The notes under the pieces are model-generated. The model had not been told where the DNA came from. It made no database searches and saw nothing but the letters and a program-made list of their open reading frames with translations. From Syntrophus sp. (in: bacteria) (GTDB taxonomy: Bacteria; Desulfobacterota; Syntrophorhabdia; Syntrophorhabdales; Syntrophorhabdaceae), in NCBI GenBank assembly GCA_013824835.1, contig PNOM01000006.1, positions 1 through 64,000 on the forward strand: a stretch of 64,000 bases of DNA. The letters run 5' to 3'. The position numbers and the translations under genes were made by a program. This document shows positions 1 to 64,000 of the stretch, piece after piece. How positions within the stretch are numbered: the stretch's first letter is position 1; each line of letters opens with the position of its first letter.

Positions 1-224
1 AATGCAATTGGCTGTACGCTGTTTGTCTATTAAAATAATATGTATGCAAAATATTCTTGTTGATAAAAAACCTCAGATGAGGGATACTACTGTCTGGTAC
101 ATATATACGCTAATTCTACTAAAACGATTCAGGGACCTTTAAGTTCGAGAAGCAGGAACTATGGAATTCGTTTTTAATAGAGCCATTACAAGGAGAAGTT
201 CTGTTAAAATCAAATAAGTCTGTA

Positions 225-1316
225 TTGCCCCCACTCATCATTAAAGATAAGCGGATCGCCCTTCCAATCATCCAGGGTGGAATGGGTGTAGGCGTATCCC
301 TCTATCCCCTTGCAAGCGCTGTAGCCAGTGAAGGTGGTGTCGGTATTGTATCAAGCGCATGCCTTGACCGGATTGTCTCAAAGAGAACGGGCAAGAAATT
401 CAATACATACGAAGCCGTTTATGAGGAAATAACACTCGCAAAATCAAAGGGCGGCTACGCGGGCATCAATATTATGGTTGCCCTGGCCAGGGATTTCAAT
501 GACACAGTCATGGCTGCTATTGACGCTCACGCAGATATTATCATATCAGGCGCCGGACTTCCCATGAATTTGCCCTCTATTAAACCCCCTAACGGAACTG
601 CCCTTGTACCTATAGTCTCGTCTTCCAGGGCGCTGGAACTCATATGCAAGAAATGGGAAAGATTGGGCTACAGACCTGATGCCGTTGTCCTGGAAGGACC
701 CCTCGCAGGAGGCCATCTCGGTTTCAGATTTGATCAGGTTTACGAAGAATCAAACAAGCTTGAGAATCTGCTTCCGCCGGTGAAGGATGCGGCTGAAAAA
801 CATGGTGGATTCCCGGTTATTGTTGCCGGCGGTATCTACACTCACGAGGACATTGCAAGATTCCTCAGAATGGGGGCCGATGGCGTCCAGATGGGCACCA
901 GGTTTCTCGCTACTGTAGAGAGCAGCGCTACGTCTCTCTACAAGCAAGCTGTCATTGATGCAAAAGAAAGCGACCTTTATGTGACGAACTGTCCCGGTTC
1001 TCCCTGCGGCCTGCCCTTCAGGGTATTAAAACAATCTCCCATGTTTGTCTCATCCCTGTTACGCCTGAGAAAACCGAAGTGCGACAAGGGTTACGTGCTC
1101 CTCAAAGACGCGAACAGCGTGTACAGTCAGTGTTCCGCAAAAGAGAATAACGAAGTCTCTTTTTGCATATGCAACGGTCTTCTCTCCTCCGCAGGGTATA
1201 ACCCCGGTGTAGAAGAACCTCTCTACACTGCAGGCACTACTGCGTGGAGAGTGAACGAAATAACTACCGTGAAGAAACTTATGGATGAACTATCCGGAAA
1301 GACTCCCGCAGAATAA
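225..1316 (+). CDS. Nitronate monooxygenase-family flavoprotein (NPD/FabK-like)
   Basis: TIM-barrel FMN protein of the 2-nitropropane dioxygenase/nitronate monooxygenase family, which oxidises alkyl nitronates; close relatives are FabK-type enoyl-ACP reductases. The N-terminal IIQGGMGVGVS segment and the central EGPLAGGHLGF segment (AGGH, flavin/active-site His region) are typical, followed by VAGGIY and MGTRFLAT phosphate-binding stretches. The C-terminal third is Cys-rich (CPGSPCG, then SFCICNG), as in a subgroup of this family. The listed TTG start has no Shine-Dalgarno; an AGGAG at 191-195 would instead fit an in-frame CTG at 201, adding eight residues. It stands alone, so the physiological substrate cannot be inferred from context. 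Confidence 0.85.
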   Translation: MPPLIIKDKRIALPIIQGGMGVGVSLYPLASAVASEGGVGIVSSACLDRIVSKRTGKKFNTYEAVYEEITLAKSKGGYAGINIMVALARDFNDTVMAAIDAHADIIISGAGLPMNLPSIKPPNGTALVPIVSSSRALELICKKWERLGYRPDAVVLEGPLAGGHLGFRFDQVYEESNKLENLLPPVKDAAEKHGGFPVIVAGGIYTHEDIARFLRMGADGVQMGTRFLATVESSATSLYKQAVIDAKESDLYVTNCPGSPCGLPFRVLKQSPMFVSSLLRLRKPKCDKGYVLLKDANSVYSQCSAKENNEVSFCICNGLLSSAGYNPGVEEPLYTAGTTAWRVNEITTVKKLMDELSGKTPAE

Positions 1317-1446
1317 CTCGAATAACTCTTCTAATAGATAATTAATTTAAAATATTCTTTGCCACACAAAATGTAATTGTAAAAAATCGATTGCAATCTT
1401 AATCACGACAACAAAATACAGCCCCCAATATTTTTTATAAAAATGC

Positions 1447-1475
1447 TTGACAACTTTACTTATATGTTATACATA
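1447..1475 (+). promoter_or_regulatory. Sigma70-like promoter of the riboswitch/PEP-CTERM transcript
   Basis: A perfect -35 TTGACA at 1447-1452 is followed by an AT-rich -10 region; TATACA at 1468-1473 gives 15 bp spacing and TACATA at 1470-1475 gives 17 bp. Transcription would begin about 40 bases before the riboswitch aptamer. An open frame begins on the TTG of this -35 box, but it merely reads through the promoter and the RNA leader. Confidence 0.6.
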
Positions 1476-1521
1476 TATTTACAATGCACTTATTAGTATT
1501 ACATTAGGAATAGTTCACTCA

Positions 1522-1609
1522 TCCGAAAAGGCCAAACCACCGGTAACGGTGGGACGGAAAGCCAACGGGTCTTTCATAAGACAGCCGAGCCGCCAGGGAG
1601 AACCGAGAG
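1522..1609 (+). promoter_or_regulatory. Cyclic di-GMP-I (GEMM-I) riboswitch
   Basis: The leader carries the GEMM-I signature in order: GGCCAAACCAC (1530-1540), a CCACCG/CGGTGG stem closed by a GTAA tetraloop (GNRA type, 1537-1552), GGGACGGAAAGCC (1551-1563), then ACGGGTC and GACAGCCGAGC forming the second stem (about 1565-1590), and a closing CCGAGAGG. This matches the c-di-GMP-I aptamer that binds the second messenger. It lies directly between the promoter and the PEP-CTERM gene, so c-di-GMP probably sets expression of that exported protein. I see no clear intrinsic terminator after the aptamer, so control may be at the ribosome binding site at 1621-1629. Confidence 0.88.
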
Positions 1610-1635
1610 GTTATTTTACAAAAAGGAGGTTCGGT

Positions 1636-2361
1636 ATGAAGGTAAAGGGTTTAATTCTAATGGTTGTGGTCTTGACCGTTTTTGTATGCACTGGGGTAGC
1701 CAGAGCCGATTTGTTCACCTTTTCAGGAGGTACCACAGGCTTTGGGATATATCAAACAGGATCAGGAGGTGAATTCACCACCACGCCGGATAGCGGACTC
1801 AGCTATATTCTCAACACTTACAATGCAAACGCCAGAATAGGTAACGCCTTTCAGACCTTTTGTCTGGAAACGAACGAAACCGCTTCTGGAGGTGGCACGT
1901 ATGGCGTTTCTCTTAGTAATGCAAGCGTTTACGGCGGTGTCGGCGGTACGGTAAACGGCAAAGATCCGCTGTCTATAGGCACGGCATGGCTTTATAGCCA
2001 GTTTGCAAAAGGTGCTTTGCAGGACTACAATTACACGGACCTGACGCAACGAAAGGTCTCAGCAGAAGCCTTCCAAAATACAATATGGTGGCTTGAGGGT
2101 GAGCTGACAACGAAACCGAACAATACCTTTACAAGCCAGGTTACCGCAAAGTTTGGAGAGGCAAATGCCATGAAGGATAATAATGGCGCATATGCCGTTC
2201 AGGTTGCAAATCTCTGGGAACAGGGCCATGTGGGTGAAGCAGGCTATCAAAAACAGGATGTGTTAGTCGCCAGTCCCGTTCCCATTCCACCCTCGGTATA
2301 TCTTCTTGGTGCAGGCCTTTTAGGGGTAGTATTTGCCCGGAAGAGGGCAAAAAAGGTTTAG
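1636..2361 (+). CDS. PEP-CTERM sorting-domain exported protein
   Basis: Secreted or surface protein of about 241 aa. It has an N-terminal signal peptide (hydrophobic core LILMVVVLTVFVCTG, cleavage near ARA), a Gly/Ser/Thr/Asn-rich body, and a C-terminal PEP-CTERM signal: VPIPPS, a short transmembrane helix (VYLLGAGLLGVVFA) and a basic RKRAKK tail. Such proteins are sorted by exosortase EpsH/XrtA and are linked to exopolysaccharide. The start ATG is fixed by AAAAGGAGG at 1621-1629; an upstream frame extension only translates the riboswitch. The body matches no enzyme I recognise. Control by c-di-GMP fits a biofilm or surface role. Confidence 0.85.
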   Translation: MKVKGLILMVVVLTVFVCTGVARADLFTFSGGTTGFGIYQTGSGGEFTTTPDSGLSYILNTYNANARIGNAFQTFCLETNETASGGGTYGVSLSNASVYGGVGGTVNGKDPLSIGTAWLYSQFAKGALQDYNYTDLTQRKVSAEAFQNTIWWLEGELTTKPNNTFTSQVTAKFGEANAMKDNNGAYAVQVANLWEQGHVGEAGYQKQDVLVASPVPIPPSVYLLGAGLLGVVFARKRAKKV

Positions 2362-2378
2362 ACAGGTCTCATTTTATC

Positions 2379-2430
2379 AAGTATACAACAGAGGCAGGGT
2401 CAGTACTGACTCTGCCTCTGTTGTATACTT
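2379..2430. terminator. Long hairpin after the PEP-CTERM gene
   Basis: Two 25-nt arms (2379-2403 and 2406-2430) are complementary with one mismatch and only two bases between them, beginning AAGTATACAACAGAGG. It lies 17 bases after the stop codon. There is no following T-run, so it may act as an mRNA-stabilising or bidirectional stop hairpin rather than a classical intrinsic terminator. Confidence 0.6.
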
Positions 2431-2514
2431 CAACCATTCTTCTTGCAAACAAGAGAGCGAAGGGAAAGTGTTGGACATTTGTACAGCGAAAGTAGTAAAT
2501 AAATAGAAAAGCTT

Positions 2515-2898
2515 ATGAAACAAATCCAGCAGATACGGGTAAGACCGGGAAAGTCAGGCTCTATTGTACTCATTGTCGTAGGGAGCCTTTTTTTTGTTTT
2601 TGGCACCTTTCTTACAGGCGCGGGCCTCGCAGACAGCTCAGAACGCGACCTTTGGATACTGTTATGGCTCTTCAGAATCATCTGGTGGGCAGTCTGTCTC
2701 TCCATGATCGCCTATGGTGTCCTTATGGTGGTTGGCAAAAAGCCTCCTGTAATGGTGGAGGCAGACATTGAAGGAAAAGATGGAGAAGGTGATTTCGATA
2801 CCCGTTTACGGAAGCTTGAAGCCCTCCGGACTGAAGGTCTGATCAGCCGGCAGGAGTACGACAACAAGCGGACAGAGATTATACAGGAGAAGTGGTAA
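2515..2898 (+). CDS. Small membrane protein with C-terminal SHOCT domain
   Basis: 127 aa. Two hydrophobic helices are visible (about residues 17-39, SIVLIVVGSLFFVFG, and about 48-73, LLWLFRIIWWAVCLSMIAYG). They are followed by a soluble tail ending in a short SHOCT-type helical hairpin (RLRKLEALRTEGLIS-RQEYDNKRTEII). SHOCT domains are small oligomerisation modules found at the ends of many bacterial membrane proteins. The function is unknown and the neighbours are unrelated. Confidence 0.7.
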   Translation: MKQIQQIRVRPGKSGSIVLIVVGSLFFVFGTFLTGAGLADSSERDLWILLWLFRIIWWAVCLSMIAYGVLMVVGKKPPVMVEADIEGKDGEGDFDTRLRKLEALRTEGLISRQEYDNKRTEIIQEKW

Positions 2899-2940
2899 GG
2901 GATAACCAGTCATTATACCCGGTTACCCCTTGCTGTTCGC

Positions 2941-2961
2941 TAACTTCTAACTTCTAACTCC
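2941..2961. repeat. Three tandem 7-bp repeats (TAACTTC)
   Basis: Three consecutive heptamers TAACTTC, TAACTTC, TAACTCC lie between two convergent genes. This is one of several period-7 arrays in the gaps of this window. Confidence 0.75.
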
Positions 2962-2975
2962 TGCAACACGTTATC

Positions 2976-4502
2976 CTAATCCGCCAAATCGCTGGTATCT
3001 TCTTTGCTGCCTGCAGCGGATGAAGCCCCTGTCTCTTCCGGAAAGGGCAGATGAAAATCATGGATCGTAGTATATTTTGCAATTAAATCTTTGGTATCCA
3101 CTACCCCGAGTTGCCCGAAGAGGAAAGCAAACTGGTCATAGAGATCCTCCGAAACCTTTGCCCGAACATCTTCCGGCATTGTCCATATCATCCATTTAAA
3201 AGGGCCTGTTGCCTGTTTCCGTGTGCTGTAGGCAAACTGGGCAAAGGTCTTGCCGGCCTTCCACTCTCCTCTGAATTTGTCGGCCAGAAACTGCTCTATG
3301 TCGCTCTGCGCGCCTTTTACCTTATAGACTCCGTTATCTAAGGTAATATTCTGAAAACCGGTGGCAAGATGTACCTCTACAGCTTTGTTTTTTGGAAATA
3401 GACTGAAAGCATTATTCGGCAGCGTTGATGCCCCGTGCTGAACCGAACCGGCCAATCCGTATTTCTTTCCAAAATCTGCTGCCATCTTCAATATGTCAAA
3501 GGCTATCGCCACATCGGCTACTGATCCGTCGGGAAGGGGTGTGCCTCCGTGGGCAGTACCATCATTCACAGCTATCTTGCGAATACCGAGGGCAGGGTCA
3601 ATTCCAAGCCGTTTCATATTTGCAATAATGCCTTCAGCGTATGCTTCAAGGTCTTCCTTTCTCGTATTCATCTTTCCCACTTCACCGGTCTCTCCCCCCA
3701 ATAACACGGTCCAGGGGATTCCAAGCTCTTTTTCGAGGGCTCTTACATCGGCGATTTTCTCGGCAGTAAGCTTTGCATTTTCTGCCTGCTGTTCTTCAAA
3801 GGAGAGATGCTCCTCGGTTCTTCGCTCAAAAGGTGACATATCAAGATCAATTGACCCGAAACCTGCGGCCAGTAACTCCTGGATAAGCTTATGGTGTGCA
3901 TTTATTTCCTTTGCTCCCGTTTCTCCGCCATCCCTGACCGGTTTGGATTTCAACTGCACATGGTCACCCTGCAGAAAAAGTGGACCCTCAAAACCTTCAA
4001 GCATTGCAGCGGCTTGAAGGACTGCGGCAAATTCCGCGGGGCTTTGATGAGTATAGCCCATTTCAGAGCGGGCGATCTCAATGATGAGGGCCCCGACCTT
4101 ATTATCATTGGCAGCTTTGAACAACGCCCGTGCAGTATCTAATGTGCCTACGCGAATATTGACTGCAGGAAAAGACATTTCTCTATTTATCCGGCCCTCT
4201 GCTATAGCAACATACGCTTCCTGCGGTGAGGCCAGCTTTACGTTCAGTTGCTGTGCACCTTCGCCTATTATCCATCTGGATAATGCCTGCACATCCGCCG
4301 GTGCGCTCCTGTCGCCAAAATCCGCCGCATTGGCCGCCAAAGTCGGCAATGAAGCCTTAAAGGCATCCACATTATCAATATGAAGGGCGCCTTTACTGAT
4401 AGTTGCGCCTTTTAAACCATCACCTATAAGATCCGCCCTGTTTGTAAACACCTTTATCGCCGATGTTTGATGAATCATGTTCGCTCCAATTCTTGCTGCC
4501 AT
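2976..4502 (-). CDS. Class II fructose-bisphosphate aldolase-family protein
   Basis: 508 aa, longer than standard class II aldolases (about 300-350). The central barrel has the metal/active-site stretches of this superfamily: LFLQGDHVQ (about 175-183), GFGSIDLDMS, GGETGEVG, IAVNDGTAHGG and GSVQHGAST. A Zn-dependent retro-aldol activity on a sugar bisphosphate is the family expectation, but the extended N- and C-termini put it in the atypical branch annotated only as aldolase. The start is supported by AAAAGGAGGAAATAAAATG on the minus strand. It is separated by about 145 bp from lolD, so it probably has its own transcript. Confidence 0.75.
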   Translation of the reverse strand: MAARIGANMIHQTSAIKVFTNRADLIGDGLKGATISKGALHIDNVDAFKASLPTLAANAADFGDRSAPADVQALSRWIIGEGAQQLNVKLASPQEAYVAIAEGRINREMSFPAVNIRVGTLDTARALFKAANDNKVGALIIEIARSEMGYTHQSPAEFAAVLQAAAMLEGFEGPLFLQGDHVQLKSKPVRDGGETGAKEINAHHKLIQELLAAGFGSIDLDMSPFERRTEEHLSFEEQQAENAKLTAEKIADVRALEKELGIPWTVLLGGETGEVGKMNTRKEDLEAYAEGIIANMKRLGIDPALGIRKIAVNDGTAHGGTPLPDGSVADVAIAFDILKMAADFGKKYGLAGSVQHGASTLPNNAFSLFPKNKAVEVHLATGFQNITLDNGVYKVKGAQSDIEQFLADKFRGEWKAGKTFAQFAYSTRKQATGPFKWMIWTMPEDVRAKVSEDLYDQFAFLFGQLGVVDTKDLIAKYTTIHDFHLPFPEETGASSAAGSKEDTSDLAD

Positions 4503-4648
4503 TTTATTTCCTCCTTTTAAACCGTATTAGAGAACTGGTAGGAATTTGCTCTTCAGCATACAATAAAAGTAACAAATAAAAACGAATTTCTCAATACGTA
4601 CGTGTCGATTCACAATGATAATAAAGCAGCGCCTGATGTCATTCTCCT

Positions 4649-5332
4649 TTACGGGATCGGGAAGAGCTCCCCGTCCACCATATTGAACCTTCTCCTCCCG
4701 AGAGCGCCTATTTCAGGGTCATGGGTAACGAGTATGAGGGTGGAGGAGAGACGTTCGTTTATGGAGAGGATATATTCAAGCACCTCTTTCCCTGTCTTTC
4801 TGTCCAGGTTCCCTGTCGGTTCATCGGCAAGGATGAGCTCCGGTTCGTTCACCAGAGCTCGCGCAGTGGCAACCCGCTGCTGTTCCCCACCGGAAAGCTC
4901 TCCGGGTTTATGGTCCTTTCGTGCGGTGAGACCCATAATATCGAGGAATGCCTCAGCCTTTGCCGTAACATCAGCCATATTCATCCGCCGTATAAGGAGG
5001 GGCATCCTGATGTTTTCAATTACATTAAAATCCTGAAGGAGGTGATAAAACTGAAAGACAAATCCGACCTTCTCATTCCTGAACCTGCTTGCCTCCTCCT
5101 CTGTAAACCGCTGAACATCCTGCCCTCTGAAAAATATCTCCCCCTCAGTCGGCTGATCAAGGGTGCCGAGGATATGGAGAAATGTGCTCTTTCCTGCTCC
5201 TGATGGTCCCATAATAGTAATAAAATCGCCTTGTTCTACATCAAGATTAACGCCTTTTATCACGTTTATCTCTAAACCGTTCTTTTTGTATGTCTTTTTG
5301 AGCCCTTTTACGCTCAGGATTGTATTACTCAT
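4649..5332 (-). CDS. lolD: Lipoprotein-releasing ABC transporter ATPase LolD
   Basis: 227-aa ABC ATPase of the LolD/MacB family, which powers release of outer-membrane lipoproteins from the inner membrane. Walker A GPSGAGKS is at residues 42-49, signature LSGGEQQR near 144, and Walker B LILADEPTGNLD near 164-175; the NLDRKTG sequence is typical of LolD. It overlaps the 3' end of the lolC/E permease gene by 8 bp, so the two are translationally coupled and form one exporter. Confidence 0.92.
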   Translation of the reverse strand: MSNTILSVKGLKKTYKKNGLEINVIKGVNLDVEQGDFITIMGPSGAGKSTFLHILGTLDQPTEGEIFFRGQDVQRFTEEEASRFRNEKVGFVFQFYHLLQDFNVIENIRMPLLIRRMNMADVTAKAEAFLDIMGLTARKDHKPGELSGGEQQRVATARALVNEPELILADEPTGNLDRKTGKEVLEYILSINERLSSTLILVTHDPEIGALGRRRFNMVDGELFPIP

Positions 5333-6524
5333 ATCGCAATGTCTCCACAGGATCTATTTTTGCAGCCCTGTACGAAGGATACAGGGTCGAGAGAATACAG
5401 ATGCAGGTCGTTACAAGGGCCAGGAGAAATACGTCAAAGAGACTGATCTTCATGGGCAGGGCACTGATATAATAGATGTCTTTCGGCAGGGTTATGATTT
5501 TATAGGTCTGCTGAATCTGGCAGATCAGGTACCCGCCCAGAGAGCCTATGAGTGCCCCCACGATACCTATGGTGATACCTTCCACCATAAATATCTGCAT
5601 AATACTCCTCTTTTTGGCACCTATGGCCTTAAGGATGGCAATATCTTTCTGTTTCTCCATAACCGTCATGATAAGAGAGCTTACAATATTAAAACTTGCC
5701 ACTAATATAATAAGGGCCAGGATGATAAACATGGCGATCTTCTCCAGTTTGAGGGCAGAGAAGAGATTCTTGTTCATCTCGATCCATGTCCGGGCAAGAT
5801 AACCGGGGCCAAGACGTTTCCCCAGATTCTTCTGCACCTCCCCTGCCTTATACACATCTGCCAGCTTTACTTCTATGCCGGTCACACCAACGCCGATCAT
5901 ACTCTCCACATCATCAATGGACATGATAATAAGGGTATTGTCAATTTCATACATTCCTGTCTCAAAGATGCCGCCAACCCGCATCTTCAGTGTCTCCGGC
6001 ACCGCGCCCATAGGAGAAACACCGCCAAAGGGGACCATAAGGTTAAAGGCATCGCCGTAGTTGAGCCCCATATGTTTCGCCAGTTCTTTTCCCATGAGGA
6101 TGTTGCCCTTCCTGTTCAGGGCATCGATCCGCCCTTCCTGGAGCAGGCCTTCGAGGAATTTCACATCATTCCCCCGCAGACCCTTTACCGCAACTCCTGA
6201 GAGTTGCTTCCTGTTCTGCACCATACCCTGAAAAGCCACAAAAGGGAATGCCTGGGTCACACCCGGGGTACTTTTAACCGTATCTACAACCCTCTGGGAC
6301 TCCTTCATTTCTCCCTTCAGGTCGAGGATCAGGATGTGGGGGTTGATCCCGAGGATACGATCCCTGATCTCATCCTGAAACCCTGTCATCACGGCAATGA
6401 CCACGATAAGGGCCATCACCCCTATAGCAATCCCTGCCACTGATATCCAGGTAGTAAAGGATATAAAGGCCTCTTTTCTCTTGGACCGCAGGTATCGTAA
6501 CCCTATGCTTGTTTCGTAGTTCAT
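5325..6524 (-). CDS. lolC: Lipoprotein-releasing system permease (LolC/LolE family)
   Basis: 399 aa with the LolC/E layout: N-terminal LRYLRSKRKEAFISFTTWISVAGIAIGVMAL transmembrane entry, a large periplasmic domain (about 45-265), and three C-terminal helices with the FtsX-domain motif MTVMEKQKDIAILKAIGA. Only one permease gene is present, so it may act as a homodimer (LolF type), as in many bacteria outside the gamma group. It overlaps lysS by 4 bp (ATGA) and lolD by 8 bp. Exact assignment to LolC or LolE is not possible from sequence. Confidence 0.9.
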   Translation of the reverse strand: MNYETSIGLRYLRSKRKEAFISFTTWISVAGIAIGVMALIVVIAVMTGFQDEIRDRILGINPHILILDLKGEMKESQRVVDTVKSTPGVTQAFPFVAFQGMVQNRKQLSGVAVKGLRGNDVKFLEGLLQEGRIDALNRKGNILMGKELAKHMGLNYGDAFNLMVPFGGVSPMGAVPETLKMRVGGIFETGMYEIDNTLIIMSIDDVESMIGVGVTGIEVKLADVYKAGEVQKNLGKRLGPGYLARTWIEMNKNLFSALKLEKIAMFIILALIILVASFNIVSSLIMTVMEKQKDIAILKAIGAKKRSIMQIFMVEGITIGIVGALIGSLGGYLICQIQQTYKIITLPKDIYYISALPMKISLFDVFLLALVTTCICILSTLYPSYRAAKIDPVETLRYE

Positions 6525-7984
6525 GGTCTTAAGAGAGGGAAGAGAATGACCTCCCGTATGGATTGACTGTCGGTGAGGAGCATAGTCAGCCGGTCTATCC
6601 CTATACCCTCCCCTGAAGTGGGGGGAAGACCGTATTCAAGGGCAGTTATATAATCCTCGTCCATCATTGCCCCTTCCTCTTTCTCTTTGATCTGCTCCAG
6701 GAAACGGGCTGCCTGGTCTACAGGATCATTCAGTTCATTGAAGCCATTCGCGATCTCCATGCCGGACATATAAAGCTCGAATCTCTCTGTAAACTCCGGC
6801 TGTTCCTTGTTTCTCTTGGCAAGAGGGGAGACCTCCACAGGATACTGGGTAATAAACGTGGGTTGAATAAGGAGTTTCTCGCAGAGTTCTTCGAAGATCA
6901 TCGTGATGAGCTTGCCTCTTGTCTCCTTTTCCGCCCCCTCAATTTCAAGGCCTTTCGCAAAAGAAATGAGCGCCCCCATATCCTTTGCCTCCTCAAGGTC
7001 AAAACCGCCGAACTCCTTCAAGGCATCCACCATGGTGATCTTCCGCCACGGCGGGGTAAAATCGATTTCCTGTTCGCTATAAATCACTTTATAGGAGCCG
7101 AAGAGTTCATACACGAGAGAGGATATCATATCCTCGGTAAGGGCCATGTTATCCTCATATGTGGCATAGGCCTGGTAGAATTCAACCATGGTGAACTCCG
7201 GGTTATGCCGTACTGAGATGCCTTCATTCCGGAAATTCCTGTTCAGTTCAAAGACCCTTTCAAGGCCCCCGACTACAAGCCGCTTCAGGTATAATTCAGG
7301 GGCAACCCTGAGATAGAGGTCCATTCCGAGGGCATTGTGATGGGTGACAAAGGGTTTTGCCACAGCACCTCCGAGAATAGTGTGCATCATAGGCGTCTCC
7401 ACCTCGATGAAATCCCTTTTGGCAAAATAATTTCGTATAAAGGCAATGATTTTTGCCCTTTTTATGAACACATCCTTAACCCGGTCATTCACGATCAGGT
7501 CAAGGTATCTTTTTCTGTAGCGTTCTTCCACATCCTTGAGACCATGCCATTTTTCAGGCAGGGGCTGGAGAGATTTGGTAAGAAGTTTTATCTCTTCAGC
7601 AAGGATTGTCAGCTCACCGGTCTTTGTCTTGAAAACCCTGCCCGTCACCCCGATGATATCAGCAATATCGAACTTTTTGAAGACATCATAGGCAGGTGTT
7701 TTGAGGATGTCTTTTCTCGCGTAGAGCTGAATCCTGCCTTTCCGGTCCTGGATATGCAGAAAGGTGCTCTTGCCGAAATCCCTGAAGGCCATGATCCGAC
7801 CGGCCACCGATACCCGCTCCTCTATTTTTTCCAGCTCATCATGGTCTAAGGCGCTGAATCTCTCCTCCACATCAAGGGTCGTAGCATAGGGGCCCCTGTC
7901 CTGGGGATAGGTCTCAATACCAAGTTCCCTCAGCTGTTTCTCTTTTTCTTTTCTCACTGCTACCAGTTCGTTTACAGGTTCCAT
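6521..7984 (-). CDS. lysS: Lysyl-tRNA synthetase, class II
   Basis: 487 aa, the usual bacterial LysS length. The N-terminal OB-fold anticodon-binding domain (about 55-150, VSVAGRIMAFRDFGKSTFLHIQD) is followed by the class II core with motif 2 FRNEGISVRHNPEFTMVEFYQ (about 254-274) and motif 3 GEGIGIDRLTMLL near the C-terminus. It charges tRNA-Lys. It lies 10 bp after rimO and overlaps lolC/E, within the minus-strand housekeeping operon. Confidence 0.97.
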   Translation of the reverse strand: MEPVNELVAVRKEKEKQLRELGIETYPQDRGPYATTLDVEERFSALDHDELEKIEERVSVAGRIMAFRDFGKSTFLHIQDRKGRIQLYARKDILKTPAYDVFKKFDIADIIGVTGRVFKTKTGELTILAEEIKLLTKSLQPLPEKWHGLKDVEERYRKRYLDLIVNDRVKDVFIKRAKIIAFIRNYFAKRDFIEVETPMMHTILGGAVAKPFVTHHNALGMDLYLRVAPELYLKRLVVGGLERVFELNRNFRNEGISVRHNPEFTMVEFYQAYATYEDNMALTEDMISSLVYELFGSYKVIYSEQEIDFTPPWRKITMVDALKEFGGFDLEEAKDMGALISFAKGLEIEGAEKETRGKLITMIFEELCEKLLIQPTFITQYPVEVSPLAKRNKEQPEFTERFELYMSGMEIANGFNELNDPVDQAARFLEQIKEKEEGAMMDEDYITALEYGLPPTSGEGIGIDRLTMLLTDSQSIREVILFPLLRP

Positions 7985-7994
7985 GTCCTTCCTC

Positions 7995-9263
7995 CTATAT
8001 CTCCACTATAACATCATAATCGAGGGTTTTCACTATTTTACCTTCCCTGATCTCTCCGATTTTGCCCTCGCCTTTTATAAAGGCTATCCCGTCAATATCC
8101 GGGGCCTGGATGAGGAGCCTCCCTGTTTTGTGTTCTTCTTCCTCGCCCTCAATAATTACCTTCATGGTCCTTCCTACGAGCCGCGCAAGGCGTCTCTTCG
8201 AAATTTCCTGCTGTATTTCCATGATTTTATTATATCTTTCCTGTTTGACACCCTTTTTTATATGCCCTTTCATTGTTGAGGCACGGGTACCCTCTTCCTT
8301 TGAGTAGGTAAATGCGCCCAAGGCGTCAAACTCCCATTTTCGAATGAATGCGCAGAGATTGAGAAAATCCTCTTCCGTCTCACCAGGAAATCCGATAATC
8401 AGGGTGGTTCTAAGGGTCATATCGGGCAGTTTTGTCCTCATCTCCAAGAGGAGCCTTTCAAGTTGCTCCTTTGAATGCCCTCTACCCATACGGTTCAGGA
8501 TCGAATCTTCCGAATGCTGTATGGGCATGTCCATATAGGGTATGATACGCTCTTCCCTGCCCATGATATCAAGGAGTTCCCCGTCTATACCCCTGGGGTG
8601 CATATAGAGAAGCCGTATATAATAATCGCCTTCTACGGCGAGTAGTGATGTCAGAAGCTCTTTGAGGTTTGTGCCCGAACCTTTCCCATAGGCCGTAATA
8701 TCCTGGCCTATGATGTTGATCTCCCTGAAGCCCTGCCCAACAAGCCACTTAAATTCCTCTTTTACGTTCTCCGGGCTTCTGCTTGTCAGGGGTCCCCGGA
8801 TATACGGTATGGTACAGTAGCTGCACCTGTTATCACAGCCCTCCTGTATCTTCAAATAGGCAGAAGGGATGCTCGTCAGCACCCGTCTCGGAAAGGTCTC
8901 AGCAAAAGCACCCTCCTTCAGAAGGATGCCCTTGCTGTCAATCAGGCGGCCAATATCACCATAGGATGTCCTGCCCACAAAGAGATCAACCTCAGGGAGC
9001 AGTTCTTGTAAACTGTCCTTATAACGCTCTACAAGACAGCCCGTCACTACCAGCTTTCTCCCCATGGACTCCGCAATCTGTGCCTCTTCAAGGACGGTTT
9101 CAATAGATTCCTTTGCTGCATCTGCAATAAAGGCGCAGGTATTAATGATTATTGTGTCGCAATCCTCTGAAAGGCTGTGGCCTTCCTGCTCCAGCTTATG
9201 AGCGATATATTCGGATTCCACAAGATTTTTCGGACATCCGAGACTGACGATCTTAAACTTCAA
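7995..9263 (-). CDS. rimO: Ribosomal protein S12 methylthiotransferase RimO
   Basis: Radical-SAM methylthiotransferase of about 422 aa that modifies an Asp of ribosomal protein S12. It has the UPF0004 N-terminal domain with SLGCPKNLVES, NTCAFI and TGCLVERY Cys ligands for one 4Fe-4S cluster, the radical-SAM CxxxCxxC motif in GCDNRCSYCTIPYIRG, and a C-terminal TRAM domain. An upstream GTG at 9272 overlaps the Shine-Dalgarno AAAAGGAG; the TTG at 9263 has proper 8-base spacing and gives the usual MKFKIVSLGC start, so I chose it. Confidence 0.95.
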   Translation of the reverse strand: MKFKIVSLGCPKNLVESEYIAHKLEQEGHSLSEDCDTIIINTCAFIADAAKESIETVLEEAQIAESMGRKLVVTGCLVERYKDSLQELLPEVDLFVGRTSYGDIGRLIDSKGILLKEGAFAETFPRRVLTSIPSAYLKIQEGCDNRCSYCTIPYIRGPLTSRSPENVKEEFKWLVGQGFREINIIGQDITAYGKGSGTNLKELLTSLLAVEGDYYIRLLYMHPRGIDGELLDIMGREERIIPYMDMPIQHSEDSILNRMGRGHSKEQLERLLLEMRTKLPDMTLRTTLIIGFPGETEEDFLNLCAFIRKWEFDALGAFTYSKEEGTRASTMKGHIKKGVKQERYNKIMEIQQEISKRRLARLVGRTMKVIIEGEEEEHKTGRLLIQAPDIDGIAFIKGEGKIGEIREGKIVKTLDYDVIVEI

Positions 9264-9287
9264 CCTGCACACTCCTTTTCAACGGAT

Positions 9288-10064
9288 CTAACGCATTAGT
9301 ATGCACTTCTCAGCGCACTCCGGTCTGTTATTACCGGTACACCCTGCGCCAATACCCACTTTATGGCAGAGAAGCGCATCGTATTTCAACGGGTCTTCCG
9401 GGCAGGCCCCTTTCAGGACATCGGTAATCTCCCGGGCTGCATTCCATGAGGGGCTCCGCCTCTTTGTCCACCCACAACACCTGCCTATCTTGAAAAGATG
9501 GGTATCAAGAGGCACCACAAGGTCTTGCGGGTCCATGAATTCCCACAGCCCTGCATCAATCTCGTCCTTCCTCACCATCCACCTCAGGTAGAGATGCCAC
9601 CGCTTCAAAGGGCTTGCGATGAGGGGCTTCGGAAAGAAGAAAGTCAGTGTATCACCCTCTATTGGAAGATGATTCCTCAAGGACCATATGGCCTTTCTTG
9701 TGTCACCTTTATAATATACCTTATATAATGCTCCCAAGCTACCGTATTTATTGTAAATATAACTCATTACCTCAAACAGAAGGATAATTTCGTCGGTCTT
9801 CTGGAATCTATAGTACAGGCCATTGAGCGCCTTCCAGTTGCCCTCCCTTATGAATTGCTCGGGGCTATCCCCCATCCGCTCAAAGAGGTCTCTGAGAAAC
9901 CGCTTCATTACCTCAATCTTTCCATATGCAAACTGAGAGGCAAAAAAACCTGCGATCTCTTTGTCTCCCCTCTCCCGGTAATGGTGGAGGAATTCCACAG
10001 GGTCATCCTCTATGATCCTTACGAGGCTGTTTTTCTCTCTCTGATAAATCTCTTCGAGGTTAAT
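9288..10064 (-). CDS. TIGR02757/DUF2400 family protein, apparent AUU start
   Basis: Member of the TIGR02757 family of unknown function. The best ATG/GTG/TTG start is a GTG at 9998, but this cuts off conserved sequence: the frame stays open upstream and reads INLEEIYQREKNSLV followed by RIIEDDPVEFLHHYRERGD, with the family's DPxEFL motif lying across the GTG. No ATG, GTG, TTG or CTG exists upstream of it before the in-frame stop. An ATT at 10064-10062 lies 4 bases after GGGAAGG and overlaps the TAA of the upstream gene, so I propose it as the start (258 aa). Several Cys near the C-terminus (GRCCGWTKRR, GIGAGCTGNNRPECAEKC) could bind metal. Confidence 0.75.
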   Translation of the reverse strand: MNLEEIYQREKNSLVRIIEDDPVEFLHHYRERGDKEIAGFFASQFAYGKIEVMKRFLRDLFERMGDSPEQFIREGNWKALNGLYYRFQKTDEIILLFEVMSYIYNKYGSLGALYKVYYKGDTRKAIWSLRNHLPIEGDTLTFFFPKPLIASPLKRWHLYLRWMVRKDEIDAGLWEFMDPQDLVVPLDTHLFKIGRCCGWTKRRSPSWNAAREITDVLKGACPEDPLKYDALLCHKVGIGAGCTGNNRPECAEKCILMR

Positions 10065-10614
10065 GTGACCTTCCCTGACAATACAGAAGTCTCTCTTTCC
10101 ACTCCTTTATCTGGCCGCTGAAAATCAGCCCTGTCTCTTCACGAGCGCCTTCCCATTCCTCCCATGCCTCAACATTCGGCTCACAGCCGTCACCGGTAAT
10201 ACCCATCTCTTTTAGACGGTTCTCGATCTTTTCCCGGATAATTGTCTCTTTCTTTTTCAGTTCCCTGGAAAAGTTCATTACTATCCCCTCAAATTCTTTA
10301 ATAAAAGAATCATACGGGCTACCCCCCATGATCTTTAAAAGGGCAAGGAGTCCGGCATTGTCTTTCGTAATATCAATCTCTTCAAAAAGGGCTTCTGTAA
10401 GTACCCTCTTTTTAATGCTTTGGTCCCCTGCTATCTCATCAAGCTCATCCATGGCCCGGTTCGTCTCAATCATGCCTTCGCAATATCGTCTCAGGATCGC
10501 CCTGACCCTGTTTTCCGTCTCTTTTATCTGAAAGGCCTTCTTCTCCTCTTCATCCATGACGAGATTTCTGGTCCTCTCCATTGCCAACTCAATTGCACTC
10601 TTTATCTCGGCCAT
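10060..10614 (-). CDS. Conserved hypothetical coiled-coil protein
   Basis: 184 aa, highly charged and predominantly helical, rich in Glu/Lys/Arg with no signal peptide, membrane helix or catalytic motif. It probably forms coiled coils (for example residues 5-70 and 105-135). I do not recognise a family. Its stop codon overlaps the proposed AUU start of the DUF2400 gene, so the two are likely co-translated. No strong Shine-Dalgarno precedes its ATG. Confidence 0.65.
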   Translation of the reverse strand: MAEIKSAIELAMERTRNLVMDEEEKKAFQIKETENRVRAILRRYCEGMIETNRAMDELDEIAGDQSIKKRVLTEALFEEIDITKDNAGLLALLKIMGGSPYDSFIKEFEGIVMNFSRELKKKETIIREKIENRLKEMGITGDGCEPNVEAWEEWEGAREETGLIFSGQIKEWKERLLYCQGRSH

Positions 10615-10681
10615 TTTTTTTCAACCAATGATCGCCGCAACACCTGTCAGGGCTGCTCGCGAACGGTCTCCCTCCTGTTTT

Positions 10682-11077
10682 TCAGTCTGTGAACTCTACA
10701 GGGTATCCATCTGCCTTGTCATATTTTTGAGGACTATATTCTACAACAAGGGAGTCCTCCAATCCATAGAAGATATGGGCACATCGGGGCTCGACACGGA
10801 GCTTATCCCCTCTTTCAAGGACATGCTCCTCCCTCAACGATGTATCCATGTCGAGAAAGACCGCACGGAGCCTGCCTTTCACTACATAGAAGAACTCGTC
10901 TTTCATGTGATGAACATGACTGCCCCTGGTAAAACCCTCATTCAATTCAAAACATGCGAGGTGCCAGATCTCCTGCATATAGGAAATCTGGACAAACTCC
11001 CCTTTCTCCTCTGTCCACCTTTTTGCCCCCTCAATCTCTTTTGTTTCAGCCAGCTTCTCGATGGTTACCTTAGACAT
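10682..11077 (-). CDS. Cupin-domain protein
   Basis: Small single-domain beta-barrel protein, about 131 aa. The metal-ligand motif is visible as GSHVHHMKDEFFYVVKG (two His and one Glu, about residues 54-70) with the second cupin motif later (PRCAHIFYGLED). Sugar-nucleotide epimerase or WxcM-like small-molecule binding roles are possible, but no substrate can be assigned. ATG at 11077 is preceded by GGAG with 6-base spacing; an ATG at 11089 in the same frame is possible. It is the first gene of the minus-strand run and is divergent from the restriction island. Confidence 0.75.
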   Translation of the reverse strand: MSKVTIEKLAETKEIEGAKRWTEEKGEFVQISYMQEIWHLACFELNEGFTRGSHVHHMKDEFFYVVKGRLRAVFLDMDTSLREEHVLERGDKLRVEPRCAHIFYGLEDSLVVEYSPQKYDKADGYPVEFTD

Positions 11078-11315
11078 TATACGCTCCATTCATGTTATCT
11101 TCCCCAGAAAGTCTATATATTAGCAGATATGGCCCCGGCCTGCAACGTTCAGGGAGACAGCAGAGCTTCTTTTCCCTGTAATTCCTTGCAATCCCGCTTC
11201 CTCTTTGATAACATTAGGAAAAGCAAAACCGGGGGCAAGAAAAGACAGGCGATTCAGTACCTTGCCCTGCATAGCGTGCTCAAGCCCCGGCAATAAATGG
11301 ATCAGGAATGAGAAA

Positions 11316-12881
11316 ATGGCCAGTAACGGCAATAACGTGAATAATGACAAATCCCTTGAATCGTGGATATGGGATGCGGCATGCAGCATCAGGGGCGCGA
11401 AAGAGGCCTCCAAATATAAGGATTTTATCCTTCCTCTTATATTTGTAAAGCGGCTCTGCGATGTCTTTGATGATGAACTGAACCGGATCGCAAAGAATGT
11501 CGGCACCCGCAAAAAGGCATTTGAGCTGGTCAAGCTCGATAAGGGTCTTGTACGGTTCTATCTGCCCCTCAGGCCGGAAGACCCCGAAGAGCCGGTCTGG
11601 TCGGTCATTCGCAGGCTCTCGGACACAATCGGCCTCACACTCACCACATACCTTCGGGGCATCGCAAAAGAGAACCCGGACCTGTCAGGCATCATCGACC
11701 GGGTGGACTTCAATGCCACAACCCACGGACAGCGCGATATCGACGATGACCGTCTGAGCAACCTCATCGAAAAGATCAGCATGAAGCGGCTTGGTCTTAC
11801 CGACGTGGAAGCAGACATCATCGGTCGCAGTTACGAGTATCTCATCCGTAAATTTGCGGAAGGGAGCGGCCAGAGCGCCGGTGAGTTCTATACGCCGAAA
11901 GAGGTAGGTATGGTCATGGCAAAGATCATGGACCCTGAACCGGCCATGGAGATTTACGACCCCTGCTGCGGCTCAGCGGGGCTACTCATCAAATGTCAGC
12001 TTGCCCTTGAAGAAAAGATGAGCCTCCGGTCCAAATCCAAATACGCGCCCCTTAAACTTTACGGTCAGGAATATACGCCGGAAACATGGGCTATGGCAAA
12101 TATGAATATGATCATCCACGATATGGAGGGCGAGATAGAAATCGGGGATACCTTCCGAACTCCGAAATTCCGAAAGGAGAACCGCCTTCGGACCTTTGAC
12201 CGGGTCGTGGCAAACCCCATGTGGAACCAGAGCTGGTTTACTGAGAAAGATTACGATAACGATGAACTGGACCGGTTTCCGAAGGGCGCAGGATATCCCG
12301 GCAATAAGGCAGATTGGGGATGGACACAGCATATCCTTGCAAGCCTCAGCGAAAAAGGACGTGCCGCCGTAGTCCTCGATACAGGCGCTGCCTCGCGGGG
12401 CTCGGGTAACGCCGGCACCAATAAAGAGAAGGAGGTGCGCAAGTATTTTATAGAGAATGATCTCATCGAAGGGGTTATCTACCTGCCTGAAAACCTTTTC
12501 TACAACACCAGCGCGCCTGGTATTATCATTTTTCTCAATAAGGCAAAACCGAAAGAGAAAAAAGAGAAATACTTCCTCCTTAATGCAGCAAGGGAATTCG
12601 CCAAGGGCGACCCCAAGAACTACATAACCGACGACGGTATTGAACGAATTGCAGCGACATTCAGGGCATGGCGTGAAGAAGAGAAATTCAGCAGGATTGT
12701 CGATAAGGCGGAGATTGCCCGGAACGATTACAACATCTCCCCCAGCCGTTACATTCACACAGCAGACGGTGAGGAATACCGGCCCATCGCGGAGATTGTG
12801 GAGGAATTGAATGCCCTCGAGGAAGAGGCAAAAGTGACCAATGCAGCCCTCAAGGCCATTCTTGCGAGGATAATCTTATGA
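11316..12881 (+). CDS. hsdM: Type I restriction-modification DNA methyltransferase subunit HsdM
   Basis: N6-adenine methyltransferase subunit of a type I RM system, about 521 aa. The N-terminal HsdM helical domain (LESWIWDAACSIRGAKEASKYKDFILPLIFVKR) is followed by AdoMet motif I DPCCGSAGLL (about 215-224) and the catalytic motif NPMW (about 299), a variant of the usual NPPF/Y. The ATG at 11316 has AGGA 8 bases upstream; an extension to 11205 has no RBS and no homologous sequence. It overlaps the next gene by ATGA. It modifies the site read by HsdS, protecting host DNA from HsdR. Confidence 0.93.
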   Translation: MASNGNNVNNDKSLESWIWDAACSIRGAKEASKYKDFILPLIFVKRLCDVFDDELNRIAKNVGTRKKAFELVKLDKGLVRFYLPLRPEDPEEPVWSVIRRLSDTIGLTLTTYLRGIAKENPDLSGIIDRVDFNATTHGQRDIDDDRLSNLIEKISMKRLGLTDVEADIIGRSYEYLIRKFAEGSGQSAGEFYTPKEVGMVMAKIMDPEPAMEIYDPCCGSAGLLIKCQLALEEKMSLRSKSKYAPLKLYGQEYTPETWAMANMNMIIHDMEGEIEIGDTFRTPKFRKENRLRTFDRVVANPMWNQSWFTEKDYDNDELDRFPKGAGYPGNKADWGWTQHILASLSEKGRAAVVLDTGAASRGSGNAGTNKEKEVRKYFIENDLIEGVIYLPENLFYNTSAPGIIIFLNKAKPKEKKEKYFLLNAAREFAKGDPKNYITDDGIERIAATFRAWREEEKFSRIVDKAEIARNDYNISPSRYIHTADGEEYRPIAEIVEELNALEEEAKVTNAALKAILARIIL

Positions 12882-14014
12882 CAAAGAAGGTATCTGCCAA
12901 AAAGCAAGGCACATTACGTCTTGAATTCTACCAGTCTATTACGGAGATCCTTCAGAATGCCCGGCGCAATGCCTATAGAGCCGTCAATTTCACTATGGTC
13001 GAGGCTTACTGGAATGTTGGAAAAATGATCGTTGAGGAAGAACAGCAGGGGAAGGCTTCAGCCGGGTATGGTGAGGCTTTGGTAAGTAACCTTTCAGCAA
13101 GGCTGACCAATGATTTCGGCAAGGGCTTCAACGTTTCCAATGTCTTTGCATTCAGACAATTCTACCTTTCATTTTCAATATTCCGCGCAGTGCGCGGAAT
13201 ATCTGCCGACGATATGCAACAGGATACCGGGAATCCAACATCAATTCTCTCCTCACTACGTAGAGAATTGACATGGACCCATTACCGCCTGCTCATCCGG
13301 GTAGAAAAGGAAAAGGCACGGGAATGGTACATGAATGAGGCTGCAGACCAGAACTGGAGTACACGGGCTCTGGAGCGGCAGATCAACTCCCTCTACTACG
13401 AGCGCCTCATTATGAGCAAGGACAAGGCCCCTGTAATGGAAGAGATGCGGGAAAAGACAGCGCCTTTTGCGCCTGCGCCCGAAGATTTCATCAAAGACCC
13501 CTATGTCCTTGAGTTTCTCGGCCTGCCCGATGTCCGCCAATTCCGCGAATCCGAACTGGAACAGGCTATTGTCGATAAGCTCCAGGCCTTCATGCTCGAA
13601 CTGGGGCGGGGCTTTGCCTTTGTGGCACGGCAGAAGCACATCAGCACCGAGACAAAGGATTTCTTTGTTGATCTCGTGTTCTACAACTATATCCTCAAAT
13701 GTTTTGTCCTAATTGACCTCAAGACCGGCGAACTGACCCATCAGGACATAGGGCAGATGGACATGTACGTCCGTCTCTACGAGGACAAACTTAAAGGCCC
13801 TGATGACAACCCCACCATCGGCATAATCCTTTGCACGGAGAAGGATGCCACTGTAGTCAAGTATTCGGTACTCAAAGAAAATAAGCAACTCTTCGCTTCG
13901 AAATACAAGCTCTATTTGCCTACTGAGCAGGAGCTGATCGAGGAGATTGAGAGGGAAAAGGCGTTGATAGTGAGGGAGCGGGGGATAGGGTATGGAGGAA
14001 AGACAGGGTTATGA
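12878..14014 (+). CDS. YhcG-like PDDEXK nuclease-domain protein (DUF1016)
   Basis: 378 aa. The N-terminal helical DUF1016_N domain (ITEILQNARRNAYRAVNFTMVEAYWNVGKMIVEEEQ) and the C-terminal PDDEXK-like nuclease domain (GFAFVARQKHI-STETKDFFVDLVFYNYILKCFVLIDLKTGEL) are both clear; D of FFVDLVFY and D-K of LIDLKTG are the likely metal and catalytic residues. Such genes are commonly embedded in type I RM loci as accessory genes of uncertain function. The middle is expanded compared with typical YhcG (about residues 100-135, RGISADDMQQDTGNP), and this insert carries two perfect palindromes. ATGA overlap with hsdM. Confidence 0.9.
   Translation: MTKKVSAKKQGTLRLEFYQSITEILQNARRNAYRAVNFTMVEAYWNVGKMIVEEEQQGKASAGYGEALVSNLSARLTNDFGKGFNVSNVFAFRQFYLSFSIFRAVRGISADDMQQDTGNPTSILSSLRRELTWTHYRLLIRVEKEKAREWYMNEAADQNWSTRALERQINSLYYERLIMSKDKAPVMEEMREKTAPFAPAPEDFIKDPYVLEFLGLPDVRQFRESELEQAIVDKLQAFMLELGRGFAFVARQKHISTETKDFFVDLVFYNYILKCFVLIDLKTGELTHQDIGQMDMYVRLYEDKLKGPDDNPTIGIILCTEKDATVVKYSVLKENKQLFASKYKLYLPTEQELIEEIEREKALIVRERGIGYGGKTGL
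13178..13271. repeat. Two palindromes within the yhcG-like gene
   Basis: Palindrome 1, 13178-13202, has two 12-nt arms (ATATTCCGCGCA and its complement) around a central G. Palindrome 2 pairs TCAATTCTCT (13241-13250) with AGAGAATTGA (13262-13271) around an 11-nt loop. Both fall in the part of the gene that looks inserted relative to the family, suggesting a small repeat element that kept the frame. Confidence 0.6.
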
Positions 14015-14328
14015 GCGTCTATAGTCGAAATGTTCACGGTTGTCCAGACATCGCTTCCGGGCTCGAAGCAAAGAGGTGGCTGCCGGAGCGCTGTTTTGCT
14101 CCCTGCTTCGCTGCGCTTTCTTACCCATGCACGATTCACTTGTGCTCAGTTCTCAAACTCGCCACTGGGCTCGAACATGAGAACTGGCCTGAACGCGGCC
14201 TGGCCGCAGTCCCGCTCCAGTTCATCGGCAGGGTACCCAAGAAATGCTCGAAGGCGCGACTCGCAAAAAGCTCCCTCCGGCAGCATGAACACATGGAAAT
14301 TATCAATTTTGAGGCAAAGATAGGATAA
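14011..14328 (+). other. Doubtful 105-codon ORF filling the yhcG-hsdS gap
   Basis: An open frame starts on ATGA at the yhcG stop and ends on TAATG at the hsdS start, so it overlaps both neighbours as real operon genes do. Its product is unusually Cys-rich (CFAPCFAALSYPC) and has no domain I recognise. Two other frames of the same stretch are also nearly open, as expected for GC-rich low-constraint DNA. It may be a remnant of an insertion or a real small gene; I cannot decide. Confidence 0.3.
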
Positions 14329-15575
14329 TGTCAACCCCGGACATGAGTGATTGGACGTCGATCGAGTTCCCCCTAACGATCCGGAAAATCAAGATCGGAA
14401 GGAAAAATCAAATTCTTGCTTCCGAAATTATGTCTTCTGGACGTTATCCAGTTGTTGACCAAGGACAAGGCTTCATTGCTGGGTATACAAATGCAGATCA
14501 AAAAGTTATTTGCAATGATCTTCCGCTTGTGGTTTTTGGGGACCACACACGCTGTGTAAAATATGTTGACTTCCCATTTGTCCTGGGTGCAGACGGTACA
14601 AAGGTTTTCAAGCCTAATGAAGATTTGTTTGACCCTAAGTTTTTTTATTATGCACTCATGAATGTAAAGCTTCCAAATCGTGGATATAATCGGCACTTCA
14701 CGCTTTTAACAGAAAGAAGTATTCCACGGCCCGACATGGATGAGCAGCGAAAGATTGCAGCGGTGCTGGGGATGGTGCAGCGGGCTATTGAGGAACAGGA
14801 GCGGCTGCTTCGGCTCACCACGGAACTGAAAAAATCTTTCCTCCACAAGCTTTTCACCGAAGGTCTTCGTGGCGAACCGCAGAAGATGACAGAAATTGGC
14901 CCAGTGCCGGAGAGTTGGGAGATTACTGAACTTGGAAGGGTTGTTGTTCTTTTTGGAGGATATGCCTTTAAGTCTGACGAGAGTATCCCCTCATCCAATA
15001 CTCAATTGGTTCGGATGGGAAACCTTTACCATAATAAACTCGATTTGACGAGGAGCCCTATCTTTTATCCAGAAGATTTTGCCCAGAAATACCCTCGATT
15101 TGTTTTGAAACCAGGTGACCTGATCATGTCTCTTACTGGTACTAGCGGAAAGGAAGACTATGGATTCACCGTTGAAATTGGGTCCATTGCTAAAACATTA
15201 TTGCTCAACCAACGGATTGTGAGGATTGACCCTATTTCAGAACAGTTAAGTAAAGACTTCCTTTTTTATTTCCTATTGTCTCGGCAGTTTCTCGATCATC
15301 TATATCCAACCGCTAAAGGAATGAAGCAGGCCAATCTTTCAACATATGCTATGAAAACGTTGAAGATTCCAATGCCAACTATTGATGAGCAGAAGGAAAT
15401 CCCAAATGTCTTAAGGATTCTCGATCGGAGAATTGATTTTCACCAGAAACAATCAACTATTTATGCCTCCCTTTTCCGCACCCTCCTCCACCAGTTGATG
15501 ACCGCACAGATTCGGGTTTACAATCTTGATATATCTGAGATAGAAATAAACTGTGAAGAAGAGATGGGAACATAA
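14328..15575 (+). CDS. hsdS: Type I restriction-modification specificity subunit HsdS
   Basis: 415 aa with the two-fold HsdS layout: target recognition domain 1 (about 10-130), a conserved helical spacer (MDEQRKIAAVLGMVQRAIEEQERLLRLTTELKKSFLHKLFTEG, about 137-180), target recognition domain 2 (about 195-345), and a second spacer (TIDEQKEIPNVLRILDRRIDFHQ). It determines the bipartite DNA sequence methylated by HsdM and cut by HsdR. The two halves differ, giving an asymmetric target. The first domain is more AT-rich than hsdM, as expected for exchanged specificity domains. Confidence 0.92.
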   Translation: MSTPDMSDWTSIEFPLTIRKIKIGRKNQILASEIMSSGRYPVVDQGQGFIAGYTNADQKVICNDLPLVVFGDHTRCVKYVDFPFVLGADGTKVFKPNEDLFDPKFFYYALMNVKLPNRGYNRHFTLLTERSIPRPDMDEQRKIAAVLGMVQRAIEEQERLLRLTTELKKSFLHKLFTEGLRGEPQKMTEIGPVPESWEITELGRVVVLFGGYAFKSDESIPSSNTQLVRMGNLYHNKLDLTRSPIFYPEDFAQKYPRFVLKPGDLIMSLTGTSGKEDYGFTVEIGSIAKTLLLNQRIVRIDPISEQLSKDFLFYFLLSRQFLDHLYPTAKGMKQANLSTYAMKTLKIPMPTIDEQKEIPNVLRILDRRIDFHQKQSTIYASLFRTLLHQLMTAQIRVYNLDISEIEINCEEEMGT

Positions 15576-15671
15576 TGCTTATAGTGAGGTTTCGACATAA
15601 ATCGAGCTTGCAAGGCAAGGAATGTATTTTCATTCCCGTTAGTTATCAGATATAATGAAAATGAGGTGCAT

Positions 15672-15974
15672 ATGATGGAACAGGCATTATCGCGTGAGTC
15701 AATTCTCAATACACTGAGAAGGAATAAGGCAAAGATCCTAAAGGAATTTCCCGTAAAGCGGCTTGCCCTTTTCGGCTCTGTAGTGCGTGGCGAGCAGACC
15801 GACCTGAGTGATATCGATATCCTTGTTGATGTGGACCCCTCCATCGGTCTAAGATTTGTAAACCTTGCAGACAGTCTCCAAGAGATGCTTCAACACAAAG
15901 TTGATCTTGTGTCCCGGAGAGGTCTTAAGCCGTCGCTTCTCAAGGTGATTGAAAGGGAGTGCATCGATGTCTAA
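15672..15974 (+). CDS. mntA: MNT-type minimal nucleotidyltransferase (antitoxin)
   Basis: About 100 aa. It has the pol-beta nucleotidyltransferase signature GSVVRGEQTDLSDIDILVD (GSxxR followed by SDxD, about residues 37-55). MntA proteins are antitoxins that AMPylate and silence HEPN RNases. The start is one of two adjacent ATGs (15672 or 15675), with GAGGTG just upstream. The partner toxin, normally overlapping the 3' end of this gene, is reduced to a stub (15967-15990). The antitoxin itself looks intact, with both catalytic Asp present. Confidence 0.88.
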   Translation: MMEQALSRESILNTLRRNKAKILKEFPVKRLALFGSVVRGEQTDLSDIDILVDVDPSIGLRFVNLADSLQEMLQHKVDLVSRRGLKPSLLKVIERECIDV

Positions 15975-15990
15975 GCGCGATCCATTTTAG
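15967..15990 (+). pseudogene. Remnant of HEPN (DUF86) toxin gene
   Basis: A start codon overlapping the mntA stop opens a frame that reads MSKRDPF and then stops at TAG. HEPN/DUF86 toxins paired with MntA commonly begin with MSKRDP or a close variant and overlap the antitoxin in this way. Everything after codon 7 is gone and hsdR begins three bases later. The simplest reading is a deletion that joined the toxin start to the hsdR leader. Confidence 0.6.
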
Positions 15991-15992
15991 AA

Positions 15993-18968
15993 ATGCCCAA
16001 ACCCACCGAACATAAAACCGTCCAGACCCGCATCCTGAAATATGCCCAGGAGATCGGCTGGACATATGTGTCCCGCGATGAGGCGGAGAGGCGGCGGGGG
16101 TTTGACCCGACAGGTGCGACGCCGGAAGAGCGTAGCCGGAGCGGCTCCCTCTATTTCGATGACCTCCTTTTTGCGAAGGTAAAGGTATTCAACCCCAGAT
16201 ACATGGAGGCTGAAGGGGCGCTGCTGGGGCAGTTCCGCCATATTCATGCCGATGTCTACGGTAATCGGGAGTTCATTAATCTTCTCCGCAATAAGGGAAA
16301 ATTCTATTGTGCAGAGGAAAAACGCGAACTTGATCTTATGCTCATCAACTACGATGAGCTTTCGAAGAACGTTTATGAAGTGACTGAGGAATTTTACTGG
16401 CACAACGGGCACTACGGCAACCGGGAGGATGTGGTCTTTCTCGTGAACGGCATCCCTGTCATTGTCATCGAGTGCAAGAATGCCAACAAGGATGAGGCTA
16501 TCGCGCTCGCCATAGACCAGATCAGGCGCTATCATACGGAAACGCCTGAATTCTTAGTGCCCCAGCAGATATTTATTGCAACAGAGGCTATCGGCTTCTC
16601 CTATGGCGTTACCTGGAATGTGGTACGCCGGAACATCTTCAACTGGAAGTCGGAGCACACAGGCAGGCTTGAAGAGAAGGTGAAGACCTTCTTCCACATC
16701 CCCCATGTATTGAGATTCCTGAAAGATTACATTGTCTTCGCAGAAAAGGAAGAGGAGCTGCAGAAATATATCATGGCCCAGCACCAGGTAACGGCCATTG
16801 AGCGTGTCATCGGCCGCGCCCATGATCCGGCGAGGCGGCGGGGCCTCATCTGGCATACGCAAGGGAGCGGCAAGACCTACACAATGATCAAATCCGCTGA
16901 ACTCCTTTTCAGGGCATATGAATCGTACAAGCCCACGATCCTCATCATGATCGACCGCAACGAACTGGAAGACCAGATGCTCAAGAATCTCACATCACTG
17001 GGCCTTCACAATGTGGAACAGGCCGACAGTATTGTGAGGCTCAACAACCTCCTGAAAAGCGACTATCGGGGCATCATCGTCACCACCATCCACAAATTCC
17101 GCGACATGCCTGCTGACATCAATACACGGACCAACATCTATGTCCTTGTTGACGAGGCCCACCGCACCACAGGGGGTGACCTGGGCAATTTCCTCATGGC
17201 AGGCCTCCCCAATGCTACCTACATTGGCTTTACGGGTACGCCCATAGACAAGACCGCATACGGGAAGGGCACATTCAAAACCTTCGGTATTGAAGATGAT
17301 AAGGGCTATCTCCACAAATATTCCATTTCGGAAAGCATTGAGGACGGCACCACCCTGCCCCTTTTCTATAACCTCGCGCCCAATGAAATGCTGGTGCCCC
17401 ATGAGATACTCGATAAAGAATTCCTCTCCCTTGCGGAGGCTGAAGGTGTTTCCGACATTGAAGAATTGAACAAGATACTCGAAAGGGCCGTAAATCTGAA
17501 AAACTTCCTCAAAGGAACGGAGCGTATCGACAAGGTCGCCCGATACGTTGCCGACCATTTTCGCGAGAATGTGGAGCCATTGGGATACAAGGCATTTCTT
17601 GTTGGTGTTGACCGTGAGGCCTGCGCCTTTTACAAGAAGGCCCTCGATAAATATCTGCCCGCCGAATACTCGGAGGTCGTCTATACGGGCACCAATAATG
17701 ACTCGGCGCTCCTCAAGGAGTTCCATCTCGACACGAAAAAGGAAAAGCAGATCAGGAAGGACTTTACAAAGTTCGGTCAGTTCCCGAAAATCCTCATTGT
17801 CACAGAGAAGCTTCTTACCGGCTATGACGCGCCTATCCTCTATGCCATGTACCTCGACAAACCCATGCGGGATCACACCCTCTTGCAGGCGATCGCCCGG
17901 GTGAACCGGCCTTATGAGCATAATCCCCCCTCACCCCCCTTTATCAAAGAGGGGATGGAAAGATTGTCCATTGAAAACGAGGAAATGAGAAAGCCCCATG
18001 GCTTTGTCCTTGATTTCGTGGGTATCTTCGGCAAACTTGAAAAGGCACTCGCCTTTGACAGCGATGAAGTGAACGCCATTGTGAAAGATATTAACCTCCT
18101 GAAGTCGCTCTTCGAGAGCAAGATGAAGGAGAAGGCCCCGCCATACCTGGCTCTAATCATACATAATTTTGATGATAAGGATGTGGACACCCTCATTGAA
18201 CACTTCCGCGACAAAGAGAGGCGCAAGGAGTTTTTTAAGGAATATAAGGAAATCGAAATGCTCTACGAGATTATCTCGCCGGACCGGTTCCTGCGGCCCT
18301 TTCTCGATGACTATGCCACGGTCAGCGCCATATATAATGTAGTACGCAGATCCTACGCAAAAAAGGTTTACATAGACAGGCTTTTTCAGAGAAAAACAAA
18401 CGAGTTGGTCCAGAAATATATCGGCTCAATGCCCATTCCCGATATAAACGACTACGTGGAGATTGACAACAGGACCATCGGGCTGATAAAGGACAGGAAA
18501 GGTACAGATGCCACAAAGGTCATTAACCTGATAAAAAGCATTGAAAAGGCCGCTGAGGAACAAAGCGACGATCCCTACCTTATCGCCATGGCTGAAAGGG
18601 CCAGGGCTGTGCAGGAGGGCTTCGAAAACCGCCAGAAAGAGACCGTTGAGTGCATCGCTGAATTGCTCAATGAGGTTGAGAAAAATGAGGAGCGGAAGAA
18701 GGAACAGGCAGAAAAAGGTTTCGACGGTTTAACCTTCTTTGTCTACCGGACCCTCCTTGATGGAGACTTGAAGAATGCCGAGGCAGTGAGTAAAAAGGTG
18801 AAAGAGGCGTTCATTGAAAATCCCTACTGGAGGAAAGGCGGGAAGGACCTGCGGGAGTTAAGGAAAATGATGACCTTTGCTATGTGCGCAGAGGAAGATG
18901 ATTTCTATAAGGTGACACGGATTGTAGATAACCTGCTCACCCTATTGGAAAAGGCATACAAAATATAA
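15993..18968 (+). CDS. hsdR: Type I restriction enzyme subunit HsdR
   Basis: 991 aa. The N-terminal nuclease domain has the (P)D/ExK motif in VIVIECKNANKDEA (about 155-168). The translocase follows: Walker A TQGSGKTYTM (about 289-298), the DEAH box VDEAHRTTGG, motif III FTGTPID, and motif VI QAIARVNRPY (about 633-642). A helical C-terminal domain binds HsdM/S. It cleaves unmodified DNA after ATP-driven translocation. About 20 residues just after motif VI (NPPSPPFIKEGMERLSIENE) are encoded by an inserted palindromic repeat, where homologues run straight from RVNRPY to the FxxDFVGIF segment. The frame is kept, so the protein is probably still made. Confidence 0.93.
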   Translation: MPKPTEHKTVQTRILKYAQEIGWTYVSRDEAERRRGFDPTGATPEERSRSGSLYFDDLLFAKVKVFNPRYMEAEGALLGQFRHIHADVYGNREFINLLRNKGKFYCAEEKRELDLMLINYDELSKNVYEVTEEFYWHNGHYGNREDVVFLVNGIPVIVIECKNANKDEAIALAIDQIRRYHTETPEFLVPQQIFIATEAIGFSYGVTWNVVRRNIFNWKSEHTGRLEEKVKTFFHIPHVLRFLKDYIVFAEKEEELQKYIMAQHQVTAIERVIGRAHDPARRRGLIWHTQGSGKTYTMIKSAELLFRAYESYKPTILIMIDRNELEDQMLKNLTSLGLHNVEQADSIVRLNNLLKSDYRGIIVTTIHKFRDMPADINTRTNIYVLVDEAHRTTGGDLGNFLMAGLPNATYIGFTGTPIDKTAYGKGTFKTFGIEDDKGYLHKYSISESIEDGTTLPLFYNLAPNEMLVPHEILDKEFLSLAEAEGVSDIEELNKILERAVNLKNFLKGTERIDKVARYVADHFRENVEPLGYKAFLVGVDREACAFYKKALDKYLPAEYSEVVYTGTNNDSALLKEFHLDTKKEKQIRKDFTKFGQFPKILIVTEKLLTGYDAPILYAMYLDKPMRDHTLLQAIARVNRPYEHNPPSPPFIKEGMERLSIENEEMRKPHGFVLDFVGIFGKLEKALAFDSDEVNAIVKDINLLKSLFESKMKEKAPPYLALIIHNFDDKDVDTLIEHFRDKERRKEFFKEYKEIEMLYEIISPDRFLRPFLDDYATVSAIYNVVRRSYAKKVYIDRLFQRKTNELVQKYIGSMPIPDINDYVEIDNRTIGLIKDRKGTDATKVINLIKSIEKAAEEQSDDPYLIAMAERARAVQEGFENRQKETVECIAELLNEVEKNEERKKEQAEKGFDGLTFFVYRTLLDGDLKNAEAVSKKVKEAFIENPYWRKGGKDLRELRKMMTFAMCAEEDDFYKVTRIVDNLLTLLEKAYKI
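17922..17958 (+). repeat. Dispersed palindromic repeat inserted in frame in hsdR
   Basis: The stretch contains AATCCCCCCTCACCCCCCTT followed by TATCAAAGAGGGG, half of a widespread palindromic repeat type; the 52905-53000 element is a relative (AAATCTCCCCCTGCCCCCTC then TTTAGCTAAAGAGGGG). It is translated as NPPSPPFIKEG, the usual peptide from this class of repeat. Confidence 0.7.
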
Positions 18969-19321
18969 TGGCAACCATGAAAAGCAAGGAAGAGTTCAAG
19001 GTGCGTGTGCACGAATGGGCGCTGAAACTCAATGCTGATATTCAGTCTCTGACCGTTCGGCCCATGAAAACAAAATGGGCATCATGCACTACAAATGGGC
19101 GGCTGACCTTCAACACCCAGCTTCTCGATATGGAAAAGGGGCTTGTCGACTATGTAATTGTCCACGAGATGCTCCACTTCTCTGTGCCTAATCACGGAAA
19201 ACTCTGGAAAAGCCTCATGCGCGCGCATCTGGGAAACTATGAAGCCCTGGAAGCAAAGCTAAACGAGAGGGCTGTGGAATCAACTACCCCGCAGCAGAGC
19301 TGCGAGGTATCTATTGATTGA
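18968..19321 (+). CDS. YgjP/SprT-like M48-family metallopeptidase
   Basis: 117 aa. The zinc-peptidase motif HEMLHFSVPNHGKLW (HExxH, then a second His at NH) is near residues 62-76, preceded by the family signature KTKWASCTTNGRLTFN. It is shorter than stand-alone YgjP (about 230 aa) because it lacks the N-terminal half. Such mini-YgjP genes often accompany type I RM hsdR genes; here the ATG overlaps the hsdR stop (TAATG), so it is part of the same operon. The substrate is unknown. Confidence 0.88.
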   Translation: MATMKSKEEFKVRVHEWALKLNADIQSLTVRPMKTKWASCTTNGRLTFNTQLLDMEKGLVDYVIVHEMLHFSVPNHGKLWKSLMRAHLGNYEALEAKLNERAVESTTPQQSCEVSID

Positions 19322-19352
19322 GAGACCCCCTGAAACATTAAAGGAGAAGAGA

Positions 19353-20225
19353 ATGACAGAAGACAACATACAACGGATTATTTCAGCATTAGACCATTTT
19401 GACGGAACATACAAACGGGCGGAAATGGAGGAGGCCCTTACCCTTAAAGACGAGATAACCCCCCATCTGATTCGCATTCTTGAGGACCTTGCTGCGGACC
19501 CACGGGAGTATGCGGCGAAAGAGCACTATGCAAACGTCTATGCAGCGGCGCTCCTCGGATATTTTCAGGAGCCAGGAGCACACCTGCCGATTATCCGCGC
19601 CTTCTGCATCAATAAAGAAGAGAGGGAGGAACTCTGGGGGGATATGGTAACGGAAACGCTCCCGGCCCTGCTCTTTTTAACATGCGGCGGCTCTCTTGAG
19701 GCTATCAAAAATCTGGTTCTCAATCGGGAAACCTATGAATTTGTGCGCAGTTCAGCCGTCGAAGCCCTTACTTACGCAGTGGCGCGAGGAGTAGTCAACC
19801 GTGTAGAGATAATCGACTTTTTTTCAGGTCTCTTTACCGGCACGGAAGCCGAAGGAGACTCCTATTTTTGGTGCTCCCTTGCCAGCGCCCTTACTAACCT
19901 TCATCCGGGAGAGGCTTTGGAAATCATCCGTAACGCCTATGATGATGATCTTGTCCATGAGGGCTATATCAGGCTAAAGAGAATCGAAGAAGAGGCGGCC
20001 ATGGACAAGGAAACCGTGCTCAATCAATTCAGAGTAAGAGTCGATAGAAGAATCTATTCCAACATTCACAGCTATCTTTCGTGGTTTGCATGTTTTAGAG
20101 AAAATGAAGACAGCGGTCATACGCTGCCGGGCAAAAAACAGTTGAAAACTCATAAAAACAAGAAAACCGTCAAAAAAACCAAAAAGAAGATTACAAGTGC
20201 ATCCAGGAAGAAAAACAGACGGTGA
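19353..20225 (+). CDS. DUF1186 domain protein with basic C-terminal tail
   Basis: About 290 aa. Helical repeats of the DUF1186 type cover most of the protein (IISALDHFDGTYKRAEMEEAL; HYANVYAAALLGYFQEPGAHLPII; VRSSAVEALTYAVARG). Many members end in a zinc-binding SEC-C motif; here the tail is instead about 40 residues rich in Lys (KKTVKKTKKKITSAS), suggesting nucleic-acid or membrane contact. The ATG at 19353 follows AAGGAGAA with 6-base spacing; a longer in-frame start at 19314 overlaps the metallopeptidase gene. Last gene of the restriction island. Confidence 0.72.
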   Translation: MTEDNIQRIISALDHFDGTYKRAEMEEALTLKDEITPHLIRILEDLAADPREYAAKEHYANVYAAALLGYFQEPGAHLPIIRAFCINKEEREELWGDMVTETLPALLFLTCGGSLEAIKNLVLNRETYEFVRSSAVEALTYAVARGVVNRVEIIDFFSGLFTGTEAEGDSYFWCSLASALTNLHPGEALEIIRNAYDDDLVHEGYIRLKRIEEEAAMDKETVLNQFRVRVDRRIYSNIHSYLSWFACFRENEDSGHTLPGKKQLKTHKNKKTVKKTKKKITSASRKKNRR

Positions 20226-20348
20226 TGGGTCAAATGTGATCGAATATACCGCAAAATAAGGGGGCAATCGTAACTCACGGGACAAATCTGTTGAAAAGTA
20301 AGGCCAAATCATTGTACCTTTAATATAAGAAAAACCACAGGAGAGGCT

Positions 20349-20813
20349 ATGAAGTATCCTATCACCAGAGAAGGCTATGAAAATCTCAAGAAAGACCACG
20401 AATTCATGCTGAATACCAAACGGCCAAGAATCCTTAAGGCCATTGAAGAGGCGAGAGCCCATGGAGACCTTTCCGAAAACGCCGAATATGATGCAGCAAA
20501 GGAGGAGTATCAGTTCCTTCAGAAAAAGCTGGCCGAGATTGAGGAGATGCTGAAGAATTCAGAGATAGTGGAAATAAAAAGAGGAGATGGCGACACCGTG
20601 GAATTCGGATACAATGTCGCATTAAAAAACCTCGACACTGACGAAGAAGTCATATATCAAGTCGTGGGACCTTATGAATCAGATATACAAAAAGGCATGA
20701 TATCCATGACTTCTCCTCTCGGCAGGGCTCTTATGGGTAAGTCTGTTGGAGATGAGGTCAACTTTTCCGCACCTGGGGGCAAAAGAACTTACGAAATAGT
20801 AAAAATAAGCTGA
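20349..20813 (+). CDS. greA: Transcription elongation factor GreA
   Basis: 154 aa, typical GreA length. The N-terminal coiled-coil finger (residues 1-75, with GDLSENAEYDAAKEEYQFLQKKLAEIE and the acidic tip that stimulates RNA cleavage by stalled polymerase) is followed by the FKBP-like C-terminal domain (GRALMGKSVGDEVNFSAPGG). Preceded by AGGAGAGGCT at proper spacing. It stands as a single gene after the restriction island. Confidence 0.96.
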   Translation: MKYPITREGYENLKKDHEFMLNTKRPRILKAIEEARAHGDLSENAEYDAAKEEYQFLQKKLAEIEEMLKNSEIVEIKRGDGDTVEFGYNVALKNLDTDEEVIYQVVGPYESDIQKGMISMTSPLGRALMGKSVGDEVNFSAPGGKRTYEIVKIS

Positions 20814-20924
20814 GAGCGGTTTACAAGCCCGAATATCCCTCCTTTATATTTGCATTGACAAGTACGGTTCATTTTACTACCCTTCAATAGAGATCCAGAA
20901 AACAGGTAGACCATGGAGGTCCGT

Positions 20925-21416
20925 ATGAAGCAGGAAACAACCCTTGGGATGGACGAGAGCATCGAGGCATTACTCTGCTACAGCTTCGGTTGGGTTACAG
21001 GCATCATTTTTCTCGTTATGGAGAAAAACAGCCTATTTGTAAGGTTTCACGCAATGCAGTCGCTGGTTACTTTTCTGGGTTTATCGATTATAATGGTTGT
21101 CCTTGGCACAATACTACCCTATTTTGGATTTGTCATTGCATCCTTTTTGTGGCTGGCTGGTGTTGTTCTCTGGATTATCCTGATGTTGAAGGCTTACAAG
21201 GGGGAATGGTTCCGGCTCCCTGTGATCGGTGACTTTGCCTATAACTTCGTAGAAAAGGGACCCGGCGCAACGACAGATTCCCATCAGGGTTACGCACAGC
21301 CGGGAACACCTTTTGAACCAAAAGACGGCATTATATTCTGCCGCCAGTGCGGGGCCCAGGCAAAGGGGGACGCGCGCTTTTGCGAACAGTGCGGCACACT
21401 CCTGAAAAAAGAATAA
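20925..21416 (+). CDS. DUF4870-like membrane protein with zinc-ribbon tail
   Basis: 163 aa. It has three hydrophobic helices in the DUF4870/Tic20-like arrangement (CYSFGWVTGIIFLVME; FHAMQSLVTFLGLSIIMVV; GFVIASFLWLAGVVLWIILM). A linker leads to a C-terminal zinc ribbon with two CxxC pairs (FCRQCGAQAKGDARFCEQCG). The function is unknown; proteins of this shape are often called small-membrane envelope proteins. GGAGG at 20915-20919 fits the ATG at 20925 rather than the earlier in-frame ATG at 20913. A strong terminator follows. Confidence 0.75.
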   Translation: MKQETTLGMDESIEALLCYSFGWVTGIIFLVMEKNSLFVRFHAMQSLVTFLGLSIIMVVLGTILPYFGFVIASFLWLAGVVLWIILMLKAYKGEWFRLPVIGDFAYNFVEKGPGATTDSHQGYAQPGTPFEPKDGIIFCRQCGAQAKGDARFCEQCGTLLKKE

Positions 21417-21423
21417 TAAAGGC

Positions 21424-21440
21424 AGTGGATAGTGGATAGT
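21424..21440. repeat. Short tandem 7-bp repeat (AGTGGAT)
   Basis: Two copies of AGTGGAT and a partial third (AGT), immediately before the terminator hairpin. Another example of the period-7 gap repeats in this window. Confidence 0.6.
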
Positions 21441-21468
21441 AAAAGGCCGGGCGCAAACCCGGCCTTTT
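21441..21468. terminator. Bidirectional intrinsic terminator
   Basis: Arms AAAAGGCCGGG (21441-21451) and CCCGGCCTTTT (21458-21468) pair perfectly around a 6-base loop, with T-rich sequence on both sides. It separates the plus-strand zinc-ribbon gene from the convergent minus-strand dctM. Confidence 0.85.
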
Positions 21469-21483
21469 ACTTGGTTTTTATTG

Positions 21484-22791
21484 TTATCTCACAAGATTAG
21501 AAAGCACCAGAACTGTTGCATAGGGGAAGAGCATCAGGATTATCATCGAGATTACATAGGAAGGCAGGTAGTAGGCGCTTCCTTTAAACACGGTTCCGAT
21601 AGGAATATCCTTCGCCATTCCGGCAACCACATAGCAGCAGATACCGACAGGAGGCATGATCGACCCCATGGTAGTCACAATGCAGATCATCTGGCCAAAC
21701 CATATAGGGTCATATCCCATAGCCATGACAATAGGGTAGAATATGGGGAGCGACACAAGGAGAAAGGCAAGGGCATCCATAACGCAGCCGCCGATGATGT
21801 AACAGAGAATGATGATCCATAAAAGCATCCAGTTCGGCAGAGCGAGGGAGCTGATATAGTTTGCCGCTTCAAAGGGCAGTCTTGTAACTGCAAGGAAACG
21901 GCTGAACAACACTGCCCCTGCTACAATCATAAATACAAGACATGAGATGCGGAGCGTATCTACTATTGACGCCTTAAAGCTCTTCCACGACATCTTTCTT
22001 CTGATGAGACACAGGATAAGGGCAATGGCGCAGCTTGCAGCAGCCGCTTCAGTTGCAGTCACGACACCGGTGAAGAGGGCATACATAATGATTGCAAAGA
22101 GGATGAAGATGTCGAGAAGATCAGGAATGGCCTTTATTCTTTCCATCCAGGTGCTCTTTGGTCCTTTTGGGCCCCAATCAGGATGACGCCAGCAGATATA
22201 AAACACCGTTGAGGCTATTAAGATGGTGAGTATCGCACTTGGTATTACATTCCCGAAGAAGAGTTTTCCGATTGATTGACCTGTGTAAATTCCATATACG
22301 ACAAGCACAAGGCTTGGCGGGATAAGGACGCCGAGGGTCGCACCGGCAGCGACCGCGCCCGCATTGAGCTGGGGGTGGTAGTTGTATTTTTTCATTTCCG
22401 GTATTGCAATAGTGCTCATCGTGGCAGCAGTCGCGGTATTGGAACCGCTTATGGCGGAGAAGATTGCACTGGCCATGATTGTGGTAATGGCAAGACCTCC
22501 TTTATAATGGCCGAACCATTTGTAAGTAGCATTGTATAAGCCGTTGTTGTAGCCACCGTAATGTGCGAACTCGCCAACAAGGATAAACATGGGTATGACG
22601 GTAAGCCCATAGCTTGAAAAGATATTCCAGAGGTCTGTCCCGATCATGCCGAGGGCTGCCTCAAAAGATGTCACATAGGCAACTCCAAGAAATCCGATAA
22701 TGGCCATGACAAAACCGGCCGGTATCTTGAGCAAAAACAGCACTGCAAACATAATAATAATTCCGAAAACGCCAACAATTGGACCATCCAT
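21484..22791 (-). CDS. dctM: TRAP transporter large permease (DctM family)
   Basis: 435 aa, about a dozen membrane helices of the DctM/ion-transporter superfamily. Family stretches include PMFILVGEFAHYGG, FSAISGSNTATAATMSTIAIPEM and GATLGVLIPPSLVLVVYGI. With DctQ and the DctP binding protein it imports an organic acid using the sodium or proton gradient. Translation is coupled to dctQ (2-base gap) with AGGAGG upstream. The ligand is not predictable, but similarity to the plus-strand system and the surrounding CoA-ester genes suggests a carboxylic acid. Confidence 0.93.
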   Translation of the reverse strand: MDGPIVGVFGIIIMFAVLFLLKIPAGFVMAIIGFLGVAYVTSFEAALGMIGTDLWNIFSSYGLTVIPMFILVGEFAHYGGYNNGLYNATYKWFGHYKGGLAITTIMASAIFSAISGSNTATAATMSTIAIPEMKKYNYHPQLNAGAVAAGATLGVLIPPSLVLVVYGIYTGQSIGKLFFGNVIPSAILTILIASTVFYICWRHPDWGPKGPKSTWMERIKAIPDLLDIFILFAIIMYALFTGVVTATEAAAASCAIALILCLIRRKMSWKSFKASIVDTLRISCLVFMIVAGAVLFSRFLAVTRLPFEAANYISSLALPNWMLLWIIILCYIIGGCVMDALAFLLVSLPIFYPIVMAMGYDPIWFGQMICIVTTMGSIMPPVGICCYVVAGMAKDIPIGTVFKGSAYYLPSYVISMIILMLFPYATVLVLSNLVR

Positions 22792-22793
22792 CC

Positions 22794-23279
22794 CTATGCC
22801 TCCTCTCTGAACATTTTTTTCAGGAAATCAACAAATGCCGTGAAGCTCAACATGGCAAACCCTGTAGCCACGGCAAAGACAAAGGGGTAAAAGGGAATTT
22901 TCAGTGTCTCCGACACTTCCCGGGATTCGATGATCTTTATTCCCCAGATGTATATCTGCCAACATACAATGCCGAAAAAGACCATTATGACGATGTCAGC
23001 TATAGTCTCTATGACATCCTGGACTTTCTTTGGAAAATGATCAGTAAGAATATCTACCACAATATGGCCCTTCCTTTTCTGGGTAAAACCAAGGGCAAAG
23101 GCGATTACCACTGCCCCAAGAAAGGATACGATTTCATAAGCGCCCCTGTAAGGCATACCGAATATTCTTAAAACCACGTTCCCCGTAGCAAGGAGCATAA
23201 GGGCCATCACTGCAATACCGCCGAGGATTACCAGGATCTTGTTAAGAAAAACATTAATCGCATCAAGATGCTTCATCAT
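22794..23279 (-). CDS. dctQ: TRAP transporter small permease (DctQ family)
   Basis: 161 aa with four transmembrane helices (VFLNKILVILGGIAVMALMLLATG; GAYEIVSFLGAVVIAFALGFTQ; IADIVIMVFFGIVCWQIYIWG; YPFVFAVATGFAMLSFTAFV). The motif YEIVSFLGAVVIAF is characteristic of DctQ. Two successive ATGs are possible; the second (23276) is better spaced from GGGGAGG. It forms the membrane part with DctM. Confidence 0.9.
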   Translation of the reverse strand: MMKHLDAINVFLNKILVILGGIAVMALMLLATGNVVLRIFGMPYRGAYEIVSFLGAVVIAFALGFTQKRKGHIVVDILTDHFPKKVQDVIETIADIVIMVFFGIVCWQIYIWGIKIIESREVSETLKIPFYPFVFAVATGFAMLSFTAFVDFLKKMFREEA

Positions 23280-23322
23280 TACCTCCCCGCTTGGGCAAGA
23301 TCATACGCATGTTGCTTGCACA

Positions 23323-23366
23323 GATACGGAAAGACCCCTGTGATCAAAGAGGCGCCTTTCCGTATC
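23323..23366 (-). terminator. Intercistronic hairpin between dctP and dctQ
   Basis: GATACGGAAAG (23323-23333) pairs perfectly with CTTTCCGTATC (23356-23366) in the dctP-dctQ gap. No T-run follows. Hairpins here commonly stabilise the upstream message so that the binding protein is made in excess of the permeases. Confidence 0.6.
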
Positions 23367-23377
23367 TTCTATCAATA

Positions 23378-24412
23378 TTATTTGGTTTTCTCGTATTTTG
23401 CTTTTAATGAATAGATATCTTTAACGATCTGATCTCCGGGGAGACCCGCTGCATTCGTTTTCTTGATGTATGCATCGATAATGGGTTTCATAAGTTTCGG
23501 TATCTCTGCGGTGTCGCTTTTTGGAAGTTCAAAAATCTGAAAATCCTTATACTTCTCCTTTGACCAGGCGAGGGCATCTTTCACATGGTTATCCACGTAG
23601 TTGCCTGTCCATTCGGCCTGCTCACGCCTCATATCATCGAAGACCTTCTTTACATCTGCGGGCATGGCATCCCATTTGCCTTTATTCATGACAACAGCAA
23701 ATGAAACAACCTGTAGATTCAGAAGCGTTGCATAGGGTGTGTAGGCTGCATAGTTGAAGTCTTTGAGGACTTCCATTGAAGAAAAGCTGCCCTTCACAAC
23801 ACCCTTCTGGAGTGCCTCGGGTGTATCGGACTGGGGCATAGCGATAGGGCTGCCACCCAAGTTTTTCAAAACATCCACGGAAGTACCTGCAACTCGTATT
23901 TCCATACCCTTAAGATCTTTCAAGGACTTTACCGGTTTGCTTGTCATCAGGTTTGCCGGTGGACAGGTAAAGAGGGTCAGCAGCTTCACCTTCTCAAATT
24001 CTTTGGCCTTATATTTTTCAATAAGATCGAAAAGGACAAGACTCGCTACCCGTGCGCTCGAAAACCCTACCGGTAGATCGACTGCCTCTGAGATGGGGAA
24101 ACGGCCCGGCTGATAGCTCATGGCAAAGTTACCGATATCAGCCATTCCGGAAATAACACCATCAAAGATGTTTTTTGCCGGGAGGAGCGTGCCGCCCGGG
24201 AAGGTCTGCACCTTCACCTTGCCGTTGGTCCTTTTTTCTACTTCCTTTGCCCAGCGTTCCATCTGGACACATGGAAAGGTAGTAGAAGGCGGAAAATTTG
24301 CATATTTCAGCGTGATTGTTGCCTGACTCTGTGCATTCCCCGGAAGAACAATGTGTGTACACAGAAGAAGGACAACGGCTAATAAAACCAGTACACTTTT
24401 CTTTGCATTCAT
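23378..24412 (-). CDS. dctP: TRAP transporter substrate-binding protein (DctP family)
   Basis: 344 aa periplasmic binding protein. The signal peptide (KKSVLVLLAVVLLLCTHIVLPG, cut near NAQS) leads into the DctP fold with LKYANFPPSTTFPCVQMERWAKEVEKRT and the ligand-binding stretch LKGMEIRVAGTSVDVLKNLGGSPIAMPQSD, where Arg of MEIRVAG normally grips the ligand carboxylate. It is a paralogue of the plus-strand DctP at 25794. RBS AGGGGG lies 6 bases upstream. Confidence 0.93.
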   Translation of the reverse strand: MNAKKSVLVLLAVVLLLCTHIVLPGNAQSQATITLKYANFPPSTTFPCVQMERWAKEVEKRTNGKVKVQTFPGGTLLPAKNIFDGVISGMADIGNFAMSYQPGRFPISEAVDLPVGFSSARVASLVLFDLIEKYKAKEFEKVKLLTLFTCPPANLMTSKPVKSLKDLKGMEIRVAGTSVDVLKNLGGSPIAMPQSDTPEALQKGVVKGSFSSMEVLKDFNYAAYTPYATLLNLQVVSFAVVMNKGKWDAMPADVKKVFDDMRREQAEWTGNYVDNHVKDALAWSKEKYKDFQIFELPKSDTAEIPKLMKPIIDAYIKKTNAAGLPGDQIVKDIYSLKAKYEKTK

Positions 24413-24536
24413 AACAACCCCCTGTTATTTATTATCAGCCTTCACGAGGCTGTCGTACCCTCAAATTCCATCTTTTCGTAAAAAACAGGTTACAGCCGGC
24501 TAATATTAACGTCACGATATCCGCCATGCTGATTCC

Positions 24537-24586
24537 ACTTTATCACAATCCGAAAAACTTGACAAATAAATATTGCATCTTATATA
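24537..24586. promoter_or_regulatory. Possible overlapping divergent promoters
   Basis: Plus strand: TTGACA at 24559-24564, 16 bp, then TATATA at 24581-24586. Minus strand: TTGTCA at 24565-24560, 17 bp, then TAAAGT at 24542-24537, pointing to dctP. The two -35 elements share the same bases, so only one polymerase could bind at a time. The minus promoter is the more useful one. Confidence 0.4.
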
Positions 24587-24602
24587 TGTTGATTTATTCA
24601 TC

Positions 24603-24623
24603 AGTATACAGTATACAGTATAC
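24603..24623. repeat. Three tandem AGTATAC heptamers, possible operator
   Basis: Three exact copies of AGTATAC, each containing the palindrome GTATAC. They lie about 38 bases upstream of the minus-strand -35 and just downstream of the plus-strand -10. The same heptamer recurs at 37781 at another promoter. A GntR-type site is plausible because TGTATACA-like palindromes are common for that family, but the spacing also fits slippage-type repeats. Confidence 0.65.
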
Positions 24624-25018
24624 AAGATGTCAACAAAAATATTATTGGCACGAGTAATCTTTGCATAGGCTGTGAATAAATCTAATTCCCCATAGCCCCG
24701 GCTTTTGGTTTGTGAGTGGGTTTTTGGCGGGTCAATGTAGTATCGCTATACTTAAGGCATCGTAACCTCCATGGTGAGCATGGTTGCAGGGGACCCCTTT
24801 CGATTGGTTCCAGCATCGAGACAAAAGAGTTCCCTCTTTCCTGTGTGCCGTGTGATCAGTTCCCTGATATCATCTGTGTCCTCCATATGCTATGGTGCAT
24901 ATTATGGACCATTGGCAGGCATTGAACGTATAAAATATTAAAATAACTAATGATGATAAATAATATTAAAAAAAGCTTGACAGAAAAATATAGGTATAAT
25001 AATGTGTTATATAGATAA

Positions 25019-25059
25019 TATGAACGATCGTTTATACATTATATGAATGATCATTCATA
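25019..25059. promoter_or_regulatory. Double palindromic operator of the TetR gene
   Basis: Two related 18-bp palindromes: 25019-25036 with core AACGATCGTT, and 25042-25059 with core AATGATCATT (this one perfect over 18 bp). Both fit ATGAAYGATCRTTYAT, and their centres are 23 bp apart, about two helical turns. They end 20 bases before the regulator's ATG, so autoregulation by the adjacent TetR protein is likely. Confidence 0.8.
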
Positions 25060-25079
25060 AAAAATAATTGGATGGTTAT

Positions 25080-25706
25080 ATGACATATCAAAAAAAATTA
25101 ACTTCCTCTGAGAAAATATTAAAGTCAGCCACCAAGCTTTTTGTAAAAAAGGGTTACAACGGGGCATCCGTGGCAGGAATAATGAAAGCTGCCGGGCTTA
25201 CGAGGGGAACCCTTTATTGCCACTTTAAAACTAAAGAACATCTTGCACGTGAAATCATCAAGCTCTTCGAAGAAAACTTTTTTAAAAAAATGGTTGCTTT
25301 CGTAGAAAAAGAAGGGGGGAGCTCGTTTAATAAAATTGAAAATATGATCCGCTTTGATATACGTTTTGCAGGAGAAAACCCTGAGCTTTGCCATTTCATG
25401 ACATTGATCTCAGCCGAAATGTGTGGCTCCGGCGAGCGACTGGAACAATATTTAAAATCAGTCTACAAAAAATGGCGTGATTTTATTGCGGGGATTCTTG
25501 ATGAAGGAAAAAAGAGTGGGGAAGTTCAGCGGGGGATTGATTCCCCTGTGCTCGCTCTCATTATTATGGGGGTTCATGATGGAGTCCTTCTGCACCTTAA
25601 GATGAATCGGGATATTACTGATTTATCCTCTTATACAAGATACTTCAGATATCTTTTGTTATACGGCATAAAGGGACAGGAATTGGCAGGAGTAATTGAA
25701 AAGTGA
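25080..25706 (+). CDS. TetR/AcrR-family transcriptional regulator
   Basis: 208 aa. The N-terminal TetR helix-turn-helix domain (SSEKILKSATKLFVKKGYNGASVAGIMKAAGLTRGTLYCHFKTKEHLAREII, about 9-59) is followed by an all-helical ligand-binding domain. It probably represses its own gene and the TRAP/beta-oxidation genes downstream, with an acyl-CoA or aromatic acid as inducer (inference). An in-frame TTG at 25068 is less likely than the ATG at 25080. A small GC hairpin follows its stop. Confidence 0.9.
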   Translation: MTYQKKLTSSEKILKSATKLFVKKGYNGASVAGIMKAAGLTRGTLYCHFKTKEHLAREIIKLFEENFFKKMVAFVEKEGGSSFNKIENMIRFDIRFAGENPELCHFMTLISAEMCGSGERLEQYLKSVYKKWRDFIAGILDEGKKSGEVQRGIDSPVLALIIMGVHDGVLLHLKMNRDITDLSSYTRYFRYLLLYGIKGQELAGVIEK

Positions 25707-25708
25707 AG

Positions 25709-25724
25709 CTGCCGAAAACGGCAG
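25709..25724 (+). terminator. Small GC hairpin after tetR
   Basis: CTGCCG and CGGCAG pair around an AAAA loop two bases after the tetR stop. No T-run follows, so it would at most partly separate tetR from dctP. Confidence 0.35.
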
Positions 25725-25793
25725 GGTAAATAAATTTGCCATGGAGAACACAACGCGTATATCAACAAAAATCTTAGCAAAAGGGGGTTTAAA

Positions 25794-26822
25794 ATGAAAA
25801 AAAGGTTGTTTCTTAGTGCAGTGGTCTGTATTTTAACGGTTCTTGCATCTTTTCTCATGTGTCAACCCGTGCAGGCACAGGATAAGTTGATCAAACTTAA
25901 ATATGCAAACTTTATTCCCCCTGCTCACAAAAACGCAGTTTTATCCGAGCAGTGGTGTAAAGAAATAGAGAAGAGAACCAACGGGCGGGTAAAAGTTAGC
26001 CATTTCGGGGGTGGCACACTTGTGAGCGCTCCGCAGATATATGACAGCACGGTAAAGGGGATCTGTGATATCGGACATTCCGTTGTATCCTATACTGCGG
26101 GACGGTTTCCGCTGAGCGAAGTGTTGGATCTTCCCCTTGGCTACTCAAGTGGGGTTCAGGCAACAAGGCTCGCAAATGCTTTCTATAAGAAGTTTAAACC
26201 AAAAGAATTTGACGATACGGAAATACTCTATATGCATGCCCATGGTCCCGGCTATTTTCATACTAAAAAGGTAATAGCGAACGTTGAAGATATAAAAGGA
26301 ATGCGAATCAAGTCGACTGGAATAAGTGCAAGAATTGTTCAGGCTATGGGCGGCGTCCCTGTAACAATGCCGATACCGGAGACATACGATGCCCTTCAGA
26401 AAGGTCTGGCGGATGGCGTGTTGCTCAATACCGATACGTTGAAGAGCCTCAGATTCGGCGACTACTGTCATTGCACCATAGAAAACAATGGTCTTGGATA
26501 TACTATTTCCTTTTTCATTACTATGAACAAAGAAAAGTGGAACAGTTTGCCTCCTGACATTCAAAATATTTTCAGGCAGGTGAGCGCGGAATATGCCGAA
26601 AAGATGGGGCGAGCATGGGATGAGGCGGACAAAGAGGCAAAGGAGTTTGTAATGCAGAAAGGAGGACACAAGTTTGTAGTTGCCTCCAAAGAAGAAGTGG
26701 CAAGGGCTCGGGAAAAGGTGAAACCCATTGTTAACGATTATGTGCAAAAAATGAAGGCAAAAAACCTGCCCGGCGAAGATGCTCTCAAGTTCTGCCAGGA
26801 TTGGCTTAAGGCAAATCCGTAA
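25794..26822 (+). CDS. dctP: TRAP transporter substrate-binding protein (DctP family)
   Basis: 342 aa. The signal peptide (LFLSAVVCILTVLASFLMC, cleavage near VQAQD) is followed by LKYANFIPPAHKNAVLSEQWCKEIEKRTNGRVKV and the ligand region IKGMRIKSTGISARIVQAMGGVPVTMPIPETY. The Arg of GMRIKSTG is the expected carboxylate-binding residue. Paralogous to the minus-strand DctP but clearly diverged, so the two systems probably take different acids. First structural gene after tetR. Confidence 0.93.
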   Translation: MKKRLFLSAVVCILTVLASFLMCQPVQAQDKLIKLKYANFIPPAHKNAVLSEQWCKEIEKRTNGRVKVSHFGGGTLVSAPQIYDSTVKGICDIGHSVVSYTAGRFPLSEVLDLPLGYSSGVQATRLANAFYKKFKPKEFDDTEILYMHAHGPGYFHTKKVIANVEDIKGMRIKSTGISARIVQAMGGVPVTMPIPETYDALQKGLADGVLLNTDTLKSLRFGDYCHCTIENNGLGYTISFFITMNKEKWNSLPPDIQNIFRQVSAEYAEKMGRAWDEADKEAKEFVMQKGGHKFVVASKEEVARAREKVKPIVNDYVQKMKAKNLPGEDALKFCQDWLKANP

Positions 26823-26884
26823 GATGCTGTTCCTATTTTCAAAGGTTTACAGAGTTTTTGAACATAAATAAGTTGGAGGAGCAG

Positions 26885-27367
26885 ATGAAAGCATATATTA
26901 CGGCTATTGCAAATATCAGTAAGGGTATGCAGTGGGTCGCAGGTGTGACGATGTGCGTGATAATGGCTGTAACGCTTGTAGACGTCATCATGAGGCCTTT
27001 AGGACACCCAATCGTTGGTGCTCTTGAGATCATCTCGTTTCTGGGAGCAATTGTCGTTGGGTTTGCCGTTCCCTATACGTCACTAACGAACGGTCATATA
27101 TATGTGGATTTTCTGATCAACAGGTTTTCAAGTGACCGGAGGAACGTAATATTCGTAATCACACGAATTATGGGAATTTTTCTGTTTTTTATACTGGGCT
27201 GGTTCTTTTTTTCTATGGCGATGGATCTCTATATGAAGGGGGAGGTGAGCACAACGTTCAGGCTTCCCTTCTATCCCATCGCAGCCGGGCTTGGCGTAAG
27301 CTGCTTTGTCCAAGTTCTTGCGCTGACGTGTAACATAATAAAAACATACGGAGACGCTCATGAATGA
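26885..27367 (+). CDS. dctQ: TRAP transporter small permease (DctQ family)
   Basis: 160 aa with four membrane helices and the family motif ALEIISFLGAIVVGFAVPYT. ATG at 26885 is preceded by GGAGGA, so the in-frame TTG at 26858 is not needed. The stop overlaps the dctM start by 8 bp, indicating coupled translation of the two membrane subunits. Confidence 0.9.
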   Translation: MKAYITAIANISKGMQWVAGVTMCVIMAVTLVDVIMRPLGHPIVGALEIISFLGAIVVGFAVPYTSLTNGHIYVDFLINRFSSDRRNVIFVITRIMGIFLFFILGWFFFSMAMDLYMKGEVSTTFRLPFYPIAAGLGVSCFVQVLALTCNIIKTYGDAHE

Positions 27368-28661
27368 TGTTGCAATAGGGATCGTGGCCATAGCCATCCT
27401 GATGGCCCTGTTTCTAACCGGTATTGAGTTGGCTTTTGCCATGGCGCTTATAGGGTTTCTCGGCTATGCCTATCTCGTTTCATTTTCGGCGGCTTGTAAC
27501 CTTCTTGCGAAAGATTTTTTTGAAACCTTCAGTTCTTATACGTTGACGGTGATACCCCTCTTTGTCCTTATGGGGCAGATAGCCTACAATTCAGGCACCG
27601 CAAAGCGGCTCTATGGGGCTGCATATAAGTTTGTCGGTCATGTGCCGGGTGGTCTTGCCATGACAACAGTGGTAGCCGCCACGCTCTTCAAGGCTATGTG
27701 CGGTTCTACCCTTGCCACGGCAGCTACCTTTGCCAGCCTTGCAGTTCCTGAGATGCAAAGGTATGGATACAGCAGGAAACTTTCCACCGGCATTGTGGCG
27801 TCAGTCGGAACCCTTGGGGTTATTTTCCCGCCCAGCATTACCCTTATTATCTTCGGTCTTATTGCGGAACAATCAATAGGACAGCTTTTTCTTGCGGGGA
27901 TAATACCGGGTCTTATGATTTCCCTTTTCTTTATGTGCATCATCTATGGATGGGTAAAAATAAACCCTTCCATTGCCCCGAAGGCCGAGCGTTTTTCGTG
28001 GAAGGAAAGGATACGTTCCGTACCGGATCTGCTTTGGGTAGCCATTATCTTTACCGTCGTCATGGGGGGGCTCATGAAGGGGTTTTTTTCACCAACCGAG
28101 GCAGCAACTATAGGCACTGTCGCAGTCCTGATAGTTGCTTTCGGGAAAGAACATTTACCGTTCAAAAAGCTTATTATATCCTTTGATGAATCTCTCAGAA
28201 CCGGCTGCATGGTTCTCACTCTCTTGGCCGGCTCCGCAGTGCTTGGTCACTTTCTTGCCATAACCGAGATTCCTATGATGGCAGCGGATTGGACCGCAGG
28301 CCTGTCCCTCAATAGGAATCTGATACTGATTTGTATCATGCTCATTTATCTAATAGGCGGATCTTTTATCGACGACCTCGCGTTCATGATACTGGCTACA
28401 CCCATCTTTTACCCGGTTGTACAGAAGCTGGGTTTCGATCCCATATGGTTTGGCATAATGATCGGTATTACCGTCATGATAGGGGCAGTTATTCCACCGG
28501 TAGCAATGTGTGTTTTTGTGGTTAAAAAGATCACAGGTGAAGATTTCAAAGTAATATACGGAGGTGTATACCCCTTCCTGCTTAGCCTTTTTGCCTGTGC
28601 AGTTATTCTTTTTATTTTTCCGCAGATTGCAACTTTTTTGCCCGGATTATTCATGAAGTAG
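27360..28661 (+). CDS. dctM: TRAP transporter large permease (DctM family)
   Basis: 433 aa polytopic DctM protein. Family stretches visible: VIPLFVLMGQIAYNSG, LFKAMCGSTLATAATFASLAVPEM, GTLGVIFPPSITLIIFGLIAEQS and FIDDLAFMILATPIFYPV. It forms the transport channel with DctQ. The fatty-acid-type catabolic operon starts 51 bp downstream in the same direction, so transport and breakdown are probably co-regulated. Confidence 0.93.
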   Translation: MNDVAIGIVAIAILMALFLTGIELAFAMALIGFLGYAYLVSFSAACNLLAKDFFETFSSYTLTVIPLFVLMGQIAYNSGTAKRLYGAAYKFVGHVPGGLAMTTVVAATLFKAMCGSTLATAATFASLAVPEMQRYGYSRKLSTGIVASVGTLGVIFPPSITLIIFGLIAEQSIGQLFLAGIIPGLMISLFFMCIIYGWVKINPSIAPKAERFSWKERIRSVPDLLWVAIIFTVVMGGLMKGFFSPTEAATIGTVAVLIVAFGKEHLPFKKLIISFDESLRTGCMVLTLLAGSAVLGHFLAITEIPMMAADWTAGLSLNRNLILICIMLIYLIGGSFIDDLAFMILATPIFYPVVQKLGFDPIWFGIMIGITVMIGAVIPPVAMCVFVVKKITGEDFKVIYGGVYPFLLSLFACAVILFIFPQIATFLPGLFMK

Positions 28662-28711
28662 GAAGTGCATGGTATGAGACAGGGCAGAGAAATAAAGAAA
28701 CGAGGACAATA

Positions 28712-29485
28712 ATGACAGAATCAGATTTTATTAAGAACAGTATTGAAGACAATATTGTTTTTGTTACGATAGACCGGTCGCCGGTCAACGTACTTGGATT
28801 TGCGCACTTTGAGATGCTTTGTCAAAGTATCCTGGAGTTTGTAGAGAGGAAAGATATAAGAGCCATCATTCTTTCGGGAAATGACAAGGTTTTTGTCTCA
28901 GGATTTGATATCAAGGAGATTGCAGTCATGAAGAAGCCTGATCAGGTCAAACAGGCAACCATGCAGATAAAACACCTTTTGACGAGAATAGAAACAGCAG
29001 GAAAGCCTATTATTGCGGCTGTCAGGGGTAGTTGTTTTGGCGGAGGATTCGAACTCATGTTGGCGTGTCACCTAAGAATAGCCGCGGATGAAGCAAGACT
29101 CGCGCTGCCTGAAATCAATTTGGCAACTATCCCCACTTTTGGCGGGACCGTAAGACTACCCAAAATCATTGGTCGTGCGCGTGCCCTGGAAATGATTCTT
29201 ACGGGAAAAATAATATCAGGCGAGGAAGCGTTCCGGATAGGACTGGTAAATAAGGTCTGTAAAGGCGAAGAGCTTCTTTCTACGGCCAAATCGCTGGCGC
29301 GCAGCATTTCTGAAAAAGGGGCGCTGGCCGTTGAAGCTGCCATCAAGTCGGTAATAGCAGCAAATGAACTTGACACAGAGCAGGCAATGAAGCTGGAATC
29401 AGAGTTATCCGGATATTTAGTTGAAACAAAGGACTTGAAAGATAATATTGCAGCCTTCTTTGAGAAAAAAAGGGCTGTTTCATAA
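28712..29485 (+). CDS. Enoyl-CoA hydratase/isomerase family protein
   Basis: 257-aa crotonase-fold enzyme. The oxyanion-hole and active-site stretches are present: VSGFDIKEIA, AAVRGSCFGGGFELMLACHLRIAADEARLALPEINLATIPTFGGT. The first catalytic Glu of hydratases would lie in the GGGFELML region (E present), and the second in LPEINLATIPTFGGT (E present), so hydratase activity is plausible. It is expected to add water to a 2-enoyl-CoA in beta-oxidation. Confidence 0.9.
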   Translation: MTESDFIKNSIEDNIVFVTIDRSPVNVLGFAHFEMLCQSILEFVERKDIRAIILSGNDKVFVSGFDIKEIAVMKKPDQVKQATMQIKHLLTRIETAGKPIIAAVRGSCFGGGFELMLACHLRIAADEARLALPEINLATIPTFGGTVRLPKIIGRARALEMILTGKIISGEEAFRIGLVNKVCKGEELLSTAKSLARSISEKGALAVEAAIKSVIAANELDTEQAMKLESELSGYLVETKDLKDNIAAFFEKKRAVS

Positions 29486-29511
29486 AATCATAAGGTTGGA
29501 GGTTTAAGGCG

Positions 29512-30990
29512 ATGAATCTCGCAGAGATTATAAGAAAATCATCTATCCGTTCTCCGGATAAAGAGGCTATTCTCTTCAGAAACAAATCTATTACCTACAA
29601 AACCCTCGATAAGCAGACAAACAGGCTTGCCAACCTCATTACCTCAATGGGGCTTAAGAAGGGTGAACGGGTAGGCTTGATGATGTCGAACCGGCCCGAA
29701 TTTGTGACTGCCTTTTTCGGTATTCTTAAGGCCGGCGTAGTTCCTGTTCCCATCAACGCCCAATTCAAAGAGAAAGAGCTTGCCTATGTTCTAACGAACA
29801 GCGGGGCATCGGGGTTGATCACCGAAGCCTCATATATGCCCATTTTCGATAACATCAGGAATGATATCCCGGACTGTTCAAGAGTCATCCTTGCCGGTGA
29901 AATGGAAAGACTCTTAGAGGACATGTCCGAAGAAACAGTAATCGCTGAAGTCCTTGAAGATGATATAGCGATGTTTATGTATACATCAGGATCGACAGGC
30001 AACCCCAAAGGGGTCATGCTGACCCATAACAACCTCTATTCAAACGCTGTCGTGGCTTCACAGATTATATCCGCAATGTCTTACACTGATTCCGTTTTTG
30101 TCGTAATCCCCTACTTCCACATTTATGCAATGAACTGGGGCATGATTGCACCGCTCAGCCAGGGAGCTACAATAGTTATTATGGAACGTTTTGTCCCCGA
30201 GGATGTTTTTGAAGCAGTAAAGAAAAATCGGATTACCGTCTTCCTGGGTGTTCCGACGATTTACCATCGCCTGTCCGCTCAACCAAACGCAAGAAAAGAA
30301 GATTTCTCGTCTGTGCGTTACGCCCTCTGCGGCGGCGCTCCCCTCCCTGTGACCCTGATCGAGGAGACAGAAAAAAAAATCGGTATGCGTATTCACGAGG
30401 GATACGGGCAGACAGAAACCTCTCCCATCGTCACGGTCAACCGTTTCGGAGAAATTAGAAAATCAGGTTCCGCCGGTCCTGCGGCCCCCGGGGTAGAGAT
30501 AAAGATACTTGACGATGCAGGAGAAGAGATGCCCTGCGGACAGGATGGCGAAATTGCTGTCAAAGGACCTAATGTTATGAAAGGCTATTACAGGTTAGAC
30601 AATGAAACGGAAAGGGCGTTGAGAAACGGCTGGTTTTTTACCGGCGATATCGGGCGACTGGATGAGGATGGTTACTTGTATATTACCGACCGGAAAGGAG
30701 ACCTGATTATCTCCGGCGGCCACAACATCTACCCGAGGGAGGTCGAGGATGTTCTTGCCTATCATCCGGATCTTGTAGAATCAGCAGTTATCGGAGTTCC
30801 GGACAAAGACATGGGGGAAGTGATTAAAGCCTTTGTTGTAGTAAAACAAGGTAAGGATTTAGAGCCAGAGGCAATATTTAAGTTTTGCAAAGAAAGGACG
30901 GCGGCTTTCAAGGTCCCCAGGTATATAGAGTATCGGGATGCACTGCCCAAGGACGGACCGGGAAAAATTATCAAAAAGCTGCTCAGATAG
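29512..30990 (+). CDS. Acyl-CoA synthetase (AMP-forming)
   Basis: 492-aa ANL-superfamily ligase that activates a carboxylic acid to its CoA ester through an acyl-adenylate. Motifs: P-loop MYTSGSTGNPKG (about 156-167), GYGQTETSP (about 300-308), FFTGDIGRLDEDGYLYITDRKGD (about 380) and the C-terminal catalytic Lys in GPGKIIKK. One of two ligases in this operon; they are not recent duplicates. The substrate (fatty, dicarboxylic or aromatic) is not decided by sequence. Confidence 0.9.
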   Translation: MNLAEIIRKSSIRSPDKEAILFRNKSITYKTLDKQTNRLANLITSMGLKKGERVGLMMSNRPEFVTAFFGILKAGVVPVPINAQFKEKELAYVLTNSGASGLITEASYMPIFDNIRNDIPDCSRVILAGEMERLLEDMSEETVIAEVLEDDIAMFMYTSGSTGNPKGVMLTHNNLYSNAVVASQIISAMSYTDSVFVVIPYFHIYAMNWGMIAPLSQGATIVIMERFVPEDVFEAVKKNRITVFLGVPTIYHRLSAQPNARKEDFSSVRYALCGGAPLPVTLIEETEKKIGMRIHEGYGQTETSPIVTVNRFGEIRKSGSAGPAAPGVEIKILDDAGEEMPCGQDGEIAVKGPNVMKGYYRLDNETERALRNGWFFTGDIGRLDEDGYLYITDRKGDLIISGGHNIYPREVEDVLAYHPDLVESAVIGVPDKDMGEVIKAFVVVKQGKDLEPEAIFKFCKERTAAFKVPRYIEYRDALPKDGPGKIIKKLLR

Positions 30991-30999
30991 GAGGCGTGA

Positions 31000-32178
31000 A
31001 TGGATATTAAACAAGTGGGGATCGTAGGGGGCGGGATAATGGGTGCAGGAATCGTGCAAACACTTTCTTCTTTTGGCTATCCCGTCTATTTCAAGGACGT
31101 GAACGATCAACTTGTAGATAAATGTTTTATGCAGGTTGAGAAAATATATGAATCGGCTGTTAAAAAAGGAAAACTGACCGGGGAGCAAGCAAAGGAGAGG
31201 CTTTCCCTGATCAAGGGTGGTACCGACGATAAGGGGTTCGACCAGGTTGATCTGGTTATTGAGGCTGTTCCGGAAAACCTTGAGATAAAAAGGCAGGTCT
31301 TCCATCTTCTTGACAGGATATGCAAACAAGGAGCCATACTGGCTACCAATACATCATCCTTTTCGGTAAGCCGGATCGCAACTTTCACATCGAGGAATTC
31401 ACAAGTCGTAGGGATGCATTGGTTTAATCCTTCTCACGTGATGAGGCTTATAGAAATAGTTTCCGGCGTTGAGACCTCTCCTGAGGTGGTAGAGAGCGTT
31501 ATTGATTTTTGCGGCAGGCTGGGAAAAAATCCGGTTCAGGTAAAGGAATGTGCGGGATTTCTGGTCAACCGCTTGCTTGGTATCTATATGAACGAGGCAC
31601 TTTTCATGCTTGAAGAGGAAGGGACACCAATATTGATTGACCAGGCGGCAATTAATATTGGTATGCCCATGGGGCCTTTGATGCTTGGAGATATGGTGGG
31701 ATGGGATGTTATCTATCATTCGAACCGGACCCTTTATGAAGAGTACGGCACAAGATTCGCTCTGCCGAAGCTATTTTCTAAAATGATTGAAGAGGGTAAA
31801 CTGGGGCAGAAGGTAAAAAATGGGATATATCCTGCCGGCCAGGAATTTGTCTATCCGGAACATATAGAGTCTGATGCCCACCTGCAGGTTCTTTCAAACC
31901 GGCTTCTCTTTGTAATGCTTAATGAGGGAATCAGGTGTCTTGAAGAAAAAGTGGCGTCAGCAAGCAACATTGACCGGGCTCTCCAACTGGGAGCCGCAAT
32001 GCCTAAAGGGCCAATATCCTGGGCTGACGAATTAGGGCTTGATATTCTCTTTCAGGGGCTCGAACGGTTTAAAGCTATGTACGGCGAACGCTTCTGGCCT
32101 TCTCCTCTCCTCAGACGATTGGCCCAGGCCGGTTACTTAGGAAACAAGTCAGGAAAAGGACTTTCTATTTTAGCATAA
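31000..32178 (+). CDS. 3-hydroxyacyl-CoA dehydrogenase
   Basis: 392 aa. N-terminal NAD-binding Rossmann motif GGGIMGAGIVQTL (about 9-21), the family signature ATNTSSFSVSRIATFT (around 115) and the catalytic HWFNPSHVMRLIEIV segment. The C-terminal half carries two helical 3HCDH domains, giving a longer form than the minimal 280-aa enzyme. It oxidises a 3-hydroxyacyl-CoA to the 3-keto compound. AGGAGG precedes the ATG. Confidence 0.93.
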   Translation: MDIKQVGIVGGGIMGAGIVQTLSSFGYPVYFKDVNDQLVDKCFMQVEKIYESAVKKGKLTGEQAKERLSLIKGGTDDKGFDQVDLVIEAVPENLEIKRQVFHLLDRICKQGAILATNTSSFSVSRIATFTSRNSQVVGMHWFNPSHVMRLIEIVSGVETSPEVVESVIDFCGRLGKNPVQVKECAGFLVNRLLGIYMNEALFMLEEEGTPILIDQAAINIGMPMGPLMLGDMVGWDVIYHSNRTLYEEYGTRFALPKLFSKMIEEGKLGQKVKNGIYPAGQEFVYPEHIESDAHLQVLSNRLLFVMLNEGIRCLEEKVASASNIDRALQLGAAMPKGPISWADELGLDILFQGLERFKAMYGERFWPSPLLRRLAQAGYLGNKSGKGLSILA

Positions 32179-32188
32179 GGAGAAGACA

Positions 32189-33706
32189 ATGGTAAAAAAT
32201 CTCGCAGGTTTGCTTGAGCAGGATGCAGCCAAATTCCCGGATGATCCTGGAATAATTTTCAAAGGGAAAAAGATAACCTACAGGGAACTTAATACAAAGG
32301 CAGGGCAGATCGCATCAGCTCTGAAAAAAATGGGTATTTCAAAAGGAGACCATATTGGTATACACCTCCCTAACTGTCCTGAATTCGTCATAACGTATTT
32401 CGGGATCTTAAAAGTAGGTGCAACGGTAATACCTTTCAATGTGATGCTGAAGGAGCAGGAAATCCATTATCTTCTTATTGATGCGAGCGTGAAGATTCTT
32501 TTTACGCTGAAGGAGTTTCTTCCTGAAGCGAAGCCTGCTTTAAGAGGAATAAGCGGGTTCAAGGGAATGGTTGTCGTTGGGGGTGCGAAAGAGGAAGGAA
32601 TCCCGTTTGATACTATGTTTGACCCCTCTAATCCGGTTATGACGGCTGTTGACGTTGTCCCGGAAGAAGACCTCGCAGTTATCTTTTATACGTCGGGGAC
32701 AACAGGTAAGCCCAAAGGGGCTATGCTAACCCATGCCAACATGACCTCAAACGCATTTGCCACAGCGGAAACATACAAATATTCCCACAAAGACATCATT
32801 ATTTCGGCAATGCCCATGTTTCATGCTGCCGGACAGACAAACGTGATGACCGCTGCTTTCAGTCAGGGTGCGGCAGTCGTATTGCTGCCTCGTTTTACAC
32901 CGGAACAGGTTTTTGAAGCGCTGACTACAGAGAAGGCAACGGTCTTCATCGGTGTTCCGACAATGTATTTCCAGATTCTTTATAGTAAACAGGCAGAACG
33001 TTTTGCAGAAAATAATCTGAGACTTTGCCTGGTAGGCGCTGCCTCAATGCCTGAGAAGATACTCAAGGAATTTGGCGATAAATTCAAAGTAGTAATAAGC
33101 GAAGGATACGGTATTTCGGAAGCTGCCCCTGTTGTTTCACATAACCCTGTCGACGGGTTAAAGAAGGCGCTTTCGATCGGGATAGCTATTCCTGGTGTTG
33201 AAATGAAGATATATGACGATGACGACAATGAACTTCCACTAGGTCAGGTTGGAGAACTTGTTATAAGAGGACCGAATATAATGAAGGGCTACTTGAACCA
33301 GCCGCAAGAGAGCGCGGAAGCGCTCCGTGGCGGGTGGCTCCACTCGGGTGACATGGCCTACATGGACGAGGACAAATATTTTTTCATTGTGGACAGGAAG
33401 AAGGATATGATCCTGACGGGTGGATTTAACATCTATCCGAGAGAAATCGAGGAAATGCTCTTTACCCACCCAAAGGTGGCGGAAGCAGCCGTTGTTGGTA
33501 TTGCCGATCAGGAAAAGGGTGAAAAAGCAAAGGCTTTTATTGTACTGAAGGAGGGAGAAACAGCGACAGCCGAAGACATTGTGGAGTTTTGCCGTGCCAG
33601 GGTGGCCGCGTACAAAGCCCCCAGAGAGATAGAATTTGTAAAAAGCCTTCCAAGGAATGCAGCGGGAAAGGTACTCAAGCGGGTTCTCCGCGGAGATAAG
33701 GAATGA
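32189..33706 (+). CDS. Acyl-CoA synthetase (AMP-forming), second copy
   Basis: 505-aa ANL ligase. Motifs: P-loop FYTSGTTGKPKG (about 169-180), GYGISEAAPVVSHNP (about 307-321), HSGDMAYMDEDKYFFIVDRKKD and the terminal AAGKVLKR Lys. Close to bacterial long-chain-fatty-acid-CoA ligases in layout. Eleven bases after the dehydrogenase gene. Two different ligases flanking the dehydrogenase suggest two acids, or two stages of one pathway, need activation. Confidence 0.9.
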   Translation: MVKNLAGLLEQDAAKFPDDPGIIFKGKKITYRELNTKAGQIASALKKMGISKGDHIGIHLPNCPEFVITYFGILKVGATVIPFNVMLKEQEIHYLLIDASVKILFTLKEFLPEAKPALRGISGFKGMVVVGGAKEEGIPFDTMFDPSNPVMTAVDVVPEEDLAVIFYTSGTTGKPKGAMLTHANMTSNAFATAETYKYSHKDIIISAMPMFHAAGQTNVMTAAFSQGAAVVLLPRFTPEQVFEALTTEKATVFIGVPTMYFQILYSKQAERFAENNLRLCLVGAASMPEKILKEFGDKFKVVISEGYGISEAAPVVSHNPVDGLKKALSIGIAIPGVEMKIYDDDDNELPLGQVGELVIRGPNIMKGYLNQPQESAEALRGGWLHSGDMAYMDEDKYFFIVDRKKDMILTGGFNIYPREIEEMLFTHPKVAEAAVVGIADQEKGEKAKAFIVLKEGETATAEDIVEFCRARVAAYKAPREIEFVKSLPRNAAGKVLKRVLRGDKE

Positions 33707-33720
33707 GAAAGGAGAAGAAA

Positions 33721-34917
33721 ATGGTACGTGACGTAGTGATTGTGGCAGGGGCAAGGACAGCTATGGCCGATTTTGTCGGGGCTCCTAATGGGGGCGCCTT
33801 CAAAGATATTAGCGCAATAGAATTAGGGGGTCTTGCTATAAAAGGTCTTCTGAGCAGGGTAAATATCGATCCAAGCCTTATTGGTGAAGTAATAATGGGT
33901 TACGGCATCCAGTCAAGCCCGGATGGAGGCTATGGAGCCCGTCACGCCTCTCTTTTAGGGGGAATGCCGCACAGCGTACCGGCTCTCACCGTCGGGAGGA
34001 CTTGTGGGTCCGGATTCCAGGGGATAATAAGCGGGGCAAAAGACATTATTTTGGGAGAGACGGATTTCATACTCGCAGGCGGTATGGAAAACATGAGCCA
34101 GGCGCCATATGTTCTCAGAGGTGCGAGGGAAGGTTTTCGTATGGGAGACCGCCCACTGGAAGACTGGCTGGTTGCAAACCTCTTTGACTCGTATATTAAC
34201 ATGAATATGGCTCAGACAGCGGATAAGCTTGCCAAAATGTACGGCGTAACACGTGAAGACGCTGACCGGTTTGCCTATGAAAGTAATATGAAAGCGGCCA
34301 GAGCTGCTGCTGAAGGGAGATTTAAGGAAGAAATCGTTCCCGTACAGATCAAAACAAGACAGGGACCGCGTTTTTTTGAAGCTGATGATCACGTTAAATC
34401 TGATACAACCATGGAGATCCTGGGAAAAATCTCCCCCGCATTCGGTAAGGACAGCACTGCAACAGGGGGAAATGCCAGCGGCATTGTCGACGGCGCTGGG
34501 TGTCTTCTTATTGCTGATTCCGATAAGGCAAAAGAATGCGGTCTTGAAGCTATAGCTAAGGTTGCCGGTTGGGCGGTAGTGGGTGTAGACCCGACAATTA
34601 TGGGCATAGGTGCGGCTGTATGTATAAAAAATGTTCTGGAAAAGAAAGGACTCAAAATCAGTGATATAGACATTTTCGAGATAAACGAGGCTTTTGGAGC
34701 ACAAATTGTTGCTGTGGAAAGAGAATTGGGTCTGGACAGATCAAAGCTGAATGTAAACGGAGGAGCGATTGCCTTGGGACACCCCCTTGGCATGAGCGGT
34801 GCAAGATTGACATATACACTTGCTCTCGAGCTGAAAAAAAGGAACAAGAGATACGGCATTACTTCAGCATGTACAGGTGGTGGGCAAGGAGTGGCGATAC
34901 TGCTTGAGCGAAACTAA
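33721..34917 (+). CDS. Thiolase (acetyl-CoA acetyltransferase family)
   Basis: 398 aa. The nucleophile Cys lies in GRTCGSGFQGI (about 88-98); the catalytic His in NVNGGAIALGHPLGMSGAR and the second Cys in SACTGGGQG. It cleaves a 3-ketoacyl-CoA with CoA (or condenses acetyl-CoA). AAAGGAGAAG fits the ATG at 33721; an in-frame ATG at 33703 overlaps the ligase gene and sits on the RBS. Terminal enzyme of the beta-oxidation sequence of this operon. Confidence 0.93.
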   Translation: MVRDVVIVAGARTAMADFVGAPNGGAFKDISAIELGGLAIKGLLSRVNIDPSLIGEVIMGYGIQSSPDGGYGARHASLLGGMPHSVPALTVGRTCGSGFQGIISGAKDIILGETDFILAGGMENMSQAPYVLRGAREGFRMGDRPLEDWLVANLFDSYINMNMAQTADKLAKMYGVTREDADRFAYESNMKAARAAAEGRFKEEIVPVQIKTRQGPRFFEADDHVKSDTTMEILGKISPAFGKDSTATGGNASGIVDGAGCLLIADSDKAKECGLEAIAKVAGWAVVGVDPTIMGIGAAVCIKNVLEKKGLKISDIDIFEINEAFGAQIVAVERELGLDRSKLNVNGGAIALGHPLGMSGARLTYTLALELKKRNKRYGITSACTGGGQGVAILLERN

Positions 34918-34932
34918 TATAGAGGAGAAATA

Positions 34933-36429
34933 GTGGATTACGAAGAAGGACGCAAGAGGCTTGAAATAGAACGGGAATGGGTTAGCAGAGGTAACCCTAA
35001 GGGTCTCGAAAGACACCTGGCAAGAGGAAAATTACACGTCATGGAGAGGATCAGGCTGTTGATCGATGACGGTAGCTGGCTGGAATATGGTGAGTTTTCA
35101 AGGGCAATGGGCTCCGACTTCAAGGATCGATCACCGCGGGACGGGGTTATTACAGGCCTCGCACGAGTAGAAAGACAGGAGGTGGCAATTATAGGAGATG
35201 ACATTACTGTGCTTGGGGGAACACAATCCTTTGTGAGTGTGAGGAAAGTAGACAGAATCGTGGATATCGCAATGAGAAACAATATTCCGATTATATCTAT
35301 GTCGGAGGGCGGCGGCGTCAGACTCCCGGATGGAATTGGTGTTGGTTTTACACGCCTTTGCGGGCTCCAACCCGTTAAGTCTCTGAGCAACTTAGCCAAC
35401 TGGTCACGGCGGCCGCTATTTATTTGTGGTGCATTCGGTTACTGTTATGGTGACCCGGCTTTCAGGGTTGGAATGGCTGATGTATCGATCATGGTTGAGG
35501 ACTCCGGTGCGGCTGTCTCCGCACCTGCGGTCATCAAGGCGGCCATTTCTGAAATGATAACCGATAAAGAACTGGGAGGTCCGGGGCTTCACCAGTCAAC
35601 AACGGGAACCGTTGATATTGTTGTCAAAACTGAAGAGGATTGTATTCAGGCAATAAAGCAGGTTCTGAAGATTATGCGCCCGCCTGAGATATCCGGCGAC
35701 CCCCTTGACCGCTTGGTTCCGGAACTGGAATCAATAGTTCCGTCCAATAACAGGCAGGTTTACGACGTGAGAAAGGTTATAGACCGTATTTGTGACAACG
35801 GAGAATGGTTAGAGATGAAATCAAAGTTCGGCAAGGGGCTGGTCACAGGTCTTGCGAGGATTGGAGGCCGGTGTGTAGGGATTATTGCAAGCCAGCCCAT
35901 GAGCGCAGGGGGCTCGGTAGATGCTAAGGCCCTGCGAAAGTCGGCTGCTTTTATGGAACTTTCTGTGAGAAGGCGAATACCTCTTTTAGTTCTTCAGGAT
36001 ATCCCTGGTTTTCTGATAGGGACAGCGGTGGAAAAGGATGGGATGCTGAACGCCGTAGCGAACCAGGCACGGGTACTCGACGCATTAGATGTTCCAATGA
36101 TTACAGTCGTTATAAGAAAGGCATATGGAGCGGCTTATTATTTCCTCGGGATGGGTGCTTCAGGAGCCCAGTTCGTTGCAGCCTGGTCCAATGCTGAAAT
36201 AAGTTTTATGGCCCCCGATATAGGCGCTGCAATACTTACCAAACATGCGGAGCCGGAAAAACAGCTTGAGGCCAGGCGGAAAGCAACGGCAGACCTCGAG
36301 AGAGGGGCATCAATCTGGGACGCAGCATATGAACACTGGCTTGACGCAGTCATTGCGCCCGAAGAGACAAGAAAAATAATATGCAAGGCTTTCGATTATG
36401 TTGCGCCTGGCACTCCCCCAGTTTATTAG
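34933..36429 (+). CDS. Acyl-CoA carboxyltransferase (carboxylase beta / decarboxylase alpha type)
   Basis: 498 aa with two crotonase-like halves of the biotin-dependent carboxyltransferase family (propionyl-CoA carboxylase beta, methylmalonyl- or glutaconyl-CoA decarboxylase alpha). The first half has GEFSRAMGSDFKDRSPRDGVITGLARV and the oxyanion stretch MSEGGGVRLPDG; the second half RRRIPLLVLQDIPGFLIGTAVEKDG and IRKAYGAAYYFLGMGA. No biotin carboxylase or biotin-carrier gene is nearby, so either partner subunits are elsewhere or it works as a decarboxylase subunit. GTG start after AGAGGAGAAA. Confidence 0.85.
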   Translation: MDYEEGRKRLEIEREWVSRGNPKGLERHLARGKLHVMERIRLLIDDGSWLEYGEFSRAMGSDFKDRSPRDGVITGLARVERQEVAIIGDDITVLGGTQSFVSVRKVDRIVDIAMRNNIPIISMSEGGGVRLPDGIGVGFTRLCGLQPVKSLSNLANWSRRPLFICGAFGYCYGDPAFRVGMADVSIMVEDSGAAVSAPAVIKAAISEMITDKELGGPGLHQSTTGTVDIVVKTEEDCIQAIKQVLKIMRPPEISGDPLDRLVPELESIVPSNNRQVYDVRKVIDRICDNGEWLEMKSKFGKGLVTGLARIGGRCVGIIASQPMSAGGSVDAKALRKSAAFMELSVRRRIPLLVLQDIPGFLIGTAVEKDGMLNAVANQARVLDALDVPMITVVIRKAYGAAYYFLGMGASGAQFVAAWSNAEISFMAPDIGAAILTKHAEPEKQLEARRKATADLERGASIWDAAYEHWLDAVIAPEETRKIICKAFDYVAPGTPPVY

Positions 36430-36465
36430 TTTATTCGGGGATAATAATTTTAAGGAGGTATGATC

Positions 36466-37611
36466 ATGGATTTTGCTTTAACAGATATACAGCGGGACAT
36501 CCAGAATGCTGCACGGGAATTTGCAGAAAAAGAGTTTCCTAATGTGGCAAGGGAGTGCGATGAAAAAGAGGAATTCCCGATGGAACTATGGAAGAAGGCT
36601 TGTGAGCTTGGTTTTGTAGGTGTTTTTATAAAAGAGGAGTACGGTGGAGCGGGGCTTGGTTATACAGAAGCGGCAATTCTTATGGAAGAGTTCTGGCGGG
36701 TAGACCCTGGCTGTGGAAATTTATTGCTAACCTCCTTTGGTACTGAAATAATTCAGCAATTTGGCACAGAGGAGCAGAAGAAGAAGTACCTCGGCCTTAT
36801 ACCGTCCGGCAAGGCCATAATGGGCTGCGGTATTACTGAACCTAACGCAGGGAGCGACGTATTTATGGCATCCACCACTGCCGTGAAAGATGGTGACGAA
36901 TACTTTATTAACGGGAGCAAGACTTTTATTACCAATGGGACAATAGCTGACGTTATACTTGTTTTCTGTATAACCGACCCGAATACGGAAGAACGCTTTG
37001 GAAAACACAGTTTTATTATCGTCGAGACAGACAGACGTGGCTTCGAGGCAACAAAGATCAAAGGAAAGATGGGCATCAGGGCATCCGATACGGCAGAGCT
37101 TTCATTTAATGATGTGAGAGTTCCCATAAAGAATCTGGTCGGAGATGCCGAAGGATACGGTTTTAAGCAAGTAATGCACCTATTCAATCTTAATAGACTT
37201 CTCGCTACCGCCCAGGCTATCGGGGCAGCTCAAGGGGCATTCGAAAAGGCTGTAACGCATATAAACAAGCGCATACAGTTTGGCAAGCCCATTGCTTCTT
37301 TTCAGGGAGTACAGTTCATGATTGCCGAGATGGCAACAAAAATAGAAGTTGGACGGAATATGCTCTACAAGGCCTGTTGGCTTATTGACAAGGGTATCTT
37401 TGATCCAAAAGCTATCAGTATTGCGAAACTTTTTGCCGGCGAAGCATCGATCGCAGTTATAAATGATGCTGTTCAATTGCACGGCGGATATGGCTACATT
37501 GCCGAGTATGGAGTGGAACACTTTTACCGGGATGCAAAGATCGTGGAGATCTATGAAGGAACGAGAGAAATAGAAAAGATAACCATTGCTCGGGAAATAC
37601 TGGGAAGATGA
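36466..37611 (+). CDS. Acyl-CoA dehydrogenase
   Basis: 381-aa FAD enzyme that forms a trans-2-enoyl-CoA and passes electrons to ETF. The CGITEPNAGSD and FITNG signatures are present, and the C-terminus keeps EIYEGTREIEK with the catalytic Glu in the medium/short-chain position, unlike the two homologues at 40088 and 41261. AGGAGG is 8 bases before the ATG at 36466; the ATG at 36460 is too close. Last gene of the operon. Confidence 0.93.
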   Translation: MDFALTDIQRDIQNAAREFAEKEFPNVARECDEKEEFPMELWKKACELGFVGVFIKEEYGGAGLGYTEAAILMEEFWRVDPGCGNLLLTSFGTEIIQQFGTEEQKKKYLGLIPSGKAIMGCGITEPNAGSDVFMASTTAVKDGDEYFINGSKTFITNGTIADVILVFCITDPNTEERFGKHSFIIVETDRRGFEATKIKGKMGIRASDTAELSFNDVRVPIKNLVGDAEGYGFKQVMHLFNLNRLLATAQAIGAAQGAFEKAVTHINKRIQFGKPIASFQGVQFMIAEMATKIEVGRNMLYKACWLIDKGIFDPKAISIAKLFAGEASIAVINDAVQLHGGYGYIAEYGVEHFYRDAKIVEIYEGTREIEKITIAREILGR

Positions 37612-37761
37612 GCGTGTGGTGGAGTGATGGCATTTAATCCAGCGCCGATGCATTTGCAGCAATTAAAGAGCACAACTCAATGTCCGTTCTGTGGTCTGAG
37701 CGGGGTTTTTCCAAGATAAAATAGGTGGAATAAAAGTGAGGCAAATTTATCCAAAAAATAC

Positions 37762-37790
37762 TTGACTTGAATATGTGCTTAGTATACAGT
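37762..37790 (+). promoter_or_regulatory. Probable promoter of the CoA-transferase/mutase cluster
   Basis: TTGACT at 37762-37767 is followed by AT-rich sequence; TATACA at 37783-37788 gives 15 bp spacing and TACAGT at 37785-37790 gives 17 bp. The -10 falls inside the AGTATAC repeat array, so a protein bound there would block the polymerase. It lies in the 286-bp gap before the CoA transferase gene. Confidence 0.5.
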
Positions 37791-37814
37791 ATACAGTATA
37801 CAGTATACAGTATT
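37781..37814. repeat. Four tandem AGTATAC heptamers plus a partial fifth
   Basis: Exact AGTATAC copies at 37781, 37788, 37795 and 37802, then AGTATT. The same heptamer occurs three times at 24603. It overlaps the likely -10 region of the downstream operon. It could be a multi-site operator, for instance for the GntR protein encoded at 45980 (inference), or a slippage-prone repeat. Confidence 0.75.
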
Positions 37815-37897
37815 ATTTAAATAGTATTAAAATGGCTTGTAAGTAAGTGGGGTTATTAACCCATTGAGCAATTCAAAATTCTGATTAGGAGAGTGCC

Positions 37898-39088
37898 ATG
37901 GACGTTTTTAAAGGAATGACAATGCTGTCCCTGGAACAGGCAACAGTACTTCCGTATCTCAGTTACCGCCTTGCCATGGACGGGATACAGGTAATACGAC
38001 TGGAACACCCGGTATATGGAGACCCCAACAGAATGATCGGGGAGAACCGTCTGGGAGAAGAGCGGATGAACACCTATTTCATGGCCATAAATGCCGGGAA
38101 GAAGGACCTTACCCTGAACCTCGGCTCTCCTGAGGGCCAACAGATACTGAAGGAATTAATTGTGAAACTGGATGTGGACATATTTGCCACAAACCAGCTT
38201 CCGAAAAATTATGAAAAACTGGGCATAGACTACGATACCCTGAAAGCAGTAAAACCAGATATTATATGGCTGGGCCTTACCGGGTTCGGGCCGGAGAGCA
38301 ACGAAGCTGCCTACGATCCCATCCTCCAGGCACGAAGCGGTCTCATGGAACTGACCGGCAATGCAGGTGAGGATCCGCAGGTGCTTGGAGTGCCCCTCCC
38401 TGATATGGGCACAAGCGAACATGCATACGGACTCATCATGAAGGCCCTCTTCAAACGTGCCAAAACCGGCAAAGGTGAGAGGATCGATATATCCATGTTC
38501 ATGTCAACCACCTCATGGCTCACCGTACCGATAACATTGACAAAGTCCTTCGGCAATACAATCACCCGAAGGGGAAATACCCATGAATTCTTTTCCCCTG
38601 TTTCCGTCTATGAAACAAAGGATGGTTATGTCTACATTGCGGTGGGGAATGACCGGCAGTGGATTTCCTTTGCACAGCTTCCAGGTTTTGAGAAGCTCGC
38701 AAAACCTGAATATGAAAAGAATAAGGGACGTATAGGAGATGTCAAAAACCTGAACACACAGATCAATGAGTGTACGCGGACAAAAACAACGGAAGAGATG
38801 ATAGAGCTCTGCAACAAGGCAACAGTAGCAATTTCCCGGGTAAATACAATAGCGGATGTCCTCGAGGACCCCTATGTAAAAGATGCGCTCCTCAGCGCAA
38901 AAGACCCTGTAACAGGCACCCGGATATGGATGGCCCCTCCCCCCTTCATGACTGCCTTTCTCAAGGAATCAAACCGCCGGATGACCTTTCCCCCCAGGTT
39001 CGGAGAACAGAACAATGAGGTATATGAGGGCGTCCTTGGCTACTCCCCGGAGAAGTTAAAGGAACTGAAGGAAAAAGAGGTTATTTAG
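37898..39088 (+). CDS. CaiB/BaiF family CoA transferase
   Basis: 396-aa class III CoA transferase, which moves CoA between carboxylic acids through an enzyme-bound acyl-anhydride. Family stretches: LEQATVLPYLSYRLAMDGIQVIRLEHP, AINAGKKDLTLNLGSPEGQQILKELI, and PDIIWLGLTGFGPES. The active-site Asp is expected near LMELTGNAGEDPQVLGVPLPDMGTSEHA (D of LPDMG). It probably activates the acid that feeds the two acyl-CoA dehydrogenases or the mutase of this cluster. First gene after the AGTATAC promoter. Confidence 0.9.
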   Translation: MDVFKGMTMLSLEQATVLPYLSYRLAMDGIQVIRLEHPVYGDPNRMIGENRLGEERMNTYFMAINAGKKDLTLNLGSPEGQQILKELIVKLDVDIFATNQLPKNYEKLGIDYDTLKAVKPDIIWLGLTGFGPESNEAAYDPILQARSGLMELTGNAGEDPQVLGVPLPDMGTSEHAYGLIMKALFKRAKTGKGERIDISMFMSTTSWLTVPITLTKSFGNTITRRGNTHEFFSPVSVYETKDGYVYIAVGNDRQWISFAQLPGFEKLAKPEYEKNKGRIGDVKNLNTQINECTRTKTTEEMIELCNKATVAISRVNTIADVLEDPYVKDALLSAKDPVTGTRIWMAPPPFMTAFLKESNRRMTFPPRFGEQNNEVYEGVLGYSPEKLKELKEKEVI

Positions 39089-39137
39089 CGCTCGTCAGAA
39101 AAGGGGTATTTTGGATTTAGTAATAAAATAGGGATTT

Positions 39138-40085
39138 ATGGACAAGAACCTTGTTGAAGATATACTGAAGGGCAAAGAAAAGAGCGCTGCCCGTCTTATC
39201 TCCCAGGTAGAGAATGGGAACAGGGAGGCATATGAAGCCCTGTCCCGTCTGCTCCCCTATACCGGAAGAGCCCATATCATTGGCATTACAGGGCCTGCAG
39301 GGGCAGGAAAAAGCACCCTTATCGGACGCCTTGCCGTTTCCTTCGCGGATCAAGGAAAGAAGGTGGCCGTCATTGCAACCGACCCGACGAGCATGAAAAA
39401 CAAAGGCGCTTTTCTCGGTGATCGCCTTCGTATGAAAGAAGCAGAAGAAAAACAGATCTTTATCCGCTCAATGGCCCACAGAGGCTATCCCGGAGGAGTT
39501 GCCCGTGCGGCGAGAGGTGCAATATACGTGCTCGAAGGTCTTGGCAAAGACCTTATCATTCTTGAGAGCATAGGCGCCGGTCAATCAGAAAAAGAGCTCT
39601 TCAACCTCTGTGATACGATCATTACCCTTTTTACCCCTGAGTATGGTGATGATATACAGTTCTTCAAGGCTGGGCTTATGGAGATAGGCGACATTATAAT
39701 TATTAATAAGGCCGATAAACCCGGGGCAGATGATGCCGCACGGGTGCTCGCAGCACATATACTACTGAAAGAAACATCAAAAGAATGGAAAGTGCCGGTA
39801 CTGCTCACACAGGCACACAGCGGTGAAGGCCTGGAAGCTGCTGTTCTGGCTATTGAAACACACTGGCAGAACCTTGGCCAAGGTGGCCAAAGAACACAGA
39901 ATAAAAAAGAGAAAGCAGAGGCCTTCATGATAGCCCTTCTGAAAGAGGAGCTGTGGAAAAGATTCTCCCTTATGCTGAGTAGGAACGACCTTTTCAAACA
40001 GCAATCGGAAGATGTACGTGATGGAAAGAGCGACCCATACAGCGCCGTCGAAATGATACTTGACGGCATGGGCATGAAGGAGTAA
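39138..40085 (+). CDS. meaB: MeaB/ArgK-family GTPase, B12 mutase chaperone
   Basis: 315 aa. P-loop GPAGAGKS at residues 52-59, switch-like ESIGAGQSE (usually ETVGVGQSE in MeaB) and the guanine-specificity motif NKADKPGAD. MeaB gates cofactor loading and protects AdoCbl-dependent acyl-CoA mutases from inactivation. Its presence ties this transcript to the mutase subunits at 46785 and 47322, 7 kb downstream on the same strand. Confidence 0.9.
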   Translation: MDKNLVEDILKGKEKSAARLISQVENGNREAYEALSRLLPYTGRAHIIGITGPAGAGKSTLIGRLAVSFADQGKKVAVIATDPTSMKNKGAFLGDRLRMKEAEEKQIFIRSMAHRGYPGGVARAARGAIYVLEGLGKDLIILESIGAGQSEKELFNLCDTIITLFTPEYGDDIQFFKAGLMEIGDIIIINKADKPGADDAARVLAAHILLKETSKEWKVPVLLTQAHSGEGLEAAVLAIETHWQNLGQGGQRTQNKKEKAEAFMIALLKEELWKRFSLMLSRNDLFKQQSEDVRDGKSDPYSAVEMILDGMGMKE

Positions 40086-40087
40086 AC

Positions 40088-41245
40088 GTGGATTTTTCTC
40101 TGACAAAGGAACAGCAATTCTTTAAAACTCAGGCAGCGCGGGCCTTGCGCCGCATTGTCCTTCCTCATGCAGATGCCATTGATAGAGACGATGTGTTCCC
40201 CCTGGAGATATTCAAGGAATTGGGCCGTCTCGGCTATTACGGCATCAGATATCCTGCAGAGATCGGCGGCATGGGGGCGGACTGTATCACTTTTACCATA
40301 CTTGCCGAGGAACTGGCACGGGTCTCCATGGGTCTTGCCGCAACCGTTACCATGCAGTGTCTTATGGGTACCAATTTCTTATATTGCTTTGGAAACAAGG
40401 AGCAGAAAGAGCGTTGTCTCATCCCGGCCATAAAGGGCGAGAAGATCGCTACTATCGCCTTTACGGAACCGGACTGCGGCTCAGACCTTGGCGGAATAAA
40501 GACCCGGGCACAGAAAGACGGGGATTATTACATACTGACGGGTCGGAAACTCTGGATCACCAATGGGGATGTGGCAGATTTTATAACTGTTGCAGCCACA
40601 ACGGACCCCGAAAAAAGGCTCCAGGGACTGGGATTTTTCCTAGTTGAAAAAGGGACACCCGGTTTTTCCGTAGGACAGAAAATTGAAAAGATATCGGCCC
40701 GCGGCTCGGCGGCTGTAGAGTTGATCTTTGACAACTGCCGTATACCATCTGATAACCTCATGGGGGAAGAAGGAAAAGGCGCACAATACCTGAACGATAT
40801 ATTAATTGAAATACGGACCATGATTGCAGGGTTGGGATTAGGCCTTGCCAAGGCAGCCTTTACAGCGGGAGTCAAATATACGCGGGAGAGGGAGGCCTTT
40901 GGCCGTACTATCGGAGGATTTCAGTTAATCCAGGAAAAGATTGCTGAAATGGAGACAAGAATCCGTGCAGCAGAATTTCTCACCTATTACGCCGCATGGT
41001 TAAAAGATACCGGCGTCTTTACAGGCAAGGAAGCGGCGATGGCCAAGCTCTACTCAACAGAAACCGCATGTTTTGTTGCTGACGAGGTGACAAGGATTCA
41101 TGGAGCCTATGGCCTTGCCGAAGAGTACCCGGCCCAGAGGTTTTTCAGGGACGGCCGTTTCCTTTTATTCGGCGGGGGTACATCAGAGATACTGAAAACC
41201 CTTATTGCAAAGGATACGATAAAAAAACCAGATTTTTGGGACTAA
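40088..41245 (+). CDS. Acyl-CoA dehydrogenase, variant active site
   Basis: 385 aa, GTG start two bases after meaB. FAD-binding stretches TIAFTEPDCGSDLGGIKT and WITNGDVADFITVAAT are normal. The C-terminal loop reads LLFGGGTSEI instead of YEGT, so the medium-chain-type catalytic Glu is absent. In the helix used by isovaleryl-type enzymes the sequence is IEIRTMIAG, with the Glu shifted by one residue. The substrate may therefore be unusual. About one half identical by eye to the next gene. Confidence 0.9.
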   Translation: MDFSLTKEQQFFKTQAARALRRIVLPHADAIDRDDVFPLEIFKELGRLGYYGIRYPAEIGGMGADCITFTILAEELARVSMGLAATVTMQCLMGTNFLYCFGNKEQKERCLIPAIKGEKIATIAFTEPDCGSDLGGIKTRAQKDGDYYILTGRKLWITNGDVADFITVAATTDPEKRLQGLGFFLVEKGTPGFSVGQKIEKISARGSAAVELIFDNCRIPSDNLMGEEGKGAQYLNDILIEIRTMIAGLGLGLAKAAFTAGVKYTREREAFGRTIGGFQLIQEKIAEMETRIRAAEFLTYYAAWLKDTGVFTGKEAAMAKLYSTETACFVADEVTRIHGAYGLAEEYPAQRFFRDGRFLLFGGGTSEILKTLIAKDTIKKPDFWD

Positions 41246-41260
41246 TATGGAGGAGAAGAT

Positions 41261-42412
41261 ATGAACTTTGCCTTGACCGATGAGCAGGAATTTTTCAAGA
41301 AAATGGTTACCGATACGGTTGATCGTCTTGTCGTGCCAAAGGCACGGGAGATAGACGAGAAAGATGAATTCCCCCGGGAGCTCTGGCGCGAGTTCAGCAA
41401 GCTGGGCTACCTGGGGTTACGTTATCCCGAGGAGATCGGCGGAATGAACGCAGACCCTGTGACAGCAATGATTTTCTATGAGCAGATCGCCCGCGGCTCA
41501 GTAGGTTTTGCCCAGAGCGTCATCATGAATATCCTCATGGGCACCTATTTTGTCTTCCGGTTCGGCTCAGAAACCATGAAGGAACGGTGTCTCTATCCTG
41601 CAATGCGGGGAGAGAAAATCGGCACCATGTGTTTTACTGAGGATCAGTCCGGCTCAGACCTGTCAGCAACAAGGACAACGGCAAAGAAGGACGGCAATGA
41701 ATGGGTGATAAACGGCACAAAAATGTGGATCACCAATGGTCCTATTGCAGATATGGCCACAGTCCTTGCCACAACAGACCCCTCTTTGGGCAATAATGGC
41801 CTTAACTTTTTTCTCGTTGAGAAAGGAACGCCGGGCTTTGCCCCCGGCCAGGTTCTTGACAAGCTGGGCTGCCGGGGCACTGTAACAGGAGAGCTCGTTT
41901 TTGACAATGTGAGAGTGCCTGAAGAGAACCTCCTCGGCGCTGAAGTCAATAAAGGCATTGAATACCTGGGGGAGATCCTCGATGAGGTAAGGGTTATGAC
42001 CGCAGCCATGGCCATGGGCATCGCCCAGGCGGCCTTTGATGAAGGGCTCGAGTATGCGAGAAAAAGGGTTGCCTTCGGTAAAACCATCGGCAATTACCAG
42101 CTTATCAGGGCAAAGTTTGCCGATATGGCCACAGAAATGGAGGCATCGAGGCTCATGATATACAATGCAGCATGGCGGATCAAGGAGAAAATGAACTGCC
42201 GGAAGGAAGCGGCTATGACGAAGATGTTTGCCACTGAGACCTGCCTCAAGGTTGTTGATGAGGTGACAAGGATATGGGGGGCCAATGGCTTTGCCCATGA
42301 GTATAATCCTCAACGTCACTTCAGGGATGCCCGTTTTCTCCTTTCCGGCGGCGGTACCCATGAAATCATCAAGGACTTCCTTGGAAGGATGATTATCGGA
42401 AAACCCCGATGA
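41261..42412 (+). CDS. Acyl-CoA dehydrogenase, variant active site
   Basis: 383 aa, tandem homologue of the preceding gene. Normal TMCFTEDQSGSDLSATRT and WITNGPIADMATVLATT. It has LLSGGGTHEI at the C-terminal loop and DEVRVMTAA in helix G, repeating the pattern of no Glu at either classic position and a Glu one residue early. The two may form a heteromer or act on successive intermediates; electrons go to EtfAB encoded just downstream. Confidence 0.9.
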   Translation: MNFALTDEQEFFKKMVTDTVDRLVVPKAREIDEKDEFPRELWREFSKLGYLGLRYPEEIGGMNADPVTAMIFYEQIARGSVGFAQSVIMNILMGTYFVFRFGSETMKERCLYPAMRGEKIGTMCFTEDQSGSDLSATRTTAKKDGNEWVINGTKMWITNGPIADMATVLATTDPSLGNNGLNFFLVEKGTPGFAPGQVLDKLGCRGTVTGELVFDNVRVPEENLLGAEVNKGIEYLGEILDEVRVMTAAMAMGIAQAAFDEGLEYARKRVAFGKTIGNYQLIRAKFADMATEMEASRLMIYNAAWRIKEKMNCRKEAAMTKMFATETCLKVVDEVTRIWGANGFAHEYNPQRHFRDARFLLSGGGTHEIIKDFLGRMIIGKPR

Positions 42413-42420
42413 CAAGAGCA

Positions 42421-42495
42421 GTTCAACGTTCAAGGTTCAAGGTTCAACGTTTAGTAGTTCAAAACCTCGAACTTAGAACATTGAACTTAGAACCG
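42421..42495. repeat. Inverted arrays of GTTCAAN heptamers
   Basis: Left array: four 7-bp units GTTCAAC, GTTCAAG, GTTCAAG, GTTCAAC (42421-42448). Right array (42469-42495), read on the minus strand, again gives GTTC[AT]AN units. The arrays face each other and would fold into an RNA hairpin between acyl-CoA dehydrogenase and etfB. The same family recurs at 46671-46765. Confidence 0.8.
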
Positions 42496-42514
42496 TTTTT
42501 ACGAGAGAGGGCGA

Positions 42515-42533
42515 CCCCGGATCAAGTCCGGGG
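42515..42533. repeat. CCCCGGA-TCAAG-TCCGGGG hairpin
   Basis: Perfect 7-bp GC arms with loop TCAAG, 30 bases before the etfB start. The sequence CCCCGGATCAAGTCCGGGG is a common dispersed hairpin in proteobacterial genomes (from memory); here it sits in the etfB leader next to the heptamer arrays. Confidence 0.65.
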
Positions 42534-42563
42534 CAGACTCATACCCCAATACTGGAGGTATTA

Positions 42564-43346
42564 ATGAATATTGTTGTTCTGGCCAAACAGGTCCCGGACC
42601 CGGAAGCCCTTGTGGAAATCAGCGCCGGGGGAAAGAAACTTGAGATAGAGCAGAAGTTTGCAACAAACCTCTTTGACGAATTCGCAATCGAAGAGGCATT
42701 GCGAATCAGGGAAAAACATGCGGGCAAGGTAAAGGTTATTACCCTGGGTGGCGGCAAGGCAACAGAAGTAATACGGACAGGTATTGCCATGGGGGCCGAT
42801 GAAGCGCTCCTTCTTGAGGATGAGGCCTTCCTCGATGGAGATGGGTATGCAACGGCCCTGGCCTTAAGCAGGGCGGCAGCAAAAGAACCCTTTGACATAA
42901 TCCTGTGCGGCAGACAGGCCATTGACCATGACCGGGGAGAAGTAGGACAGATGGTTGCCCAGTTTCTGGGGCTGCCCCATGTAGGCAATGTGGTAAAGCT
43001 TGATATTGCAGACGGCAAGGCAGTAGCTGAATCTGCGATAGAGGGAGGGAAAGAGATAGTTGAAGTTCAGCTTCCTGCTGTCTTCACCGCCCAGAAAGGA
43101 CTTAACGAACCGCGGGTCCCCCAGATTATGGGTGTTATGAAGGCCATGAAGGTTCAGATACCAAAGGCAACCCTTGGGGACCTGGGGCTTTCTCCGGAAG
43201 AGGCAGGGCTCAAGGGATCAAAAGTGCGCATTGAAAAGTATCTGTCGCCAAAGAAGAGACCACCCATGCAGCTCATTACCGGTGAACCAATGCAGGCGGC
43301 TGCTGAAGCGATACGGATCCTCATTGATGTTGAAAGGGTCATATAG
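42564..43346 (+). CDS. etfB: Electron transfer flavoprotein beta subunit
   Basis: 260 aa. Family stretches NIVVLAKQVPDPEALVEI, FDEFAIEEALRIREKH and the recognition-loop and AMP-binding region CGRQAIDHDRGEVGQMVAQFLGLPHVG are present. With EtfA it carries electrons from the acyl-CoA dehydrogenases. Preceded by CTGGAGG. I see nothing that distinguishes bifurcating from non-bifurcating type with certainty. Confidence 0.94.
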   Translation: MNIVVLAKQVPDPEALVEISAGGKKLEIEQKFATNLFDEFAIEEALRIREKHAGKVKVITLGGGKATEVIRTGIAMGADEALLLEDEAFLDGDGYATALALSRAAAKEPFDIILCGRQAIDHDRGEVGQMVAQFLGLPHVGNVVKLDIADGKAVAESAIEGGKEIVEVQLPAVFTAQKGLNEPRVPQIMGVMKAMKVQIPKATLGDLGLSPEEAGLKGSKVRIEKYLSPKKRPPMQLITGEPMQAAAEAIRILIDVERVI

Positions 43347-43356
43347 GGGGTATGTG

Positions 43357-44334
43357 ATGGATAAGGTACTCATTTTTGTAGAGGCAAAAGGGGATGAACC
43401 AAGGAAGGCATCTCTGGAGCTACTCTCGGAGGGACGAAAACTTGCTGAAAGCGGACAATACAGCGTTGAGGCCGTCTTTGCAGGAAAGCTGTCTGACACA
43501 TTGAAGGAAAAGATCCTTGGATACACGGAAAGGCTGGTCCATTTCACAGACCAGGTTCTCGAGCATTACACAGCTCAAGGCTTTTCTCTTGCCCTTGCCG
43601 CCTATGCACAGGAGACAGACGCCAAGATGATCCTGGCCGGTGCAACGAGGATCGGGCGCGATTTTATGCCCCGCCTCGCAGTGCTTCTCCACACAGGCAT
43701 CGCGTCGGACGTAACAGAGGCAAGATGGCTTGAAAACCCCATGACATTTGTGAGGCCGATTTACGGCGGCAAGGTCCTTGCCGAAGTATCCTTTTCCACA
43801 TTTCCTGTAATTGTTACCGCCCGGCCAAACAGCTTTGGCATAGAAGAGCCCTCTCTGAAAAAAGGAGAAATAGTTGAAAAGCAGACAGGTGTTTCAGCGG
43901 AACAGGTAACAACAAAGGTGGTAAGGATCGACGAATCATCGCAAGCAAAGGTTGATCTTACCGAGGCGGACCTCATTGTTGTTGGCGGAAGAGGCATGAA
44001 GACTGCGGAGAATTTTAAACTCCTTGAAGACCTTGCAGAGGTGATCGGGGCAACCGTTGGTGCAACAAGACCCGTTGTTGACACGAAATGGCGCGATCAG
44101 ACCGACCAGGTAGGAAAAAGCGGGAAGACTGTTTCTCCCAAGCTCTATATAGGGGCAGGTATTTCCGGGGCTATCCACCACATTATGGGCATGGATACGT
44201 CAAAGGTCATTCTTGCCATTAACAAAGACCCGAATGCCATTATTTTTGATTACGCAGATTACGGTATTGTGGGAGATCTTTTTGAGATCATTCCTGCAAT
44301 GACGGAAGAGCTGAAGAAGAGACTGGGTAAATGA
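43357..44334 (+). CDS. etfA: Electron transfer flavoprotein alpha subunit
   Basis: About 325 aa. The C-terminal FAD domain is clear: VVGGRGMKTAENFKLLEDLAEVIGATVGATRPVVDTKWRDQTDQVGKSGKTVSPKLYIGAGISGAIHHIMGM, ending in INKDPNAIIFDYADYGIVGDL. The true start is ATG at 43357 after a G-rich stretch; longer in-frame extensions overlap etfB. It forms the heterodimer with EtfB, 10 bases upstream. Confidence 0.95.
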   Translation: MDKVLIFVEAKGDEPRKASLELLSEGRKLAESGQYSVEAVFAGKLSDTLKEKILGYTERLVHFTDQVLEHYTAQGFSLALAAYAQETDAKMILAGATRIGRDFMPRLAVLLHTGIASDVTEARWLENPMTFVRPIYGGKVLAEVSFSTFPVIVTARPNSFGIEEPSLKKGEIVEKQTGVSAEQVTTKVVRIDESSQAKVDLTEADLIVVGGRGMKTAENFKLLEDLAEVIGATVGATRPVVDTKWRDQTDQVGKSGKTVSPKLYIGAGISGAIHHIMGMDTSKVILAINKDPNAIIFDYADYGIVGDLFEIIPAMTEELKKRLGK

Positions 44335-44350
44335 ACAGGGGAATGTGTAT

Positions 44351-45640
44351 ATGGACAAGATAGATGCGGTTATAGTAGGAGGGGGCCTTGCAGGACTTTC
44401 TGCGGCTTATAAACTTGCCGATGCCGGCAAGCAGGTAATACTTCTTGAACGGGGCGACGCCCCGGGAAGCAAGAATGTAACAGGGGGACGGATTTACGTT
44501 GACCCCATACGGGAATATCTGCCCGAGATCATTAATGAAGCGCCCTTTGAGCGCCATGTTGTCAAAGAGATGATAACAATACTCGATGATGACAGCTCCA
44601 TGCAGCTCGAATATGGGAACAATAAATGGCGGAAAGAGCCCTACATGAGCTACACCATATTAAGGGCACGGTTTGATAACTGGTTTTCAGAAAAATTGAT
44701 GGAAAAAGGTGTCTTTGTAATCCCGAAAAAGAAGGTAGATGACCTTCTCTGGGAAGACGGCCGTATTGCCGGCATTAAAGCAGGAGGCGAGGAAATCGGC
44801 GCCCACATTGTGATTGCAGCAGACGGCGCCCTTTCCTTCATGGCTGAAAAGGCCGGTATAAGAAAACCCCTCGAACCGCAGAACTACGCCCTTGCCATAA
44901 AAGAGATCTACAAACTCGACGAGAACACGATTGAGGAACGTTTCGGTCTGGAACCCGGCGAAGGAGCTGCCAATCTCTTTGCAGGCTCTATTACAAAGGG
45001 CATGTTCGGTGGCGGCTTTCTCTATACAAACAGGGACACCCTTTCCCTCGGTCTTGTGGTGGGCATTGATGCCCTCATCAGGCAGGAGACCCCTCTCGAA
45101 GCCTACCGTCTTATGGAGGAGTTTTCTGCACGACCTGAAATCAAACGGTGGATACGGGGGGCAGAACAGAAAGAGTACTCAGCCCATATCATATCTGAAG
45201 GAGGGATACACGGTATGCCCAAGGTGTATACAGGAGGCATGCTCCTTGCCGGTGACGCAGCCGGCTTTGCCCTGAACCTGGGCCTTACGGTTCGGGGTAT
45301 GGAGTTTGCCGTTGCCTCAGGGGTGCTCGCAGCAGAGACTGCGAACGAAGCCCTTGATAAAGGTGATACATCAGAGGCATTTCTCTCCATCTACGAGAAG
45401 AAACTTAAAGAGAGCTTTGTCCTCCCTGATATGGAAACATTCCGTCATTCAAAAGAGGTGCTTGAAAACAAAAGGCTCTTTACTGTCTACCCGAAGTTCC
45501 TCTGCGAGCTCCTTGACGTTCTCTTCACCATAGGGAAAGGGCCGAAAGAGCCCCTTTATAAAAGCGCCATGACCGTTGCAAAAAGGTATGTCCTTAATTG
45601 GGATGGGTTCAAAGATATCATGAGTATGAGGAAAATGTAG
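44351..45640 (+). CDS. fixC: FixC-like ETF:quinone oxidoreductase flavoprotein
   Basis: About 429 aa. N-terminal FAD Rossmann motif VGGGLAGLSAAYKLADAGKQVILLER, then the GSKNVTGGRIY segment of the Etf-QO/FixC family, and a late GD motif AGDAAGFALNLGLTVRGMEFA. With FixX it would take electrons from EtfAB into the membrane quinone pool. Start at ATG 44351, spaced 8 bases from AGGGGA; an in-frame GTG at 44345 is too close. Confidence 0.9.
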   Translation: MDKIDAVIVGGGLAGLSAAYKLADAGKQVILLERGDAPGSKNVTGGRIYVDPIREYLPEIINEAPFERHVVKEMITILDDDSSMQLEYGNNKWRKEPYMSYTILRARFDNWFSEKLMEKGVFVIPKKKVDDLLWEDGRIAGIKAGGEEIGAHIVIAADGALSFMAEKAGIRKPLEPQNYALAIKEIYKLDENTIEERFGLEPGEGAANLFAGSITKGMFGGGFLYTNRDTLSLGLVVGIDALIRQETPLEAYRLMEEFSARPEIKRWIRGAEQKEYSAHIISEGGIHGMPKVYTGGMLLAGDAAGFALNLGLTVRGMEFAVASGVLAAETANEALDKGDTSEAFLSIYEKKLKESFVLPDMETFRHSKEVLENKRLFTVYPKFLCELLDVLFTIGKGPKEPLYKSAMTVAKRYVLNWDGFKDIMSMRKM

Positions 45641-45642
45641 CT

Positions 45643-45918
45643 ATGAAGGTAGAAGAAAAGATCGCCCTTGACGCAATAAAAAACGATAAGGAAAGCCACA
45701 TCACCCTTGATCAGACCATCTGCGGGAAATGTAAGGAACGTATGTGCGTGACTGTCTGCCCCGGTCATCTCTATTCTCTCAATAAAGAGACAGGGGATAT
45801 GGTTGTAGAATATGCAGGATGTCTTGAATGCGGCACCTGTAAGATTGCCTGCATTTATAAAGCAATTACCTGGGAATATCCAGGAGGTGAATTCGGTGTT
45901 CAATACCGGTACGGTTGA
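45643..45918 (+). CDS. fixX: FixX-like ferredoxin
   Basis: About 91 aa. Cys pattern in CGKCKERMCVTVCPGHLY and CLECGTCKIACIYKAI, with a 4Fe-4S arrangement as in FixX, the small electron-transfer partner of FixC. Typical FixX length. Two bases after the fixC-like gene; true start ATG 45643 (the longer frame overlaps fixC). Together with EtfBA it completes a FixABCX-like module. Confidence 0.92.
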   Translation: MKVEEKIALDAIKNDKESHITLDQTICGKCKERMCVTVCPGHLYSLNKETGDMVVEYAGCLECGTCKIACIYKAITWEYPGGEFGVQYRYG

Positions 45919-45979
45919 GGATATGGGAGGGGATATTTGAAAAGGGGACAAGTCCTGGATAAGGAATGGGAGTGAAGAG

Positions 45980-46684
45980 ATGAACGGGAAAAGAAGTAAA
46001 ACAGCGTTGCTTAAAGGCATAAAACCCGTAGGAAAACCGCGTTCCATGGGGGATGTGGCTTACAACTCCCTGAAGGATGCCATTATCAAGGGGACCCTTG
46101 TTCAGGGGCAGAAGCTCATTGAGACTCAGCTTTCTTTACAAATGAAGGTGAGCAGGGTTCCTGTCAGGGAAGCCATGAAGAAGCTCGAACGGGATGGCCT
46201 CGTGGAAAAGACGGAGACACGGGGATTTGTGGTGAAAAATATTTCGAAAGATGAGATCGGTGAAACCTTCGGAATCAGGGCCCTCCTGGAGAGCTATGCA
46301 GCACTTCTTGCCACCGAGCACATCGATGACGGGCTCCTCAAGAAGCTTGAAGACAGCATAGGGGCTTACAGGGAGGCGCTGGGCACGGGTGATACGGAAA
46401 GGCTCATGCAGCTCAACACCCAGTTCCATGAAATCATATACAAGGCAGCAGGGAGTCAGAAGCTTTACGACCTTATCAATAATTTCAGGGACTTTATCTA
46501 TCGTTACCGAAGGCCCCTCCTCAATTGTCCTGATTATGCGGGGCTTTCTTTAAATGACCATGAAGAGATGGTTGCGGCAATGCGCGAGAGGGACCAGGAA
46601 AAGGTGGAGCAGCTTGTGAAGAAACACATATTGCGGGGCAAAGAGATTATTCTCAGAGAGATGGAGAAAGGTTCAATGTTCTAA
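45980..46684 (+). CDS. GntR-family regulator (FadR/FCD subfamily)
   Basis: 234 aa. N-terminal winged helix (YNSLKDAIIKGTLVQGQKLIETQLSLQMKVSRVPVREAMKKLERDGLVEKTETRGFVVKNIS, about 30-91) and a C-terminal FCD ligand domain whose metal residues appear in QLNTQFHEIIYKAAGS and LNDHEEMVAAMRERD. Such regulators sense small acids and bind short palindromes; the AGTATAC arrays are candidate sites. Its last codons (GSMF and stop) are formed by the GTTCAAT/GTTCTAA heptamers of the following repeat. Confidence 0.92.
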   Translation: MNGKRSKTALLKGIKPVGKPRSMGDVAYNSLKDAIIKGTLVQGQKLIETQLSLQMKVSRVPVREAMKKLERDGLVEKTETRGFVVKNISKDEIGETFGIRALLESYAALLATEHIDDGLLKKLEDSIGAYREALGTGDTERLMQLNTQFHEIIYKAAGSQKLYDLINNFRDFIYRYRRPLLNCPDYAGLSLNDHEEMVAAMRERDQEKVEQLVKKHILRGKEIILREMEKGSMF

Positions 46685-46765
46685 GTTCAGCATTGAACTG
46701 TTTTTAGGGTTATATGTTCAAGATTGTGCTTTTCAACGTTGAACTTAGAACGTTAAACATTGAAC
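46671..46765. repeat. Inverted GTTCAAN heptamer arrays, second locus
   Basis: Left array GTTCAAT, GTTCTAA, GTTCAGC, ATTGAAC (46671-46698), overlapping the end of the GntR gene. Right array GTTGAAC, TTAGAAC, GTTAAAC, ATTGAAC (46738-46765), whose complement again gives GTTCAAN units. Same family as 42421-42495; forms a hairpin ahead of the mutase small-subunit gene. Confidence 0.8.
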
Positions 46766-46784
46766 AGATTTTAAGGAGGGTGCT

Positions 46785-47207
46785 GTGGAAGGAAAAACAA
46801 TAAAGGTGCTGATAGCAAAACCGGGCCTCGACGGTCACGACCGGGGGGCAAAAGTTGTTGCCTACGCCCTCAAGGAGGCGGGTATGGAGGTCATCTACAC
46901 GGGCCTTCACAAAACGGTTGACCAGATCGTCCGGATTGCCCTCCAGGAGGACGTGGATGTGATCGGTCTTTCCATTATGAGCGGAGCCCATATCCCCATC
47001 ACGGAGCGACTCGTGAAAAAGGTACGGGAGGAAGGCATCGACGATAAGATGATTGCCGTGGGAGGGGTGATCCCCGGACGGGACATTCCGAAGCTTAAAG
47101 AACTGGGGGTCCAGGGCGTTTTCCCCGGAGGGACACCCTTTTCAGAAATCGTCAGTTTTATAAACGAGCATGTAAAAAAGTCATATACCAATTTGCCTTC
47201 GAAGTGA
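46785..47207 (+). CDS. B12-binding small subunit of acyl-CoA mutase
   Basis: 140 aa cobalamin-binding domain. The DxHxxG motif is D16, H18, G21 in GLDGHDRGAK, where H18 replaces dimethylbenzimidazole as lower ligand to cobalt; GLSIMSGAH and GGVIPGRDI form the rest of the pocket. It is a separate protein, as in isobutyryl- and 2-hydroxyisobutyryl-CoA mutases and archaeal methylmalonyl-CoA mutase. GTG start after AAGGAGGG. Pairs with the large subunit 114 bp downstream. Confidence 0.93.
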   Translation: MEGKTIKVLIAKPGLDGHDRGAKVVAYALKEAGMEVIYTGLHKTVDQIVRIALQEDVDVIGLSIMSGAHIPITERLVKKVREEGIDDKMIAVGGVIPGRDIPKLKELGVQGVFPGGTPFSEIVSFINEHVKKSYTNLPSK

Positions 47208-47310
47208 CACCGAGGCGGCAAGGACGAGGCACCGGAGGAGTAAAACGAGTACGTCGAGGATGCTGAGGACGCGGCCAACGACGGTGACACGATGAACGCT
47301 AATTGGAATT
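47208..47310 (+). other. GA-rich spacer between mutase subunits
   Basis: About 85 bases of GA- and CG-rich sequence beginning ACACCGAGGCGGCAAGGACG and ending CCAACGACGGTGACAC. The two ends are imperfectly complementary (CACCG/CGGTG). It looks unlike the heptamer spacers and may be another dispersed element. A normal AGGAGG RBS for the large subunit follows. I see no ORF of note. Confidence 0.4.
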
Positions 47311-47321
47311 AGGAGGCGGCA

Positions 47322-48950
47322 ATGGGCGTAGCAAAGTATACCAAGGACAAGAAAGATCAGATTATTGATGTAACGCTCCAGTCAGGGATCCACGTGAAAA
47401 CGGTCTATGGTCCCGAGGACCTTGAACGAATAGGATTTTCCTATGAGAAGGACCTTGCTGATCCCGGTCAGTATCCCTTTACCCGGGGCATCCATCAGGA
47501 AGGTTATCGAAGCAGGGCCTGGACAACAAGGCAGTATACCGGCTTCGGTACCCCTGCCGAGACGAATGAACGTTTCAAACTCATGATATCCCACGGCCAG
47601 TCAGGTCTGAACGTGGCCTTTGACCTTCCCACCCAGTTGGGTTACGATTCAGATGACCCCATGGCCGAAGGTGAAGTAGGCAGGGTAGGCATGGCCGTTG
47701 ATTCCCTCCGGGATTTTGAAGTGGCCTTCAAGGATATCAACCTTGAAGTAATCGGCTCCGGGCTGACTATCAACGCAGTAGCCTCAATCATGCTCGCTAT
47801 GTATCAGGCGGTTGCCGAAAAATACGGTTTTGACCCGAAGAGGATTTCCGCTACCCCCCAGAACGATATCCTGAAGGAGATGATCGGGAGAGGGGCCTGG
47901 ATATTCCCTGTTGAGCCGGCTGTAAAGCTCATCGGCGATACCATCGAATATTCCATGACGACCATGCCCCGGACCAATCCGGTCAGCGTCTGCGGGTATC
48001 ATATCCGGGAATCAGGGGCTACCCCTGCCCAGGAGATCGCCTATGCAATATTGATCGCCAATGCCTACATCGATAATGTCCTCCCCAGGGGCTATAACGT
48101 AGACGAATTTGTGGGTCGTTTCTCCTTTAACCTCAATGTCTTCGGCAATATCTGGGAACAGGTGGCAAAGTTCCGGGCAGCGAGGAAACTCTGGGCAAGG
48201 AATCTGAAAGAAAAATACGGCGTCAAAAAGCCCTCCAACATGTTCATGCGGGGCCTTTTCGGAGGGGGAGGCTACGGCCTCACCAAGGCGCAGCCGGAGA
48301 ATAACATCATGCGCGGCGCCTACTACGCCCTTTCCGCTGCCCTGGCAGGGGCTCAGACCACTGCCCTCTGCAGTTACGATGAGGCATATACCATTCCGAC
48401 CCCCCACTCTGCGGTGATCTCCCTAAGGACCCTGCAGCTTCTCATGGATGAGATAGGCTTGAGAGATACCGTTGATCCCCTTGCAGGAAGCTACTTTGTT
48501 GAAACACTGACAAAGGAGATGGAAGGGAAGATCGAAGAGGAGATGGAAAAGATCGAGAAGGCAGGGGGTATCGTCCAGGCTGTTGCAACGGGCTACATCC
48601 AGAGACTTGTTGCCCAGCAGGCCTATGAATTTGAAAAAGGGATCCAGTCCGGTGAACTCCTCAAGGTAGGGGTGAATATCTATACTGAAGGGGAGTCTGC
48701 AGATGTTGAACTACACGAATATACAGGGGAGTCCGCTGAAACACAGATTAAGGATCTGCAGAGATTAAAGCGGGAAAGGGACAGCCGCGAGGTAACCCGT
48801 ACCCTCCTGGAACTGGAAACAGCAACAAAGGCAGGAAAGAACGTCATGCCCTATCTCGTTACATGCTGCAAGGCCTATGCAACAGTAGGAGAGATGACGA
48901 GAATTTTCAGAGATGTGTATGGAGAGTTTCAAGAACCGAATTTGTTTTGA
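47322..48950 (+). CDS. Acyl-CoA mutase large subunit, divergent methylmalonyl-CoA mutase family
   Basis: 542-aa TIM-barrel subunit of an AdoCbl-dependent carbon-skeleton mutase. By a constant 17-residue offset from the Propionibacterium enzyme, Tyr89, Arg207 and His244 are kept as Y72, R190 and H227, which argues for a carboxylated (succinyl/methylmalonyl-like) substrate. However the loop normally reading H-x-Q-T-x-G-x-S-L-T, which lines the CoA and cobalamin sites, is replaced at 310-321 by RGLFGGGGYGLT. The LHTNS segment is ALCS here (C350). I therefore call it a family member with an unassigned substrate. Works with the small subunit at 46785 and MeaB. Confidence 0.88.
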   Translation: MGVAKYTKDKKDQIIDVTLQSGIHVKTVYGPEDLERIGFSYEKDLADPGQYPFTRGIHQEGYRSRAWTTRQYTGFGTPAETNERFKLMISHGQSGLNVAFDLPTQLGYDSDDPMAEGEVGRVGMAVDSLRDFEVAFKDINLEVIGSGLTINAVASIMLAMYQAVAEKYGFDPKRISATPQNDILKEMIGRGAWIFPVEPAVKLIGDTIEYSMTTMPRTNPVSVCGYHIRESGATPAQEIAYAILIANAYIDNVLPRGYNVDEFVGRFSFNLNVFGNIWEQVAKFRAARKLWARNLKEKYGVKKPSNMFMRGLFGGGGYGLTKAQPENNIMRGAYYALSAALAGAQTTALCSYDEAYTIPTPHSAVISLRTLQLLMDEIGLRDTVDPLAGSYFVETLTKEMEGKIEEEMEKIEKAGGIVQAVATGYIQRLVAQQAYEFEKGIQSGELLKVGVNIYTEGESADVELHEYTGESAETQIKDLQRLKRERDSREVTRTLLELETATKAGKNVMPYLVTCCKAYATVGEMTRIFRDVYGEFQEPNLF

Positions 48951-48963
48951 ATTGGAGGCATTG

Positions 48964-51063
48964 ATGAAAGACAACTATTACCGGTTGGGATGCGACATAG
49001 GTGGTACATTTACGGACTTTGTCCTCCTGAACGACCACACAGGAGAGATTACAACAGGGAAGTGTCTGACTACGCCCGTGGACCCGTCCGATGCCGTTGA
49101 AGAGGGGATAAGGGCGCTGGAAGTGACCTCCCCTGACTTTGTAGAAAAACTCGATGAATTGATACACGGGACAACCCTCGTCATCAATTCCATTATTGAG
49201 AGAAAAGGGGCCCGAACAGGACTCATAACAACAAAGGGCTTCAGGGACGTGCTGGAAATAGGCCGTGAAATACGCTACGCCCCTTATGATGTATTCGCCG
49301 AATTTCCCGAGCCTCTGATCCCCAGGAGATACCGCATTGAAGTGGACGAGAGGGTCCGAAGCGACGGGACGGTGATAAAGGCCCTGGACCCGCAAGATGC
49401 ACAACATGCGGTCCGTGCCCTCCTCAATATGGGCATTGAATCTATTGCGGTCTGTCTCCTTAATTCCTTTGAGAACCCGGCCCATGAGCTGATGCTTCTG
49501 GAGGTCATCGAAAAGGAGGCCCCAGCAGTCTCCGTCTCCATTTCATATCATGTACTGCCCCAGATCAAGGAGTACGAGCGCACAAGCACCACTGTTACCA
49601 ATGCCTATGTCAAGCCCCTTACAGGGCGGTATCTGTCAAAGCTCGCCGGCAGGCTCGAATCCATCGGTTTCAAGGGCAAGCTTTTTATCATGCTGAGCAG
49701 CGGAGGTGTTACCTCTGTTGAAACAGCGGCCCGGTTCCCGGTCAGGATTATTGAGTCAGGACCCACCGCCGCAGTGATCGCAGGCCAATACTACGGGAAA
49801 CACTTCAATATCCCCGAGATGTTCTGTTTTGACATGGGAGGCACCACGGCAAAGTCCTGTCTGATCCAGAAAGGCGTCGCAGGCGTGGTGCCGACCTTCG
49901 AGGTAGGACGGGTCCAGCGGTTCATGAAGGGAAGCGGTCTTACGATCCAGGTGCCTGTTGTTGACCTTATGGAGATAGGTGCAGGAGGCGGCAGCATTGC
50001 AAAGGTAAGCAAGCTCGGCACCCTTCAGGTAGGGCCCGAAAGTTCCGGGGCAGCGCCGGGACCTATCTGCTACGGGAGAGGCGGTACTAATCCCTGTGTG
50101 ACCGATGCGGATCTCCTCCTCGGTTATCTCGACGAGAACTATTTTCTCGGCGGGACGATGAAGCTTGACAAGGAGGGGGCACGGCAAGGCATTGAGGAAA
50201 AGATTGCCAAACCCCTTGGAGTCTCCTTTATACAGGCAGTCTGGGGGATCCACGACCTCATCAATGAAACCATGGCAGCAGCAGCCAAAACACATATCGC
50301 AGAGAAAGGTGGAAATCCAAAAATTGTCACCATATCCGCCTTCGGCGGGGCAGGACCGGTCCATGCCTATGGCCTGGCAAAAAAGCTGGGGGCACCCCGA
50401 ATGCTCATACCGCCCAATGCCGGTGTTGGTTCAGCCATGGGCTTTTTCACGGCACCCCGGGCCTTTGATCTCCTCCGGAGCCACAAGGTCTCCCTGACAG
50501 ATGTGGCCTTCACTGAAGTTGAAGACATCTTCAGAAACCTCGAAGGGGATGCGGGGAAGATACTGCAGAAGGAAGCTGCCGACGATGCGATACGATATGA
50601 GCGGTCCCTTGACATGCGCTTTGTGGGACAGGGCGCGGAAATTAACGTGTCCGTGCCGGATGGGGATTTTACAAAACTTGCGAGGGCGGATATCAGACGC
50701 CTCTTTGACAATGTCTATGAGAAACTCTACGGCAGAACATATCCCGATTCTGAGGTGGAATTCATCAATTTCAAGGTGAGGGCAAGCCTGCCCGAGCGGC
50801 TCCTTAAGCTCCCCAGGGTTAAGAAAAAGACAGGACAGTCCCTCAATGACGCGATCAAGGGACAACGCCCCGCCTATTCCCCTATTGCAAAGGCATTCAT
50901 CCCTTATACAGTGTACGATCGATACAAGCTCTTTCCGGGTGCCCGTTTTCAGGGTCCTGCCATTATCGAGGAAAAGGAATCAACCTTGATTGTGGGCGAA
51001 GACGCCGGTATTTCAGTAGACGATTTTGGATTCCTCTGGATTGACCTTAAGGAGGTGAAGTAA
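48964..51063 (+). CDS. Hydantoinase/oxoprolinase family protein, HyuA type
   Basis: About 699 aa with the ASKHA-type ATPase fold: CDIGGTFTDFVLLND (phosphate 1), HGTTLVINSIIERKGARTGLITTKGFRDVLEIGRE, FDMGGTTAKSCLIQKG (second phosphate loop, about 298) and ISAFGGAGPVHAYGLAKKLG. HyuA/HyuB pairs are ATP-dependent hydrolases of hydantoins or oxoproline; related pairs are the core of acetone and acetophenone carboxylases. No small gamma-type subunit is nearby. Start at ATG 48964 after GGAGG; it overlaps HyuB by one base. Confidence 0.88.
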   Translation: MKDNYYRLGCDIGGTFTDFVLLNDHTGEITTGKCLTTPVDPSDAVEEGIRALEVTSPDFVEKLDELIHGTTLVINSIIERKGARTGLITTKGFRDVLEIGREIRYAPYDVFAEFPEPLIPRRYRIEVDERVRSDGTVIKALDPQDAQHAVRALLNMGIESIAVCLLNSFENPAHELMLLEVIEKEAPAVSVSISYHVLPQIKEYERTSTTVTNAYVKPLTGRYLSKLAGRLESIGFKGKLFIMLSSGGVTSVETAARFPVRIIESGPTAAVIAGQYYGKHFNIPEMFCFDMGGTTAKSCLIQKGVAGVVPTFEVGRVQRFMKGSGLTIQVPVVDLMEIGAGGGSIAKVSKLGTLQVGPESSGAAPGPICYGRGGTNPCVTDADLLLGYLDENYFLGGTMKLDKEGARQGIEEKIAKPLGVSFIQAVWGIHDLINETMAAAAKTHIAEKGGNPKIVTISAFGGAGPVHAYGLAKKLGAPRMLIPPNAGVGSAMGFFTAPRAFDLLRSHKVSLTDVAFTEVEDIFRNLEGDAGKILQKEAADDAIRYERSLDMRFVGQGAEINVSVPDGDFTKLARADIRRLFDNVYEKLYGRTYPDSEVEFINFKVRASLPERLLKLPRVKKKTGQSLNDAIKGQRPAYSPIAKAFIPYTVYDRYKLFPGARFQGPAIIEEKESTLIVGEDAGISVDDFGFLWIDLKEVK

Positions 51064-52778
51064 TGGGCCGAACATTTGATCCTATCACCCTTGAGATACT
51101 GTGGCGAAGACTGATTTCCATCGTGGATGAGGCAGACAGCAGCGTTGCCCGAACAGCATTTTCGAGTCTCCTTCGGGATGCTCACGATTATACCTGCATG
51201 TTTACTGACAGGTTAGGCAGGGAACTGGCCCAGGGAAGTTTTGCAACCCCCGGTCAGTCAGGAGCCATGGCTTTGGGGATAAAAAATCTCGTCAACAAAT
51301 ACCCTATAGACCATTACCAGCCTGGCGACGTATTCATTACCAATGATCCATGGGCTTTGGCAGGCCATTTGAATGATGTGTGCGTCATGAGCCCCATTTT
51401 CTACAAAGATCAGCTTGCTGCCTTTACTGCCTGCGTCTTTCATCACTCGGACATCGGCGGCCGCGTTGCCTCGGATAACCATGATGTCTTTGAAGAGGGC
51501 CTTTTTATCCCCTTTGTGAAGCTCTATGACAAGGGGGTCCTCAATGAGTCGGTCCTGGATATGATCCGGTGGAATGTTCGGACCAGGGATGAAGTGATCG
51601 GGGATATACGGTCCCAGATTGCAGCAAACCACGTGTGTGCAGACAAGGTTCGGCAGATGCTTGAGGAGAGCGGCCTCGACAACCTCGATGACCTGGCGGA
51701 CCAGATTATCAGTCTTACCGAGAAGAGCATGAGGGAGGAAATCGCAAAGATCCCTGACGGTGTCTATCGGGCTGAAGGCAAAATAGAACAGATGAAGGGA
51801 AAAGAGGATATTGTGATCCGGGCCAAGGTCGAGATAAAGGGAAGCGATATTATCGTGGACCTTGACGGCACTTCAGGCCAGGTTGACTGGGGCGGCAACG
51901 TGGTCTTTAATTTTACCTTTGCCTATGTATTCATGGCAGTTAAGAGTATGTTTGCCCCTGATATCCCCAATAACGACGGCTGCGCAAGGCCCATACAGCT
52001 CTTTGCCCCTGAGGGGACGGTAGTGAACTGCAAGTTTCCTGCAGCGGTGGCTGCACGGATGGGGGTAGGCCATTTCCTTACAGAGGTCATTTACCGGGCC
52101 CTCTCCGATGTTCTCCCTAACCGGGTGATTGCAGGCTCCGGGGGCACCCCTGCGGCAATGAATGTCTTTTACGGTAAAAGAAAAGACGGGAAACCATGGC
52201 ATTCCGTGATCATCAGAGGGGGCGGCATGGGCGCCGGCGCTGCAAATGACGGCAATTATGTCTACATATTCCCCGCCAACGGCGCAAATACACCAGTTGA
52301 AATATTCGAAAATGACACGCCCCTTATTGTGGAAAAAAGAGAGCTCCTCGCTGATTCCGGCGGCATTGGAAGGATGAAAGGGGGTCTCGGAAAAAGGGAG
52401 CTCTTCAGGATTCCTGATGACGAATATGCCCCTATACCGCCTGTTAACCTGGGCATTCAGGCAGGAAGATTCCTCTATCCGGCGGAAGGACTTTTTGACG
52501 GCAAATCCGGGACAAAGGCACAGTTCCTTGTGAACGGAACACCCGGAAATTCTTATGGATTAACCCAGTTGAAACCAGGTGATCGGGTGATCATCGACGC
52601 ACCAGGCGGGGGTGGCTATGGCAATCCCCTTGAACGGGAGCCCGAAATGGTGGCCAGGGATGTGATCGAAGGATATATCAGCATTGAAAGCGCGCGGAAC
52701 GATTATTCCGTGGCAATCGATCCCAATACCTTTGAGATAAACGTGGAAGAAACAAATAAACTTAGGAAGATCGGTTGA
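51063..52778 (+). CDS. Hydantoinase/oxoprolinase family protein, HyuB type
   Basis: 571 aa, usual HyuB length (acetone carboxylase alpha is about 200 longer). Opening DPITLEILWRRLISIVDEADSSVARTAFSSLLRDAHDYTC and later FITNDPWALAGHLNDVCVMSPIF and DAPGGGGYGNPLEREPEMVARDVIEGYIS are family signatures. It forms the catalytic complex with HyuA. Its last codons (IG and stop) run into the 9-bp repeat array, whose unit GATCGGTTGAGTAAGGTGAG is repeated downstream. Confidence 0.88.
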   Translation: MGRTFDPITLEILWRRLISIVDEADSSVARTAFSSLLRDAHDYTCMFTDRLGRELAQGSFATPGQSGAMALGIKNLVNKYPIDHYQPGDVFITNDPWALAGHLNDVCVMSPIFYKDQLAAFTACVFHHSDIGGRVASDNHDVFEEGLFIPFVKLYDKGVLNESVLDMIRWNVRTRDEVIGDIRSQIAANHVCADKVRQMLEESGLDNLDDLADQIISLTEKSMREEIAKIPDGVYRAEGKIEQMKGKEDIVIRAKVEIKGSDIIVDLDGTSGQVDWGGNVVFNFTFAYVFMAVKSMFAPDIPNNDGCARPIQLFAPEGTVVNCKFPAAVAARMGVGHFLTEVIYRALSDVLPNRVIAGSGGTPAAMNVFYGKRKDGKPWHSVIIRGGGMGAGAANDGNYVYIFPANGANTPVEIFENDTPLIVEKRELLADSGGIGRMKGGLGKRELFRIPDDEYAPIPPVNLGIQAGRFLYPAEGLFDGKSGTKAQFLVNGTPGNSYGLTQLKPGDRVIIDAPGGGGYGNPLEREPEMVARDVIEGYISIESARNDYSVAIDPNTFEINVEETNKLRKIG

Positions 52779-53046
52779 GTAAGGTGAGTGAGTTGAGTAA
52801 GATGATTCGGTTGAGTAAGGTGAGTGGGTTAAGTGAGTTGAGTAAGAAGATCGGTTGAGTAAGGTGAGTGGGTGAGTGAGTTAAGTAGGGAAAAAATAGA
52901 TGACAAATCTCCCCCTGCCCCCTCTTTAGCTAAAGAGGGGTGACTCCTCGTTAAAGAGGGGTGACTCCTCCCTTTAAAAAAGGGAGGCTGGGAGGGATTT
53001 CCTCACTTACCCTACTCACCTTACTCAACTCACTTAACCGTAGTCA
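52774..53046. repeat. Inverted 9-bp repeat arrays flanking a MITE-like element
   Basis: Left array (52774-52890) is built from nonamers such as GTTGAGTAA, GGTGAGTGA, GGTGAGTGG and GTTAAGTGA. The right array (53001-53046), read on the minus strand, gives GGTTAAGTGA, GTTGAGTAA and GGTGAGTAG, so the arrays face each other. A 25-bp segment including the end of hyuB (52766-52790) is repeated at 52847-52871. It fills most of the 287-bp gap before the ligase gene. Confidence 0.75.
52905..53000. mobile_element. MITE-like palindromic element
   Basis: Ends AAATCTCCCCCTGCC and GGCTGGGAGGGATTT are imperfect inverted repeats. The interior has a 21-bp tandem duplication (TAAAGAGGGGTGACTCCTCG at 52931 and again, last base changed, at 52952). 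No coding capacity. Belongs to the same broad class as the repeat inside hsdR at 17922. Confidence 0.65.
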
Positions 53047-53065
53047 ACAGAGGAGGAGGCGATAG

Positions 53066-54364
53066 ATGGAAAGAACATTCGACACAACGGCGAAAACAGA
53101 GAAGGAGTTACAGGCCCTTCAGCTTGAGGGGCTGAAATGGACGGTAAACCACGTCTACAACGGCTCGGAAATATACAGAAATAAATTCGATGAAAAGGGC
53201 GTAAAGCCTGGCGATATCAAGGTCCTTGATGATATCAGGAAGCTCCCCTTTACAACCAGCACGGATCTGAAGGACGGCTACCCCTTCCCCCTGAGAAGCG
53301 TTCCCTTTGAGAAGGTTGTCCGTATTCACGCCTCAAGCGGAACAACAGGAAAACGGAAAGTCCTCTGTTATTCTGCAAAGGATGTGGACGACTGGGCAGA
53401 GATGTTTGCCCGGTGCTACTCCTACGCAGACTGCACCGCAGAGGACAGGATACAGATCGCCGTAGGATACGGGGTATGGACTGCAGGGTGGGGTTTCCAG
53501 AACGGCTGTGAACGGTTCGGCGCCATGTCAATACCCATCGGCCCCGGAAACACCGACATGCAGTGTCAGTTCCTCGAAGACTTCGGCACCACGGTTCTTT
53601 GCTGTACTGCTTCAATGGGGCTCCTTATGGCTGAAGAGATCGACCAGAGGGGTCTTAAGGGAAAGATTGCCCTCCGGAAGATGATTTTTGGCTCTGAAAG
53701 GGCAAGCGATGCGATGCGTACGAGAATATCGGAACTTTCCGGTGTAAGTTTTGATCAGCTATTCGATATACCGGGCATGACCGAACTCTACGGACCCGGT
53801 ACAGGCCTTGACTGCAGGTACCACAGGGGGATTCACTACTGGGCCGATTACTATATACTTGAGATTCTGAACCCGGACACCCTGGAACCTGTTCAGCCGG
53901 GAGAAGTGGGGGAGATGGTCGTCACCACACTGAAAAAAGAGGCTGCACCCCTTATCCGTTACAGGACAAGGGATCTGACAAGGCTGATACCCGAAGTATG
54001 CCCCTGCGGGAGTATTATGCCCATGCATGACAGGATTCTTGGCAGATCCGATGATATGTTCATATACAAGGCAGTCAATATCTACCCCAGCCATATCGAC
54101 CAGATACTCTCAAACATCAAAGGGGTGGGAAGCGAATATCAGATTGTCCTCTTCAGGAAGGAAGAGAGAGGCAAAGATCATATGACCCTCAGAGTTGAAA
54201 GGCTGCATGATTCACACCACCATGAAGACAAGCATCTGGGGAAGGCTGTAGAGCACGCCATAAAGAAACAGATACTGGTAAGCTGTGATGTAGAGATCGT
54301 TGACCACGGGTCATTGCCGAGGTCGGAACGGAAAACAAAAAGGGTGTTTGATAATAGAGACTGA
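53066..54364 (+). CDS. Phenylacetate-CoA ligase family protein
   Basis: 432 aa, typical PaaK length. AMP-binding P-loop HASSGTTGKRK (about 90-100), GVWTAGWGFQNGCERFGAMSIPIGPGNTDMQ, LYGPGTGLDC and RYRTRDLTRL-(C-rich)-PCGSIMPMHDRILGRSDDM, all typical of PaaK, with the smaller PaaK_C domain at the end. It activates an aromatic acid (phenylacetate, benzoate derivative or aroylacetate) with ATP and CoA. It lies between HyuAB and the molybdenum hydroxylases, fitting aromatic catabolism. Confidence 0.88.
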   Translation: MERTFDTTAKTEKELQALQLEGLKWTVNHVYNGSEIYRNKFDEKGVKPGDIKVLDDIRKLPFTTSTDLKDGYPFPLRSVPFEKVVRIHASSGTTGKRKVLCYSAKDVDDWAEMFARCYSYADCTAEDRIQIAVGYGVWTAGWGFQNGCERFGAMSIPIGPGNTDMQCQFLEDFGTTVLCCTASMGLLMAEEIDQRGLKGKIALRKMIFGSERASDAMRTRISELSGVSFDQLFDIPGMTELYGPGTGLDCRYHRGIHYWADYYILEILNPDTLEPVQPGEVGEMVVTTLKKEAAPLIRYRTRDLTRLIPEVCPCGSIMPMHDRILGRSDDMFIYKAVNIYPSHIDQILSNIKGVGSEYQIVLFRKEERGKDHMTLRVERLHDSHHHEDKHLGKAVEHAIKKQILVSCDVEIVDHGSLPRSERKTKRVFDNRD

Positions 54365-54370
54365 ATAATA

Positions 54371-54459
54371 GCGTAGAGCGTATAGCGGATAGCGGATAGG
54401 AAAACAAAAAGAATTATAAAGATTTTACTATGCGCTAAACGCTCTACGCTATCCGCTAC
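54371..54459. repeat. Inverted arrays of GCGKAKA heptamers
   Basis: Left: GCGTAGA, GCGTATA, GCGGATA, GCGGATA (54371-54398). Right array (54432-54459), read on the minus strand, gives GCGGATA, GCGTAGA, GCGTTTA and GCGC. The arrays are facing and can pair. Located between the ligase and the first molybdenum hydroxylase operon, just before AAAAAGGAGG. Confidence 0.8.
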
Positions 54460-54475
54460 AAAAAAGGAGGTTATT

Positions 54476-55450
54476 GTGAAAGGTTACGAATACCATAAGC
54501 CGTCCACTGTTAAAGAAGCGATTGATCTTATGGGGAGTCTTGAGAATGCGAAGTTTATTGCCGGGGGCACTGATGTGATGGTGCTGATCCGGCAGAAAAA
54601 ACTCTCCCCTGCCCATCTGATCTCACTCAGGAATATCAGCGATCTTTCCTTCATGGAGACTGCGAATGGTTTCTTCATCGGGGGCGGGGTCACCCACAGC
54701 GAGATTGTGGGCAATGAATTCATACAAAAACACTACTCTGCCCTCTCTGATGCAGCAGGCAACATCGGGTCAAAGCAGATACGGAACGTTGCAACCCTCT
54801 GCGGCAATATATGCAATGCCGCCCCTTCTGCCGACTCAGCCTGTCCCCTTCTTGTTCTTGATGCAAAGGTACTGATTGCAGGACCGGACAAGGAACGGGA
54901 GATAGCCCTCGATGATTTCTTCCTGGGACCGAACAGGACAGCTCTTGAAAAGGGCGAGATGGTAAAGGGCTTCCATATGCCCCCATTCAATGAAAACACA
55001 GGTTCCACCTATATCAAGCATACAAGGAGGGCCGCAATGGACCTCCCCATACTCGGGATTGCAGCACGGGTAACCATAAAAATAGGGGGCAGCCAAATCG
55101 GCTGCAAAGATGCCTTCTGCACCATTGACACCATCTCAAACATACTGAAACACCTTGAAGGCGAAGACCTTGTGTGCGAAGATGTGCGCATCGCCATGGG
55201 TGTCGTTTCCCCGAAACCAATAAGGGCAAAAAAGGCAGAGGCAGCTCTCTTGGGCAAGGTCGTTTCGGAAAAGCTCTTTGAGGAAATTGCAGAAATTGCC
55301 GCATCAGAGGCTCAGCCGCGAGACAGCATAAGAGGCGAGGCGTGGTACCGGCGGGATATGATAAAGGTGCTTACAAAACGGGCCCTTCTCAAATCAATCG
55401 ACCGCGTGATACGGCCTGATGATTTAATACATCCAGACAGGTTATGGTAA
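54476..55450 (+). CDS. Molybdenum hydroxylase FAD-binding subunit (first set)
   Basis: 324 aa, CoxM/XDH FAD subunit. FAD-binding motifs AKFIAGGTDVM (about 25-35) and IGSKQIRNVATLCGNICNAAPSAD are clear; the C-terminal CO-dehydrogenase flavoprotein domain follows. Unlike the second set it lacks the four Cys that carry an extra 4Fe-4S cluster. GTG start after AAAAAGGAGG. First gene of a three-gene operon for a xanthine-dehydrogenase-family enzyme of unknown substrate. Confidence 0.9.
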   Translation: MKGYEYHKPSTVKEAIDLMGSLENAKFIAGGTDVMVLIRQKKLSPAHLISLRNISDLSFMETANGFFIGGGVTHSEIVGNEFIQKHYSALSDAAGNIGSKQIRNVATLCGNICNAAPSADSACPLLVLDAKVLIAGPDKEREIALDDFFLGPNRTALEKGEMVKGFHMPPFNENTGSTYIKHTRRAAMDLPILGIAARVTIKIGGSQIGCKDAFCTIDTISNILKHLEGEDLVCEDVRIAMGVVSPKPIRAKKAEAALLGKVVSEKLFEEIAEIAASEAQPRDSIRGEAWYRRDMIKVLTKRALLKSIDRVIRPDDLIHPDRLW

Positions 55451-55460
55451 GGAGGTTGCT

Positions 55461-55928
55461 ATGAAAAAAGAGATTACATTCACACTAAATAAGGAAAAAA
55501 CAATTATGGAGGTTGACCCTCAGTGGACGCTCCTACATCTGCTCCGTGAAGTTCTTGAAATGACAGGCACAAAAGAGGGCTGCGGCTACGGCGAATGCGG
55601 GGCCTGCACCGTCATTATTGACGGCGAGGCAGTAAACTCATGCCTCTATCCTGTTATGGAAGTGGAAGGCCGTTCGGTTATGACCATCGAAGGTGTGGCG
55701 CTGAAAGACGGTAGTCTTGACCCCATCCAGCAGGCCTTTGTCGACGAAGGCGCGGTGCAATGCGGGTTTTGCATACCAGGCATGATCATGTCTTCGAAGG
55801 CGCTACTCGATAAAAAGGATAAACCGACAGAAGAAGAGATCAAAGAGAGCATCGAAGGTAATCTATGCAGGTGCACCGGTTATGTAAAGATTGTCGATGC
55901 CATAAAATCCGTTGCAGGTGGGAGGTAG
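55461..55928 (+). CDS. Molybdenum hydroxylase 2Fe-2S subunit (first set)
   Basis: 155 aa with two 2Fe-2S clusters: the plant-type N-terminal site GCGYGECGACTVIIDGEAVNSC and the C-terminal helical site QCGFCIPGMIM ... GNLCRCTGY. It relays electrons between the molybdenum and FAD subunits. Spacing of 10 bp to the preceding gene, 2 bp to the next. Confidence 0.94.
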   Translation: MKKEITFTLNKEKTIMEVDPQWTLLHLLREVLEMTGTKEGCGYGECGACTVIIDGEAVNSCLYPVMEVEGRSVMTIEGVALKDGSLDPIQQAFVDEGAVQCGFCIPGMIMSSKALLDKKDKPTEEEIKESIEGNLCRCTGYVKIVDAIKSVAGGR

Positions 55929-55930
55929 CC

Positions 55931-58216
55931 ATGGGCGATCTTAAGGTAATAGGGAAACGAATCCCGAAGAAGGATGCACCGTTGAAGACCACAGGCGCAG
56001 CCGTATACATTCAGGACATGAAGGTGCCGGGCATGCTCTATGGCAGGATCCTGTACAGTAAGTATCCTCATGCCAAAATAGTTAAAATCGATACAAGCAA
56101 AGCTGAGGCGCTTCCCGGCGTAAAGGTGGTCCTCACCGGCGCCGATGTACCCAATAATTTTAAATTTGGTTTCATTAAAGACAACCCTCCGCTGAAAACC
56201 GGCAAGGTCTTATCCACCAGAGATGAAGTGGCAGCTGTTGCGGCCATAAGCCCCGAGATTGCCGAAGAGGCCCTTGATCTTATTAACATTGAATACGAAG
56301 AATTGCCGGGTATTTTCGATCCCCTGGAGGCTATGAAGGAAGGGGCGGCAATGGTGCATGAAGAATTCAAATCGAATGTCCTCAAGATGCCCTGGAAGTT
56401 TGTCGCCGGTGATGTGGAGGCCGCGAAAAAGGCATCAGCCTTTATCGCCGAAGATACCTTCAGCACCCAGTGGGTGACACACTGTTGCCTTGGAACGAGC
56501 GGCTGCATTGCTTCCCTCGACATAAACAACAACCTCACCATGTACAGCAACACCCAGATACCGTCCCTTGCCCAGAATGACTTTCTGGAGGCACTGAAAG
56601 TCTTTGGCTTCAAGAATAAACGGGTGAGGGTTATTCAGTGTGTTATTGGCGGTGGCTTCGGCAGCAAGCTTGATACCTATGCTTACGAATACATCGCTAT
56701 CCTCCTGGCGCTGAAGGCGAGAAAGCCGGTAAAGATTGTTTTCTCCCGGGAAGACGAATTTCTCGCCACATCCCCGCGGCAGTGCACCATCACCAAAATT
56801 TCCCAGGGTTGTGACAAGGATGGCCGTCTCACCTTCCGGGAAATGGAGATGATTCTCGATAATGGCGCCTATACATCGTGGGGCGCAACGACACCTTCCG
56901 TCATGATGGTGCCTATCTCGTCACTCTACAAGGTGCCCAACATTTTTTACCGCGCCAAGTGCGTCTATACGAACAACACTTACAGCCAGGCATTCAGGGG
57001 CTACGGAAATCCCCAGGCAACCTTTGCTATAGAATCGAACCTTGACCAGCTTGCAGAAAAGGCGGGCATTGATCCTCTGGAAATCCGCCGGATAAATGCA
57101 AATGAACCGGGCGAGGTGACGCCCCAGAATTTTAAAATCACTTCCTGCGGCATGAAAGAGTGTATCGATGAGGTTGTGAACAGGCTGGACTGGAAAAACA
57201 AAAGTGGAAAACATAACGGCAGGGGTGTGGGCATGGCAAGCCTCATCCATGTCGGCGGCGCCGCGCGGGTGTACAAGTCCGATGGCTGCGGGACCATCAT
57301 TAAGGTGGACGATAACGGCAAAGTTGACGTCATTACCGGGTCTTCCGAAATCGGCCAGGGCTCCGAGACGATCATTTCCCAGATTGTCGCTGAAGTGCTG
57401 GGCATGAGCATCGATGATATCAACGTCATCAACAATGATACCGATGTATGTCCCTGGGACGTGGGCGCCCACGCCAGCAGGACCACCTTTGTGGCCGGTA
57501 ATTCTGCCCTCGGGGCAGCGCAGAAAATAAAGACCCAGATCATGGAGATCGCTGCGAAAAACCTCGGTGAATCCCCGGAAGCACTGGAAATGAAGGACGG
57601 CATCATCTTCTCTGTAAAGGATAAAGAAAAGAACATCTCCCTTGGAAAGGTGCTCAGGAAGGTCCACTACACCCTGGGCGGCAGAATGCTCGTAGCAGAG
57701 CACTTCTACGATCCGCCAAATGAAAACTTTGATCAGAACTTCAAGGGTAACCTTTCCGTAGCCTACGCCTACGGCGCCCATGGAGTGGAAGTAGAGGTGG
57801 ACAAAGAGACGGGGCAGGTGAAGATACTTAACTATATCGCCGCCCATGATGTGGGAAAGGCCTTGAACCCCATGCTGCTGGAAGGCCAGATCTACGGCGG
57901 CGGGCTCATGGGTATCGGCTATGCCCTCGGAGAAAAAATGATCTGGGATAAGGGCTATCTGAAAAATGGTACCTTCCTTGATTATAAGATGCCTACTGTT
58001 CAGGATGCACCACCGGTCCAGGCCGTCATCGTCGAAACTGACGAACAGGCCGGACCCTTCGGCGCAAAGGGCATCGGGGAACCGGGACTTGTCCCCACAG
58101 CGCCAGCCATCGCGAATGCCATTTATGACGCAGTGGGTGTGCGGATCAAGGATCTGCCCATTACCCCTGAGAAGGTGCTCGCAGCTTTAAAGGAGAAAGA
58201 AAAAGGGAACCCATAG
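55931..58216 (+). CDS. Molybdopterin-binding catalytic subunit (first set)
   Basis: About 761 aa, xanthine-dehydrogenase family. Moco-binding stretches IGGGFGSKLDTYAYE, QAFRGYGNPQATFAIES and GSSEIGQGSETIISQI are present, and the C-terminal GPFGAKGIGE keeps the catalytic Glu (E717). The segment usually reading LEP near the channel is HCCLGTSGCIA, a change of the substrate pocket. True start ATG 55931 (the longer frame overlaps the Fe-S gene). It hydroxylates or dehydroxylates an aromatic or aldehyde compound; substrate unassigned. Confidence 0.9.
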   Translation: MGDLKVIGKRIPKKDAPLKTTGAAVYIQDMKVPGMLYGRILYSKYPHAKIVKIDTSKAEALPGVKVVLTGADVPNNFKFGFIKDNPPLKTGKVLSTRDEVAAVAAISPEIAEEALDLINIEYEELPGIFDPLEAMKEGAAMVHEEFKSNVLKMPWKFVAGDVEAAKKASAFIAEDTFSTQWVTHCCLGTSGCIASLDINNNLTMYSNTQIPSLAQNDFLEALKVFGFKNKRVRVIQCVIGGGFGSKLDTYAYEYIAILLALKARKPVKIVFSREDEFLATSPRQCTITKISQGCDKDGRLTFREMEMILDNGAYTSWGATTPSVMMVPISSLYKVPNIFYRAKCVYTNNTYSQAFRGYGNPQATFAIESNLDQLAEKAGIDPLEIRRINANEPGEVTPQNFKITSCGMKECIDEVVNRLDWKNKSGKHNGRGVGMASLIHVGGAARVYKSDGCGTIIKVDDNGKVDVITGSSEIGQGSETIISQIVAEVLGMSIDDINVINNDTDVCPWDVGAHASRTTFVAGNSALGAAQKIKTQIMEIAAKNLGESPEALEMKDGIIFSVKDKEKNISLGKVLRKVHYTLGGRMLVAEHFYDPPNENFDQNFKGNLSVAYAYGAHGVEVEVDKETGQVKILNYIAAHDVGKALNPMLLEGQIYGGGLMGIGYALGEKMIWDKGYLKNGTFLDYKMPTVQDAPPVQAVIVETDEQAGPFGAKGIGEPGLVPTAPAIANAIYDAVGVRIKDLPITPEKVLAALKEKEKGNP

Positions 58217-58237
58217 ATCAATCAAACCGGTCCTCGA

Positions 58238-58273
58238 GCGGCGCAAAACCCCCCTATACAATTTGAGCGCCGC
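58238..58273. terminator. GC-rich hairpin between the two molybdenum hydroxylase operons
   Basis: GCGGCGC (58238-58244) pairs with GCGCCGC (58267-58273) around a 22-base loop, 22 bases after the stop codon. An A-run, not a T-run, follows. Possible partial terminator or processing site. Confidence 0.4.
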
Positions 58274-58349
58274 CCTGGACCTTTAAAAAAAAGGAATCTA
58301 CGTAAGGAGAGCAGTGCATGAAAAAACATTCAGTAATCAGGAGGCATAT

Positions 58350-59348
58350 ATGAGACTCCCGCCTTTTCAGTACCTGGAACCGGAAAATATCACAGAGGCC
58401 CTGTCGATGATGGATACCTACAAGGATACGGTGAAAATTATCGCCGGAGGGACAGAGGTCATCAACCATATGAAACATCGGCTCCTCAGTCCCGCCTTTG
58501 TCATGAATATTGCAAAACTGGGGGACCTCGGAGGCATCTCCGTTCTTGACCATGAAATCGTCCTGGGCGCCAGCACAACCCTTAAGGAAATCGCCAATTC
58601 GCCCGTTATAAAGGAGAAATGTAAGGCCATTGCAGAGGCCGCCTTTCAGGTAGCATCGCCGACAATTGCCGCCATGGGCACTATAGGGGGAAACATCCTC
58701 CAGAATACACGATGTATGACCTACAATCAGTCAGAGATCGTGCTGACAGGCCTTGATTCATGTCATAAAAGGGGCGGCACAATCTGTCTCGCGGTAAAGG
58801 GCAGCACACGCTGCTTCAGTGTCTACCAGGGCGATATGGCCCCGGCACTCATTGCCTTTGATGCACAATGTATACTCAGGAAAAGCGGAGCAACCCGCAC
58901 CATCCCCATCATAGACCTTTTCACCGGGAATGGCGTACAGCCTTTTTCCATAGGGAGCGATGAAATACTGACGGGGATCATCATACCGAAACAGGATGGC
59001 ACCTCTGGTTCTGCCTATAAGAAGCTCCGGATACGAGGAAGTATTGACTTCCCCCTTGTATCAGCAGCATCCGTCATATGGGTTGGAGCAGATGGGAAGA
59101 TTACGTCAAGCCGTATGGTGATCGGCGCCGCAGGTCCTGCGCCGAGGATGGTAGAAGAGGCATCCCTTGCAATCCAGGGACAATTGCCCGGAGAGATTGA
59201 CCTCGAAGCCCTGGCAGGAATGGCCTACGGGCTCACAGAAGGGGCAGACAATCTCGCCATGCCCGGGGCATACCGGAGAAAAATGGCACGGGTACTTTTG
59301 AAAAGGGCCGTTCAGGAAGCCCTCGAAGACGTAAAAAGGGGGATATAG
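58350..59348 (+). CDS. hcrB: 4-hydroxybenzoyl-CoA reductase-like beta (FAD, extra 4Fe-4S) subunit
   Basis: 332 aa FAD subunit. Besides the FAD motif IIAGGTEVINHM and GTIGGNILQNTRC, it carries four Cys at residues 122, 138, 146 and 155, the same positions that hold the additional 4Fe-4S cluster in Thauera aromatica HcrB. That cluster is a hallmark of 4-hydroxybenzoyl-CoA reductases, which reductively remove the para hydroxyl to form benzoyl-CoA. ATG 58350 follows AGGAGGCAT; a longer frame to 58314 is not needed. First gene of the second molybdenum operon. Confidence 0.88.
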   Translation: MRLPPFQYLEPENITEALSMMDTYKDTVKIIAGGTEVINHMKHRLLSPAFVMNIAKLGDLGGISVLDHEIVLGASTTLKEIANSPVIKEKCKAIAEAAFQVASPTIAAMGTIGGNILQNTRCMTYNQSEIVLTGLDSCHKRGGTICLAVKGSTRCFSVYQGDMAPALIAFDAQCILRKSGATRTIPIIDLFTGNGVQPFSIGSDEILTGIIIPKQDGTSGSAYKKLRIRGSIDFPLVSAASVIWVGADGKITSSRMVIGAAGPAPRMVEEASLAIQGQLPGEIDLEALAGMAYGLTEGADNLAMPGAYRRKMARVLLKRAVQEALEDVKRGI

Positions 59349-59349
59349 C

Positions 59350-59838
59350 ATGAAGAAGATAAAAGGATATTCCATCACCCTTACGGTAAATAATGAAAAC
59401 TATGATTTGACGGCAGAACCGAACCGTACCCTCCTCGAGGTATTGCGTGACGATCTCCATCTCACCGGCACAAAAGAGAGCTGCGGCGAGGGGGCATGCG
59501 GGTCCTGCACCGTGCTTGTTGATGATCAGCCCGTACGGTCATGTCTCACCCTTGCGGTTGCCGTGGAAGGCAGACATATTACCACAATTGAAGGGCTTTC
59601 ACAGGGAGGGGCGCTGCACCCTGTTCAGGACGCCTTTGTCGCACACCACGCGATTCAGTGCGGATTCTGCAGTCCGGGGATGATCCTCACCGCCTATGCG
59701 CTCCTCAAAGAAAACCCAAGCCCTACTGAAGAGGAAATACGGCGCGCCATATCAGGCAATGTCTGCCGGTGTACAGGCTACGCAAAAATTGTAGAGGCAA
59801 TCAAATCCTTGGCAGATCAGGGGAGGCAGGAGCGATGA
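59350..59838 (+). CDS. hcrC: 4-hydroxybenzoyl-CoA reductase-like gamma (2Fe-2S) subunit
   Basis: 162 aa with two 2Fe-2S motifs: SCGEGACGSCTVLVDDQPVRSC (about 45-66) and QCGFCSPGMIL ... GNVCRCTGY. It starts one base after the beta-subunit stop and overlaps the alpha-subunit start by ATGA. It carries electrons between the FAD/4Fe-4S subunit and molybdenum. Confidence 0.92.
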   Translation: MKKIKGYSITLTVNNENYDLTAEPNRTLLEVLRDDLHLTGTKESCGEGACGSCTVLVDDQPVRSCLTLAVAVEGRHITTIEGLSQGGALHPVQDAFVAHHAIQCGFCSPGMILTAYALLKENPSPTEEEIRRAISGNVCRCTGYAKIVEAIKSLADQGRQER

Positions 59839-62117
59839 AAAAATTTGACCTAATCGGAAAAGATATGAAACGGGTAGATACCGCCTCAAAGGCAACAGGG
59901 GAGGCCCTCTTCTCAGGGGATCTCATACTGCCCCGGATGCTTGTGGGAAAGGTGCTCAGGTCACCCTACCCTCATGCGCGGATTATTTCAATTGACACCT
60001 CAAAGGCAGAGAAGCTCCCGGGGGTCAAGGCGGTGATCACAGCAAAGGATATGAGCGGCGATAAATGGGGCGTATTCAAATATACCCAGGATCAGCAGTT
60101 TCTCCCCACTGAAAAGGTACGCTATGTGGGCGAAGAAGTGGCTGCAGTCGCCGCAGTGGATGAAGATACGGCATTAGAGGCCCTTTCGCTCATCGATGTT
60201 CAATATGAGCCGCTCCCTGCGGTCTTTACTGTAGACGATGCCCTCGCGCCCAATGCGCCGCTCATCCATGATGTCTATCCGAGCAATATCAACATCCATG
60301 TAAAGATTGACGTGGGCGACGTGGAGAAGGGCTTCAGCGAGTCCTTTCTCGTAAGAGAAGATACCTTTACTGCGCCGGAGGACTCCTATTTTCAGGGTGA
60401 ACCCTATGCAGTGGCAGCCCAGTTCGATAACGCAGGGAACCTTGAAATATGGATGCCTAACGCAGGTCCCCATCTGAAGGCAAAGCCCCTCTCAAATGTG
60501 CTCAAGATACCCCTCAACAAGGTGCGGGTACGAAAGATCACCATAGGCGGGGCATTCGGGGGCCGCTCGGAGATAGCGCCCGCAGATGTAATCTGCGCAT
60601 TTCTTGCACGGAAGGCAAAACGTCCTGTGAAGATTATCTACACACGGGAAGAAAATACCGTTGCCACACGACAGGCCCACGCTATGGTGACTACAATCAA
60701 GACAGGCGTTGACAAGGAAGGGCACGTTGTGGCAAGAGACATCACATGCCGCATGGACGGCGGCGCTTACAGCAGCACGGGTCCTATTGCCGTCTCTGTC
60801 CCCTTTCTCTGCATGGAACAGGCATACCGGATGGAGAATATCCGGTACAACGGCTACAGGATCCTCACCAACAAACCCATCCGGGGCATGTTCCGTACCC
60901 ACGGCAGGGCCTTTGCGTGCGGTGTTGACACCCAGCTTGATATGCTGGGCGCGGAACTGGGCATTGACCCCCTTACCATGCGCCTCCGAAATGCCCGTCA
61001 GACCGGGGATTATACACCGACGAAGTCCTTTGTGGCGAGCTGCGGCATGACGGAAACCATTATCAGGACCGGGGAGCAATCGGGGTGGAAAGAAAAATTC
61101 GGTAAACTTCCGCCCTTCCACGGCATCGGCATTGGCACCAACTCCGTGCAGACAGGATTCCCCATGGGTATCAGGGGCGGTTCCCAGGCATTCATCAAGC
61201 TTAATGAAGACGGCGGCATTACGGTCATTACGGGTATTGTCGATAACGGTCAGGGCAATGACAACATGATTGTTCAGATTGCAGCAGAGGAACTCGGCAT
61301 CAGCCCTGATGATGTTCAGCTTATCAGCGCCGACACGGAGGTGACCCCCAGCGACCCGGGCTCATATTCCATGTGTGAAACCTTTATTGGAGGCAATGCA
61401 GTCAGACTTGCGGCACAGGATGTGAAAATGAAGCTTTTTAAGATAGCAGCGGGGGAGTTCGGCGTGGGTGAAGATGAGCTCACTGCAAGGGACAGAAAGA
61501 TCTTTGTCACGAGCAATCCCGAAAAGTCGATGAATATTGCAAAGGCTGTGAGAATAGCCCTCTCCCGCAATGAATCGATAAGCGGAGAAGGGTCATACTG
61601 GCCCAATGTGGATGCAAAACGGGAATGGGTAAAAAATCCCTATGGTCAGCTTTCAGAGACCTTTTCCTTCGGCACGGTCATCGTGGAGGTAAAGGTTGAT
61701 CCCGAGACAGGACAGGTGGAGGTTATAGAGGCATGGGCTGCCCAGGACGTGGGATATGCCCTCAACCCCAAGGTCATCGAGGGGCAGTTCGAAGGCGGTT
61801 TTGCCATGGGCGGCCAGGGGGGAATGCTGAGCGAATTTCACCAGTGGCATGAAGGCAGGGTGCTTAATCCCACCCATCTCGGATATATGGTGCCCCTTGC
61901 CATTGATATGCCGAAGATCAACAACATCATCGTGGAAACTATTGACCCTAACGGCCCTTACGGGGCCAAGGAAGCGGGCATGTCCGTAGCCATGAGCGCT
62001 GCCCAGGCATACAGCGGCGCCATAAGCAATGCAATCGGGGTATATCTGAAAGATTTCCCCCTGACGCCGGACATAATATTGAAGGCTATTGAAGGTAAAG
62101 GGAAAAGGGAACAGTAA
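59835..62117 (+). CDS. hcrA: 4-hydroxybenzoyl-CoA reductase-like alpha (molybdopterin) subunit
   Basis: About 760 aa. Moco-family stretches: IGGAFGGRSEIAPADVI, RGMFRTHGRAFACGVDTQL and GIVDNGQGNDNMIVQI. The C-terminal active-site loop, GAKGxGE in the family, reads GAKEAGMS here, so the expected catalytic Glu is Met716 with a Glu at 713 instead. The set is HcrA-like in gene order and in its HcrB partner, but this change makes the exact reaction uncertain. True start ATG 59835. Confidence 0.82.
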   Translation: MKKFDLIGKDMKRVDTASKATGEALFSGDLILPRMLVGKVLRSPYPHARIISIDTSKAEKLPGVKAVITAKDMSGDKWGVFKYTQDQQFLPTEKVRYVGEEVAAVAAVDEDTALEALSLIDVQYEPLPAVFTVDDALAPNAPLIHDVYPSNINIHVKIDVGDVEKGFSESFLVREDTFTAPEDSYFQGEPYAVAAQFDNAGNLEIWMPNAGPHLKAKPLSNVLKIPLNKVRVRKITIGGAFGGRSEIAPADVICAFLARKAKRPVKIIYTREENTVATRQAHAMVTTIKTGVDKEGHVVARDITCRMDGGAYSSTGPIAVSVPFLCMEQAYRMENIRYNGYRILTNKPIRGMFRTHGRAFACGVDTQLDMLGAELGIDPLTMRLRNARQTGDYTPTKSFVASCGMTETIIRTGEQSGWKEKFGKLPPFHGIGIGTNSVQTGFPMGIRGGSQAFIKLNEDGGITVITGIVDNGQGNDNMIVQIAAEELGISPDDVQLISADTEVTPSDPGSYSMCETFIGGNAVRLAAQDVKMKLFKIAAGEFGVGEDELTARDRKIFVTSNPEKSMNIAKAVRIALSRNESISGEGSYWPNVDAKREWVKNPYGQLSETFSFGTVIVEVKVDPETGQVEVIEAWAAQDVGYALNPKVIEGQFEGGFAMGGQGGMLSEFHQWHEGRVLNPTHLGYMVPLAIDMPKINNIIVETIDPNGPYGAKEAGMSVAMSAAQAYSGAISNAIGVYLKDFPLTPDIILKAIEGKGKREQ

Positions 62118-62142
62118 AAAGTGAAAAGCCTTTGGAGGCCAT

Positions 62143-62565
62143 ATGAAGATAGAAAAGATTGATCATATCTGCTTTGTCGTAAAAGACCTTGAAGATACAA
62201 AAAGGATTTATAAGGACGATTTCGGGCTGATACCCGACTGTGAATATGTTGCCGAATCGGAAAAGATCAAGGTGGCGCGGTATTATATCGGCGAGGTGGC
62301 AGTAGAGTTCATGGAATCAACTACGTCCGACAGCGAGGTGGCAAAATTCATTGACACCAAAGGTGAAGGGGCCTTTCTCATCTCCTATAAGGTCGATGAC
62401 CTTTCAAAGGCAATGGATGAGCTCAAGGCAAAAAATATCAAGCTCATCGACAACAAACCGCGGGAGCTCTTCGGGACCCGATATGCCTTTGTGCACCATC
62501 CCAACAAGCTTCACGGCGTACTTACCGAACTTCTTGAAGGAGATTTTGACATAAACAAAAGCTAA
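62143..62565 (+). CDS. VOC-family protein, methylmalonyl-CoA epimerase-like
   Basis: 140 aa vicinal-oxygen-chelate protein whose layout follows methylmalonyl-CoA epimerase (IDHICFVVKDLED at the start, FVHHPNKLHGVLTELLE at the end). Metal-ligand positions H8, E55 and E129 are present, but the usual GEGIHHI segment, which supplies the third His, reads GEGAFLI. It may bind metal differently or be catalytically altered. Its place beside the mutase cluster suggests a role in racemising the mutase substrate, now uncertain. Confidence 0.78.
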   Translation: MKIEKIDHICFVVKDLEDTKRIYKDDFGLIPDCEYVAESEKIKVARYYIGEVAVEFMESTTSDSEVAKFIDTKGEGAFLISYKVDDLSKAMDELKAKNIKLIDNKPRELFGTRYAFVHHPNKLHGVLTELLEGDFDINKS

Positions 62566-62571
62566 AAGGCT

Positions 62572-62645
62572 GTTTTGAGTGTTGAGTGTTGGGTTTTGTG
62601 TTAACAACTCAAAACTTAACACTCAACACTTAACACTCAACACTG
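62572..62645. repeat. Inverted arrays of GTGTTGA heptamers
   Basis: Left: GTTTTGA, GTGTTGA, GTGTTGG, GTTTTGT, GTTAAC (62572-62605). Right array (62606-62645), read on the minus strand, gives GTGTTGA, GTGTTAA, GTGTTGA, GTGTTAA, GTTTTGA. The arrays face and fold into a long hairpin between the VOC gene and the last gene. Confidence 0.8.
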
Positions 62646-62666
62646 CTTTTAAAAAAAGGAGGAAGA

Positions 62667-63812
62667 ATGAAGGCATTAGTAGTAGGCGGAACAGGGGGTA
62701 TGGGTCAGGGGGTTGCCCGGGACCTCATTAAACAAGAGAGAATCGAAAAGGTTGTTCTTGGTGATATAAATATTGATCCAAACAGGGTACAGGAAAAGCT
62801 TCGCGCCAGCAACAAGGTATCACTCATAAAAATCGATGTCAATGATCATGCCGGCATGGTAAAGGCAATCAGGGATGTGGACGTGGTGATCAACTGTGCG
62901 GGACCCTTCTATAAAACAGCAGTGGCAGTAGCAAAAGCAGCGGTTGAGGCAAAGGTCAACTATATCGACATCTGCGATGACTACGAAGCGGTCCCTATCC
63001 TCTTTGCCTCTGAAGACATTGACAAGGCCGCCAAAGAAGCGGGCATAACGGTCCTGACCGGCATGGGTTCCGATCCGGGAACAAACAATGTCCTCGTCAA
63101 ATGGTACGCCGACCGGCTCGACCGTGTCGACGAGATTTACCTCTACTGGGTGGTAAGTATCGCCGAACTGGCCGGTGCGGCCTGGGACCACAGTCTCCAC
63201 ATGGTCCTGGGAAAAATACCCCAGTATATAGACGGCAAACTTGTTCAGGTAGACGGCGGCGGCGGCGAGGAGACGGAACACTTTCTGGAGCCGCTCGGCG
63301 AGTGCCTCATCAGCTATGTGGGCCATCCGCAGCCTATTACCATCCCCCGCTATATTAAAGGGGTAAAAACAGTGGTCATCAAAGGCGCGCTGATCCCCCG
63401 GTGGGTCGATACGCTCATCAAGGAGCAGAGAGACACGGGGCTTTTGAGCAGTGAGCCCATCGATGTGAAGGGGACCAAAGTGGTGCCCTATGATCTGACC
63501 CTCAAGCTCTGGGACACTATCCCCAAGGACAGGGATAACGGGCCTCAGGCCTCCGGTTTGAAGGTCATCGTGAAAGGTGAGAGACAGGGAAAACAGGTGA
63601 CCTACACCGCCGACATCGTAGGCAGAATGGCTCCGGGCACAGGACTTCCCGCCTCCATTGCCGCGCTCATGATGGAAGCCGGTGAAGTGAAGGTAAAGGG
63701 TGTGGTGGCCCCGGAAGGTTGCATTGATCCCGACAAGTTTCTTGCGGAACTGCTAAAACGGGGAGCAAAGATACACCAGACAGAAACGATAAAATCAATG
63801 TTCGAATTATAG
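62667..63812 (+). CDS. Saccharopine dehydrogenase-like NAD(P)-binding protein
   Basis: 381 aa. N-terminal Rossmann motif VVGGTGGMGQGVARDLI (about 4-20), DVVINCAGPFYKTAVAVAKAAVEAKVNYIDICDDYEA, then a saccharopine dehydrogenase C-terminal-like domain. Several relatives reduce or oxidise amino-acid or keto-acid side chains, but others are of unknown substrate; nothing here points to lysine metabolism. ATG after AAAGGAGGAAGA. It is the last gene before the terminal repeat. Confidence 0.8.
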   Translation: MKALVVGGTGGMGQGVARDLIKQERIEKVVLGDINIDPNRVQEKLRASNKVSLIKIDVNDHAGMVKAIRDVDVVINCAGPFYKTAVAVAKAAVEAKVNYIDICDDYEAVPILFASEDIDKAAKEAGITVLTGMGSDPGTNNVLVKWYADRLDRVDEIYLYWVVSIAELAGAAWDHSLHMVLGKIPQYIDGKLVQVDGGGGEETEHFLEPLGECLISYVGHPQPITIPRYIKGVKTVVIKGALIPRWVDTLIKEQRDTGLLSSEPIDVKGTKVVPYDLTLKLWDTIPKDRDNGPQASGLKVIVKGERQGKQVTYTADIVGRMAPGTGLPASIAALMMEAGEVKVKGVVAPEGCIDPDKFLAELLKRGAKIHQTETIKSMFEL

Positions 63813-63820
63813 TTAAGTAG

Positions 63821-63983
63821 GGTGAGTAGGGTGAGTAAGTTAAGTATGGAGAAAAACGGTAGAGTGAGTTAAGTGGGAGAATCAGTTGAGTGAGGTGAGT
63901 AGGGTAAGTAAGTTAAGTATGGAGAAAAACGGTAGAGTGAGTTAAGTGGGAGAATCAGTTGAGTGAGGTGAGTAGGAGGATTG
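63821..63983. repeat. 73-bp tandem repeat, about 2.2 copies
   Basis: Units start at 63822, 63895 and (partial) 63968, each beginning GTGAGTAGGGT; the first two differ at a single base. Within the unit the 9-bp word family GAGTTAAGT/GTGAGTAGG recurs, as in the 52774 array. No spacer variation or cas genes, so not a CRISPR array. It continues to the window edge. Confidence 0.85.
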
Positions 63984-64000
63984 AGTTAAGTGGGGAAAGA

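Follow-up and report, generated by a model that had tools for sequence, protein, structure and literature searches.

The c-di-GMP-I (GEMM-I) riboswitches Vc1 and Vc2 of Vibrio cholerae (RF01051) lie in leaders before genes for surface or secreted proteins, and share a common fold that includes a GNRA tetraloop. The residues that contact c-di-GMP in this fold are G20, A47 and C92 (PMC4744006). Proteins sorted to the surface have been linked to the same second messenger in other bacteria. In the denitrifying methylotroph strain GP59, four of seven c-di-GMP riboswitches are found before PEP-CTERM/VPLPA-CTERM genes, as judged from a report that gives flanking genes and transcript levels only (PMC12530212). 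A parallel that works alike is known from C. difficile, where c-di-GMP controls sorted surface proteins via leader RNAs; the switches there are class II aptamers and their targets Gram-positive sortase substrates, with no homology to the exosortase/VPLPA-CTERM system (PMC6200980). Control of exosortase-sorted proteins has been described for PrsK/PrsR and sigma-54, which act on single-gene PEP-CTERM transcripts with long leaders and whose stimulus was unknown at the time of description (Haft 2006; PMC1569441). Beyond PrsK/PrsR, how such proteins are switched on is poorly known.

Both the riboswitch class and the exosortase sorting system are thus already known. The locus described here, in a 64,000-nucleotide stretch of Syntrophus sp. 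DNA (contig PNOM01000006.1; hereafter the window), appears to join them. We give a probability of roughly 0.65 to the reading that a c-di-GMP-I ON switch acts by release of the Shine-Dalgarno sequence on the gene of an XrtD-sorted surface protein, as part of a lineage-wide set. The target type is that of PrsK/PrsR, whose control is transcriptional. The second messenger and the sorted-protein class are those of strain GP59, a member of a different lineage, and here up to 18 riboswitched genes occur per genome. A riboswitched CTERM regulon on such a scale in this lineage is not described in the open-licence literature searched, which is weak evidence of absence.

The aptamer, its leader and the downstream gene

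An Rfam scan of the window returned one match, RF03167 (c-di-GMP-I-GGC), at 1522-1598 on the forward strand (61.6 bits, gathering cut-off 59; E 4.2e-12 against all Rfam). RF01051 scores the same interval at 56.3 bits, well above its gathering cut-off of 35; the GEMM-I aptamer proposed in an earlier note on this DNA thus withstands the score threshold which that note had set for its refutation. It is the one RF01051 copy in the Syntrophus sp. genome, which is 94% complete. By alignment all three ligand contacts are present, as G1531 (G20), A1558 (A47, which stacks between the ligand bases) and C1593 (C92), with roles taken from Vc2 (PMC4744006). The interhelical C44-G83 pair has its counterpart in C1555 and, as likely partner, G1584, invariant in 23 aligned aptamers of the class. 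Between the first two contacts lies a GNRA tetraloop helix, CCAAACCACCG-GUAA-CGGUGGGACGG (1532-1557), whose closing pair 21:46 (1532:1557) reads C:G, the standard-class pair G21:C46 with both bases swapped (a compensated flip). In the 23-aptamer alignment the flipped type carries GUGA-, GCGA- or GUAA-type loops and a ACGGGUCU...AGACAGCC helix, whereas the standard type mostly has a GAAA loop and a CCUAAG...UAUGG receptor. In contrast to Vc1 and Vc2, the window aptamer therefore has C21:G46 and a GUAA loop without the 11-nt receptor, in a short leader with the Shine-Dalgarno sequence 25 nt from the aptamer. The interval 1522-1598 is almost certainly a real c-di-GMP-I riboswitch and, since G20, A47 and C92 are all present, its ligand is likely to be c-di-GMP.

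The aptamer begins 69 nt past the end of a TTGACA element and ends 37 nt 5' of the ATG at 1636. Two candidate promoters precede it on the forward strand. One (1447-1475), named in the earlier note, consists of TTGACA (1447-1452) and, 17 nt on, TACATA (1470-1475). The other (1478-1505; 9/12 in a consensus scan) consists of TTTACA (1478-1483) and, after 16 nt, TACATT (1500-1505). The first resembles the TTGACA-17-TACAAT/TATAAC layout of relatives in genome G042, but stands about 30 nt farther from the aptamer. The -10 elements of relatives end about 8-15 nt 5' of the aptamer, a distance that the second candidate fits. The second would also place the start of transcription beside P1, as in most relatives, so the TTGACA element is one of two plausible promoters. 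No sigma-54 (-24/-12) site was found within two mismatches at 1376-1635, and the best PrsR candidate of the genome reaches 425 bits (cut-off 502.6); regulation by PrsR and sigma-54 was accordingly rejected. A scan of 1320-2500 found no intrinsic terminator between aptamer and gene, which bears out the earlier note and led us to reject terminator-based control within the window leader.

The gene at 1636-2361 (forward strand) encodes a putative secreted protein of 241 amino acids with an N-terminal signal peptide and a C-terminal VPIPP/hydrophobic/basic tail, VPIPPSVYLLGAGLLGVVFARKRAKKV (2278-2358), read by direct translation. Curated models recognize it poorly: the match to the NCBIfam EDSAP-1 family of PEP-CTERM proteins is partial (E 2e-5) and below cut-off, and TIGR03370 and PF07589 give 13.0 (cut-off 25.35) and 12.0 (cut-off 20.7). 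A model built from 20 class relatives (A2) scores 50.4 bits (E 9.8e-13), a value that is partly circular because the window protein is one of the 20 rows. The tail is best described as a divergent VPLPA-type PEP-CTERM signal outside the curated models. The PEP-CTERM assignment of the earlier note is thus retained for the exosortase-type tail and signal peptide and revised as to type, VPLPA-CTERM proteins being served by XrtD. The genome encodes an XrtD exosortase (TIGR04152, 617 bits; cut-off 400), adjoined by PrsT and exopolysaccharide genes, which by family assignment is the matching, VPLPA-CTERM-specific enzyme for the window protein. It further encodes ten GGDEF domains and, by the class model, six CTERM genes, five of them without a detectable aptamer upstream.

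A near-perfect palindrome of 52 nt (2379-2430; 26-nt arms, 96% inverted repeat) lies just 3' of the gene, where it forms a strong hairpin with a weak T-run only and is a likely transcript end. Given this hairpin after the stop codon, the gene looks monocistronic.

Aptamer subtype and downstream genes in relatives

Searches of 46 genomes of the class with RF03167 and RF01051 gave 73 and 71 matches, respectively, all in ten genomes. Aptamers were typed by the 21:46 pair and counted as linked when a CTERM gene on their own strand ended no more than 1500 nt downstream. A VPLPA/PEP-CTERM gene follows 40 of 51 flipped aptamers (C21:G46) versus 1 of 22 standard ones (G21:C46; Fisher 2e-9, a value inflated by lineage clustering), and a random position precedes such a gene in about 1% of cases or less. 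The sole standard exception is a degenerate copy that by eye appears flipped and looks mistyped. The rule also holds inside single genomes: CTERM genes stand behind 3/3 flipped and 0/2 standard aptamers in G030, and behind 19/24 flipped and 0/1 standard aptamers in G042. Counted per genome, an aptamer precedes 18/67 CTERM genes in G024 (a genome of the same family), 18/35 in G042, 3/17 in G030 and 1/6 in Syntrophus sp. The G024 ortholog of the window protein (54% identical; G024:C40:12903-13646) also lies behind an aptamer. None was found upstream of a second G024 paralog (52%) or of a homolog in G004 (45%).

That the same arrangement recurs before up to 18 such genes per relative suggests that the signal controls a set of surface proteins. 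The stronger statement, that flipped c-di-GMP-I aptamers form a dedicated regulon for exosortase-sorted proteins in the class, covering up to half of a genome's VPLPA-CTERM genes and letting c-di-GMP set much of the surface proteome via RNA, we hold at slightly better than even odds.

Several further features of these loci were recorded. Between the G024 aptamer and the ortholog lies a short, early-ending frame that has a start of its own (L181 2290-2462, minus strand), possibly the remnant of a riboswitched gene. Genome G024 also contains 25 exact copies of a doubled box, TCCTACA-N14-TATCCTACA, with none in a reversed control or in three other genomes. Inspected copies (e.g., L217, L181) lie 5' of CTERM genes with and without aptamers, which makes a second, transcriptional layer likely. 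In G042, where 18 CTERM genes are riboswitched, an exosortase was not found; since this assembly reaches 75% completeness and is split into 520 contigs, the gene is probably missing from it, not absent from the organism. Flipped aptamers also precede a small protein family without a Pfam match, in G032 (same genus; L009 1501-1952) and in G024 (L015); neither an exosortase nor a CTERM gene was found in G032.

Across GTDB genomes the flipped core was found in at least 115 stretches, about 15% of copies preceding PEP-CTERM-like proteins (in Methylomonas, Marinobacter, Desulfobacula and others, among the matches listed). A pattern test placed 18 of 120 database copies before PEP-CTERM genes, at least one of which (L036) is clearly false, and on this count a specificity of the flipped subtype for PEP-CTERM genes across bacteria was rejected. 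The tight link is, on these genome comparisons, a feature of the Syntrophus sp. lineage. Clusters of two to four flipped aptamers were seen, among the matches listed, in Desulfosudis (L075), Desulfobulbaceae (L072), Desulfoluna (L077) and at L045.

Candidate switching mechanism and its alternatives

The proposed switching strand (1584-1594, forward) comprises the 3' side of the second aptamer helix together with C92 and C93, as judged from folds of 1584-1645 and of the full UTR. In the best free fold, GCCGAGCC (1584-1591) pairs with GGUUCGGU (1628-1635) and C92-C93 pair with the GG of the Shine-Dalgarno sequence, so that AGGAGG (1624-1629) and its UUCGGU spacer (together 1624-1635, forward strand) are sequestered in the predicted OFF fold. 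The 1584-1645 fold has a computed energy of -18.3 kcal/mol (z -2.78), better than 197 of 200 shuffles, with 3/200 as good. Computed accessibility of the start codon is about 0.50 in the free UTR 1506-1640 versus 0.97 with the aptamer imposed; the gain is smaller for UTR 1506-1660 (0.33 versus 0.68). Computed energies favour the OFF fold over the aptamer fold by about 12 kcal/mol, and switching would therefore have to be kinetic.

As c-di-GMP rises, it would be bound by the aptamer during transcription, keeping 1584-1594 inside the aptamer. In its absence this strand would pair with AGGAGGUUCGGU and block ribosome entry. Binding would thus free the Shine-Dalgarno and start region and turn translation on. 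Once exported, the protein would be a substrate for XrtD and, in sessile growth, would come to lie on the cell surface or within the layer of exopolysaccharide, and the window gene would be one member of a lineage-wide riboswitched VPLPA/PEP-CTERM set.

Evidence for the pairing step depends on the null chosen. A duplex test gives p<0.005 when the null is the aptamer 3' strand only, versus p values of 0.19 and 0.065 when the aptamer as a whole is taken, and 19 of 54 other Shine-Dalgarno contexts pair equally well; the evidence for this step is moderate. Across 21 relatives, access to the Shine-Dalgarno sequence was no lower with the native aptamer than with swapped or shuffled ones, and sequestration tuned per gene throughout the class was rejected on these tests. 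The direction of control is addressed by relatives in which the equivalent strand, GAGCCGCC, pairs with UUGGCGGC ahead of a U-rich tract (G024:C46, two cases in G024:C27, and G032 with a weaker tail). Because the same strand builds terminators there, ligand would prevent termination, which predicts an ON switch. Terminators 3' of the class aptamers number 19, versus 11.3 expected from shuffles, and only the strong cases were therefore used. The earlier note had left the switch mechanism open, and hairpin and terminators now narrow it to a probable ON switch. Provided that the riboswitch is real, ON control of translation is modestly favoured.

The same riboswitch might instead be an OFF switch, or act through transcript stability or Rho-dependent termination. 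The terminator-free window leader and the negative pairing tests across relatives would fit such a scheme, as would Vc1, which regulates without an obvious terminator or anti-Shine-Dalgarno sequence (PMC4744006), and the class I switches of C. difficile, which are OFF (PMC6200980). A hairpin at 1584-1645 that beats its shuffles, and the relatives' terminators from the aptamer 3' strand that point to ON, argue the other way, and we consider this explanation unlikely, if still a serious contender.

A different ligand, such as cGAMP or another cyclic dinucleotide, might be suspected because RF03167 is the best Rfam model and because the flipped pair adjoins the pocket for the ligand and divides the aptamers sharply according to the type of gene that follows. 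The consensus sequences of RF01051 and RF03167 differ at Vc2 position 47 (ACGCAAA versus ACGCGAA), and the name GGC seems to denote the bases at positions 20, 47 and 92. In the window position 47 is A (ACGGAAA), not the distinguishing G; assignment to the GGC variant was rejected, the higher RF03167 score reflecting overall resemblance. Riboswitches for cGAMP (GEMM-Ib) characteristically have A at position 20. This position, a selectivity factor (PMC9262584), is G in the window, and a cGAMP switch was likewise rejected. The flip, moreover, keeps a Watson-Crick pair and leaves G20, A47 and C92 unchanged, so that another ligand seems very unlikely. Slighter still is the chance that the aptamer is a decayed, non-functional relic upstream of an unrelated gene. 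It is a single copy in a genome with five aptamer-free CTERM genes, as a relic might be; against this, its contact bases and helices are intact at 56-62 bits, and the linkage is conserved at the ortholog and at many paralogous loci.

The core of the earlier note's reading, a GEMM-I c-di-GMP switch upstream of an exosortase-sorted gene with no terminator between them, holds in each computational test, and comparison within the genus and class strengthens it. A conserved riboswitch ahead of many such genes would tie exosortase-sorted proteins to c-di-GMP, the second messenger of biofilm formation, and a role of these proteins in matrix or adhesion would become testable with simple reporters. The many natural paralogous leaders, of terminator and Shine-Dalgarno types, would then be material for studying the use of one aptamer with different expression platforms.
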